From assembly GCA_022447025.1 (NCBI GenBank), contig JAKUUL010000004.1, positions 1 through 47,750 on the forward strand: a DNA stretch of 47,750 nt, in the 5' to 3' direction. Source of the stretch: SAR86 cluster bacterium (GTDB lineage: Bacteria; Pseudomonadota; Gammaproteobacteria; Magnimaribacterales; Magnimaribacteraceae). Position numbers and translations under genes: made by a program. The notes under the pieces are model-generated. The model did not search any database, was not told where the DNA came from, and worked only from the letters and a program-made list of their open reading frames with translations. Positions 1-47,750 of this stretch are shown one piece after another. The first letter of the stretch is position 1. Every line of letters starts with the position of its first letter.

Positions 1-322
1 CAGTAAAAAGTTTTTGAAGTCTAGGTGTTAGAGTAATATTAGCTACCAGTACCTGTCCATTTTCATTTGGAAAATAACTTAAAGAATCTATTTCAACAGG
101 CAAATTTTTAAATGCTGATCTATTTTCTAGATCAACAAACATTTCCTCTCTTTGTGCTGGCTCCATGGAGCCTATAAAGTTAATGGTTATATGATGCTGA
201 TTATCTTTAGACCAATTTACTTTATGATTTCTAATAAGAAATTTTTTTTGATCTTCTTTTAGCTGACAGACAACCTTATTGAACTCAGGATTTGGTGTTA
301 AAGCTATAAATATTCTAGACAT
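1..322 (-). CDS. thpR: RNA 2',3'-cyclic phosphodiesterase / 2'-5' RNA ligase (ThpR-like), 3' part off window
   Basis: Reading the minus strand from an ATG at 322-320 gives an uninterrupted frame of about 107 codons that leaves the window at base 1, so only the N-terminal half is present. The product begins MSRIFIALTPNPEF and carries HHITINFIG near residue 43, matching the first HxTx motif of the 2H phosphoesterase superfamily in the usual place for ThpR/LigT. Members open 2',3'-cyclic phosphates and can join 2'-5' RNA ends in vitro; the cellular role is unclear. The second HxTx motif would lie beyond the window. The gene is divergent from trpS across about 88 bp. The family call is fairly firm; the exact substrate is not. 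Confidence 0.72.
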   Translation of the reverse strand, partial: MSRIFIALTPNPEFNKVVCQLKEDQKKFLIRNHKVNWSKDNQHHITINFIGSMEPAQREEMFVDLENRSAFKNLPVEIDSLSYFPNENGQVLVANITLTPRLQKLFT

Positions 323-410
323 TACTAATTTTAAAATAATAATGATTACCATGGTGGAATCAAGCACTTTATTCGTACGTTAGGATAAAATATGCATAAG
401 GGTAGAAATT

Positions 411-1418
411 TTGAGCAATAAAAAAAGAGTATTAACTGGCATAACTACTAGCGGCACACCGCATATAGGAAATTTAGCTGGAGCAATCTTACCGGCCATA
501 AAAGCAAGTCAAAATAAATCTACTGAGTCTTTTCTATTTTTAGCTGATTACCATTCATTAATTAAAAATAACGATCCTGAATTAACTCATACCTCAAGCT
601 TTGAAATAGCAGCATGTTGGTTGGCTTGTGGATTAGACCCAAAAGAGGTAATTTTTTATAGACAGTCAGACATACCCCATATTATGGAGTTAACTTGGGT
701 ACTTGGATGTTTAACATCTAAAGGACTTATGAACAGATCTCATGCCTACAAAGCAGCTGTAGCAGAAAATAAAAAGGAAGATCCTGATAAAGGAATTACT
801 ATGGGGCTATTTAATTATCCTGTACTAATGGCTGCAGATATTCTTATGTTTAATGCTGATATGGTTCCAGTTGGGCAAGATCAGAAACAGCATGTAGAAA
901 TGACTAGGGATATCGCTCTAAGATTTAATCATCATTATGGAGAAGTATTTACGGTTCCAGATGTATCTATAGAAGAAGATGCAGGCACGTTACCTGGAAT
1001 TGACGGTAGGAAAATGAGTAAGAGTTATAAAAATGTTATACCTATATTCCTAAACAAAGATGATCTAAGAAAAAGAATAATGAAAATTAAAACAGATTCA
1101 AAAGAACCTGGGGAACCTAAAGAAATTGATGAATCATCAATTTTCAATATTTATCGTGCTTTTGCTACTGAAAAACTAACAAAAGAACTAACTAATAAAT
1201 ATAAAGAAGGAATAGCTTGGGGAGAAGCTAAAGAATTATTGTTTGAATTATTAGAAGAAAAAATAAGCCCTTTAAGAAAAAACTATGAAGTACTTATTGA
1301 TGATAGAACAGGATTAGAAAAAATATTACTGTCAGGGGCAGAAAAGGCTCTTGATGTATCAACTCCTATTATCAATAAAGTTAGACAGGCAGTTGGTATT
1401 AGAGGCTTTGGTGATTAA
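411..1418 (+). CDS. trpS: Tryptophanyl-tRNA synthetase
   Basis: Class I aminoacyl-tRNA synthetase that charges tRNA-Trp in the cytoplasm. The 335-residue product has the two class signatures: PHIGN near residue 17 (the HIGH motif) and GRKMSKS near residue 200 (the KMSKS loop), with AADILMFNADMVPVGQDQ of the TrpRS core between them. Length matches the bacterial family (about 330-340). The start is a TTG: AAGGGT at 398-403 sits at good Shine-Dalgarno distance, no in-frame ATG precedes the conserved TSGTPHIGN segment, and the family begins here. It is the first gene of the long plus-strand run and is followed by a weak hairpin before the MFS gene. Confidence 0.95.
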   Translation: MSNKKRVLTGITTSGTPHIGNLAGAILPAIKASQNKSTESFLFLADYHSLIKNNDPELTHTSSFEIAACWLACGLDPKEVIFYRQSDIPHIMELTWVLGCLTSKGLMNRSHAYKAAVAENKKEDPDKGITMGLFNYPVLMAADILMFNADMVPVGQDQKQHVEMTRDIALRFNHHYGEVFTVPDVSIEEDAGTLPGIDGRKMSKSYKNVIPIFLNKDDLRKRIMKIKTDSKEPGEPKEIDESSIFNIYRAFATEKLTKELTNKYKEGIAWGEAKELLFELLEEKISPLRKNYEVLIDDRTGLEKILLSGAEKALDVSTPIINKVRQAVGIRGFGD

Positions 1419-1438
1419 ATAAATTAAACCCTTAAAAG

Positions 1439-1463
1439 ATCAGAATTATAGAATCTGATTTTA
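1439..1463 (+). terminator. Possible weak intrinsic terminator after trpS
   Basis: ATCAGA at 1439-1444 and TCTGAT at 1454-1459 can form a 6-bp stem with a 9-nt loop, followed by TTTT and more T/A-rich sequence. The stem is short and AT-rich, so it may only attenuate readthrough into the MFS gene 16 bases downstream. Confidence 0.25.
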
Positions 1464-1478
1464 AATTTAATTTTAAAG

Positions 1479-2723
1479 ATGAATAAACTCCCATCTATTA
1501 TTTGGTTATTGTCAGGTGGCCTTTTTTTTGTTGGGGCAGGTCAGTCTGTGGTGTTTATAACAATACCACCCTTAGCAAGAGATTTAGGGTTAAGTGAGGT
1601 TGAAACTGGCTCTATATTCGCTATTTCAGCACTTGCTTGGATGCTGTTTAGTCCTTATTGGGGTAAATTAAGTGATCAATTAGGAAGGAAAATTATAGTT
1701 ATAGTCGGCTTAATTGGCTGTGCGGTCTCTTTAATTTTATTTAGTAGTGCTTTATCTCTTGGGACCACAGGAGTTTTACTTGGCTGGAAACTATTGGCAG
1801 GTTTAATTTTTGCTAGGATGATAAATGGCATTCTAGGCAGTGCTACTAGACAAGGTGCCGGGGCTTGGGTTGCTGATGTAACAAATCAAGATCAAAGAAG
1901 CGGAGGATTTGGTAGATTAAATGCAGGATTTTCTGCTGGCCGAATAGCGGGTCCAGCCATAGCGGGATTTCTTCTCGTAATTTCATACACATTGCCTTTT
2001 TATATTTTTTCGGTAGGACTATTGTTCATTACGGTTATGCTCTTAAGACAACCCCCTGCAGAACTAGAAAAAAAAGAAGAAGACCCAGTAAGTGATTTAC
2101 AACTATTGGATAACAGAGTTTGGCCTTTCTTAGTTATTGGTATTTCTTTAGGAATATGTAATGCAGCTGTAGTGCAAACTTCATCTTTTTATTTTCTAGA
2201 TGTTATCGTTCCCTCAGTACCTAACCCCATTGCATATGCAAGCGTAGGATTTATGTTGGCAGCGTTTGGAAGTATTATTGGTCAACTCTTAATAGCGGAT
2301 AAACTAAGGGTATCACCTGGATCTCTAATTCGTTATGGAACCTTATTAATAGCTATTGCCCTGTTATGTATTTCCTATAGCAAAACTCTCAACCTAATAT
2401 ATTTCTCCTTCTTTTTATTTGGATTAGGTCAAGGAACTCAAAGTACAGGTTTAGCTGCAGGTATATCTCTGTCTGTAGGAAAACATCACCAAGGTAAAGC
2501 AAATGGATTTATGGGTATGGTTATACCTGTAGGGCATATATTTTCTCCTTTAATAGCTATGCCTCTTTATATGGCTTCGCCCCATTATCCCTACTTATTA
2601 GGATTTCTAGTTATGTTCTTCTCACTTCTTTTTATTCAACTCAATAAACAACATAGATGGATTAGAAAAAAAGGCTATAAGCGAGTTAATTTAGAAGAAG
2701 CTCAGTCTCTAGAAGAGACTTAA
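1479..2723 (+). CDS. Major facilitator superfamily transporter (drug-efflux-like)
   Basis: Inner-membrane carrier of 414 residues with about 12 hydrophobic segments, the usual MFS size. The cytoplasmic loop between helices 2 and 3 reads PYWGKLSDQLGRK near residue 60, the MFS motif A (GxLaDrxGrk). A glycine-rich stretch near residues 145-160 (FGRLNAGFSAGRIAGPAIAG) resembles the motif C region of proton-driven drug antiporters, so export of a small hydrophobic compound is more likely than sugar uptake. The substrate cannot be read from the sequence. The C-terminal tail after the last helix is basic and then acidic. It starts at an ATG 60 bases after trpS and is followed at 46 bases by an SDR gene. 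Confidence 0.82.
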   Translation: MNKLPSIIWLLSGGLFFVGAGQSVVFITIPPLARDLGLSEVETGSIFAISALAWMLFSPYWGKLSDQLGRKIIVIVGLIGCAVSLILFSSALSLGTTGVLLGWKLLAGLIFARMINGILGSATRQGAGAWVADVTNQDQRSGGFGRLNAGFSAGRIAGPAIAGFLLVISYTLPFYIFSVGLLFITVMLLRQPPAELEKKEEDPVSDLQLLDNRVWPFLVIGISLGICNAAVVQTSSFYFLDVIVPSVPNPIAYASVGFMLAAFGSIIGQLLIADKLRVSPGSLIRYGTLLIAIALLCISYSKTLNLIYFSFFLFGLGQGTQSTGLAAGISLSVGKHHQGKANGFMGMVIPVGHIFSPLIAMPLYMASPHYPYLLGFLVMFFSLLFIQLNKQHRWIRKKGYKRVNLEEAQSLEET

Positions 2724-2769
2724 ATAATGGTATTATTGATCATCAGTAACTAAAAAAAAGAGAAAAAGT

Positions 2770-3657
2770 ATGTTTGCTAAAGATCTGCTTAAAGGAAAGA
2801 GAATTCTAGTCACAGGCGGCGGCTCAGGATTAGGAAAAGAGATGGCCCGTTACTTTTTAAAATATGGAGCAGAAGTACTTATTTGTGGAAGAAGGGTAGG
2901 TGTTTTAGAAGATACGGCAAAAGAACTAATGGATGAGAATGGCGGGCTAGTTAAATGCTATGGACTGGATATAAGAGGAGCCCAGGACGTAGATGACACT
3001 ATTGAACAAATATTTTTGGAAGGTCCTTTAGATGGCCTAGTAAACAATGCAGCTGGGAATTTTATTTCTAGAACTGAAGATTTATCTCATAGAGGCTTCG
3101 AAGCAATAGCTAGCATAGTTTTTCATGGTACTTTTTACGTAACTCATTCTGTGGGTAAAAGATGGCTTGAGCTAGACCGAAAAGGGTCAATAGTCTCGAT
3201 ATTAGCTACATGGGTTTGGACTGGCTCAGCATTTACAGTGCCCTCTGCCATGTCAAAAAGTGGTATACATGCTATGACTAAATCTTTAGCAACAGAGTGG
3301 GGGCATGCTGGTATAAGACTAAATGCTATAGCTCCAGGACCTTTTCCTACTGAAGGCGCTTGGGCTAGACTCTCTCCAGGTCAAGATCCCAATGCCGATG
3401 CAAGTGATGGCATGTATTCAGGTAACCCTATGGGTAGATTTGGTGAAATGGCTGAACTAGGGAACTTAGCAACCTTTCTAATGTCTGATGGATGCGACTA
3501 TTTAACTGGACAAACTATAGCTTTAGATGGAGCAGAATACTTAACTGGAGGAACTTTTTACAGGGCCTTAGCGTCTTTAAAAGATGAGGATTGGGAGGCT
3601 ATTAAGTCAACTATCAAGGCCACGAACGAGAAAGATAAACAAAAAAGATCTGTTTAA
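2770..3657 (+). CDS. Short-chain dehydrogenase/reductase, 2,4-dienoyl-CoA reductase-like
   Basis: A 295-residue classical SDR fold. The cofactor motif TGGGSGLG lies at residues 15-22, with GRR near 40-42 favouring NADP(H). NNAAGN at 92-97 is the stabilising NNAG-type motif. The region TGSAFTVPSAMSKSG (151-165) matches the active-site segment of DECR/PECR-type reductases, with the conserved Lys as K163. Aligned to the DECR active-site pattern YAETGSGFVVPSASAK, the Tyr position is Trp148 here, so the usual general acid seems to be absent. It is followed by an aldehyde dehydrogenase at 23 bases. The nearby beta-oxidation genes make an acyl-CoA substrate plausible, but this is inference; it could be a related hydroxyacyl or enoyl reductase. 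Confidence 0.8.
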   Translation: MFAKDLLKGKRILVTGGGSGLGKEMARYFLKYGAEVLICGRRVGVLEDTAKELMDENGGLVKCYGLDIRGAQDVDDTIEQIFLEGPLDGLVNNAAGNFISRTEDLSHRGFEAIASIVFHGTFYVTHSVGKRWLELDRKGSIVSILATWVWTGSAFTVPSAMSKSGIHAMTKSLATEWGHAGIRLNAIAPGPFPTEGAWARLSPGQDPNADASDGMYSGNPMGRFGEMAELGNLATFLMSDGCDYLTGQTIALDGAEYLTGGTFYRALASLKDEDWEAIKSTIKATNEKDKQKRSV

Positions 3658-3680
3658 GAAAAATTAATTTAGGTGTAATT

Positions 3681-5120
3681 ATGAGTGAAACAACAATATC
3701 AGAAATGAAAAGAGTCTTAGACTTACAAAAACAACTTCATATCCAGGAAGGGCCGGCAAGTGCCCAATTAAGGAAAGACAGGATTGATAGGTGTATTGCA
3801 ATGGTTAAGAAATACCAAGATCCAATAATTTCAGCTCTTCAAGATGATTTTGGTAATAGGGATCCTATTATGAGTGTAGCTACTGAAGTTATGTCTGCTA
3901 TTGGGCCCTTAGAGCATGCAAAAAAGAATCTAGTAAAGTGGATGAAACCAGAAAAGAGAAAAGCACAGATAGCACCTTTAGGTCCGTTATTAGGGTTATT
4001 GGGAGCAAGAGCAAAGATTGAATATCAGCCCATGGGTACAGTAGGTTGTATTAGTCCATGGAATTTCCCAGTTAATTTAGTTTTGGCTCCTATGGGAGGA
4101 ATTTTGGCAGCAGGAAACAGAGTAATGGTAAAGCCTTCTGAAATAACTCCATCAACTTCAAGTGTTATGCAGAAGATGTTTAAGGAATATTTTGATGAGG
4201 TTGAAATAGCAGTTTTTACAGGAGACGCTGAAGTTGGAGCTGCGTTTAGCAGTTTACCTTTTGACCACATGCTATTTACTGGAGGTACTTCTATTGCAAA
4301 ACATGTTATGAAAGCAGCTTCTGAGAATTTGGTACCTCTAACTTTAGAATTGGGAGGTAAGTCGCCTGTTATCTTAGGAAAAGACTCTGATGTAGCCAGT
4401 GCAGCTGTAAGGGTTATGCAGGGAAAAACAATGAATGCAGGTCAAATTTGTCTTGCACCTGATTATGCCCTAGTACCTAAAGATAAAGTTTCAGAATTTG
4501 TTGAAGAAAGTGTTAATGCAGTCTCAACTATGTACCCTTCTTTAAAAGAGAATGATGACTACACCTCAATAATAAACGAAAAACATTTTGATAGAATTCA
4601 AAGCTACTTGGAAGATGCTAAAGAAAAGGGAGCTGAGTTAGTAGAAATAAATCCCAGTTCAGAAGATTTTTCACAACAACCACACTATAAAATTCCGCCT
4701 ACCTTAGTTTTGAATCCAAGTGAAGACATGAAGTTAATGCAGGAAGAGATCTTTGGGCCAGTATTACCTGTTAAGGCATATGAACAAGTAGAAGAATCAG
4801 TAAGCTATGTAAACTCTAAAGATAGACCTTTAGGTTTGTACTATTTTGGTAATAATAAAAAAGATCAAGACTACGTATTAAAAAATACTACTTCAGGTGG
4901 AGTTACAGTCAATGATGTTATTTCACATATAACTATGGAAGACCTTCCTTTCGGAGGAGTGGGTCCAAGCGGAATGGGGTCTTACCATGGATATGATGGG
5001 TTCAAGGAATTCTCGCATGCTAAATCAATTTATAAGCAAACTAAATTAAATTTAAATAAATTAGCAGGCTTGGTTCCCCCTTACAAAAGTAAGGCTGATA
5101 AAGCTCCTAGTTCTTCTTAA
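3681..5120 (+). CDS. Coniferyl-aldehyde dehydrogenase-type NAD(P)+ aldehyde dehydrogenase
   Basis: Oxidises an aldehyde to the acid with NAD(P)+. The 479-residue product has the ALDH catalytic set: SPWNFP with Asn128, LELGGKSP with the general base Glu223, and GQICLAPDY with nucleophile Cys257, then EEIFGPVLPV near 350. The short N-terminus and the GQxCxAPDYxLV wording place it with class 3-like and coniferyl-aldehyde dehydrogenases (CalB family). Similar enzymes act on fatty and aromatic aldehydes, so the substrate is open; a fatty or lignin-derived aldehyde would suit the acyl-CoA oxidation genes nearby. It shares the strand and close spacing of the SDR upstream (23 bases) and the lolC/E gene downstream (27 bases). 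Confidence 0.85.
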   Translation: MSETTISEMKRVLDLQKQLHIQEGPASAQLRKDRIDRCIAMVKKYQDPIISALQDDFGNRDPIMSVATEVMSAIGPLEHAKKNLVKWMKPEKRKAQIAPLGPLLGLLGARAKIEYQPMGTVGCISPWNFPVNLVLAPMGGILAAGNRVMVKPSEITPSTSSVMQKMFKEYFDEVEIAVFTGDAEVGAAFSSLPFDHMLFTGGTSIAKHVMKAASENLVPLTLELGGKSPVILGKDSDVASAAVRVMQGKTMNAGQICLAPDYALVPKDKVSEFVEESVNAVSTMYPSLKENDDYTSIINEKHFDRIQSYLEDAKEKGAELVEINPSSEDFSQQPHYKIPPTLVLNPSEDMKLMQEEIFGPVLPVKAYEQVEESVSYVNSKDRPLGLYYFGNNKKDQDYVLKNTTSGGVTVNDVISHITMEDLPFGGVGPSGMGSYHGYDGFKEFSHAKSIYKQTKLNLNKLAGLVPPYKSKADKAPSSS

Positions 5121-5147
5121 GTAAGAAAAAGAAATCTTTTAACGGTT

Positions 5148-6392
5148 ATGTCTTCTTTGCCGCTATCCATAGCAATTAAATACTTGAAGGGCAAAAGATC
5201 AGGTTTTTTATCTTTTGTATCTTCAGCTGGTTTTGTAGGGGTAGCTCTAGGAGTTGCAGTGTTAATTCTTGTCTCTTCAGTGATGAATGGATTTGAAAAA
5301 GAGTTAAGAGAAAGAGTTCTTCAATCTATCCCTCATGCTTCTATTATTGGAAGCATTGGAATAGACCAGGTTCCTCAAGTTAGAAATATCCTTTTAGAAA
5401 ATAAAGAAATTGTAGCTAGTTCACCTTACATAGAGTCTCAAGGGTTAATTGGGTCTTCCGAGTCACTCAAGGGAATTTATATCTTTGGTGTTAATCCAGA
5501 TTTAGAAAATGAAGTATCAATAGTGGGTAAAAGAATAATTGAAGGTTCATGGAACTCAATAGAAGAAGAAAAATATGGAATAGTCATTGGAGATATATTA
5601 GCTTACCAATTAGGTATAGGCATCGGCGATATGGTTAATGTGCTTTTCCCTGATACAACTCTAAGCTTGGCTGGCATCCTACCTAGAACCAAGAGATTCA
5701 AAGTAACAGGTATTTTTAGTATAGGAGCTCCAGAGATGGACCAATCTTTTGCCTATATCAATATAACTAATGCACAAAAGTTACTTAGACTTGATGATAC
5801 TGTTCATGGAGTTAGGATTAGATATAAAGATCTATTCCAAGCACCTCAAATGGTTCACTTAGATACCATAAGGGTTAATCAGGCTCTTAGCTCATATTAC
5901 TCTTCTGGCAACTGGACCAACAATTATGGGACTCTTTTCAAGGCTATAAACATGGAGAAGTTCTTAGTTTTTCTTTTATTGTCTTTAGTTATTGTGATTG
6001 CTGTTTTTAATATAGTTTCTTTATCGGTTATGACTATTAATGAAAAAAGATCACAAATAGCAATTCTGATGACTATTGGTGCAACACCTTCTTTTGTTCA
6101 AAAGATATTTATGTATTTTGGAAGCTTAATTGGAATAACTGGAACATTACTAGGATTGTTAATTGGCTTAGTCCTTACTTACTTTTTAGGTCCCATTATT
6201 GCTTTTATTGAAAATCTATTAGGAATGAGGTTTTTAGAAGTCTATTTTATTAATTATTTTCCAGTTGATTTAAGAGTAAATTGGATATTGGCTATATGTT
6301 TAATTTCAATACTTTTAACAATTTTAGCAAGCTTATATCCCTCTAGATTAGCGTCTAAGATAAACCCAGCTGAGGTACTTAGATATGAATAA
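5148..6392 (+). CDS. lolC: Lipoprotein-releasing ABC transporter permease, LolC/LolE family
   Basis: Inner-membrane permease of the Lol system, which extracts outer-membrane lipoproteins and hands them to LolA. The 414-residue product has the MacB/FtsX architecture: helix 1 at about 20-47, a large periplasmic domain to about 270, then three C-terminal helices. Family wording includes AIKYLKGKRSGFLSFVS near the N-terminus, LPRTKRFKVTGIFSIGAPEMDQ in the periplasmic domain, and ASLYPSRLASKINPAEVLRYE at the C-terminus. It overlaps lolD by 8 bases. Only one LolC/E-type gene is present and no lolE follows lolD, so the product may work as a homodimer like LolF; the symbol lolC is therefore positional. 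Confidence 0.9.
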   Translation: MSSLPLSIAIKYLKGKRSGFLSFVSSAGFVGVALGVAVLILVSSVMNGFEKELRERVLQSIPHASIIGSIGIDQVPQVRNILLENKEIVASSPYIESQGLIGSSESLKGIYIFGVNPDLENEVSIVGKRIIEGSWNSIEEEKYGIVIGDILAYQLGIGIGDMVNVLFPDTTLSLAGILPRTKRFKVTGIFSIGAPEMDQSFAYINITNAQKLLRLDDTVHGVRIRYKDLFQAPQMVHLDTIRVNQALSSYYSSGNWTNNYGTLFKAINMEKFLVFLLLSLVIVIAVFNIVSLSVMTINEKRSQIAILMTIGATPSFVQKIFMYFGSLIGITGTLLGLLIGLVLTYFLGPIIAFIENLLGMRFLEVYFINYFPVDLRVNWILAICLISILLTILASLYPSRLASKINPAEVLRYE

Positions 6393-7041
6393 TCTCCTCT
6401 TTAAATGTTCTAAAATTTGTAAGAATTTCTATCAGGGAGAAGGGGTCGTAGAAGTATTAAAGGATATAGATTTTAGCTTAGAAAAATCTTCTAGTGTTGC
6501 CATTACTGGTCCTTCAGGTTCAGGTAAAACAACTCTACTAAATATGCTATCAGGCTTAGATAGTCCTACGTCTGGTGAAATAATCTTTAATAAAAATGAC
6601 ATAGAAAATTTAAATGAAAAAGAAAAAGCTTTAATGCGAAATAAAGAAATAGGTTTCGTTTATCAATTCCACCATTTACTACCAGAATTTACTGCTCTTG
6701 AGAATGTTTCATTACCAATGCTAATTTCAGGTATTCATAGTGAGGAAGCTTTAGAGAAAAGTAATTATTTACTAAAAAAAGTAAATCTAAATAATCGGAC
6801 AAATCATAAACCATCTGAATTATCTGGCGGAGAAAGGCAAAGGGTTGCAGTTGCTAGGGCTCTATCTAATTCACCCTCCTGTTTAATCATGGATGAACCT
6901 ACTGGCGATTTAGATACTTATAATGCTCTTAACACAGTAGAAACTATCTTGGAGTTATCTCAGGAATTAAAGGTTAGTTTAATCATTGCTACTCATGATG
7001 TTTCTTTATCATCTAAGATGGACAGAATATTTAGTTTGTAG
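6385..7041 (+). CDS. lolD: Lipoprotein-releasing system ATPase LolD
   Basis: ATPase that powers lipoprotein release with the LolC/E permease on the cytoplasmic face of the inner membrane. The 218-residue product is a full ABC domain: Walker A GPSGSGKTT at 42-50, Q-loop FVYQFHHLLPEFTALENV near 90, signature LSGGERQRVAVARAL near 147-161, Walker B CLIMDEPTGDLD, and switch His in ATHD. LPEFTALENV and the short length fit the LolD/MacB branch rather than general importers. Its start lies inside the end of lolC/E (8-base overlap), implying translational coupling. Its stop codon lies in the purine-rich stretch preceding the GTG of msbA-lpxK. Confidence 0.95.
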   Translation: MNNLLFKCSKICKNFYQGEGVVEVLKDIDFSLEKSSSVAITGPSGSGKTTLLNMLSGLDSPTSGEIIFNKNDIENLNEKEKALMRNKEIGFVYQFHHLLPEFTALENVSLPMLISGIHSEEALEKSNYLLKKVNLNNRTNHKPSELSGGERQRVAVARALSNSPSCLIMDEPTGDLDTYNALNTVETILELSQELKVSLIIATHDVSLSSKMDRIFSL

Positions 7042-7049
7042 GTAAAGCA

Positions 7050-9881
7050 GTGGAAAGTTCAGATCTTTTAAATAAAACAAAACCTTCTGATTTTAAGATC
7101 TATGGAAGGCTTATTTCCTATGTATTACCTTATTTTCCTCAGTTCTTAATAAGTATTTTAGGTTTTGCAGTTTTTGCAGGTTCACAAGTAGCATTTGCTG
7201 AATGGTTAAAACGTGTTATTGATTACGTAGATAACCCATCTGATGATTTAAGATTGATATGGCCCATATTATTGATTTTAATAGCTCTAATTAGAGGGGT
7301 AAGTTTTTTTGTAGGTAACTACCTTTTATCATCTATCTCTAATAGATTAGTTCATGAATTAAGAACTGATCTCTTCAACAAGATACCAGTTTTACCAAGT
7401 TCTTTTTTTGATACTAGAAGTTCAGGTCATTTAGTTTCTCGAATTACATTTAATGTCATGCAGGTCACTGGAGCTGCAACTAATGCCCTGAAAATTCTTA
7501 TAAGGGAAGGGCTTCTAGTAATTGGACTCGTTACCTATCTAATGCTTTTAAACTTTAAATTAGCTTCTATTTTCTTTATTGCTGCGCCTTTTATAGCTGT
7601 AGTGGTTGCCTACGCAGGAAGGAGATTAAGAAAAATAAGTAATCAAATCCAAACTGCTATGGGAGATGTAACCCATGTAGCATCAGAAACTATAAGTGCT
7701 TATAAAGAGGTAAAGGCTTTTGGAGGTGAAGAATATGAAGTTAATAGGTTCTTTAGAGCTAGTGATAATAATAGGATGCAAAATCTTAAACTTGAGGCTA
7801 CTAATGCACTTGCTTCTCCTTTAATCCAGTTTTTAGTTTCAGCTGCATTGGCGTTGATAACTTGGCTAGCCCTTGATCCTACTGTTTTGGACACCATGAG
7901 CCCTGGTGGTTTTGTGGCATTCTTTGGAGCAGCAGGTATGTTAGCCAAACCAGTCAGGCAGCTTTCAGAAATAAATAGTCAAATTCAGAAAGGACTAGCT
8001 GCAGCTAGTGATATTTTTGAACAACTTGATGAAGAACCAGAAAAAAATGAAGGCACTTTTGAGAATGATAAGATTGAAGGACTCATAGAATTTAAAGATT
8101 TATCGTTTTCATATAACTTTAATTCTTCAGAAGTTCTTAAAAATATTAATCTTATTATTAGCCCAGGAGAGACAGTAGCTTTTGTAGGTAAATCTGGAGC
8201 TGGTAAAACAACTTTGGTTAGTCTTATCCCTAGATTCTATGGAGATTTTACTGGTAATTTAACTATTGATGGAATAGATCTAGAGGAATATGAAATTAAT
8301 AATCTTAGATCACACATTTCATTAGTTGGACAGAATATTACTTTGTTTAATGACACCATAAATAAAAATATAAGTTACGGATCTATAAGTGAAGATTTTG
8401 ATTTAATACAATCAGCTTCAAAGAAAGCTCATGCAGATGAATTTATTAAAGCTTTACCTGATGGGTATGAGACTGTAGTAGGTGATGATGGTGTTTTATT
8501 ATCTGGCGGTCAAAGACAAAGAATAGCTATAGCAAGAGCTATATTAAAAGACTCGCCCATCTTAATTCTTGATGAAGCCACATCTGCTTTAGATTCAGAA
8601 TCAGAAGAATATATTCAAGATGCAATGTCCGAACTAACTAAAGGCCGTACTACTTTAGTTGTGGCTCATAGATTATCTACCATTGAAAGTGCAGATAAGA
8701 TTGTGGTGCTCGACGAAGGAAAGATAGTAGAGCATGGAACACATAAGGAGCTTCTAAAGAAAGGGAAACATTATGCAAATCTGCATGCTAAACAGTTCAA
8801 AGATGACTCAGTTCCTCAAGAAGCGAGGGCGATTAAAGAATTTGAAGACTATGATTTATCTAGCTTACCTCCTTCAAAAGACCATACGCCTTACCTTGAA
8901 AAAGCTTGGTATAAAAAAAGTCTTTGGCTATGGTTTCTCTGGCCTTTTTCTTTAATTACAAAACAAATTTCTAAAAGAAGGTTAACTAAATTCTTAGAAG
9001 GAAGTACGAAAACTTGGAGTACTAATATTCCACTTATTGTAGTTGGCAACATAGTGGCAGGTGGAACAGGTAAAACACCTTTTGTAATCTGGCTAACTAA
9101 GAAACTATCTGAATTGGGTTATAAACCAGGTGTTATAAGTAGAGGGTATGGCGGCAGGGCAAAAAAATATCCCTTAATTGTCAATGATTCAACAAGAGCT
9201 AGGATATCTGGAGATGAACCAAGGTTAATCTTTCAAAATACAAATGTACCGGTATACGTTTCTCCCAACAGAGTAGAAGCAGCAAAACAAATGATAGAAG
9301 AGACGGATTGTAATGTAATTATTAGTGATGATGGACTTCAACATTATCAACTTGGAAGAGATATAGAAATTGTTATCTTTGATGGCTACAGAGGAATTGG
9401 AAATAACTTATGTTTGCCAGCTGGTCCTCTAAGAGAACCAATAGAAAGAATTAAGTCAGTCGACTTTATTATAAGTTCCAGTAGTTCTTTAACTAAAGAA
9501 GGTATAGCAGAAAATGCCATTATGAAATTTAAAGCAACAGAATGGGTCAGACTCTCAGATCAGAAAAGAGTAGCTTTAGATGCCTGGCCACTAGGTAAAA
9601 TAATTCATGGTGTAGCAGGTATAGGTAATCCCTCCAAATTTTTTGCAACTTTAAAAGAAATTGGTTTTAAAGTTATAGAGCATTCATTTCCTGACCATTA
9701 TCAATTTACAGAAGAAGATTTCACTTTTTCAGAGCAGCTTCCTATAGTGATGACAGAGAAAGACGCAGCACGATGTCATAAAATAGATATAAAAAATATC
9801 TGGGTTTTAAAAATAGAGGCAGATTTACCAGATAATTTTGCTCTTGAATTAATAAATAAAATCAAAGAAGAAGATGAGTAA
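7050..9881 (+). CDS. msbA-lpxK: MsbA-LpxK fusion: lipid A flippase joined to tetraacyldisaccharide 4'-kinase
   Basis: One open frame of 943 codons joins two consecutive lipid A steps. Residues 1-582 are a complete MsbA half-transporter: six helices, then Walker [11 protein letters not shown] (379-388), signature [15 protein letters not shown] (484-498) and Walker [13 protein letters not shown]. After a charged linker (about 583-611) come residues 612-943, a full-length LpxK: an N-terminal aromatic membrane anchor near 624-637, P-loop AGGTGKTP (670-677), [15 protein letters not shown] (760-768) and MTEKDAARC. LpxK phosphorylates the lipid A 4' position and MsbA flips the product. Topology agrees, since both the MsbA C-terminus and LpxK face the cytoplasm. 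The start is GTG after AGGTAAAG. No stop or in-frame ATG lies at the junction, so separate translation is unlikely. It overlaps the next gene by 8 bases. Confidence 0.93.
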
Positions 9882-10059
9882 AATTGATCCTAAGTTAATG
9901 GAAATTCTTGTTTGTCCTGTTTCAAAAAAAGCTTTAGTACAAAAAGAGAGTGAGTTGGTTTGTTATGAAAGTGAGTTGGCTTATCCAATAAGAGATGGTA
10001 TCCCAATAATGCTGCCTGAAGAGGCAAGAAAGCTAGAGAAACATGAATTAAAAGAATAA
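9874..10059 (+). CDS. ycaR: Trm112 family protein (YcaR/UPF0434)
   Basis: A 61-residue protein of the Trm112-like family, a small zinc-ribbon-like fold. Visible motifs are [14 protein letters not shown] (Cys14) and [20 protein letters not shown] (Cys30), which fit YcaR from end to end. The first Cys pair reads CPVS rather than CPVC, so four-Cys zinc binding is not retained; my recollection is that many proteobacterial members vary here. Eukaryotic Trm112 activates methyltransferases; the bacterial function is not established. It sits between lpxK and kdsB as in E. coli and Pseudomonas, overlapping the former by 8 bases and the latter by one (TAATG). Confidence 0.9.
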
Positions 10060-10787
10060 TGTCTTTTATCGTAATTATTCCAGCAAGATATTCATCTAGC
10101 AGATTACCCGGAAAACCACTAGTTGATATTGGAGGTAAACCAATGATTCAGAGGGTTTACGAATTAGCTGAAAAGAGTAAGGCCGATGAAGTCTATATAG
10201 CAACAGACCATAACGATATCATAGACTGCTGTTCATCATTTGGTGCCAAAGCTTTAATGACTAATAGCCAACACCCTTCAGGAACAGATAGAATTGCTGA
10301 AACTACAGAGTTATTAAATCTTTCACCAGACACTGCAGTAATCAATGTTCAGGGAGATGAGCCTTTTTTAGACTTCTCAGATATAGATAATCTTGCTGAT
10401 TTTTTTATTCAGGAAAAAAGATTTGATCTTTGTACTCTTTATTCAGACTTTACCAGTCAGCAAGATATAAGCGATCCTAACTTAGTTAAATTATGGTTAG
10501 ATCAAAAAAATACAGTAAGGGCTTTTTCAAGGAGAGAAGATTTTATGGAGAACAGTCAATTTTTAAGAGCTCTACATATAGGTGTATATATTTACAAAGT
10601 AGATTTTATAAAACAATTTGTTGATTGGAAGCAAAGTAACAATGAGAAAAAAGAGAAGCTAGAACAACTCAGAGCTCTTGATAAAGGAAAAAAGATAGGA
10701 GCGATTAAATCTTTATCTAAAGAGCACATAGGCATAGACACAAAAGAAGATTTAAATAAAGCTAGAAAGTTAGATTTAAATGGTTGA
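10059..10787 (+). CDS. kdsB: 3-deoxy-manno-octulosonate cytidylyltransferase (CMP-KDO synthetase)
   Basis: Activates KDO with CTP to CMP-KDO for the LPS inner core, in the cytoplasm. The 242-residue product starts with the nucleotidyltransferase signature IPARYSSSRLPGKPL (about 7-21), then NVQGDEPF near residue 99, the KdsB acidic metal-binding motif, and ends with GIDTKEDLNKARKL. It is slightly shorter than the usual 245-255. Its ATG uses the last base of the preceding stop (TAATG at 10057-10061) and its end overlaps murB by 8 bases, so ycaR-kdsB-murB is almost certainly one translationally coupled unit. Confidence 0.95.
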   Translation: MSFIVIIPARYSSSRLPGKPLVDIGGKPMIQRVYELAEKSKADEVYIATDHNDIIDCCSSFGAKALMTNSQHPSGTDRIAETTELLNLSPDTAVINVQGDEPFLDFSDIDNLADFFIQEKRFDLCTLYSDFTSQQDISDPNLVKLWLDQKNTVRAFSRREDFMENSQFLRALHIGVYIYKVDFIKQFVDWKQSNNEKKEKLEQLRALDKGKKIGAIKSLSKEHIGIDTKEDLNKARKLDLNG

Positions 10788-11790
10788 TATAAAACAAAAT
10801 TATTCTTTAAAAGAGCTAAATAGTTACGGATTTAACTATTCTGCTGAGTTTTTTTGTGAGGGAAATTCTGTTGAAGAATGTCATGAATTTATTGATTTTT
10901 GTTTAAAGAAAAAGAAGCCTATCAAGTGTTTTGGAGAGGGGACTAATGTAGTTCTAACTAAAAATATTGAAGGAGGAGTATTGAGAGTCTCTATACCAGG
11001 AAGAGTGAAAGGAGAGAATATTGTTAATTTTGGAGCAGGAGAGAATTGGAATGAAGTTGTCTTGTGGTCCTTAGAAAATAAATTATTTGGGTTAGAAAAC
11101 TTAGCTTTGATACCGGGAACTGTAGGGGCAGCTCCTGTACAAAATATAGGAGCATACGGGGAGGAAATTAGTTCTACATTAATTTCTCTTGAGGCAATTA
11201 ACTTAAAGACAAATGAACTGATTTGTATGAATAATGCAGAATGTAAGTTCAGTTATAGAGACAGTATCTTTAAGCTAGAAAATAATGATCTATTAATATC
11301 TTCGATACAACTTAAACTTAGCAAAGAGCCTAAAACTAATACAAGCTATAAGTCTTTAAATAATTATCTAATTAGAGATGATATAGATCCTGATTATGCA
11401 ACACCTTTTCAGGTTTGCAGGGCAGTTACTTCCATTAGAAATAAAATATTACCTAACCACAAAGATGAACCTAATGTAGGTAGTTTTTTTAAAAACTTAA
11501 CTGTAAAAAAAGAAAATTTAGATGAACTGAATAACAAGATATCCGGTCTTCCTTATTATAAAAATACTGATGGGTTAACTTATAAAGTACCTGTGGCTTA
11601 TCTCATCGAAAATGCAGGATGGAAAGGCCATAAAGAAGGTAATGTAAGAGTTTCTGAAAGACATGCTTTGGTATTAATTGCAGATAAGGGCGCAACTAGT
11701 GATGAATTATTAGGCCTGTCATCAGCAATTACTGAAGATATTTATGAGAAGACTCAAATAAAAATAGAAATTGAACCTGAGGTTATTTAA
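10780..11790 (+). CDS. murB: UDP-N-acetylenolpyruvoylglucosamine reductase
   Basis: FAD enzyme that reduces UDP-GlcNAc-enolpyruvate to UDP-MurNAc with NADPH, the second committed step of peptidoglycan synthesis. The 336-residue product is type I (E. coli-like). It has FGEGTNVVL (FAD loop), IPGTVGAAPVQNIGAYGEEI near 112-131, YRDSIFK, NVGSFFKN with the catalytic Ser, and LIENAGWKGHKEGNVRVSE with the substrate-binding region. The start overlaps kdsB by 8 bases; the stop abuts the GTG of the RhtB-type gene. Confidence 0.95.
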   Translation: MVDIKQNYSLKELNSYGFNYSAEFFCEGNSVEECHEFIDFCLKKKKPIKCFGEGTNVVLTKNIEGGVLRVSIPGRVKGENIVNFGAGENWNEVVLWSLENKLFGLENLALIPGTVGAAPVQNIGAYGEEISSTLISLEAINLKTNELICMNNAECKFSYRDSIFKLENNDLLISSIQLKLSKEPKTNTSYKSLNNYLIRDDIDPDYATPFQVCRAVTSIRNKILPNHKDEPNVGSFFKNLTVKKENLDELNNKISGLPYYKNTDGLTYKVPVAYLIENAGWKGHKEGNVRVSERHALVLIADKGATSDELLGLSSAITEDIYEKTQIKIEIEPEVI

Positions 11791-12408
11791 GTGTCAATTT
11801 TTTTGACAGTTGCATTACTTCATTTGTTTGCTGTAGCAAGCCCAGGTCCTGACTTTGTATTGGTTAGTCGACAAAGCTTTAGATACGGAAGGATGGTAGC
11901 TATTTGGACAAGTGCAGGGATAGCTTTAGGAATATTATTCCACGTTGCACTATCTCTCACGGGCCTAAGCTTATTATTACAAAATCAACCTGATCTATTT
12001 TGGTATCTAAAGTTAGCAGCAGCTTTATACATAGGTTATTTAGGGCTTGCTTCTTTAATTTCAAATAGTCCAATCAAATTTCAGAATAATTCTACGGATA
12101 AGGAGGGGAGATATTTAAAATCTATTAGTACAGGATTTCTTACCAATGCCCTTAATCCTAAAGCTTTCATTTTCTTTATTACTGTATTTACTTTAGTTAT
12201 AAATGAAGATACGGGGATAGTTATTAAAAGTCTTTTAGGAATTTACATGTCGATGGCTACTTTTATTTGGTTTACGTTTATGAGTATTCTTTTAACCAAT
12301 GAGAAAGCTACAGAGAGATTTAAAAACCTTATTCCATGGTTAGAAAAAATAACAGGATTATTCTTGTTAATATTAGCGATTAAAATAATATTTCAAGAAA
12401 GCTTTTAG
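11791..12408 (+). CDS. LysE/RhtB family amino-acid exporter
   Basis: Small inner-membrane exporter, 205 residues, with about six hydrophobic segments. The family signature SPGPDFVLVSRQSFRYGR lies at about 17-34 and GFLTNALNPKAFIFF at about 110-124, the two best conserved RhtB/LysE blocks. Substrates in the family include homoserine, threonine, lysine and other amino acids; none can be assigned here. The GTG start follows the murB stop with no gap, and TGAGG at 11779-11783 inside the end of murB can serve as the ribosome-binding site, so the two are likely co-translated. The membrane-acting function is unrelated to murB and probably reflects operon packing. Confidence 0.85.
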   Translation: MSIFLTVALLHLFAVASPGPDFVLVSRQSFRYGRMVAIWTSAGIALGILFHVALSLTGLSLLLQNQPDLFWYLKLAAALYIGYLGLASLISNSPIKFQNNSTDKEGRYLKSISTGFLTNALNPKAFIFFITVFTLVINEDTGIVIKSLLGIYMSMATFIWFTFMSILLTNEKATERFKNLIPWLEKITGLFLLILAIKIIFQESF

Positions 12409-12423
12409 TACATAAAGATTTGA

Positions 12424-12993
12424 ATGAATACAACTAATCCTGCTTCCATACTTAAACAAATTTCAAAGTATAAAGGTGAGAATTTACCTCCTGTCCATTT
12501 ATGGAATCCGCCGCTGTGTGAGAATGTAGAAATGCGTATTGACAGAGAGGGAAGGTGGTTTTTCATGAACTCTCCTATAGGGAGAAAAAGGATGGTAAAA
12601 CTTTTTAGTAAAGTTTTAAGACTCGATGATGATGGTGAATACTATCTAGTAACCCCAGTGGAAAAGATTAGAATTGAGGTAGAAGAAAGGCCTTTTTTAA
12701 TTATTGATTATCAATTAATAACAAAAAATAAACGACAATTAATAAGTTTTGAGACAAATACAGGTGACATGTTCTTGTTAGACAAAGAACATCCCATCAA
12801 AGTATCTACAAATCCTAAAACAGGCGAACCAAAACCATGTGTACTTGTTAGGTCAAATCTAGAAGGAATAATATCTAGAAATATCTACTATAAGTTAGTA
12901 GAGCTATCTGATATTAAGAAAGAGAACGGCGAGAATATTTTTCTATTAAAAAGTAATAATCAAACTTTTGAAATAGGACGTCTAAAAATTTAA
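12424..12993 (+). CDS. DUF1285 family protein
   Basis: A 189-residue protein with the DUF1285 pattern: PPVHLWNPPLCENVEMRIDREGRWFFMNSPIGR at its start, FSKVLRLDDDGEYYLVTPVEKIRIEVEERPF in the middle, and a basic/acidic C-terminus. No signal peptide or transmembrane segment is seen, so it is probably cytoplasmic. Homologues occur widely in proteobacteria without an established role, and I assign none. It is the last gene of the plus-strand run. A hairpin 19 bases after the stop (13012-13037) could end the transcript although its downstream T-run on this strand is short. Confidence 0.8.
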   Translation: MNTTNPASILKQISKYKGENLPPVHLWNPPLCENVEMRIDREGRWFFMNSPIGRKRMVKLFSKVLRLDDDGEYYLVTPVEKIRIEVEERPFLIIDYQLITKNKRQLISFETNTGDMFLLDKEHPIKVSTNPKTGEPKPCVLVRSNLEGIISRNIYYKLVELSDIKKENGENIFLLKSNNQTFEIGRLKI

Positions 12994-13011
12994 TTTATTT
13001 ACTTTAGACAT

Positions 13012-13037
13012 AAAAAAACAGAGCCGAGGCTCTGTTT
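13012..13037 (-). terminator. Strong intrinsic terminator (minus strand), possibly bidirectional
   Basis: A perfect 9-bp stem, AAACAGAGC (13016-13024) with GCTCTGTTT (13029-13037), closes on a CGAG loop. On the minus strand it runs straight into seven U (13018-13012), a textbook Rho-independent terminator. On the plus strand only TTT follows, but the hairpin lies 19 bases after the DUF1285 stop, so it may also limit that operon. Confidence 0.85.
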
Positions 13038-13115
13038 AGTTCGAGTTCGAAAGTGTCTAAGTTTGAGTCTTTTTTCTTAGCTTCCTTGATAAATTTCTCT
13101 TTTTATCTTGGTGGT

Positions 13116-13175
13116 CTAAAAGTTTTTTTTGCTAGCTTTACTTTTAGAGCTTTTCGCCTTTCGTTCTCTAACCAA
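13116..13175 (-). CDS. Possible 19-residue basic peptide inside the small RNA candidate
   Basis: A TTG at 13175-13173 follows AAGGAG (13188-13183) with an ideal 7-base gap and opens a frame of 19 codons ending in TAG at 13118-13116. The peptide, MVRERKAKSSKSKASKKNF, is very rich in Lys, Arg and Ser. The start codon lies inside helix 1 and would be masked when the helix forms. The frame could be extended upstream with only non-standard starts. This may be chance in a purine-rich RNA, or the remnant of a small basic protein. Confidence 0.2.
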   Translation of the reverse strand: MVRERKAKSSKSKASKKNF

Positions 13176-13232
13176 TTTTTCTCTCCTTTTCTCGTCTCGA
13201 GTTGGTTCCAGGTCGGTTAAATTGGTCTAGTG

Positions 13233-13260
13233 ATATTACTCTTATAGGAAAAAAATACAA
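13233..13260 (-). promoter_or_regulatory. Putative sigma-70 promoter of the small RNA candidate
   Basis: On the minus strand TTGTAT (13260-13255) and TAATAT (13238-13233) are separated by 16 bases; each matches four of six consensus bases. The predicted start at about 13227 coincides with the first base of helix 1 of the RNA candidate. A TATAAG lies between the two and could be an alternative -10 element. Confidence 0.4.
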
Positions 13261-13327
13261 CCCTTTTTTTAACTTTTTTTTAGGTTATTTTTGACCCGTT
13301 TTTTTACCTAAAATTTCCTTATATCTA

Positions 13328-14968
13328 CTACATATTAGGATAGTTTGGACCACCGGTTCCTTCGGGAGTTACCCAAATAATATTTTGAGCTGGGTCTTTA
13401 ATATCGCAAGTCTTACAGTGCACACAGTTTTGTGCATTTATTTGAAATATTTTTTTGCCTTCTTCTTCGATAACTTCATACACTCCTGCAGGACAATATC
13501 TTTGAGCTGGCTCATCATATAGAGGAAGATTTTGTTCTATTGGTATTGATTCATCTTTTAATATGAGATGACAGGGTTGGTCTTCAGCATGGTTTGTATT
13601 AGACAGGAAAACTGATGAGAGTTTATCAAAAGAAATAACACCATCTGGTTTTGGGTACGAAATTTTTGACATCTTATTTGCTTCTTTTAGACAAGCATGA
13701 TCAGGTTCTGGTGCTCTCAATGTAAACGGTAATTTTCCTCTAAAAATGAACTGATCAATGCCTGCTAACAGAACACCTAGATAAGGTCCAAATTTATGTA
13801 GAAAAGGATTCCAGTTTCTTGCTTTATAGAGTTCACTATTTATCCATGAAGAAGTAAATCTCTCTTCGTATTCCTCAAGATCAACTTTACTACTTTGAAT
13901 TGAATTAAAAATAGTTTCTGCCGCTATCATTCCTGATTTCATAGCGGTGTGTGTTCCCTTAATTCTAGGAAAATTTAGAGTTCCTGCATTATCCCCAATT
14001 AATAATCCACCTGGAAAATTCATTTTAGGTCTAGATTGAAGTCCTCCTTTAATTAAAGCTCTAGCCCCGTAGGAAACTCTTTTGCCTTCTTTTAAGTATT
14101 TACTTATTGAAGACTGATGTTTCCACTGTTGAAATTCATCATAAGGACTTAGGTGAGGGTTCTCATAATCTAAAGGAACGACATATCCTATGTAAGCCTG
14201 GTTATTCTCACCATGATAGAAGTAAGAACCTGATACAGTTCCTTTGGATGGCCATCCTAGAGTATGTATAACTAATCCTTCCTCATGCAGTTCGGGTTTT
14301 AGGTCCCAAACCTCTTTAAATCCAATACCATAGTGTTGAGGATCTTTACCCTCATCAAGCTTATATTTATTTATTATTTCCTTACCTAAATGACCTCTGC
14401 AGCCTTCTGCTAACACAGTAAATTTAGCTCTAAGTTCAACCCCTGGTTCATACCCAGGTTTTTTTTCACCTTCAGAATCTATACCCATATCTCCAGTGAT
14501 AACTCCTATAACTCTGTCATTTTCATAAATTATTTCGGAAGCAGGGAACCCTGCAAAGATATCTATTTCTAAGCTTTCTGCGTATTCCGCTAACCAACGG
14601 CATAGATTTCCTAAGCTAATAATATAATTTCCATGGTTTTTAAATGTTGGAACTAACATAAGAGGAGCAGGAATGGTGAGAGATTCACTAAGTAAATATC
14701 TAACTGAATCTTGATTAACTTCAGTTTTTAATGGAGCGCCTTTTTCTTTCCAATCTGGAATAAGTTCGTTTAAGGCTTTTGGGTCTATAACATTACCAGA
14801 AAGTATATGGGCTCCAACCTCTGATCCTTTTTCTACTATGCAAATAGATATTTCAGATTGATTCTCTGTAGCCATCTGTTTCAGTTTAATGGCAGCAGAA
14901 AGCCCAGAAGGACCAGCACCCACAATAATCACATCATATTCCATAGATTCTCTTTGTATTTCTTCCAT
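13328..14968 (-). CDS. Electron transfer flavoprotein-ubiquinone oxidoreductase
   Basis: Membrane-associated FAD/4Fe-4S protein that passes electrons from reduced ETF to the quinone pool. The 546-residue product has the N-terminal FAD motif VIIVGAGPSGLSAAIKL (about 14-30), a central quinone/FAD domain with GLLIGDNAGTLNFPRIKGTH, and a C-terminal ferredoxin-like cluster: RYCPAGVYE, then CVHCKTCDIKDP, giving the four Cys ligands. Length equals the usual 540-560. It is divergent from etfBA across 82 bases, so a shared control region is likely. An internal Met9 is an alternative start, just before the FAD motif. Its substrates upstream would include the two acyl-CoA dehydrogenases at 27548-29868. 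Confidence 0.95.
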   Translation of the reverse strand: MEEIQRESMEYDVIIVGAGPSGLSAAIKLKQMATENQSEISICIVEKGSEVGAHILSGNVIDPKALNELIPDWKEKGAPLKTEVNQDSVRYLLSESLTIPAPLMLVPTFKNHGNYIISLGNLCRWLAEYAESLEIDIFAGFPASEIIYENDRVIGVITGDMGIDSEGEKKPGYEPGVELRAKFTVLAEGCRGHLGKEIINKYKLDEGKDPQHYGIGFKEVWDLKPELHEEGLVIHTLGWPSKGTVSGSYFYHGENNQAYIGYVVPLDYENPHLSPYDEFQQWKHQSSISKYLKEGKRVSYGARALIKGGLQSRPKMNFPGGLLIGDNAGTLNFPRIKGTHTAMKSGMIAAETIFNSIQSSKVDLEEYEERFTSSWINSELYKARNWNPFLHKFGPYLGVLLAGIDQFIFRGKLPFTLRAPEPDHACLKEANKMSKISYPKPDGVISFDKLSSVFLSNTNHAEDQPCHLILKDESIPIEQNLPLYDEPAQRYCPAGVYEVIEEEGKKIFQINAQNCVHCKTCDIKDPAQNIIWVTPEGTGGPNYPNM

Positions 14969-14981
14969 AAGTATCTTTTAT

Positions 14982-15010
14982 TTGTAAGCTAGTTTAAGCA
15001 GATATAGAAT
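14982..15010 (+). promoter_or_regulatory. Putative sigma-70 promoter of etfBA
   Basis: TTGTAA (14982-14987) and TAGAAT (15005-15010) are separated by exactly 17 bases, with four and five of six consensus matches. The predicted start lies about 34 bases before the etfB ATG, and AAAGGA at 15036-15041 is its ribosome-binding site. On the opposite strand TATAAT at 15036-15031 is a candidate -10 for the ETF-QO gene, so the two promoters would be interleaved. Confidence 0.5.
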
Positions 15011-15050
15011 AGCGCCTCTATTTTTATACCATTATAAAGGATTTGCATAT

Positions 15051-15803
15051 ATGAAGGTTCTAGTTCCAATAAAACGAGTAGTTGATTATAACGTCAAAGT
15101 CAGAGCAAAATCAGATGAAACTGGTCCGGATTTAGCCAATGTAAAAATGGCTATCAACCCGTTTTGTGAAATTGCTGTTGAAGAAGCTGTAAGACTTAAG
15201 GAATCTGAAACTGCCCAAGAGGTAATAGCAGTTTCGATAGGGTCTAATGCGTGTCAGGAGCAACTAAGGACGGCACTAGCTTTAGGTGCAGATCGTGCAA
15301 TCCTAGTAGAAACGGAATTAGAAGTAGAGCCACTTGGTGTCGCTAAATTATTAAAAGCTGTGGTAGAAAAAGAGCAGCCTGATTTAATTATATTAGGTAA
15401 GCAGGCCATAGATGATGATTCTAACCAAACAGGTCAAATGTTAGCCTCTTTACTTTCTTATGCTCAAGGTACCTTTGCATCTGAAATAAAAATTGAAGGC
15501 GATAAGATTGATGTTACTAGAGAGGTTGATGGAGGATTGCAAACTGTTTCATTAAATCTTCCAGCAGTGGTAACTACAGATCTAAGATTGAATGAACCAA
15601 GATACGCTTCATTACCAAATATTATGAAAGCTAAAAAGAAGTCTTTGGACACCCTAACCCCTGAAGAGTTAAATGTAGATGCTTCTCCAAGGATAGAAAC
15701 CCTAAAAGTTTCTCCTCCTCCCGAAAGAGCTGCTGGAGTTATTGTAGAAAGTGTTGATGAATTAGTTGAAAAACTAAAAAATGAAGCGAAGGTAATAACA
15801 TGA
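15051..15803 (+). CDS. etfB: Electron transfer flavoprotein beta subunit
   Basis: Small subunit of the ETF heterodimer that accepts electrons from acyl-CoA dehydrogenases. The 250-residue product has [18 protein letters not shown] at the N-terminus, [16 protein letters not shown] (35-50), [12 protein letters not shown], and the AMP-binding/recognition-loop area around [23 protein letters not shown]-beta signature residues occur in [43 protein letters not shown], the docking-loop region for dehydrogenase partners. It overlaps etfA by four bases (ATGA), typical for coupled equimolar subunits. Confidence 0.96.
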
Positions 15804-16729
15804 GTATATTAGTAGTTGTAGAACATGATAACGAAGAACTTAAAGGTGCCACATTAAATACAGTAACTGCAGCTAAAGAAATAGGCTCTGAAATAGACTT
15901 ACTGGTTGCTGGTTTTTCATGCGATTCTGTTGCTGACCAAGCTTGTTCTATACCAGGTATAGGTAAAGTTTTAGTAGCAAATAAAGAGTCTTATAAAAAC
16001 TTTCTAGCTGAAAATATTGGTACTTTGGTTTCAGAAGTGGGGAAAGGTTATTCACACATTCTTGCAGCAGCCACAAGTAACGGAAAAAACTTTATGCCAA
16101 GAGTAGCTGCTTTATTAGATGTATCACAAGTATCTGAAATAATATCTGTCTTATCTGAAGATACTTTTGAGCGACCTATTTATGCTGGTAATTGTATAGC
16201 AACTGTTAAAAGTTCAGATCCTATCAAGGTGATAACTGTGAGGGCTACAGGATTTGATGATTGTGAGGTAGAAGGAGGATCTGCTACTAAAGAAATAGTG
16301 GATCTAGATTCTAATTTAGGTATCTCCAGTTTCGTTGGTGAAGAGTTGGCTGAATCAGATAGACCAGAACTAACCTCTGCAGATATTGTAATATCTGGTG
16401 GACGGGGAATGCAAAATGGAGAGAACTTTAGTCTCTTAGAGGGAATTGCAGATAAACTTGGGGCAGCAATAGGAGCTTCAAGAGCTGCAGTTGACTCGGG
16501 TTTTGTTCCTAATGATATGCAGGTGGGACAAACAGGTAAAATAGTAGCTCCTAATTTATATATAGCAGTAGGAATTTCGGGAGCAATTCAACATTTAGCA
16601 GGTATGAAAGACAGTAAAGTCATCGTTGCCATAAATAAGGATGAAGAAGCACCTATTTTCCAAGTAGCAGATTACGGCTTAGTAGCTGATTTATTCGAGG
16701 CCTTACCAGAATTAGAAAGTAAGCTATAG
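15800..16729 (+). CDS. etfA: Electron transfer flavoprotein alpha subunit
   Basis: FAD-carrying subunit of ETF. The 309-residue product has an N-terminal ETF fold similar to the beta subunit and a C-terminal FAD domain with [53 protein letters not shown] and [22 protein letters not shown], matching the alpha-subunit FAD signature. It starts in the etfB stop (ATGA). Its 3' end overlaps the convergent trmA gene by 6 bases, so no terminator fits between them. Confidence 0.96.
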
Positions 16730-17791
16730 TTTTCTTAAGATTACCCCAGTTTCGATATGATCGGTATAAGGAAACTGATCAAACAATGCTGCTTTTTTAA
16801 CTTTATAGCTAGTTAAAAGTTCTTTTAGATTAGATTTAAGAGATTCGAATCCACAAGACAGGTAGATAATCTCCTTATATTTAAGCCGTTTTATTAAGTT
16901 AATTGATTCAACGTCCAAACCAGATCTAGGAGGATCTAGAAAAAGGACATCTTTCTTAAAATCAATTAAGTTTATATGCTTCATTCGGTTGAATTCTCTT
17001 TTTTTTATTAAAGCTTCTAGAGTTTCTAATCCTGACATTCTTGCTATCTCTATATTCTTAAGTGAGTTTATTTGTATGTTTTTCTCTAAAGCTCTTATGC
17101 TGGGTCTGCTATTTTCAGTTGCAAGAACTCTTGAATAAAGATTACCAAGAAGAATAGTAAAAGTTCCCACTCCACAATGTAGCTCAGTTACATGGTGTTG
17201 TAATTTTTTACTTTCACTTACCCAAGCTAACATCTTGTCACATATATAAGGATTAGGTTGGCTGAAGCATTGCTCATACAGATTAACCTTAATTTTTTTG
17301 ATATGTGCGTTATAGGTTTCAGTTACAAAATCTTTACCCACCACTAGTTTTTGTTTTCTACTTCTTCCGACAATTGATGCGCCTATTTCAGAACTTAATT
17401 TTTTTGCTTTTTTAATCCAGTTTGCATCTAAAGGTTTATGATAAATAAGCGTTACAATTCCTTCCCCGCTTCTTGAGACTTGAATTTCAGTTTGAAAAAG
17501 TTTTTCTTTTATCTCATTACTACCCAATAATTTAACTTTAAGTTTAGAAATGAGTTGATTAATTTGTGCATCACAAATAGTAAGTTCATCTACGTTTATT
17601 TTGTTGTTGTTCTCAACCATGGTGAACTGAATATTATTGTTCACATGGACTCCCAGCTCTGCTCTAGTTCTAAAGTGGGAAGGGGGGGAAGGAAAATTGT
17701 TTAGATTTTTGGTTAGCTTAGAGAAAAAGGAAAAAAATAAATCTTTTTTATCTTTTAACTGTCTAGCGTATAGATCTTCATTTTTATTCAA
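16724..17791 (-). CDS. trmA: tRNA (uracil-54-C5)-methyltransferase TrmA
   Basis: SAM-dependent enzyme forming ribothymidine-54 in the T-loop of tRNAs. The 355-residue product matches the E. coli-type TrmA length (366) without an N-terminal TRAM domain, which separates it from RlmD/RlmC. Motifs: [12 protein letters not shown] near 39-50, [15 protein letters not shown] (SAM site), LDPPRSGLD, and LSCGFESL with nucleophile Cys313, then [18 protein letters not shown]. The usual SCNPxTL reads SCGFESL here. The start is TTG at 17791, inside the metH end (8-base overlap), with no in-frame ATG nearby, so translation is probably coupled to metH. It converges on etfA. Confidence 0.9.
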
Positions 17792-20700
17792 GATTAGTAC
17801 TGTAATATTTTTTAATCAGATTTATATCTTCATTTCTGTTTTTTGAGATGCTCTTTATTTGTTCTTCAGTTATTTTCCCTAATCCAAAATACTTACTCTC
17901 AATGTGTGAAAAATACCAACCACTTACTGAAGCAGCAGGTAACATAGCAAAATTTTCAGTTAAAGAGATATTAGCTTTATTTTCAGCATCTAATAAAGAA
18001 AAGAGTTTAATTTTTTCTGAATGATCAGGACATGCAGGATATCCAGGAGCCGGTCTTATTCCAATATACTTTTCCTTAATTAACTGTTCATTAGAAAGTT
18101 CTTCTTCTCTTGAATATCCCCAGTATTCTTTCCTAACTTTTTCATGAACGTACTCAGCAAGAGATTCAGCTAGCCTATCGGCTAATGCCTTAAGCATGAT
18201 AGAGGAATAATCATCATTATTTTTTTCAAAACTAGAACATGCTTCTTCCACACCCAAACCAGAGGTTACAGCAAAAGCACCAATATAATCTTTAATCTTC
18301 TTTTCTTCAGGTGCTATAAAATCAGAAAGAGATAAATTAGGGTTTCCTTTCCCTTGAAACCTTTGTTGTCTAGGAAAACTTAAAGTAGTTAGAAGATCCT
18401 TTCTTTTTTCATCGTTAAAAACTTTAACTTGGTTATTTTTATCTTGAGAAGCTGGCCAAAAACCTATGGTGGATTGATTCCCAATAATATTAGACCTTTC
18501 AAGTTCATCTAACATTTCATTGGCGTCTTTAAATAATTGAGTTGCAGCTTCTCCTACTACTTCATCATTTAAAATTTTAGGATAACTACCCGCAAGACTC
18601 CATGATTTAAAGAAAGGAGTCCAATCTATATAGGGCCTTAAGGAACTGATAGAAATTGATTCTAATTTACGCACCCCCAAGAAAGTAGGTGTTATGAGTT
18701 TAGATTCATTCCAATTTATATTGGGTTTGTTATTGTTTGCCTCTTGTAGGCTTAAAAGTTGAGGTGAACTCTTTTCTGCGAGTCTATGTCTTGTAGCAAG
18801 ATAGTCCTTTCTAACTATTTCTGTATAAGATTTAATTTTCTTATCATCTAATAAATTTTGTACTACTCCCACACTTCTAGAGGCATCTAGGACATGCATA
18901 GCGAAGCCAGTTTTATAGTTTGGTTCAATTTTTAATGCGGTATGAGCTTTTGAGGTTGTAGCTCCACCAATCAATACTGGAATATTCATCTTTCTTCTTG
19001 TTAGCTCTTGAACTACTCCAATCATCTCATCAAGTGAAGGAGTTATTAATCCGCTTAAACCGATTAAATCGGCTTTCTCTTCAAGTGCAGTATCAATAAT
19101 TTGTTCAGCAGGCACCATTACCCCTAAATCTATAACTTCATAATTATTGCATTGAAGGACAACCCCAACTATATTTTTTCCAATATCATGAACATCACCT
19201 TTAACAGTAGCCATCACTATCTTTCCATTAGTTTGAATACCGCCTTCTTTTTCTTCTTCTAAATACGGAACAAGATAAGCTACAGCCTCTTTCATAACTC
19301 TGGCACTTTTAACTACTTGTGGAAGGAACATCTTGCCATCTCCAAATAAATCCCCAACAATATTCATTCCATCCATTAAAGGGCCTTCAATAACTTCTAC
19401 TGGAGAATTACTATTGCATCTGGCTTCTTCTACATCTTCTACGATGTATTTATTAATTCCTTGAACCAATGCATGATTAATGCGCTCATTAATTCCTAGT
19501 TGCCTCCATTCTTCATCTGTGGTTCTTCTTGTTTGGTCTTTCTGAAATTTGGTTGCCTCGTCCACTAATCTTTCAGTAGCATCTTCTCTTCTATTTAGAA
19601 TTACATCTTCAACTAAAGTTTTTAATTCAGGATTAATGTCTTCATAGACTGCCAATTGACCAGCATTTACTATTCCCATTGTCAGGCCTTTATTTATCGC
19701 GTGGTAAAGGAAAACAGAATGCATAGCTTCTCTAACTACATTATTGCCTCGAAAAGAAAAGGAAACATTACTTATACCGCCAGAAATACTTGTTAGTGGG
19801 AATTCTTTCTTAATATATGCGCAAGCATCAATAAAGTCATTTGCATAATTATTGTGTTCTTCAAGACCTGTAGCAACTGCAAACACATTAGGATCAAATA
19901 TTATGTCTTGAGGAGGATACTTAACTTTTTTAGTTAAAATGTCGTAACATCTTCGGCAAATTTCTTTTCTTCTTTTTAATGAATCTGCTTGTCCTTTTTC
20001 ATCGAAAGCCATGACAATTATTGCTGCTCCATACTTAAGACATAATTTAGCAACTTTAATAAAATTATCTTCACCTTCTTTAAGACTTATGGAGTTAACA
20101 ATGGCTTTACCTTGTATAACTTTTAGCCCACTTTCAATGACTTCCCATTTAGAAGAATCAATAACAATAGGAACTTTTGATATATCAGGTTCGGTTGCAA
20201 CAAGCTTTAAAAAGTGATCCATTTCTTCTAAAGAGTCAAGCATGCCCTCATCCATATTAACGTCTATCATTTGAGCACCTAACTCAACTTGCTCTTTTGC
20301 AACTTCTAGGGCTTCAGAGTAATTCTTTTCTTTTATTAACCGGGCAAATTTAGCAGAACCAGTTACATTAGATCTTTCTCCTATATTTATAAAAAGAGAA
20401 TCATCAGTTAAAACTAACGGTTCAAGTCCACTAAATGAACTTTGAGTATTACTTACACTTAGTTCCTTTGGTTTTATTCCTTTTATTGCATAACTAATTG
20501 CTTCTATATGATCAGGAGTAGTTCCGCAACATCCCCCAACTATATTTAATAAATTACTTTCTGCCATTTCTTTTATGATATTTGCCATGTGGGTAGGGGT
20601 TTCGTCATACTCACCCATTTCATTAGGAAGGCCTGCGTTAGGGTGGAGGCTTATCGGTATGTCCGATATTTTGTTTAGAGATATTAGGTGCGGTCTAAGT

Positions 20701-21437
20701 TGCTCTGCTCCCAAAGCACAATTAAAACCGATTGAACAAGGGTTTGCGTGTTTTACTGAGGTCCAAAAGGCTTCAGCAGTTTGGCCTGATAAAGTTCTAC
20801 CAGAATTATCAGTTATAGTGCCTGAAATCATGAGTGGTATTTCTTTTCCAACTTCTTCGCACTTATCTAGGTAAGCAAAAATTCCAGCTTTAGCATTTAG
20901 GGTATCGAAGATTGTTTCAAACATTAAAAAATCGACTCCTCCTTCCATTAATCCATCTATGCATTCGCGGTATGAAATAACTAACTCGTCAAAAAGAATA
21001 TTTCTTTTTGCCGGGTCAGTTACATCAGGAGATATTGAAGCTGTTGTATTTGTTGGACCAATTGATCCTATTACCCATGCATTTGAATTTGCTTCAGATA
21101 TTGCTTCTTTAGCTATTTTGGCTCCCGTAAGATTTAAATCATAGGCTTTTTCTTGTAGATCATAATCTTTCTGGGAAATAGAACTCGAGTTAAAGGTGTT
21201 AGTTTGTATAAAATCACATCCTTTATCTAAGAAAGACTTATGAATTTCCTTGATTATTTCAGGTTGAGTAAGGTTCAAAAGATCATTATTACCCTTTAGG
21301 TCTTTATTGTATTTTTTAAACAGTTCACCTCTAAAATCTGATTCTGAAAGCTTTTTAGACTGTATTTCTGTGCCCATGGCACCGTCTATAACTAAAATTC
21401 TTTCTTTTAATTTTTTATGGAAATCAGTTAGTTTCAT
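17784..21437 (-). CDS. metH: Cobalamin-dependent methionine synthase
   Basis: Transfers methyl from 5-methyl-THF to homocysteine via cobalamin. The 1217 residues cover all four modules of E. coli MetH (1227): the homocysteine domain with zinc ligands Cys240, Cys303 and Cys304 ([10 protein letters not shown]); the pterin domain with [15 protein letters not shown]; the B12 domain with [15 protein letters not shown] around residue 750, carrying the cobalt-binding His; and the AdoMet activation domain with [12 protein letters not shown] near the C-terminus. The 66-base gap to nfuA is too short for a cobalamin or SAM riboswitch. AAGG directly abuts the ATG, an unusually tight Shine-Dalgarno. The cell must make or import B12; no B12 genes occur in the window. 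Confidence 0.97.
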
Positions 21438-21503
21438 CCTTTTTTTAAAAATACGTTAAATCCTTAGAGTGAATTGTAAGTGTTTTAGCTATAAAATGTA
21501 CTT

Positions 21504-22091
21504 ATGGCGGCTATTGAGATAAGTAAATCTGCAGAAAAGTATCTAGAGGAACTTTTGCAGAAACAAGACTCCGATACTGTAGGTATTAAAGTTTTTGTGA
21601 GTGAACCGGGATCCCCAAGAGCAGAAACTTGCATAGCCTATTGTAAAGAAGATGATGATCTAACTGAATATGAATTATTTGGTGATTACAGTTTCTCGCT
21701 TTACCAAGAAATAAAATCTCTAACTTTTCTAGAAAGTGCTGTTGTGGACTACTCTCCGGATAAGTTTGGAGGAACCTTAACAATTAAAGCGCCTAATGCC
21801 AAAGTTCCAAGCATAGGTCAAGATGCTTCTTTAGAAGAAAGAGTTAATTACCTACTTTACTCTGAAATTAATCCAAGTCTTGCTGCTCATGGAGGGGAAG
21901 TGTCCTTAGTTGAAATTTTAAATAAAGAAACAGCTGTTCTCCAGTTTGGAGGAGGGTGTCAAGGCTGTGGAATGGTTGATGTAACTTTAAAAGATGGAAT
22001 AGAAAAGACCCTCATTGAAGAGATACCTGAGCTTAAAGGTATAGCAGATGTAACTGATCATAGTTACCGAGAGAATGCTTATTACAAATAA
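21504..22091 (+). CDS. nfuA: Fe-S biogenesis protein NfuA
   Basis: Carrier that accepts 4Fe-4S clusters and delivers them to apo-proteins. The 195-residue product has the E. coli NfuA layout: an N-terminal degenerate A-type domain (about 1-100, starting AAIEISKSAEKYLEELL) and a C-terminal Nfu domain with FGGGCQGCGMVDVTLKDG, where Cys152 and Cys155 form the CxxC cluster site. It is divergent from metH. Likely clients here include ETF-QO and NqrF. There is no clear Shine-Dalgarno in the short leader. Confidence 0.94.
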   Translation: MAAIEISKSAEKYLEELLQKQDSDTVGIKVFVSEPGSPRAETCIAYCKEDDDLTEYELFGDYSFSLYQEIKSLTFLESAVVDYSPDKFGGTLTIKAPNAKVPSIGQDASLEERVNYLLYSEINPSLAAHGGEVSLVEILNKETAVLQFGGGCQGCGMVDVTLKDGIEKTLIEEIPELKGIADVTDHSYRENAYYK

Positions 22092-22124
22092 GTTTCATAC
22101 AATTTTCCAGTTTATAATTGTTCT

Positions 22125-23534
22125 GTGACCCAACTTAACGCAGACCATTGCTATATCTTCACTGATACAGAAACTACTGGATTAGATATAAATTTTTCTC
22201 AAATTCTACAGGTGGGTTCTTTGTTAACTGATGAAAACTTAGTTGTAGAAAAGGAACATAGTTTGTTTTCAAAACTTTTACCTTGGATTGTACCTAGTCC
22301 AGAAGCCTTCCTTGTACATAAAAAAACTGAGTGTCTTGATGAAGATAGCCCAACTCATTATGAAATGATGTGTCAACTTAGAGAAGATTGGCTAAATTGG
22401 TCAATCAACAAAAATCCTGTTTTTATAACCTATAACGGCCATAGATTTGATGAAGAGTTATTTAGAAGACAATTTTATTGGTGTTTGCTACCTCCATATA
22501 TAACAAATACTGGAGGGGCTACTAGATTAGATCTAATGTACACATTTCAACTAGTTGCTAATTTTTTTCCTAACTCTCTGACTATTCCCATGAATGAAGA
22601 AAAGGGAATTAGTCTAAAGCTTACAGATTGGGCTGAAGCTAATAAGATATCGTCTATTAATGCCCATGATGCCGTCGCTGATTGTTACTTGATGGTTAAT
22701 TTATCAAGGCTGATAGCTGAAAAAGCGCCGGAAGTATGGAATTCTTCCTTAAGAGGCTCTTCCAAGGATGGTAATCTAAGATTAATTCAATCAGAACCAT
22801 TTGCAATGATTGGAGAAGTAATAAGAAAAAGTAGATTTACCTATCCTGTAACATTCTGCGGACAAAATAATAAAATGCAAAATGAGGTAGCAGTAGCAGA
22901 TTTATATTTTGATCCTGATACTTTAAATGAATTATCTGATTCTGAGTTGTTAGAACAAATATCTAACGCAGGGACTGCAATAAGAAAAGTAAGGATCAAC
23001 AGAAGTTTGCCAATAATGAATGCTTTAGACATACCTTCAATTCACGACACTTTGGATATACCATTTGAACAATTAGAAGAAAGGGCAGATAAAATTAGGA
23101 ATAACACTAAATTACAATCTCGAATTAGTGAATTACTGACCAACAATCAAATTCAATACCCACCCCCAAAGTTTGTAGAACAATCTGTTTATTCTGGATT
23201 TCCATCCAAAGAAGATGAATTGTGGATGGAGAGATTTCACTCCACCCCATGGCAGGATAGATCAAAACTCATTGATGGTTTCGAAGACTCTAGATACAGA
23301 GAGCTTGCTGGAAGACTTATTTGTGCTCATGGAGCTGAAGGAACTTCTGATCAATCACTTCAGAGATATAACACCTTTATTTCACAAAGACTTTCAGATA
23401 AAGGTCCTTGGTTAAATATTGATAAAACATTGTCTAAGATAGAAGAAATGTTAAAAAAAGAAGAAGATGAAGAGAAAAAGAATATACTTCATCAATTAGA
23501 AAAGAAACTCAAAAAGATGGCTACTACTATCTAG
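22125..23534 (+). CDS. sbcB: Exodeoxyribonuclease I
   Basis: 3'-5' single-strand DNA exonuclease used in mismatch repair and recombination. The 469-residue product matches ExoI (475 in E. coli). The DEDD-type exonuclease domain starts with FTDTETTGLD (Asp14, Glu16), continues with FITYNGHRFDEELFRRQFYW, and has AHDAVADCYLMVNLSRLI as the third motif. The C-terminal part carries the ExoI SH3-like and helical domains, e.g. LRLIQSEPFAMIGEV and RYRELAGRLICAHG. The GTG at 22125 has no obvious Shine-Dalgarno, but no better start precedes the exonuclease motif. It ends 6 bases from the convergent csiV stop. Confidence 0.93.
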   Translation: MTQLNADHCYIFTDTETTGLDINFSQILQVGSLLTDENLVVEKEHSLFSKLLPWIVPSPEAFLVHKKTECLDEDSPTHYEMMCQLREDWLNWSINKNPVFITYNGHRFDEELFRRQFYWCLLPPYITNTGGATRLDLMYTFQLVANFFPNSLTIPMNEEKGISLKLTDWAEANKISSINAHDAVADCYLMVNLSRLIAEKAPEVWNSSLRGSSKDGNLRLIQSEPFAMIGEVIRKSRFTYPVTFCGQNNKMQNEVAVADLYFDPDTLNELSDSELLEQISNAGTAIRKVRINRSLPIMNALDIPSIHDTLDIPFEQLEERADKIRNNTKLQSRISELLTNNQIQYPPPKFVEQSVYSGFPSKEDELWMERFHSTPWQDRSKLIDGFEDSRYRELAGRLICAHGAEGTSDQSLQRYNTFISQRLSDKGPWLNIDKTLSKIEEMLKKEEDEEKKNILHQLEKKLKKMATTI

Positions 23535-23540
23535 GAGTTT

Positions 23541-24506
23541 TTATTCTGAAGGCCATAAACTTACTTTTATAACAGCACCAAAAAATGGATGATCAATATA
23601 ATGGTAAGAATTTTCTTTCATTTTGATCTGTTGATTAATTTCATATAAATCTTTGTAATTGCTATTAATGGCTAACGGAGTTTCTTCAGTAGTTGATACT
23701 GGAGTAAACTCTTTTGTCCTCAGTAGCCAACTTGAAAAAGAAATAAATTCTTCACCAATAGATTTAAAAAAACTTATAAATCTATTTTGAGCTTTAGAAA
23801 GCTTTAGTAAGTTATTGAAATTATAGAGTTTTACAGAAGTAAACCCCTGATCCTCATTGGTGCTTTCAGATAATCTTAATCTTAGATCTGAATGCAAAAA
23901 TCTTTCTTTATAAAGCAAAAGTTCTCCATGGACACCATTGATTTCATTCTCCCCTTGAATGTATACGGGGCTTGATAAGTCTGCTTGAAATAAAGGCTGA
24001 AACCAACTTCCATAAAAAAGCACTTCGTATTCCTTTCTTTTATTTAGTCTACTAATAAATCTTTTATTAAGATTATTGTTTTTTATTAATTCAAAATATT
24101 CATATGGTAATAAAGCAACATCGGAATTCTTGTCGTTGTCTATACTTTCTACTTCTTCAACTTCAATTTGATTTAGTTTCTGATTTAAATCAATTGATTG
24201 TATAACTTGTGAACTGGGAACTAGTCCCTCCTTAATGGCTTCTTTTTTTACTAAAAGATTTGGTGTGTCTAAAAGCTTTAGTAAGTCTGGTGAGTATATA
24301 AATCTATCAAGTTCTGGAAATTGTTCTTGTTTATCCTTTTCATTTACTTGTTTATGAGAAAAGATAATTAAGTCAATTCTATAAATCGGATAAAGACTTT
24401 GGTTTTCTGAAAAAGCTTTTGAAGAAAGGAGAAGTTTTTCTGGAATATCTTGGCTTAAAGCTAGATATGAATTTAACAACATTAATACATATAAAAATCT
24501 TTTCAT
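23541..24506 (-). CDS. csiV: CsiV family secreted/periplasmic protein
   Basis: A 321-residue protein with an N-terminal signal peptide (MKRFLYVLMLLNSYLALSQD) and no further membrane helix, so it is probably periplasmic. The opening of the mature part, YPIYRIDLIIFSHKQVNE, and the C-terminal pattern with YHYIDHPFFGAVIKV fit the CsiV family, first described as a peptidoglycan-binding protein in Vibrio cholerae. The assignment is supported by position: in Pseudomonas, as I recall, the homologue lies directly downstream of mfd, as here (4-base ATGA overlap). Sequence conservation in the family is low, and the molecular function in this organism is unknown. Confidence 0.7.
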   Translation of the reverse strand: MKRFLYVLMLLNSYLALSQDIPEKLLLSSKAFSENQSLYPIYRIDLIIFSHKQVNEKDKQEQFPELDRFIYSPDLLKLLDTPNLLVKKEAIKEGLVPSSQVIQSIDLNQKLNQIEVEEVESIDNDKNSDVALLPYEYFELIKNNNLNKRFISRLNKRKEYEVLFYGSWFQPLFQADLSSPVYIQGENEINGVHGELLLYKERFLHSDLRLRLSESTNEDQGFTSVKLYNFNNLLKLSKAQNRFISFFKSIGEEFISFSSWLLRTKEFTPVSTTEETPLAINSNYKDLYEINQQIKMKENSYHYIDHPFFGAVIKVSLWPSE

Positions 24507-27469
24507 ACAATCTTTTTATCTAGATTTAATCCTTCATAAATTTTTTTAATATTATCTTTAAAGTCTACTCCCTTTTTAAAGACCTTGTCTTTAGTTGAGT
24601 CTAAAAAATTAATTTCAATATCTTCTTTCTTAATTTTTATTTCATTTACATTCTTTTCAGTAGCTATAAGTGTTAATTCTGACTCAAAAAATAATGCCTT
24701 TAGTTCTTTAGGAAATAAACCAAATCTATTTATCATTTCTATCTGAATATCTTTAAGTTCTTCTAAAGAGATGGCAGAAGAAATTCTGTTATACATTATT
24801 AGCCTTTGATTTATATCAGGAAGGTAGTCTTCAGGAATATATGTAGATGTATTTAAGTTAACCTCTATATCTTTTTCAAGTATGAATGATTCTATTTCTC
24901 CTTTCTGTATTTGATTGGTTGCTCTATTAACCAATCTTAAATATAAATCTATCCCAATAGATTCCATTATCCCGCTTTGATTTTCTCCTAATATTTCTCC
25001 TGCCCCTCTAGCTTCAAGGTCTTTTAAAGATAATAAAAACCCTGCAGATAATGAATCAGAGTCTTTCAAAGCTTTTAATCTTTTATCAGCTTTCTTTCTT
25101 TTTAATATTCGGTTAGATTTAAGAAAATAAGCGTAAGCTTGTTTTTTTCCTCTTCCTACTCTTCCTCTTAGTTGATGTAACTGCGACAAACCTAATCTGT
25201 CAGCTTCTTCAACTATCAGTGTATTTGCATTAGCTATATCTAAGCCACTTTCAATAATTGTTGAGCAAACTAATATATTTATTTGTCCATTTTGAAAAAG
25301 TAACATTTTTTCTTCAATTTCTGATCCTTTTAACTTCCCATGTATAAAATCTACATTATGAGAAGGAAATAAATCTTCTATTCTGGTTTTTCTATCTTGT
25401 ATAAGACGCAAATCATTGCATAAGTAATAGACTTGTCCGTTTCTAAGGAGCTCTCTTTGAATACTCTCTTTTATAAGATGTTCGTTAAATGGATAAATAA
25501 AGGTTCTTACAGATAACCTATTTTCAGGAGCTGTAGCAATAATTGATAAGTCTTTTAGCTCAGCTAAAGCAAAATTTAATGATCTTGGAATAGGGGTAGC
25601 AGATAAATAGAGGATATTTACATCTTCCTTTAATTTTTTTATTTTCTCTTTTTGCCTAACACCAAATCGATGTTCTTCATCTATTATGAGCAAACCTAAA
25701 CGCTGAAATTCTATTGATCCTTGCAGTAATGCATGCGTACCTATAATTATGTCAATATGACCATCTTTTAAATGGGAAAGAATTTCTTTTCTTTTTCTTA
25801 CAGTAATATCTCTACTAAGTTTCTGAATATTTATAGGGGAATTAGAAAATCTTTTTAAGAAACTTTCATAATGCTGTTGGGCTAAAACAGTTGTTGGTAC
25901 CAATATACATGTCTGAGAATTATTAAAGGCTGAAATGAAAGATGCTCTCATGGCTACTTCTGTTTTTCCAAAACCTACCTCACCACAAACTAATCTATCC
26001 ATTGGTATAGAGTCTTGAAGATCCTTTTCTATTTCTAAAATAGTATTTTTTTGATCTTGAGTTTCTATGAACTGGAATTCTCTGCAAAATTCAAAATATT
26101 CATTTTTTGGGATCTGGTATTTTTTTCCTTTTCTTAAATTTCTTTTTGCCTGTGTCTTTAAAAGCTCAGCAGCAGTATCGAATGTCTTTTTAATGGCTAA
26201 TGTTTTTTTTCTTTCCCATTTTTTTGAACCTAATTCGTCTATGTTAATTTCCTCAGGTCCAAAATATTTAGAGACTAAGTGCATAGAATCAATTGGAACA
26301 AAGACTTTGCTATTATTTCTGTATTCAATTTCTAAACATTCATTACTTGTACTTTTAGTTTTAATATTTTTTAAGCCTTTAAAAATTCCTATCCCATGGA
26401 ACAAATGGACTACACGATCATCAATTTCAGGTATTTGATGGTTATATTCTTTTTTGGGTTGAATAGATTTGATCTTTGCTTTGGTAATTTTTTTGCTATT
26501 AAAATCTTTAAAGGTAATGTTAGTTACTTCTCGATCTTTTAAAAAACTTTTAAACTCATTCTTAGTTAAAAATAACTCGCTAGGCTTAAGTAAGGGTCTT
26601 GTTATGTCATACCTGTATTCCTCATACCTTTCATTAATTAATAATTCATAATCTTTTATCTCCTTTAAGACGTTTTTATCTAATAAAACAGTATCGAATT
26701 TATCTAAGTAGTTAATTACACTAGTTTTTCCAAGAAAAAATAATGGTAGGTAGATCTCAGAACCTTCTTCAGCTTTACCCTTTGCAATAGATTTAAAGAC
26801 ATCGCTATCTTCTTCATAAGTATCAAAACAATTTCGCCAATTTTTTTTAAATAGATTTATACCCTTTTGATTAAGAGCATATTCGTAAGGAGGTATAGCA
26901 GAGAAAGAATTTATTTTTTGTGTTGTAATTTGAGAAGTTGGATCAAAAGTCCTTAGAGATTCAATTTTAGACTCATTGATTTCAATTCTTATAGGCTCAT
27001 CATATCCAGTTGCATAGATATCTATAATGGATCCCCTAAGAGCGAACTCACCAACTTCTTTTACTATATCTTTTCTTTCATAACCTGAGTTTTGAAGTCC
27101 AGAAATAAGGTTTTTTCTATCTATATTTTTATTTGTTTCTAGCAACTCAAAGGGTAATAAATGAGCTTTATCAGGACAAGGACTCATCAAAGCTTGTATT
27201 GAAATAATCAAGATATTGGTTTTATCTGCAAGTAATCCAGAAAGAGCTTGCATCCTAAGATTTTTAATATGCTTTGAGGGAGAAAAAAAGTCATATGGCA
27301 ATGTTTCTGTATGAGGAAATAGACTAACTTTAGGATGTCTTTTTTCCAGTTCTTGGTAAGTTGATTCAGCTAATAAGGGATTCGAAGTTATTATTACTTT
27401 TTGATCCTTTTGATTAGCCCAGGAGAACAATTGTTCTTGAAAACTATTATTTCTATTAATCTTAGACAT
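24503..27469 (-). CDS. mfd: Transcription-repair coupling factor Mfd (shortened)
   Basis: Removes stalled RNA polymerase at lesions and recruits UvrA. The 988-residue product is shorter than E. coli Mfd (1148). UvrB-like N-terminal domains are recognisable (FPHTETLPYDFFSP; GEFALRGSIIDIY near 140-152). The polymerase-interacting domain starts at DDRVVHLFHGIGIFKGL near residue 351. The RecG-like motor has VCGEVGFGKTEVAMRA (Walker A), DEEHRFGVRQKEK, LSATPIPRSLN and QLRGRVGRGKKQAYAYF. The C-terminal TRCF domain (EDYLPDINQRLIMYNRI) is present but about 25 residues short. About 120 residues between the N-terminal module and the RID, equal to domain D3, are missing. It overlaps csiV by 4 bases. Confidence 0.95.
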   Translation of the reverse strand: MSKINRNNSFQEQLFSWANQKDQKVIITSNPLLAESTYQELEKRHPKVSLFPHTETLPYDFFSPSKHIKNLRMQALSGLLADKTNILIISIQALMSPCPDKAHLLPFELLETNKNIDRKNLISGLQNSGYERKDIVKEVGEFALRGSIIDIYATGYDEPIRIEINESKIESLRTFDPTSQITTQKINSFSAIPPYEYALNQKGINLFKKNWRNCFDTYEEDSDVFKSIAKGKAEEGSEIYLPLFFLGKTSVINYLDKFDTVLLDKNVLKEIKDYELLINERYEEYRYDITRPLLKPSELFLTKNEFKSFLKDREVTNITFKDFNSKKITKAKIKSIQPKKEYNHQIPEIDDRVVHLFHGIGIFKGLKNIKTKSTSNECLEIEYRNNSKVFVPIDSMHLVSKYFGPEEINIDELGSKKWERKKTLAIKKTFDTAAELLKTQAKRNLRKGKKYQIPKNEYFEFCREFQFIETQDQKNTILEIEKDLQDSIPMDRLVCGEVGFGKTEVAMRASFISAFNNSQTCILVPTTVLAQQHYESFLKRFSNSPINIQKLSRDITVRKRKEILSHLKDGHIDIIIGTHALLQGSIEFQRLGLLIIDEEHRFGVRQKEKIKKLKEDVNILYLSATPIPRSLNFALAELKDLSIIATAPENRLSVRTFIYPFNEHLIKESIQRELLRNGQVYYLCNDLRLIQDRKTRIEDLFPSHNVDFIHGKLKGSEIEEKMLLFQNGQINILVCSTIIESGLDIANANTLIVEEADRLGLSQLHQLRGRVGRGKKQAYAYFLKSNRILKRKKADKRLKALKDSDSLSAGFLLSLKDLEARGAGEILGENQSGIMESIGIDLYLRLVNRATNQIQKGEIESFILEKDIEVNLNTSTYIPEDYLPDINQRLIMYNRISSAISLEELKDIQIEMINRFGLFPKELKALFFESELTLIATEKNVNEIKIKKEDIEINFLDSTKDKVFKKGVDFKDNIKKIYEGLNLDKKIV

Positions 27470-27490
27470 TGCTACAAAAAAGCTTATATA

Positions 27491-27518
27491 TTTAGACCTG
27501 TAAACGTAAGTGTATAAT
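27491..27518 (+). promoter_or_regulatory. Putative sigma-70 promoter of the acyl-CoA dehydrogenase operon
   Basis: TTTAGA (27491-27496, four of six) and a perfect TATAAT (27513-27518) are separated by 16 bases, in the 78-base gap between divergent mfd and the first acyl-CoA dehydrogenase. The leader would be about 23 nt. Confidence 0.55.
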
Positions 27519-27547
27519 ACGGCCTTATTTTAGACTGAGTGTAAATT

Positions 27548-28738
27548 ATGGATTTAACATTTTCTAAGGAAGATTTAGATTTTCAAGCAGAAGTAAGAGA
27601 TTTTCTGACTTCTGAGTATCCTCTTGCGATAAAAGAGAAGCAAGATAAGAGACTGCCTTTAGAAAAAGAAGATATTATTTCTTGGCAAAAGATTTTAGCT
27701 TCCAAAGGTTGGTTTGCTATAAATTGGCCAAAGGAGTATGGAGGGGCAGGCTTAACTCCTACTCAAATATATATTTTACAAACTGAATTAGCTGGAGCTA
27801 ATACACCGATTCTTATACCTTTTGGGGTTAATATGTGCGGTCCAGTTATTTATACCTTTGGTACCGAAGAACAAAAGAAAAAATATCTTCCTGGAATTCT
27901 TAATAGTGACACTTGGTGGTGCCAAGGATACTCTGAACCCGGTTCAGGATCAGATCTTGCTTCCTTGCAAACAAAAGCAGAACTTAAAGGAGATAACTAC
28001 TTAGTTAATGGTACTAAGACTTGGACTACTTTAGCGCAACACGCAGATTGGGTTTTTTGTTTAGTTAGAACTGAAACAACAGATATAAAGCAAGAAGGTA
28101 TTAGTTTTCTTTTAATTGACATGAAATCAAAAGGCATTGAAGTTAAACCAATAATTACTATTGATGGTGCTCATGAGGTAAACATGATCTATTTTGATGA
28201 TGTTGAGGTTCCTGCTAATAATCTTATTGGAGAAGAAGGGGAGGGATGGAATATTGCTAAGTTCCTTCTAATGCATGAAAGAACTGGTATAGCAGGGATA
28301 GCTGCATTAAAAAGAGAACTAAAAAGATTAAAGGAAATATCTTCTGATCTTATAGTAGGAGAAGCTAGTCTCTTAGATGATGCTAATTTTAGAAATAAAA
28401 TTGAAGCAGCAGAAATAGAGCTAACAGCAACTGAGTTTACTGAACTAAGAACTTTGTCACAAATATCTTCGGGTGGAGCACCTGGACCTGAGTCATCAAT
28501 ATTAAAAATTAAAGGTACTGAACTTCAGCAAAGTATTTCTGAACTCTTTATAGAAATGCTTGGTTATTATGCGCATCCATTTTTAACGGAAGCAGAATTA
28601 GGCTCTAATGCATCTATAGGCCCAGACTATGCTGGGTCAGCAATGCCACATTATTTAAACTTCAGAAAGGTATCAATTTACGGTGGAAGTAATGAGATAC
28701 AGCGAAATGTAATTTCAAAAGCAATATTAGGGTTATAA
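27548..28738 (+). CDS. Acyl-CoA dehydrogenase, large-subunit type of a heteromeric pair
   Basis: FAD enzyme that introduces the 2,3-double bond in an acyl-CoA and passes electrons to ETF. The 396-residue product has the three-domain ACAD fold: WQKILASKGWFAINWPKEYGG near 46-65, the FAD/substrate motif QGYSEPGSGSDLASL (126-140), VNGTKTWTT, and a C-terminal SIYGGSNEIQRNVI. At the MCAD-type catalytic position (YEGT) it has YGGS (Gly379), but Glu244 in LLMHERTGIAG lies where isovaleryl- and long-chain enzymes keep their base. It resembles PimC/FadE-type partners that pair with a second ACAD. The stop is followed after 2 bases by that second gene. Confidence 0.88.
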   Translation: MDLTFSKEDLDFQAEVRDFLTSEYPLAIKEKQDKRLPLEKEDIISWQKILASKGWFAINWPKEYGGAGLTPTQIYILQTELAGANTPILIPFGVNMCGPVIYTFGTEEQKKKYLPGILNSDTWWCQGYSEPGSGSDLASLQTKAELKGDNYLVNGTKTWTTLAQHADWVFCLVRTETTDIKQEGISFLLIDMKSKGIEVKPIITIDGAHEVNMIYFDDVEVPANNLIGEEGEGWNIAKFLLMHERTGIAGIAALKRELKRLKEISSDLIVGEASLLDDANFRNKIEAAEIELTATEFTELRTLSQISSGGAPGPESSILKIKGTELQQSISELFIEMLGYYAHPFLTEAELGSNASIGPDYAGSAMPHYLNFRKVSIYGGSNEIQRNVISKAILGL

Positions 28739-28740
28739 AT

Positions 28741-29868
28741 ATGGATTTTAATTTTAACGAAGAACAAACATTGATTCAGGGACAAGTTGCTCAATTTATA
28801 CAAAGAGATTATGAATGGGAAAAAAGGCAAAATCTTGTTTCTTCAGAACTAGGTTACAGTGAAGAAAACTGGAAGACTTTTGCAGAGCTTGGTTGGTTGG
28901 GTATATCCTTAAGTGAAGCATCAGGTGGATTTGGTGGAACAGCACTTGAATCAATGATCATTATGGAAGAGTTTGGTAAAGGTCTTGTAGTAGAGCCTTT
29001 TCTAGAAACTATAATTTTGTGTTCAGCTCTAATTGATTCATGTGGAACAGACGAACAAAAAAGTGAAATATTAGATCAAGTAATAGCCGGTAATATGCAT
29101 TTAGCTTTAGGATTTACAGAACCTCAAAGTAGATTTAATTTAGCAGATGTTACAACTGAAGCTAAATTAAAAGATGGAAACTATATAGTAAATGGATTTA
29201 AGTCAGTTGTAATGAATGGACCCAATGCCAATAAAATAATTATTTCTACTAGAACAACTGGAAAACAAACTGATAAGGATGGAATAACCTTACTGGTTAT
29301 TGATGTTAACCAAGATGGTGTTTCATTAAGAAACTATCCCACAGTAGATGGAAGAAGGGCGTCAGAGTTAACCTTAGAGAATGTTACAGTTTCATCAAGC
29401 TACCTTTTAGGTAGCGAAGATCAGGGTTTCCAACTATTAGAAGATGCAATTGATAATGCTACCTTAGGTATATGTGCGGAAGCCGTTGGTGCAATGGAAG
29501 TGCTCTATAAGACAACAGTGGAATATACTAAGACCAGAGAGCAATTTGGTCAGCCCATAGGAAAGTTTCAAGTACTACAGCATCGTATGGTAGATATGTT
29601 CATGGAATATGAACAAAGCAAATCTCTTTTGTATATGGCAACCATTAAAAATGTTGAAGGATCTCAAGATGCAAAGAAATCAATTTCTGGTTTAAAGTAT
29701 CAAGTAGGAAAAGCAGCAAAATTTATTGGCCAACAGTCTGTTCAACTTCATGGCGGAATGGGTGTAACAGATGAACTAAATGTAGGTCATTTCTTCAAAA
29801 GATTAACAACAATAATTTCAATATTTGGCAATACTGATTATCATTTAAAAAGATACTCTCAACTATAA
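28741..29868 (+). CDS. Acyl-CoA dehydrogenase, small-subunit type of a heteromeric pair
   Basis: The 375-residue product has ACAD domains with GWLGISLSEASGGFGGTALE near 51-70, GFTEPQSRFNLADV (124-137), VNGFKSVVMNGP, and TKTREQFGQPIGKFQVLQHRMVDM near 263-282 for FAD and dimer contacts. Both known positions of the catalytic Glu appear empty: the C-terminal motif is IFGNTDYHLKR (Gly363 where YEGT has Glu), and the helix-G segment is AIDNATLGICAEAVG. It is therefore probably catalytically dependent on the preceding gene, as in alpha2beta2 enzymes such as PimC-PimD or the mycobacterial sterol side-chain ACADs. It could act on a bulky or dicarboxylic acyl chain; the substrate is unknown. Confidence 0.86.
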   Translation: MDFNFNEEQTLIQGQVAQFIQRDYEWEKRQNLVSSELGYSEENWKTFAELGWLGISLSEASGGFGGTALESMIIMEEFGKGLVVEPFLETIILCSALIDSCGTDEQKSEILDQVIAGNMHLALGFTEPQSRFNLADVTTEAKLKDGNYIVNGFKSVVMNGPNANKIIISTRTTGKQTDKDGITLLVIDVNQDGVSLRNYPTVDGRRASELTLENVTVSSSYLLGSEDQGFQLLEDAIDNATLGICAEAVGAMEVLYKTTVEYTKTREQFGQPIGKFQVLQHRMVDMFMEYEQSKSLLYMATIKNVEGSQDAKKSISGLKYQVGKAAKFIGQQSVQLHGGMGVTDELNVGHFFKRLTTIISIFGNTDYHLKRYSQL

Positions 29869-29877
29869 CTAGGAAAT

Positions 29878-31353
29878 ATGGCTTCTGATCAACCAGATAA
29901 AAGAAAAAGATCTAATCTTCCGTTAGATACTTTTGGTGATTTTCAGTACCGACAAGCATTAGCAGAAGAAATGCTTCCTATGATAGGTCGTCTATATCGG
30001 AACAATGTTCATCTTATGCTTTACGGGAAACTTCTAGTTAACCTTTCAGTTTCTGAGATTATGCAAGCTCACAGGTTTGTTAGAGAGGCAGAAAAAAATG
30101 AGTTAAGTGAATTTGAAACTTACCAAGTTATAACTTTTCTAAGTTCTTTAGAACTAGGGCCATCTGAAGTAGATATTGGAATCATCGCTGCAGCTTATCT
30201 ATTCGACGATAAGAAGATAACAATGGAAGAATTTGTTGGGGACTCTGTAAAAGATTTAGTAGGAAAAAAAGGTTCAGTTTTAGAAGATGCCCAGGATGTT
30301 GTTTTGTATGGTTTTGGAAGGATAGGAAGGTTATTGGCCAGACTTTTAGTTGAAGATTCTGGGGGAGGTGATAACTTAAGATTAAGAGCAATTGTGGTTA
30401 GAAAATCTGGTAAAGAAGATCTAATAAAAAGAGCAAATTTATTAAGAACTGATTCAGTACATGGTCCCTTTAAAGGAACTGTCAGAGTAGACGAAAAGGA
30501 TGAACAGTTAATAGTTAATGGAAGTGAAGTAAAAATTATTTATGCTAATAAACCAGACTCTATTGATTATGCAAGCTATGGAATTAACAAAGCTTTATTG
30601 ATAGATAATACTGGCGTTTGGAGAGATAAAAAAAGTTTAGACAAACATTTAAATTGCAATGGGATTGATAAGGTTCTTTTAACAGCACCAGTAAAAGGTA
30701 AACTAAAAAATATCGTTCATGGTATTAATAATGAAACCGTAAGTACTAAGGATGATATCTTAGGTGCGGCCTCATGTACTACAAATGCCATAGTCCCAGT
30801 TCTTAAAGTTTTAAATGATGAATATGGAATAATTTCTGGGCATATAGAAACTGTACATGCTTATACAAACGATCAAAATTTGTTAGATAATTTTCATGAA
30901 AAATCTAGAAGAGGTAGAAGTGCTGCATTGAATCTGGTAATAACTGAGACAGGAGCAGGTAAAGCAGTAGGTCAGATATTACCTGAACTGGAAGGAAAAT
31001 TAACTGCTAATGCAATAAGAGTTCCTACACCTAATGTTTCTTTAGCCATTATGAAACTTAATTTAGAAAAATCTATGGATGCTACTGAATTAAATGATTT
31101 TTTAAGGCAAACAGCCTTTCACTCAAAATATAAAGACCAAATAGATTTTACTAATTCAAATGAAATTGTTTCATCTGACTTCGTAGGTAATAGATATGCA
31201 GGAATTATTGATTCTGCTGCCACCATCTGTAACGAAAATCATGCAATACTTTATGTTTGGTACGATAATGAATTTGGTTATACAGTACAGCTACTTGGTT
31301 TAGCAAAAGAGATGGTCGGACTAACCTATAAAAGGTACCCTGAATATCAATAA
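29878..31353 (+). CDS. gap: Glyceraldehyde-3-phosphate dehydrogenase with N-terminal extension
   Basis: Interconverts glyceraldehyde-3-phosphate and 1,3-bisphosphoglycerate with NAD(P). Residues 142-491 are a full GAPDH: VLYGFGRIGRLLARLL (142-157), ASCTTNA with nucleophile Cys300, VHAYTNDQNLLDN, SAALNLVITETGAGKAVGQILPEL, and WYDNEFGYTVQLLGLAKEM. Residues 1-140 are an extra, mostly helical domain not found in standard 330-residue GAPDHs; Pseudomonas has a similarly long enzyme next to mfd and nqr. It lies 9 bases after the acyl-CoA dehydrogenase pair, perhaps one transcript. The direction (gluconeogenic or glycolytic) cannot be read; gluconeogenesis would match fatty-acid use. Confidence 0.92.
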   Translation: MASDQPDKRKRSNLPLDTFGDFQYRQALAEEMLPMIGRLYRNNVHLMLYGKLLVNLSVSEIMQAHRFVREAEKNELSEFETYQVITFLSSLELGPSEVDIGIIAAAYLFDDKKITMEEFVGDSVKDLVGKKGSVLEDAQDVVLYGFGRIGRLLARLLVEDSGGGDNLRLRAIVVRKSGKEDLIKRANLLRTDSVHGPFKGTVRVDEKDEQLIVNGSEVKIIYANKPDSIDYASYGINKALLIDNTGVWRDKKSLDKHLNCNGIDKVLLTAPVKGKLKNIVHGINNETVSTKDDILGAASCTTNAIVPVLKVLNDEYGIISGHIETVHAYTNDQNLLDNFHEKSRRGRSAALNLVITETGAGKAVGQILPELEGKLTANAIRVPTPNVSLAIMKLNLEKSMDATELNDFLRQTAFHSKYKDQIDFTNSNEIVSSDFVGNRYAGIIDSAATICNENHAILYVWYDNEFGYTVQLLGLAKEMVGLTYKRYPEYQ

Positions 31354-31359
31354 TCTAAC

Positions 31360-31388
31360 TAGTAAATAAATCTCTTCAACACTATAAT
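31360..31388 (+). promoter_or_regulatory. Putative sigma-70 promoter of the nqr operon
   Basis: A perfect TATAAT (31383-31388) lies in the 92-base gap between gap and nqrA. At 17 bases upstream TAGTAA (31360-31365) matches only three of six -35 bases, so an activator might help. Predicted leader is about 50 nt and ends in a GAGGGG only a base or so from the nqrA ATG. Confidence 0.5.
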
Positions 31389-31445
31389 ACGCGCGAATTT
31401 TACTGCTCCTTAAATACTTAGTTCACCTCAAAAAAAAGAGAGGGG

Positions 31446-32798
31446 ATGCAAAAAATAAGAAACGGTTTAGATATTCCAATCTCTGGTTCGCCTGAACACA
31501 AGATCACTGACTTCAAAAAACCAAGATCTGTAGCACTGGTTGGTGCTGATTACCATGGTTTAAAACCTTCCATGCTTGTTAAAGAAGGAGATCGTGTAAA
31601 GATAGGACAACCTTTATTTGAAGATAAAAAGAACAAAGGAGTTCTTTTTACTTCTCCAGGAGGAGGAGTAATAGAGTCTGTGAATAGAGGTGATAAAAGA
31701 GCATTACAGTCTGTAGTTATCGAAATAGATGATAGTGAAGAAGAAGAGTCTTTCATTGATATCAAAACTGAAGATTTATCTAATCATAATGCATCTTCAA
31801 TAAGAGAAAACTTAATTAAATCTGGTTTGTGGACCTCTTTTAGAACTAGACCTTTTAGCAAAATACCAAACATTAATTCTGACCCTAAATCTATATTCAT
31901 TAATTGTATGGATACAAACCCTTTAGCAATGGATCCAGAGATAATTATTAATAATAACGCTGATTCTTTTAAGTTAGGTTTAAAGGCAATAAAACTTTTA
32001 TCTGAATGCCCCATGCACCTATGCGTAAAAGATAAAACTAATTTAGACTTTGAGTTAGAAGAAAATATTTATAGCCATGCTTTTGATGGACCACATCCCT
32101 CTGGTTTAACAGGAACCCATATGCATTTCATTTCTCCTGCGAGCTTAAATAATATTAACTGGTCAATTTGCTATTCCGATGTAATTTCAATAGGCACTTT
32201 TTTTAAAGAAGGGAAGATACCTACAAAAAAACATGTATGCTTTTCAGGTCCCAAAATAGAAAACCCAAGAATTATTTCTACTCGAATAGGGGCTTGTATT
32301 GATGAGATCTGTGCTGGCGAACTAAGTCATTCAGAAAACCGTGTTGTAAGTGGATCTCTAATTAACGGAAGGGAGTCAATAGGACCCTATGCATATATAG
32401 GACGATACCATAATCAAATCTGTGCAATAGAAGAACCAAATTCGTCCGATAGAGAATTGTTTGACTGGGCCTTGCTAGGAACAAAAAGATATTCAAAGTT
32501 AGGAATCTTTATATCTTCACTATTTAAAAATAAAAAATTTGATATAAAAGCAAGAATGTATGGTCCGGACAGAGCTATTCTCCCGGTGGGAGTTTATGAA
32601 GAAGTTTTTCCTTTAAATTTACTTATTTCTTTATTACTAAGAGAGTTGGCAATTGGAGATACCGAGCAACTCCAATCTTTGGGTGTGTTAGAACTAGACG
32701 AGGAAGATCTAGCTCTTTGTAGTTTTGTTTGTCCATCTAAGTATGATTTTGGGTATTTACTAAGAGAACGACTAACCACAATAGAGGTTGAGGGTTGA
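31446..32798 (+). CDS. nqrA: Na+-NQR subunit A
   Basis: Peripheral cytoplasmic subunit of the Na+-translocating NADH:quinone reductase. The 450-residue product opens RNGLDIPISGSPEH, the NqrA family start, and has SVALVGADYHGLKPSMLVKEGDRVKIGQPLFEDKK (biotinyl-lipoyl-like fold), FTSPGGGVIESVNRGDKRALQSV, GPHPSGLTGTHMHFISPA and a C-terminal CSFVCPSKYDFG. No cofactor is bound in this subunit in Vibrio; it contributes to quinone binding. The purine-rich GAGGGG before the ATG leaves very little Shine-Dalgarno spacing. It is followed by nqrB after 3 bases. Confidence 0.96.
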   Translation: MQKIRNGLDIPISGSPEHKITDFKKPRSVALVGADYHGLKPSMLVKEGDRVKIGQPLFEDKKNKGVLFTSPGGGVIESVNRGDKRALQSVVIEIDDSEEEESFIDIKTEDLSNHNASSIRENLIKSGLWTSFRTRPFSKIPNINSDPKSIFINCMDTNPLAMDPEIIINNNADSFKLGLKAIKLLSECPMHLCVKDKTNLDFELEENIYSHAFDGPHPSGLTGTHMHFISPASLNNINWSICYSDVISIGTFFKEGKIPTKKHVCFSGPKIENPRIISTRIGACIDEICAGELSHSENRVVSGSLINGRESIGPYAYIGRYHNQICAIEEPNSSDRELFDWALLGTKRYSKLGIFISSLFKNKKFDIKARMYGPDRAILPVGVYEEVFPLNLLISLLLRELAIGDTEQLQSLGVLELDEEDLALCSFVCPSKYDFGYLLRERLTTIEVEG

Positions 32799-32801
32799 AT
32801 T

Positions 32802-34016
32802 ATGGATAGACTAAGAAAAGTCTTTGATAATTTGAAACCTAAATTCTCAACAGGTGGAAAATATGAAAATTGGTGGACAATTTTTGATGTTATAGAAAAT
32901 TTCTTCTATTCATCTAGCAGAAGAACATTTGGGTTATTGCATATTAGAGATGCTTCCGATGTTCAGAGAATTATGGTTACCGTAATGGCAGCTACCATAC
33001 CTGCTGCATTTTATGGGATGTATAACATTGGTTTTCAGGCTCTATCTGGCGCTTCTGGCGGAGGAGGTGAGTTTACCAATGATTGGCATTTCATATTTAT
33101 TAATTTACTTTGCGGTTACGACCCAAATAGTTTTTTTGATTGTTTATGGTTTGGGGCATGTTATTTCCTTCCTATCTATGCCGTTACCTTTGTAGTTGGC
33201 ATAGGTTGGGAGATGGTATTTGCAAAGATTAGAAATCATGAAATTAGTGAAGGAGCTTTTGTAACTACAATTCTATTCGCTCTTTGTTGCCCTCCAGATG
33301 TACCTCTTTGGCAGGTAGCAATGGGTATAAGTTTTGGTATTGTCATTGGCAAGGAAATATTTGGAGGAACAGGTAAAAACTTTTTAAATCCTGCATTAAC
33401 AGGAAGGGTATTCCTTTATTTTGCATATCCTACATATTGGTCAGGAGACTCAGTGTGGACAGCATTGGACGGTTATAGCTCTCCTACAATTTTAGGCATA
33501 GGAGCTCAAGAAGGACTTAGCGGCATCCAGACTAATTATTCCTGGCTTGAAGCTTTTATTGGTAGCATTCCAGGATCTGCTGGAGAGACTTCAGCTTTAT
33601 TTATTTTCCTAGGGCTCCTTATGCTTTTGTGGACAAGAGTTGCTTCTTGGAGGATTGTTTTAGGAGTCCTCTTTGGTACTTTAATAACTTCTCTATTGTT
33701 TAATGCAATAGGATCTGAAACTAACCCCATGTTTAATCTGACTTTTATTTGGCACATTGTAGTAGGGGGTTATGCCTTTGGACTTGCCTTTATGGCAGTA
33801 GAACCAGTAACTGGTTCACATACCAATTCTGGTAGATGGATATACGGCGTTCTTATAGGAATTATGGTCGTACTTATAAGAGTTATAAACCCAGCTTTTC
33901 CAGAAGGAATGATGTTAGCTATTTTATTCGCTAATCTTTTCTCACCACTCATAGATCACTACGTAAAAGAATCTAACATTAAAAGAAGATTAAAAATTCA
34001 AGCAAGCCATGAATAA
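32802..34016 (+). CDS. nqrB: Na+-NQR subunit B
   Basis: Integral membrane subunit (404 residues, about ten hydrophobic segments) carrying covalent FMN and riboflavin and forming much of the Na+ path. Family wording: RTFGLLHIRDASDVQRIMVTV (41-61), KEIFGGTGKNFLNPALTGRVFLYFAYP (184-210), IPGSAGETSALF, and FGLAFMAVEPVTGSHTN. The covalent FMN site, SGAT in Vibrio (Thr236), reads DGYSSPTIL here, with Thr229 kept but the preceding residues changed to SSP. It overlaps nqrC by 8 bases. Confidence 0.96.
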   Translation: MDRLRKVFDNLKPKFSTGGKYENWWTIFDVIENFFYSSSRRTFGLLHIRDASDVQRIMVTVMAATIPAAFYGMYNIGFQALSGASGGGGEFTNDWHFIFINLLCGYDPNSFFDCLWFGACYFLPIYAVTFVVGIGWEMVFAKIRNHEISEGAFVTTILFALCCPPDVPLWQVAMGISFGIVIGKEIFGGTGKNFLNPALTGRVFLYFAYPTYWSGDSVWTALDGYSSPTILGIGAQEGLSGIQTNYSWLEAFIGSIPGSAGETSALFIFLGLLMLLWTRVASWRIVLGVLFGTLITSLLFNAIGSETNPMFNLTFIWHIVVGGYAFGLAFMAVEPVTGSHTNSGRWIYGVLIGIMVVLIRVINPAFPEGMMLAILFANLFSPLIDHYVKESNIKRRLKIQASHE

Positions 34017-34818
34017 AAACGATACTCTTCTCAAGACTTTATTTGTTGGCATAACTCTGTGTTTAGTTTGCTCCATTATTATTTCTTTAACAGCAGTGGG
34101 ATTAAGGGATCAACAAAAGCTTCTTAAACAAAAAGATCAACAATCAAAAATACTTTCCTCAGCTGGTCTCTTAACAAATCAAAAAAATATAGAAGAACTT
34201 TTTATGGCCATCGAAGAACGGGTTATTAATCTTGATACAGGTGAATATGCTGATTCATTAGATCCAAAAAGCTTTGACGGCAAGAATTTTGAGTCTGAGG
34301 ATTATTCAAAAGATCCTTTAACTTCAGTTCAATTAAGTTCTGATACAGACATCAGCTCTTTAAAAAGAAGAGAAAATTTTATAAAGATTTATTTCTATAA
34401 AGAAAACAATAATATAAAGGCAGTCATTCTTCCTGTGCGTGGATTGGGTCTTTGGGGAACTTTATATGGTTATTTAGCTATTGAACCTGATTTAAATACA
34501 ATAATTGGATTAGAGTATTTTTCTCATAAAGAAACTCCAGGTTTAGGAGCAGAAGTAGATAATCCGCGGTGGAAATCAAAATGGAGAGGAAAAAAGATTA
34601 GATCTTCTTCAGGTGAATTTAAAATTGAAGTCATTAAAGGTTTAGTAAACCTTGAATCTCCAGAAAGAAAATATCAAGTAGATGGATTATCAGGAGCAAC
34701 CATAACAAGTAGAGGTGTATCCAACATGCTTACTTTTTGGCTAGGTGAGTTAGGCTACGCTAAATTCTTAAATAAGCTTAAAGTTGAAATTGAAAATGAG
34801 GAGGCCTTAAATGTCTAA
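34009..34818 (+). CDS. nqrC: Na+-NQR subunit C
   Basis: Subunit with one N-terminal helix (about 10-32) and a periplasmic FMN-binding domain. The 269-residue product has [19 protein letters not shown] (143-161), [20 protein letters not shown], and [14 protein letters not shown] with Thr231 as the residue to which ApbE attaches FMN (consensus SGAT retained). Shared 8-base overlaps with nqrB and nqrD indicate translational coupling through the operon. Confidence 0.96.
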
Positions 34819-35485
34819 AGCTAGAGAGGTTCTTTTAAACCCAATTTTTAATGACAATCCTATAGCTTTACAAATTCTAGGCATTTGCTCTGCTTTAGCT
34901 GTTACAACAAATTTATATCCAACATTGCTTATGTGTTTGGCTCTCACATCTGTACTTTGTTTATCAAATTTATTCGTTTCAATTATCCGAAACCACATTC
35001 CTACTAACGTACGAATGATAGTGCAAATAACTTTAATAGCTTCTTTGGTAGTTCTTGTAGATGAAGTATTAAAAGCTTACGACTATGAAACTAGTAAAAC
35101 TATTGGTGTGTTTGTTGCCTTAATTGTAACTAACTGCATAGTTATGGGAAGAGCTGAAGCTTATGCAATGCAAAATGGCCCTTGGCTAAGTTTTTTAGAT
35201 GGTCTTGGCAATGGACTTGGTTATAGCTTAATCTTAATAATTGTAGCAACTATAAGGGAGCTATTTGGTTCAGGTACTTTATTTGGCTATGAAATTCTCA
35301 TTCTTACACAAAATGGAGGTTGGTACCTAGGTAACAACTATATGGTACTGTCATCAAGTTCATTCATTCTTATTGGATTATTTATTTGGTTATTGAGAAG
35401 CTGGAAAGTTGAACAAATAGAAGAGCCAGAATTTCAAGTAGCGAGGAATAATCTTGAGACTAAGGAAGCTGGAACAAGGGTTTAA
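34811..35485 (+). CDS. nqrD: Na+-NQR subunit D
   Basis: Six-helix integral membrane subunit of 224 residues. Key wording: [26 protein letters not shown] near the N-terminus, [22 protein letters not shown] (with the NqrD/E-conserved Cys of the TNC motif), and [22 protein letters not shown]. NqrD and NqrE share an inverted fold and hold an Fe-S centre between their conserved Cys residues in the membrane interior. The C-terminal tail is longer and acidic. It is followed by nqrE after 2 bases. Confidence 0.96.
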
Positions 35486-35487
35486 AT

Positions 35488-36099
35488 ATGTTTGAATATT
35501 ATCTAAACCTCTTTATAACTGCAGTTTTTGTAGAAAATATCGCTTTAGCATATTTTCTTGGTATGTGTACTTTTCTTGCTATATCTAAAAATGTTAAAGC
35601 TGCCGGTGGGTTAGGGATGGCAGTCATTGCTGTTCTTACAATCACTGTACCAATAAACAATTTCATTTATATGAATTTTTTAAAGCCTGGAGCTTTAGCT
35701 TGGATGGGAATTCCAAATTCAGATCTAGAGTTTGTTGGGTTAATAACTTATATAGGTATTATTGCAGCTGTTATTCAAATCTTAGAGATGCTCTTAGATA
35801 AATATGTACCGGCTTTATACAATGCTTTAGGTTCTTTCTTGCCTCTCATAACTGTTAATTGCGCTATTCTAGGTGCTTCATTATTTATGGTGGAAAGGAG
35901 CTATACTTTTACAGAAAGTATAGTTTATGGCTTTGGTGCTGGAGCTGGCTGGGCTTTAGCTATATTAGCCTTAGCTGGAGTGAGGGAAAGACTTAAATAT
36001 GCTGATATTCCTGAAGGGTTACAAGGTTTAGGTATAACTTTTATTACAGTAGGTTTAATGTGTTTTGCCTTCATGTCATTTGGAGGAATTATTTTGTAA
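35488..36099 (+). CDS. nqrE: Na+-NQR subunit E
   Basis: Six-helix membrane subunit (203 residues), paired with NqrD. It has [35 protein letters not shown] near the N-terminus, with the conserved Cys in the GMC context, and [19 protein letters not shown], which carries the second conserved Cys, and [38 protein letters not shown]. These Cys are the expected ligands of the intramembrane Fe centre. It stops at 36097-36099; the next gene starts 3 bases later. Confidence 0.96.
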
Positions 36100-36101
36100 C
36101 C

Positions 36102-37340
36102 ATGAATGAATTATTCTTAAGTGATATATTTTTAGGCGTAATAGCCTTTACTGTTTCTGTTAACTTGATGGTAATAGTAATTCTAATATCAAGAAAATTC
36201 TTAATAGCTACAGGAAATGTAGAAATTCAGCTAAATGAAGATCCAGACAGGATTCTACAAGTCCAAGCTGGAGATAAACTCCTTCAAACTTTGGCAAATG
36301 AAGAGATGTTTCTTTCCTCCGCTTGTGGTGGTAAGGGAACTTGCGCTCAGTGTAAATGCGTCATCATGGAAGGAGGAGGAGCAATACTTCCGACTGAAGA
36401 AACCCATTTTACAAATCATGAAAAAAGGGAAGGTTGGAGGCTTTCATGTCAGGTTTCAGTAAAAGATAACATGAAAGTGCAGGTACCAGATGAAGTGTTT
36501 GGCGCTAAAAAATGGGAATGTGAAGTTATTTCTAATGAAAATGTAGCAACTTTTATTAAAGAACTAGTTCTTAAATTACCAGAAGGAGAAGAGGTAAATT
36601 TTAAGGCTGGGGGATATGTACAAATGGAGATACCCCCGTGTGAAATTGACTTCAAAGATTTTAATATTGATCAAAAATACAACGATGATCTTGAAAGATT
36701 TAACTTCTGGAATAACTCTATTTCTATAAAAGAAACTGTAATACGTGCTTATTCGATGGCAAATTACCCTGAAGAAAAAGGTATCATGAAATTTAATGTG
36801 AGAATAGAATTGCCGCCACCTGGTACTGATTATCCTCCTGGTGAAATGACTTCTTATCTTTTTAATTTAAAGCCAGGGGATAACCTAACCATTTTTGGAC
36901 CTTTTGGAGACTTCTTTGCCAATGAGAGTGAAGCAGAAATGATTTTTATAGGCGGTGGGGCAGGAATGGCACCAATGAGATCACATATTTTTGATCAATT
37001 ATTAAGGATTAATACAAATAGAAAAATAACTTTTTATTACGGAGCAAGAAGTTTAAAAGAAGTCTTCTACAAAGAAGAGTATGACGAATTAGCAAGAAAC
37101 AATGAAAACTTTAATTGGACTCTTGCCCTTGATAGCCCACAACCTGAAGATAACTGGGAAGGACCAACAGGCTTTATCCATCAAGTTATATTGGATGAGT
37201 ATTTAAAAAATCATGAATCACCTGAAGATTGTGAATATTATATGTGTGGACCTCCAGCTATGATGAATGCTGTTTTTGGTATGTTAGATGATTTAGGTGT
37301 TGAGCCTGAAGCTATCAGATTTGATGATTTCGGTAGCTAG
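36102..37340 (+). CDS. nqrF: Na+-NQR subunit F (NADH dehydrogenase subunit)
   Basis: NADH entry subunit with FAD and a 2Fe-2S cluster. I chose the ATG at 36102 (412 residues) over an in-frame ATG at 36060 that lies inside nqrE: GGAGGA at 36082-36087 precedes 36102, and the protein then starts with the family's single N-terminal helix. The plant-type cluster ligands are Cys75, Cys81, Cys84 and Cys116 ([15 protein letters not shown]). [46 protein letters not shown]. The C-terminal DDFGS resembles Vibrio DDFGG. Confidence 0.97.
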
Positions 37341-37358
37341 ATTATTCAATTTGTTGGC

Positions 37359-38351
37359 TTGAAACTAAGATTTTTACCTCTGTTTCTAATAGGAGTATTA
37401 GGAATACTAATTTTCTTTACTTGGGAAAGAAATTACATAACTACCTACAGTGGAAACATTATGGGAACTACCTATAAAGTTATTCTTGTTGATTATGACC
37501 AAGATTTAATTGAAGAGGGCATCTATAGTTCTTTAAATTCTATTAATCAAGAGATGTCTACTTACATTGATACCTCTTCTATTTCTAGATTAAATAGTTC
37601 AAATATAGGTGATTGGATTGAAGTTTCAGAAAATTTTATAAAAGTTGCTACTTTCTCCCAACAATTATGTATAGAAACTCAAGGAGCTTTTAATATAAGT
37701 ATTGGGCATTTTGTAAATTTTTATGGTTTTGGTCCTCCGCAAGTTGCAAACGACCATCAGATTAATAAATTAGAGGAACTAAAAGATCAAGTTAGTTGTA
37801 TTTCATATAAAGTAGACGAAACAAAAAAACGCATTAAACGTATAAATGATGTTTATATAGATATGTCTGCAGTTGCTAAAGGATTTGCAATTGACCACCT
37901 GTCTTCTTTTTTTGATTCTCTTTCAATAAACTCTTATTTCATCGAATTAGGTGGTGAGATTAGGTATAAAGGGAACAAACAAAAGAAAATCCCTTGGTTA
38001 GCAGCTATAGAAAATCCTGATGAAACTAACTCTCCTATTATGACTTTGTCATCTAAGGAGTACAAAAATTTGTCACTAGCCACTTCAGGTGAATATAGAA
38101 ATTTTATTGAGCTAAATGGTAATACATTTTCACATACTATTGATCCCCAAACATTTAAGCCTATAAATAGAGAACATATTTCTGTTTCGGTTATAGCTGA
38201 GAATGCTATGAAAGCAGATGCTCTAGCTACTGCATTAAATGTTATGGGTTTGGAAGAAGGTCTGGACTTTTCTAATAAGAATAAAATTAAGGCGCTTTAT
38301 ATCGTTAAAGAAAATGAAGAATTTATTCTTAAAACTTCAAAATGGTTTTAA
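37359..38351 (+). CDS. apbE: FAD:protein FMN transferase ApbE
   Basis: Attaches FMN to Thr in NqrB and NqrC, on the outer face of the membrane. The 330-residue product has MGTTYKVIL near 36-44 (ApbE start motif), ALNVMGLEEG, DMSAVAKGFAIDHLS with conserved Asp/Lys, FIELGGEIRYKG and FSHTIDPQTFKP (metal and FAD site). It has an N-terminal hydrophobic segment (about 4-22) but no lipobox Cys, so it is probably membrane-anchored rather than a lipoprotein as in many relatives. The start is TTG at 37359. It lies directly after nqrF, as usual for nqr operons. Confidence 0.93.
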   Translation: MKLRFLPLFLIGVLGILIFFTWERNYITTYSGNIMGTTYKVILVDYDQDLIEEGIYSSLNSINQEMSTYIDTSSISRLNSSNIGDWIEVSENFIKVATFSQQLCIETQGAFNISIGHFVNFYGFGPPQVANDHQINKLEELKDQVSCISYKVDETKKRIKRINDVYIDMSAVAKGFAIDHLSSFFDSLSINSYFIELGGEIRYKGNKQKKIPWLAAIENPDETNSPIMTLSSKEYKNLSLATSGEYRNFIELNGNTFSHTIDPQTFKPINREHISVSVIAENAMKADALATALNVMGLEEGLDFSNKNKIKALYIVKENEEFILKTSKWF

Positions 38352-38370
38352 TCGGTATTAAAATTAAGAA

Positions 38371-38541
38371 ATGAGTACTATTTTCACTAGTTTTATTGTT
38401 CTTTTATTAATATTTTTTGCCATGTCAATCGGGGTCATATTTGGAAGAAAACCTATTGCAGGGTCTTGTGGCGGACTCAAGACTATGGGAGAAGTAGCAG
38501 ATTGTGAGATTTGTGGGGGAGATCCAGCTAAGTGTAAATAA
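38371..38541 (+). CDS. nqrM: Na+-NQR maturation protein NqrM
   Basis: A 56-codon gene. The product MSTIFTSFIVLLLIFFAMSI continues GVIFGRKPIAGSCGGLK, then GEVADCEICGGDPAKCK. One N-terminal helix plus four Cys (33, 45, 48, 55) is the NqrM (former DUF539) pattern. NqrM is needed to deliver or hold Fe for the NqrD/E centre in Vibrio. It sits last in the nqr cluster, 19 bases after apbE, and ends 16 bases before the convergent aceA stop. Small and easily missed, but the four-Cys layout and context make it secure. Confidence 0.92.
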   Translation: MSTIFTSFIVLLLIFFAMSIGVIFGRKPIAGSCGGLKTMGEVADCEICGGDPAKCK

Positions 38542-38557
38542 AAAAATTTATCTATAT

Positions 38558-40162
38558 TTAGAATTGATCCATCGTACTATCTTTACCGCCGGCTAATAAA
38601 GCATTATCACCAGAAAAATATTCCTTATGCTCATCACCAATTGTAGCTCCTGCTAAGTCTTGATGCTTCACTGAAGCCATATCTCGCCTAATTTCCTTGC
38701 GTTGAATCTTTTTAACATAAGCTAACATGCCTTTATCTCCAAAATATCCTTCAGCAAGTACATGCGTTCCTAGAGCAGTATCGTGGTATGTTGGTAAAGT
38801 AATAAGGTGATGAAATATACCTGCTTGGTTTGCAGCATCCTTTTGAAATCTTTGAATTAAATCATCTGCTTCTTTAGATAATTCAGATTTATCAAATTTT
38901 TGATCCATCAGGCCTTTAGGTTCTGTTTTGGGGTCAGGATATTCAGATAGATCTTTGCCTGAGCTTGACCAGTCATTATAGACCTGTTCCCTAAAAGCTA
39001 ATGTCCAATTAAAGGAAGGAGAGTTGTTATAAACAAGTTTAGCTTCCGGATGTACTTTCCTTACTTCCTTAACCATATCAGCAATTTGCTTAACGTTAGG
39101 TCTTTCCGTCTCAATCCACAATAGGTCTGCACCTGATTCAAGGCTGGTAATACAATCCAAAATCACTCTATCAACACCCGTTCCTTCTCTAAATGCATAT
39201 AATCCATTTTCAAGTCTTACCGGTTTAACTAGTTTTCCATTTTGTTGAATAGCTATATCGTATTGAGTAAGTTCATTGATGTCTTCAATTACCTCGGTCT
39301 CAAGGAAGTCATTGTATCTACTAGCTATATCACCAGGTTCCTTAGAAACAGGAACTTTTTGGGTTAATCCAGCTCCTAAAGAATCAGTTCTGGCCACTAT
39401 AAGACCATTATTTACACCCAGTTCTAGGTATGCATATCTAATAGCGTTAATTTTCGATAAGAAATCTTCATGAGGAACTGTAACTTTTCCGTCTTGGTGT
39501 CCACATTGTTTAGCATCTGAAACTTGATTCTCTATTTGTATACAACAAGCACCAGCCTCTATCATTTTCTTGGCTAATAAATAGGTTGCTTCTTCATTTC
39601 CAAATCCTGCGTCTATATCAGCAATGATAGGAACTACATGAGTTTCAAAATTATCTATTTTTTCAATTATTTTTTCTTCATTAGTACCTTTTTCTCTAGC
39701 TTCATCTAGTTCAAGAAATAAATGCTGAAGTTCTCGGGCATCAGCTTGTTTTAAAAAAGTGTAGATTTCATTAATTAAAGCAGGTACCGAAGTCTTTTCA
39801 TGCATGCTTTGATCAGGAAGGGGGCCAAATTCTGATCTCAGTCCAGCAACCATCCAACCACTGAGATAAACATAGCTCTTGGAAGTAGTTTTTTGGTATT
39901 TTTTCACTGCCATAACCATTTGTTGTGCTGTAAATCCATGCCAACAACCTAAAGATTGAGTGTAGTTCGAAGGATCCTTATCATAATCCTTCATATCTTG
40001 ATGCATTATTTCAGCAGTGTAGTTTGCAATATCCAGCCCGGTTGAAAATCTGTTTTGCAACTTCATTCTTGCTGCATGCTCAGGATCAACGCCCCCTAAA
40101 AGCGTTCCACTAGAGTTTTTTAAGTTTTTAAATTCTGCTATTAGATCTTTGTATTTAATCAT
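38558..40162 (-). CDS. aceA: Isocitrate lyase (long, Pseudomonas-type)
   Basis: Splits isocitrate to succinate and glyoxylate in the glyoxylate shunt. From the ATG at 40162 the product is 534 residues, close to the about 530 of P. aeruginosa and longer than E. coli (434). It begins MIKYKDLIAEFKNLKN, and the conserved region EHAARMKLQNRFSTGLDIANYTAEIM follows. Catalytic motif KQCGH with Cys220; ADIDAGFGN and LWIETERPN are barrel motifs; the C-terminal GDNALLAGGKDSTMDQF is family-typical. A TTG at 40189 would add 9 residues; I prefer the ATG because the start then aligns with Pseudomonas ICL as I recall it. No malate synthase lies in the window. Confidence 0.92.
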   Translation of the reverse strand: MIKYKDLIAEFKNLKNSSGTLLGGVDPEHAARMKLQNRFSTGLDIANYTAEIMHQDMKDYDKDPSNYTQSLGCWHGFTAQQMVMAVKKYQKTTSKSYVYLSGWMVAGLRSEFGPLPDQSMHEKTSVPALINEIYTFLKQADARELQHLFLELDEAREKGTNEEKIIEKIDNFETHVVPIIADIDAGFGNEEATYLLAKKMIEAGACCIQIENQVSDAKQCGHQDGKVTVPHEDFLSKINAIRYAYLELGVNNGLIVARTDSLGAGLTQKVPVSKEPGDIASRYNDFLETEVIEDINELTQYDIAIQQNGKLVKPVRLENGLYAFREGTGVDRVILDCITSLESGADLLWIETERPNVKQIADMVKEVRKVHPEAKLVYNNSPSFNWTLAFREQVYNDWSSSGKDLSEYPDPKTEPKGLMDQKFDKSELSKEADDLIQRFQKDAANQAGIFHHLITLPTYHDTALGTHVLAEGYFGDKGMLAYVKKIQRKEIRRDMASVKHQDLAGATIGDEHKEYFSGDNALLAGGKDSTMDQF

Positions 40163-40279
40163 ATGTTCTTCTAAATATTGTGAAACCAACTTATTAGAAA
40201 GATTTTAGTTGCGCGTCATAAAAAAGAAAAGGATTTTAAACAAGACCAAAAATAAAGCAATAAAAGGTTTGCTGCCAGT

Positions 40280-41647
40280 TTAAATTTGTTTTGCAAGTTT
40301 ATTGGATAAACCTAGGTAAGTAGAAGGTGTTAGCTTAAGTAACTTATTTTTTTCAGCACTAGGAATATCTAAGCTGTTGATGATGGCATGTAGATCTTCT
40401 TTTTTAATATTTTTACCTCTAGATATCTTTTTCATTACTTCATAACCACCTTCCATGTGATGTTTTCTCATTACTGTCTGAATAGCTTCTGTAAGAACCT
40501 CCCAAGCATTCTCTAAATCTTGATTTATAACTTTTTTGTTAATTTGAAGTTTATTTAATCCTTTAATAAGAGAAGAAAGAGCTATTAAAGTATAGGCAAA
40601 ACAGCTTCCTATATTTCTCATAGAGGTGGAATCAGAGAGATCTCTTTGCCACCTAGACTTAGTGATTTTCGACGACAGGTAATGAAAAATAGAGTTAGCT
40701 AAATCTAAATTACCTTCGGCATTCTCAAAATCTATTGGATTAATCTTATGTGGCATAGTTGAAGACCCAACTTCACCTTTTATTGTCTTCTGTGAAAAAT
40801 AATCTAATGAAATATAGCCCCACATATCTCTGCTGAAATCTAGAAGAACATTATTTAAACGCTCATGGCCATGGAATAACTTAGCCATGCTATCTTTAGG
40901 TTCTACTTGTGTTGTATAAGGAGACCAGAGGAGACCAACTTTTGTTATAAAAGTTTTTGAAACTTTCTCCCAATCCACCTTAGGATAAGCTATTAAATGC
41001 GCGTTATAATTTCCTACAGCACCATTCATTTTTCCTCTTAATCCAGTTTCACTGATCACCATTGATATACGATCAATTCTAGAAGAAAAATTAGCTAATT
41101 CCTTACCTACTGTAGTAGGTGTTGCTACTTGCCCATGTGTTCTAGAGACCATTGGAATATCAGCATATTGATGTGCCTTTTTCTTTAATAAGTCATTAAA
41201 TTTATTGATATTATTAGAGATTAGTAGTTTAGAAGCATCTTTTACCATTAATGCGTAACTGATGTTATTAATATCTTCTGAAGTACACCCAAAGTGTATG
41301 AACTCAGCTAATCCTTTTAACTGCCTAGATTTCTTAAACTGGTCTCGTAAGTAATATTCAACTGCTTTAACATCATGATTAGTCTTTTTTTCTATATTTT
41401 TTACTTTTCTAGCTTCAGCCAGGCTAAAGTTTTTTTCTATTTTAGAAAGAAAGGTTATTGACTGTTTTGTTAAATGGGGAAGCTCTTTAATATGTTGTTG
41501 CTTCGAGAGGTGAATAAACCATTCAATTTCTACAAAAACTCGATATTTAATTAAAGCATATTCACTAAAAACTTCTTGTAGTTCAGTTACAAGTTTCGAA
41601 TATCTACCATCAATAGGAGATATTGCAGATAGTTCTGTTAATTTCAT
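40280..41647 (-). CDS. purB: Adenylosuccinate lyase
   Basis: Catalyses two beta-eliminations in purine synthesis (SAICAR to AICAR; adenylosuccinate to AMP). The 455-residue product matches the E. coli type (456): LTELSAISPIDGRYSKLV start, EFIHFGCTSEDINN near 116-129, SRTHGQVATPTTVGKELANF, and the superfamily signature GSSTMPHKINPIDFENAEGN with the catalytic Ser loop. Same strand as aceA, separated by about 117 bases from its ATG. A promoter presumably lies in the 80-base gap to the divergent amidohydrolase, but I see no convincing -35. Confidence 0.96.
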   Translation of the reverse strand: MKLTELSAISPIDGRYSKLVTELQEVFSEYALIKYRVFVEIEWFIHLSKQQHIKELPHLTKQSITFLSKIEKNFSLAEARKVKNIEKKTNHDVKAVEYYLRDQFKKSRQLKGLAEFIHFGCTSEDINNISYALMVKDASKLLISNNINKFNDLLKKKAHQYADIPMVSRTHGQVATPTTVGKELANFSSRIDRISMVISETGLRGKMNGAVGNYNAHLIAYPKVDWEKVSKTFITKVGLLWSPYTTQVEPKDSMAKLFHGHERLNNVLLDFSRDMWGYISLDYFSQKTIKGEVGSSTMPHKINPIDFENAEGNLDLANSIFHYLSSKITKSRWQRDLSDSTSMRNIGSCFAYTLIALSSLIKGLNKLQINKKVINQDLENAWEVLTEAIQTVMRKHHMEGGYEVMKKISRGKNIKKEDLHAIINSLDIPSAEKNKLLKLTPSTYLGLSNKLAKQI

Positions 41648-41727
41648 AGCTACAGAGTAAAAAGTGAATTATAACTTATAGCTAACTATACTTGCGTTAT
41701 CTCTAGGTAAGAAGCAAACTTGTAATT

Positions 41728-43014
41728 ATGAAAAAATTATTTTTACTCTTGTCTTTACTGTATTTTAGTTGCTTTAACCCTTTATTTTCAGCCACAGTCA
41801 TTCATGCTGGTCTTTTAATAAATGGAGAAAGCTCTTTTCCAACTCCAGAAATGAGTATTGTTATCGAGGGCTCTAAAATTCAAGCAATAGAAACTGGGTA
41901 TATTACACCTGATTCTGAGGATGACTTTATAGACCTTAGTGGTTATACAGTACTACCAGGATTAATGGATATGCATGTTCATTTAAGTTCTGAATACAGT
42001 AAAAATTCCTATCAAGAAAAAATAAGTCTAAACGCAGGTGATTATGCAATAAGAGCAGTCTCAAACGCTGAAAAGACTTTAATGGCTGGATTTACCAGTG
42101 TTAGAAATTTAGGTGATAGTGGGGGAGTTTCTATCAGCTTAAGAAACGCAATTAAAAAAGGAATAGTAATTGGACCAAGAATTTTTTCTTCAGGTACTAC
42201 TATTGCCTCATCAGGAGGGCACGGAGATTCTACTAATTCATTAAATCAGTCTTTAACTTCTGATCCTGGACCTGCAGAAGGGGTTGTAAATAGTGTAAAA
42301 GATGCATCTAAAGCAGTTAGGTTTAGATACAAGGAAGGAGCAGACCTAATTAAGATAACAGCTACTGGGGGAGTTTTAAGTAATGCAAAAAATAGTCAGA
42401 ACCCCCAGTTTACTGAAGAGGAAATCACTCAAATAGTTAATATAGCTAAAGACTATGGTTTTAAAGTTGCTGCACATGCACATGGATCTGAAGGTATAAA
42501 AAGAGCTGTAAGGGCTGGAGTTCATTCTATTGAACACGGTACTTTAATGGACGATGAAGGTATGAGGTTGATGAGAGAAAAAGGAACTTACTATGTGCCT
42601 ACAATTATTGCTGGATTATGGGTCGCAGAAAAGGCTAAAGATCCTGATTTTTTTCCTGAACTAGTGAGACCTAAAGCTGCAGAAATCGGACCTCAAATTA
42701 AAGGCACATTTGGAAAGGCTTACCAGGCTGGAGTAAAAATTGCCTACGGTACAGATACAGGTGTTTCAGCACATGGAAATAACGCCACAGAATTTAAACA
42801 TATGGTAGAAGCTGGAATGCCTCCTATGAAAGCCATTCAGTCTGCAACCGTTGAAGCTGCAAAATTATTAGGAGAATATGAGCAGTTAGGCAGTCTAGCG
42901 GAAGGTAAGGTTGCAGATATAATTGCAGTGAACGGAAATCCAGTAGAGGATATAACTATCTTAGAAGAAGTAGATTTCGTAATGAAATCCGGAAGGGTTT
43001 ATAAATCCCCCTAA
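41728..43014 (+). CDS. Exported imidazolonepropionase-like amidohydrolase
   Basis: Metal hydrolase with an N-terminal signal peptide (about residues 1-21, MKKLFLLLSLLYFSCF), so it is exported to the periplasm. The 428-residue product is an amidohydrolase-superfamily barrel: MDMHVHLS with His83 and His85, IKITATGG with the Lys expected to be carboxylated, VAAHAHG and SIEHGT with further metal His, and AYGTDTGV with the catalytic Asp. Wording is closest to the group containing Xaa-Arg/Lys dipeptidases and prolidase-like enzymes; the true substrate is unknown. It converges on mnmA with a 4-base overlap. It stands between purB and mnmA where Pseudomonas, as I recall, has hflD. Confidence 0.85.
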   Translation: MKKLFLLLSLLYFSCFNPLFSATVIHAGLLINGESSFPTPEMSIVIEGSKIQAIETGYITPDSEDDFIDLSGYTVLPGLMDMHVHLSSEYSKNSYQEKISLNAGDYAIRAVSNAEKTLMAGFTSVRNLGDSGGVSISLRNAIKKGIVIGPRIFSSGTTIASSGGHGDSTNSLNQSLTSDPGPAEGVVNSVKDASKAVRFRYKEGADLIKITATGGVLSNAKNSQNPQFTEEEITQIVNIAKDYGFKVAAHAHGSEGIKRAVRAGVHSIEHGTLMDDEGMRLMREKGTYYVPTIIAGLWVAEKAKDPDFFPELVRPKAAEIGPQIKGTFGKAYQAGVKIAYGTDTGVSAHGNNATEFKHMVEAGMPPMKAIQSATVEAAKLLGEYEQLGSLAEGKVADIIAVNGNPVEDITILEEVDFVMKSGRVYKSP

Positions 43015-44090
43015 TTAATGCTATTTATCTCACCTCCACCAAGACAAACATCATCTTTATAAATTACCACTGATTGACCCGGAGTTATTGCTCTTTGCTT
43101 TTCCTTAAATTTTACTTTTAAGGTTTTATCTAGAATTTCAATAAAGCAGTCTTGATCTTCTTGTCTGTATCTAACCTTAGCCTTTCCATTAAATCTTTTC
43201 TCATCTAATTCATTAACTAGCTTTAAGTTTGCAGTTTCTAATTGGGAAGACATCAGAAGGGGATGGTTATTTCCTTGAACCACAACTAAGGTATTCTTCT
43301 CAAGGTTCTTTTTTGCGACATACCAAGGATCATTTTTAGCATGCCTTAAACCTCCTATTCCTAATCCTTGTCGTTGGCCTAGAGTATAGAAAGCAAGACC
43401 TTTGTGTTCTCCTATTTCACTACCATTTTCATCTTCAATTATTCCTGGGTCATGGGGTATGTAGTTGTTCAGAAATTCAGGAAACGGTCTTTCGCCAATA
43501 AAACATATACCTGTACTATCTTTTTTTTCACTTGTAATGAGACCTTCTTTTTTTGCAGTTTTTCTAACTTCAATTTTATTTAAAGTACCTAAAGGAAAAA
43601 TAGACTTTGCTAAAGCTTCTGATCTTACAGAATGAAGAAAGTAACTTTGGTCTTTCCCTTTATCCTTACCTTTTAAGAGAGTTGTTTTTTCTTTATTTTT
43701 TTTGTTCCTTACATAGTGTCCTGTAGCTATAAAGTCATAGCCCGCATCCATGGCGTAATTAAAGAAACTATTAAATTTAATTTCACGATTACACAATATG
43801 TCTGGATTAGGAGTTCTTCCAAATTTTAATTCATTTAGAAAATAATTAAATACTTTCTCCTTGTATTCTTTTGCAAAATTTTCTTCAAATAACTCTATTT
43901 TTAGTTGGTCAGCAACAAAAGCTGCATCTAAAAAGTCTTCTTTAATACTACAATAAGGTGACCCATCATCATCTTCCCAATTTCTCATAAAGAGTGCATC
44001 TACTTGGTAACCACTATTTTTTAGAATTAATCCAGTAACAGATGAATCTACTCCGCCAGATAGTCCTAGTAAAACTTTACCTTTGCTCAT
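43011..44090 (-). CDS. mnmA: tRNA-specific 2-thiouridylase MnmA
   Basis: Adds sulfur to U34 of tRNA-Lys, Glu and Gln, with ATP and a sulfur-relay donor. The 359-residue product has PP-loop GLSGGVDSSV (9-18), Cys100 in PDILCNREIKF (nucleophile-side) and Cys196 in DSTGICFIGERPF (persulfide Cys), TGHYVR, GKDQSYFLHSV, and YTLGQRQGLGIGG, all MnmA family markers. Near E. coli length (368). It is divergent from icd and overlaps the end of the amidohydrolase by 4 bases. Confidence 0.95.
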   Translation of the reverse strand: MSKGKVLLGLSGGVDSSVTGLILKNSGYQVDALFMRNWEDDDGSPYCSIKEDFLDAAFVADQLKIELFEENFAKEYKEKVFNYFLNELKFGRTPNPDILCNREIKFNSFFNYAMDAGYDFIATGHYVRNKKNKEKTTLLKGKDKGKDQSYFLHSVRSEALAKSIFPLGTLNKIEVRKTAKKEGLITSEKKDSTGICFIGERPFPEFLNNYIPHDPGIIEDENGSEIGEHKGLAFYTLGQRQGLGIGGLRHAKNDPWYVAKKNLEKNTLVVVQGNNHPLLMSSQLETANLKLVNELDEKRFNGKAKVRYRQEDQDCFIEILDKTLKVKFKEKQRAITPGQSVVIYKDDVCLGGGEINSIN

Positions 44091-44129
44091 TATTCTTTGT
44101 ATTCGATTAGATTTAAGGCTTATATGCTA

Positions 44130-44135
44130 TATAAT
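44130..44135 (+). promoter_or_regulatory. Putative -10 element of icd
   Basis: A perfect TATAAT (44130-44135) lies 24 bases before the icd ATG at 44159, so the leader would be only about 17 nt with no Shine-Dalgarno. No good -35 is seen at 16-18 bases (TTAGAT at 44107-44112). Confidence 0.4.
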
Positions 44136-44158
44136 TCTGGTCCCGCTCACAAAACTTA

Positions 44159-45427
44159 ATGCTAAATATGGAATTTAAGCACATAGAAATACCAAAAGAA
44201 GGCGAAAAGATTCAATTTGATGCTTCTGGAAATCTTATTATTCCAGATAACCCAATTATTCCCTTTATAGAAGGGGATGGAATAGGATCTGACATAACTC
44301 CAGCTATGATTAAAGTAGTAAATAATGCAGTACTAAAGGCTTATGAAGGTAAAAAGAAGATTTCATGGATGGAAATTTATTGTGGAGAGAAATCAGTAGA
44401 AGTGTATGGTGAAGGTAATTGGCTTCCATCTGAAACTTTATTAGCTTTAGAGACCTATTTGGTTGGAATAAAAGGCCCTTTAACAACTCCTGTAGGAGGC
44501 GGAATAAGATCTTTAAATGTTTCTTTAAGACAAGAACTAGATTTATATGTTTGCCAAAGACCTATTAGATATTTTGAGGGAGTGCCAAGCCCGGTTGTTA
44601 GCCCTGAAAAAACTGACATGGTTATTTTTAGAGAAAATTCTGAAGATATATATGCAGGAATTGAATGGGAAGCAGATTCGGATGAAGCAAAAAAACTTGT
44701 TTCTTTTTTAACAAAAGAGATGGGAGTTACTAAGATAAGGTTCCCTGATAATTGCGGTATTGGAATAAAGCCAGTTTCAAAAGAAGGAACACAGAGATTA
44801 GTAGATAAAGCTATCCAATACGCAATTACAAACGATAAAAGCTCTGTAACTTTTGTTCATAAAGGTAATATTATGAAATTTACTGAAGGATCGTTTAAAG
44901 ATTGGGGTTACCAATTAGCGGCAGAGAAGTATAAAGCAGAGGAACTAGATGGTGGACCTTGGCATAAATTAAAAAACCCTCTTACAGGAAATGACATCAT
45001 AATCAAAGATGTAATAGCTGATGCTTTCTTACAACAAATTCTTACACGCCCAGATGAATACAGTGTTATAGCCACTCTAAATTTGAATGGCGATTACATA
45101 TCAGATGCTTTAGCGGCTGAGGTAGGTGGTATAGGTATAGCGCCTGGCGCTAACCTTGGAGACAAAGTAGCTTTATTTGAAGCTACTCATGGAACTGCTC
45201 CAAAATATACTGGCTTAGATAAAGTAAACCCAGGATCTTTAATATTATCTGCAGAAATGATGCTTAGATATATGGGTTGGGTTGATGCAGCAGATCTAAT
45301 AATTAAAGGACTTGCAGAAACTATAAAAAATAAGACGGTAACCTACGACTTTGAACGTCTGATGAGTGGAGCTAGCTTAGTTAAATGTTCTGAGTTTGGA
45401 GAGGCAATTGTTGATAATATGGACTAA
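44159..45427 (+). CDS. icd: Isocitrate dehydrogenase (NADP+, E. coli-type)
   Basis: Oxidative decarboxylation of isocitrate to 2-oxoglutarate. The 422-residue product is close to E. coli Icd (416): [53 protein letters not shown] (containing the Ser phosphorylated by AceK in E. coli), [32 protein letters not shown] and [10 protein letters not shown] second in-frame ATG at 44168 would fit the E. coli N-terminus equally well. Its last base is shared with the clpS ATG (TAATG). It competes with isocitrate lyase for isocitrate; no aceK is present in the window. Confidence 0.95.
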
Positions 45428-45801
45428 TGTTCATAGACAATACTAGATCTGAGTTAATACTAGGGCCTGATGAAGATCAAGAAGATCAAGAAGATCAAGG
45501 AACTTCAGTTGCAGTCGCAACAATAGAACCAAAACTAAAGAAACCCCCTTTATACAGAGTAGTTATCTTTAACGATGATTACACCCCTATGGAATTCGTA
45601 GTTTACGTGTTACAAACTTTTTTTGGGATTGATAGAGACAAAGCTACACAAATTATGTTAGCAATACATACCCATGGGAAGGGTGTTTGCGGTATATTTA
45701 CAAAAGAAGTTGCTGAAACTAAGTCTGCACAAGTTAATAACTTTGCTAGAGAGAATGAGCATCCTTTAATAAGTGAAATAGAACCAGTAGATGAAGAGTA
45801 A
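45427..45801 (+). CDS. clpS: ATP-dependent Clp protease adaptor ClpS
   Basis: N-end-rule adaptor that delivers substrates to ClpA. The 124-residue product has a 36-residue acidic, low-complexity N-terminal arm with three EDQ units, then the conserved ClpS core: [43 protein letters not shown] and [18 protein letters not shown], including the Asn-Asp and His residues of the N-degron pocket. It is longer than E. coli ClpS (106) because of the arm. It overlaps both icd and clpA by one base (TAATG), so all three are translationally coupled. Confidence 0.95.
45472..45498 (+). repeat. Three perfect 9-bp tandem repeats (GAAGATCAA) in clpS
   Basis: GAAGATCAA occurs three times head to tail at 45472-45480, 45481-45489 and 45490-45498, in frame, encoding Glu-Asp-Gln x3 in the ClpS N-terminal arm. 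Copy-number changes would add or remove three residues without a frameshift. Confidence 0.9.
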
Positions 45802-47750
45802 TGTTAGATAGCGAATTAGAAAAAAATCTGAATGAAGCATTTAAATTAGCTCATAGAAAGAAACATGAGTTTGTAACTGTTGAGCACTTATTCTTATCTA
45901 TCTTAGGTAACAATGATGCCATAGAAGTACTAAATTACTGTGGAGCTGATATAGAGGCTCTTCAGAAAAATCTAGAATCTTATATTAAAGAAACAACCCC
46001 ATTGATCTCAGAAGAAGAGGAACAAGAAATCCAGCCAACTTTAGGATTTCAACGAGTTCTTCAAAGAGCAGTTTTTCATGTTCAGTCTTCTGGTAAAAAA
46101 GAAGTAAATGGAGCAAATTTGTTAGTAGCTATATTTAGTGAAAAAGAGTCACACAGTGTTTATTTACTACAGCAAGAAGGAATTACAAGATTAGATATAG
46201 TTTCTTTTATGAGTCATGGAAAGAATGATGAAGAATTAGAAGAAGAGGCTCTGACAGCTAATAAAGATGAAAAGATAAAGGACAGTTCAGCTCTAGAAGC
46301 ATTTACTTTAAATCTAAACAGAGAAGCTTCAGAAGGAAGAATTGACCCCCTTATTGGAAGAAAAGCTGAAGTAGAAAGGGTCATTCAAGTCTTAGCTAGA
46401 AGAAGTAAAAATAATCCTCTGCTTGTTGGTGAGTCAGGTGTTGGTAAGACAGCTATAGCAGAAGGCATAGCTAAATTAATAGTAGAAAATAAAGTCCCTG
46501 AATTAGTTCAAGAAAGCACGATCTACTCTTTAGATATGGGAGCACTTTTAGCTGGAACGAAATATAGAGGTGATTTTGAAAAAAGGCTTAAGCAAGTATT
46601 AAAAGAATTAGAAGAAAACAGTAATTCAATTTTATTTATTGATGAAATTCATACCATTATAGGAGCAGGGGCCACTTCTGGAGGGGTAATGGATGCATCT
46701 AACTTATTAAAACCAGCTTTAGCTAAAAATGGACTTAGATTTATTGGATCAACCACTTATAAAGAATTTAGAGGAATATTTGAGAAAGACAGGGCTCTTT
46801 CAAGAAGATTTCAAAAAGTAGAAGTTATGGAACCTTCGGTTGATGAAACTATAAAGATTCTTAAAGGTTTAAAAAGTAGATTTGAAGACCATCACAATAT
46901 TAAATACACAGAAAATTCTTTAAAGGCAGCAGCTGAGCTTTCTTCTAGATATATAAATGATAGATATTTACCTGATAAAGCTATTGATGTTGTAGATGAA
47001 GCAGGTGCAAGGCAGCGACTCTTACCTAAGTCTAAAAGAAAAAAAACTATATCTGAAATAGATGTAGAAAAAATAGTAGCATCAATTGCTAGGGTGCCTG
47101 AAAAAACTGTGTCTTCTTCAGACAAGGTATCTTTAGAGAAACTAGAAGAAAATTTTAAAAGAGTAATTTTTGGTCAGGATCAAGCTATAAGTAGTTTATC
47201 AGCTTCAATTAAGCTATCTAGAGCAGGCCTGGGTTTAGTTGAAAAACCTGTAGGCTCTTTTCTTTTTTCAGGTCCAACTGGAGTTGGGAAAACTGAAGTA
47301 TCAAAGCAACTAGCCTTAATTATGGGAATTGAGTTTATTAGATTTGATATGTCTGAATACATGGAAAGGCATACTGTTTCTAGATTAATAGGAGCTCCAC
47401 CTGGATATGTTGGTTATGACCAGGGTGGTCAATTAACAGAATCTGTAACAAAGCATCCTCATTCAGTAATTTTGCTTGATGAGATAGAAAAAGCGCATCC
47501 TGAAGTATTCAACATACTTCTACAGGTTATGGATCATGGTACTTTAACTGACAATAATGGGCGTAAAGCTGATTTTAGAAATGTAGTGTTGATCATGACT
47601 ACAAATGCAGGTGCTCAAGATATGAGTAGGGCATCTATGGGATTTAATACCCAAGACCATACTAGTGACGGAGCTGAGATCATTAAAAAAACCTTTTCTC
47701 CAGAATTTAGAAATAGATTAGATGCAATTATTAATTTCAATCCTTTAGAT
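45801..47750 (+). CDS. clpA: ATP-dependent Clp protease ATPase subunit ClpA, 3' end off window
   Basis: Unfoldase that feeds ClpP. The 650 codons in the window run off the right edge, so about 100 residues are lacking relative to E. coli (758). The N-terminal double-repeat Clp-N domain starts [18 protein letters not shown] with [11 protein letters not shown]. The first AAA+ domain has GESGVGKT (210-217) and [13 protein letters not shown]; the second has GPTGVGKT (491-498) and an [13 protein letters not shown] sensor segment at the edge. It starts in the clpS stop codon (TAATG). Confidence 0.95.

Follow-up and report, generated by a model that had tools for sequence, protein, structure and literature searches.

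The window analyzed here, the whole 47,750-nucleotide (nt) stretch of contig JAKUUL010000004.1 from a SAR86 cluster bacterium, has its largest interval without an open reading frame (ORF) at positions 12994 to 13327, when ORFs of at least 100 amino acids are counted as coding. This 334-nt interval lies between a gene that ends at 12993 and the gene for ETF-QO, which occupies 13328 to 14968 on the minus strand. The original prediction had described these noncoding bases as the only large gap in the window, and their extent holds up: they form the largest of three uncovered stretches longer than 120 nt, the others measuring 206 nt (38352 to 38557) and 177 nt (9882 to 10058, with a 61-amino-acid ORF inside). 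Elsewhere in the window, 7050 to 9881 form a single 943-amino-acid frame in which, from its sequence alone, an MsbA-type lipid A flippase seems to be fused with tetraacyldisaccharide 4'-kinase (LpxK).

The minus strand of the gap is more stable than shuffled sequences (z = -3.33; 0 of 200 shuffles), and an Rfam scan of the whole window returned one match only, to IMES-1 (RF02034) at 13031 to 13222 on that strand. An autonomous, structured minus-strand small RNA of no recognized family had been proposed for this site. The RNA itself is supported, with a predicted transcript of ~216 nt, its own promoter and terminator, covariation, and differing neighbors among its relatives. The family, by contrast, is a known one, as the match reaches 123.7 bits against a gathering threshold of 81. 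Judged by sequence, the gap holds a free-standing gene for a small RNA of IMES-1, a marine family that had already been catalogued. The features below include structural assignments that are all computational; f1 to f4 are the search tool's own codes for families, f1 being that of the window.

13255 to 13260, minus strand: -35 hexamer TTGTAT, which lines up with the TTGACA of relatives
13233 to 13238, minus strand: -10 hexamer TAATAT, conserved in position, spacer of 16
13012 to 13227, minus strand: predicted primary transcript, ~216 nt, both ends predicted from promoter spacing and terminator
13031 to 13222, minus strand: IMES-1 RNA, RF02034 model positions 1 to 191 (cmscan, E = 2.7e-26)
13170 to 13227, minus strand: P1 domain, 13227-13219 with 13178-13170 (9 bp), with compensatory changes and the apical domain-I loop inside
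13196 to 13201, minus strand: domain-I loop palindrome CUCGAG (CUGCAG in f2 and f4), from sequence comparison
13048 to 13163, minus strand: P2, the helix that closes the multibranch domain and pairs 13163-13158 with 13053-13048 (transcript minimum free energy [MFE] fold and Rfam structure)
13115 to 13148, minus strand: P3 hairpin, 13148-13140 with 13123-13115 (9 bp); both partners vary in 9 of 10 alignment pairs
13131 to 13136, minus strand: P3-loop hexamer GCUAGC, candidate kissing-dimer site, with an unpaired probability of ~0.97 to 1.0 in the predicted fold
13088 to 13107, minus strand: P4 hairpin, 13107-13102 with 13093-13088 (6 bp; alignment and sequence)
13097 to 13099, minus strand: GAG of the P4 loop, complementary to CUC in the P5 loop (72 of 73 distinct sequences allow GAG/CUC or a longer pairing)
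13057 to 13080, minus strand: P5 hairpin, 13080-13076 with 13061-13057 (Rfam structure and MFE fold)
13065 to 13067, minus strand: P5-loop CUC, which could pair with the P4-loop GAG (pairing compared in the 73 distinct sequences)
13012 to 13037, minus strand: intrinsic terminator, 9-bp stem (13037-13016) plus seven U, kept in 45 of 45 aligned copies

The alignment to RF02034 is full length, with all consensus helices present and few nonstandard pairs. The window copy shares the helices and conserved unpaired stretches of the family and does not differ from it in kind, although it comes from a divergent branch, with 123.7 bits versus ~200 for the best copies. The founding report is said to have placed IMES-1 among the most abundant RNAs of ocean bacterial communities. 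A literature search, which did not extend to the founding papers (among them Weinberg 2009), found no paper that names the IMES-1 RNA. We likewise know of no published analysis of its host range or palindromes.

Both the -35/-10 pair and the 9-bp terminator with seven U had been called correctly from the single sequence. The TTGTAT/TAATAT pair falls below the cut of a consensus promoter scanner and so is absent from its list; the case for a promoter is made by conservation across copies, the single sequence by itself being weak. Among 77 aligned copies, most have TTGACA or a near variant together with a TA-rich -10 element at equal distance, and the putative IMES-1 promoter is conserved and strong-looking. 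The 35 bases upstream are 84% A+T, versus 66% for the window. The terminator stem carries an A-U to U-A swap in f4.

The helices of the original prediction are all present where it drew them, including the G-U pair that begins helix 1. Its helices 1 and 2 correspond to P1 and P3, and its hairpin to P4; P2, P5, and the two palindromic loops had been overlooked. Absence of covariation in relatives had been named as grounds for rejecting the RNA, and compensatory change is present. In 45 nonidentical copies from relatives, 94.6% of paired cells can pair, versus 71.1% in shuffles, and in 24 of 35 pairs each of the two partners has changed at least once. The covariation score for these copies is 0.599, versus 0.177 in the control and at most 0.131 with partners slid, the latter control being flattered because the structure was derived from the same alignment. 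The close relatives L105 and L106 have two A-A mismatches in the middle of helix 1. The one sequence of 73 that lacks the usual contact between the P4 and P5 loops has a covarying GAAGA/UCUUC pairing in its place. Two further candidates were rejected by eye: a GGGUG/CACC pairing around P3, where CACC is invariant and GGUG varies, and a Shine-Dalgarno mimic in CAAGGAG, whose last bases vary.

The hosts are marine bacteria of the window's order, SAR86, in which 91 of 151 genomes have an IMES-1 match. Among genomes at least 90% complete, IMES-1 occurs in 17 of 19 from f2, 4 of 4 from f4, 3 of 4 from f1, and 0 of 13 from f3 (counted by hand, with a few matches below the family cutoff excluded). 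A 369-genome sample of the class gave IMES-1 matches from this order only, and a core-motif scan of named genomes returned almost exclusively records of the SAR86 cluster, the few other names being generic or probably mislabeled. IMES-1 is thus restricted to SAR86 in the samples searched. When two weak IMES-1 matches, at G149:C1 and G001:C5, were scanned separately, neither attained an E value of 0.05. IMES-1 is present in two or three copies in several genomes, and some f2 genomes carry tandem or nearby duplicates a few hundred to ~1,200 bases apart (L010, L019, L058, and L075).

In the window and most of f1, IMES-1 follows ETF-QO closely, and both are on one strand. The copies of f4 stand beside different genes, one with a product beginning MKIFYLGPEGTNSDLA, and in several f2 genomes IMES-1 has a gene nearby with FTRTKIICTIGP in its product; apart from the genes matched to the window, these neighbors were identified from sequence starts only. 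Extra copies within f1 also adjoin other genes and have the same promoter. Across three SAR86 families, the promoter, the RNA, and the terminator stay associated although the loci differ. A tie to the ETF-QO gene, which would have reduced the RNA to part of that transcript, was looked for in the f2 and f4 flanks; these differ, and no tie was found. In one same-genus genome, an IMES-1 copy abuts an apparently truncated ETF-QO frame (L105, ~6200 to 6300), through insertion, recombination, or misassembly.

IMES-1 sequence stands at the end of three short IMG/VR contigs that carry phage structural genes (L102, 1926 to 2009; L103, 1 to 143; L104, 1877 to 2060). A phage origin was considered and rejected. 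These contigs are probably chimeric assemblies with an abundant RNA, because IMES-1 sits at contig ends, the point in the RNA where phage DNA joins it differs each time, and a comparison with phage records gave no match.

The apical loop of P3 holds a hexamer that is self-complementary, with G-U pairs allowed, in all 99 distinct RNAs (97 by extraction, partly with patterns favoring an initial G and a final C or U; the other two, both GCUAGC, by eye in the same output). About ten versions occur: GCUAGC, GGUACC, GUCGAC, GCAUGC, GCCGGC, GUUAAC, GUUGAC, GUCGGC, GUCGAU, and GUGCAU. Of these, f1 has GCUAGC, GGUACC, GUUAAC, and GUUGAC; f2 has GUCGAC, GUCGAU, GUCGGC, GUUAAC, GUGCAU, and GUUGAC; and f4 has GCAUGC, GCUAGC, GUCGAC, and GCCGGC, the last of which overlaps GCUAGC in L125. 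Position-fixed windows, which are free of pattern bias, are self-complementary in 98% of f2 and 100% of f4 sequences, against a background of 3.5 to 3.8% averaged over all offsets. When the columns of the ten versions were shuffled, a mean of 3.6 stayed self-complementary, with a maximum of 8 in 5,000 trials. At least 17 version changes are required on a tree built without the hexamer columns. The versions with G-U pairs resemble the intermediates through which compensatory change usually passes, and some hexamers are weak, such as GUUGAC at -2.6 kcal/mol.

Adjacent bases within one RNA chain are sterically unable to pair. Because neighboring bases of the hexamer cannot pair within their own chain, the covariation of the P3 loop indicates pairing between two molecules and suggests a kissing IMES-1 homodimer. 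The same steric argument for intermolecular pairing has been made for OLE and GOLLD, in which symmetric loops were seen by cryo-electron microscopy (cryo-EM) (PMC12286853).

A second palindrome lies in the domain-I loop, as CUCGAG in 27 sequences of f1 and as CUGCAG in 72 of f2 and f4. The two differ by a single switch on the tree, of the central CG to GC, and for this reason the loop is only suggestive as a possible second dimer contact. Half of the CUCGAG palindrome of the window is predicted to pair locally.

Family f3, the sole SAR86 family without IMES-1, has loci that score weakly with the IMES-1 model (31 to 35 bits) and prove to be IMES-5 (RF02995; 124 to 129 bits). IMES-5 was found in f1 and f3 only. 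The two RNAs often share a contig in f1, ~13 to 14 kb apart on opposite strands (e.g., G003:C5 and G008:C1). Neither the window nor its genome, which is 74% complete, has an IMES-5 match; the expected place would fall just beyond the contig start. Like IMES-1, IMES-5 has a domain-I hairpin with a AACUCGAGAC loop, the closing helix GAAGGG/CCCUUC, GGGUGA, CCACC, and a pairing between the P4 and P5 loops. It differs in being shorter and in P3, a smaller hairpin with a GAAA-type loop in the consensus and without the palindrome. The P4-P5 pair is GGGU/ACCC in IMES-5, with AGGU/ACCU also found, versus GAGA/UCUC in IMES-1. The CUCGAG loop is present in 44 of 45 IMES-5 loci examined (43 counted and L177 by eye), L201 being different. 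Rfam lists no clan for either family, and from these sequences IMES-1 and IMES-5 look homologous by duplication, with one or the other lost in some families.

Several other readings of the RNA were weighed. One takes it for a merely processed 3' untranslated region of ETF-QO, or for its terminator, as the arrangement in the window and most of f1 would allow; since promoter, RNA, and terminator move as a unit amid differing neighbors in f2, f4, and the extra f1 copies, we regard this as highly improbable. We give next to no credence to a derived 6S RNA or a replacement for it. The 6S RNA resembles IMES-1 as a ~190-nt bacterial RNA with its own promoter, and none was found in the window's own incomplete genome, but it has a different fold, 77 of 81 SAR86 genomes have a separate 6S RNA, which refutes replacement for the order, and the 6S model (RF00013) has no match at the window locus. 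A twofold-symmetric reader would also suit a palindromic loop, so that a dimeric RNA-binding protein rather than a second RNA might recognize it. Such a protein would hardly tolerate some ten versions of its site with self-complementarity kept throughout, and we think it quite unlikely.

The long conserved unpaired stretches and the Rho-independent terminator with its U run would be compatible with a trans-acting antisense RNA that pairs with mRNAs, the palindromes being incidental or aiding turnover. Neither Hfq nor ProQ, on which such small RNAs may depend, was detected with Pfam models in any of 61 SAR86 genomes (Escherichia coli controls were positive), and structure is constrained over nearly the full length, unlike in typical seed-type small RNAs. 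We consider antisense action doubtful. A CsrA sponge, functionally like CsrB/RsmZ, is very unlikely. IMES-1 does have GGA motifs, and CsrA was found in f1 and f3, exactly the two families with IMES-5; there are only a few of these motifs, however, some are not conserved, and the coincidence with IMES-5 may be one evolutionary event. A sponge should be accompanied by CsrA wherever it is kept, yet no sampled genome of f2 or f4 has CsrA, and both families retain IMES-1. Given the separate 6S RNA, the undetected Hfq and ProQ, and the missing CsrA, IMES-1 does without all of these in at least f2 and f4.

On balance, we hold it probable that IMES-1 is an independently transcribed, structured, trans-acting RNA that forms a homodimer through kissing P3 loops and may serve as a scaffold for a partner. 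The P3-loop hexamers of two molecules would kiss to give a symmetric homodimer, as the covariation supports; the CUCGAG/CUGCAG loop may add a second contact, and within each molecule the P4 and P5 loops would pair. We infer further that the dimer, as a folded scaffold, could hold or sequester a protein or ribonucleoprotein, contacted through the conserved unpaired stretches CCACCAAG, CAAGG, and GGGUGAAAG. Such a mode would be closer to that of OLE or 6S RNA than to Hfq-aided antisense pairing. A folded, probably dimeric scaffold is the most likely reading of the sequences, and its partner is conjecture. More tentatively, IMES-1 and IMES-5 might constitute one SAR86-specific superfamily (~150 to 215 nt) whose self-complementary kissing loops, of which each IMES-1 chain would have two kinds, build closed dimers, rings, or filaments as small RNA-only complexes; in f1, the shared CUCGAG loop could join IMES-1 to IMES-5.

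Parallels are found in much larger RNAs. OLE, GOLLD, and ROOL are homo-oligomeric RNAs solved by cryo-EM, and OLE and GOLLD have symmetric kissing loops with covarying palindromes (OLE L9.3, GGCC/GAUC/AGCU; GOLLD L21a, GC/CG) (PMC12286853). IMES-1 shares with them, as far as sequence can tell, a palindromic loop that covaries with itself, and the Rfam scan of the window gave no OLE, GOLLD, or ROOL match. Hexanucleotide loop palindromes also initiate retroviral RNA dimers, and there too the palindrome sits in an apical loop, with a few tolerated versions and flanking purines (PMC5874298). That site belongs to a viral genomic RNA, and the analogy is one of mechanism only. As far as we have checked, the self-complementary P3 hexamer in every distinct RNA is new, as is the apparent homology of IMES-1 to IMES-5 with a common CUCGAG loop and P4-P5 pairing.

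Taken together, the SAR86 host, retention without detectable Hfq or ProQ (and, in two families, CsrA), the link to IMES-5, and a predicted dimer interface make an unexplained RNA testable. If IMES-1 does dimerize, conserved RNA homo-oligomers would not be confined to very large RNAs.
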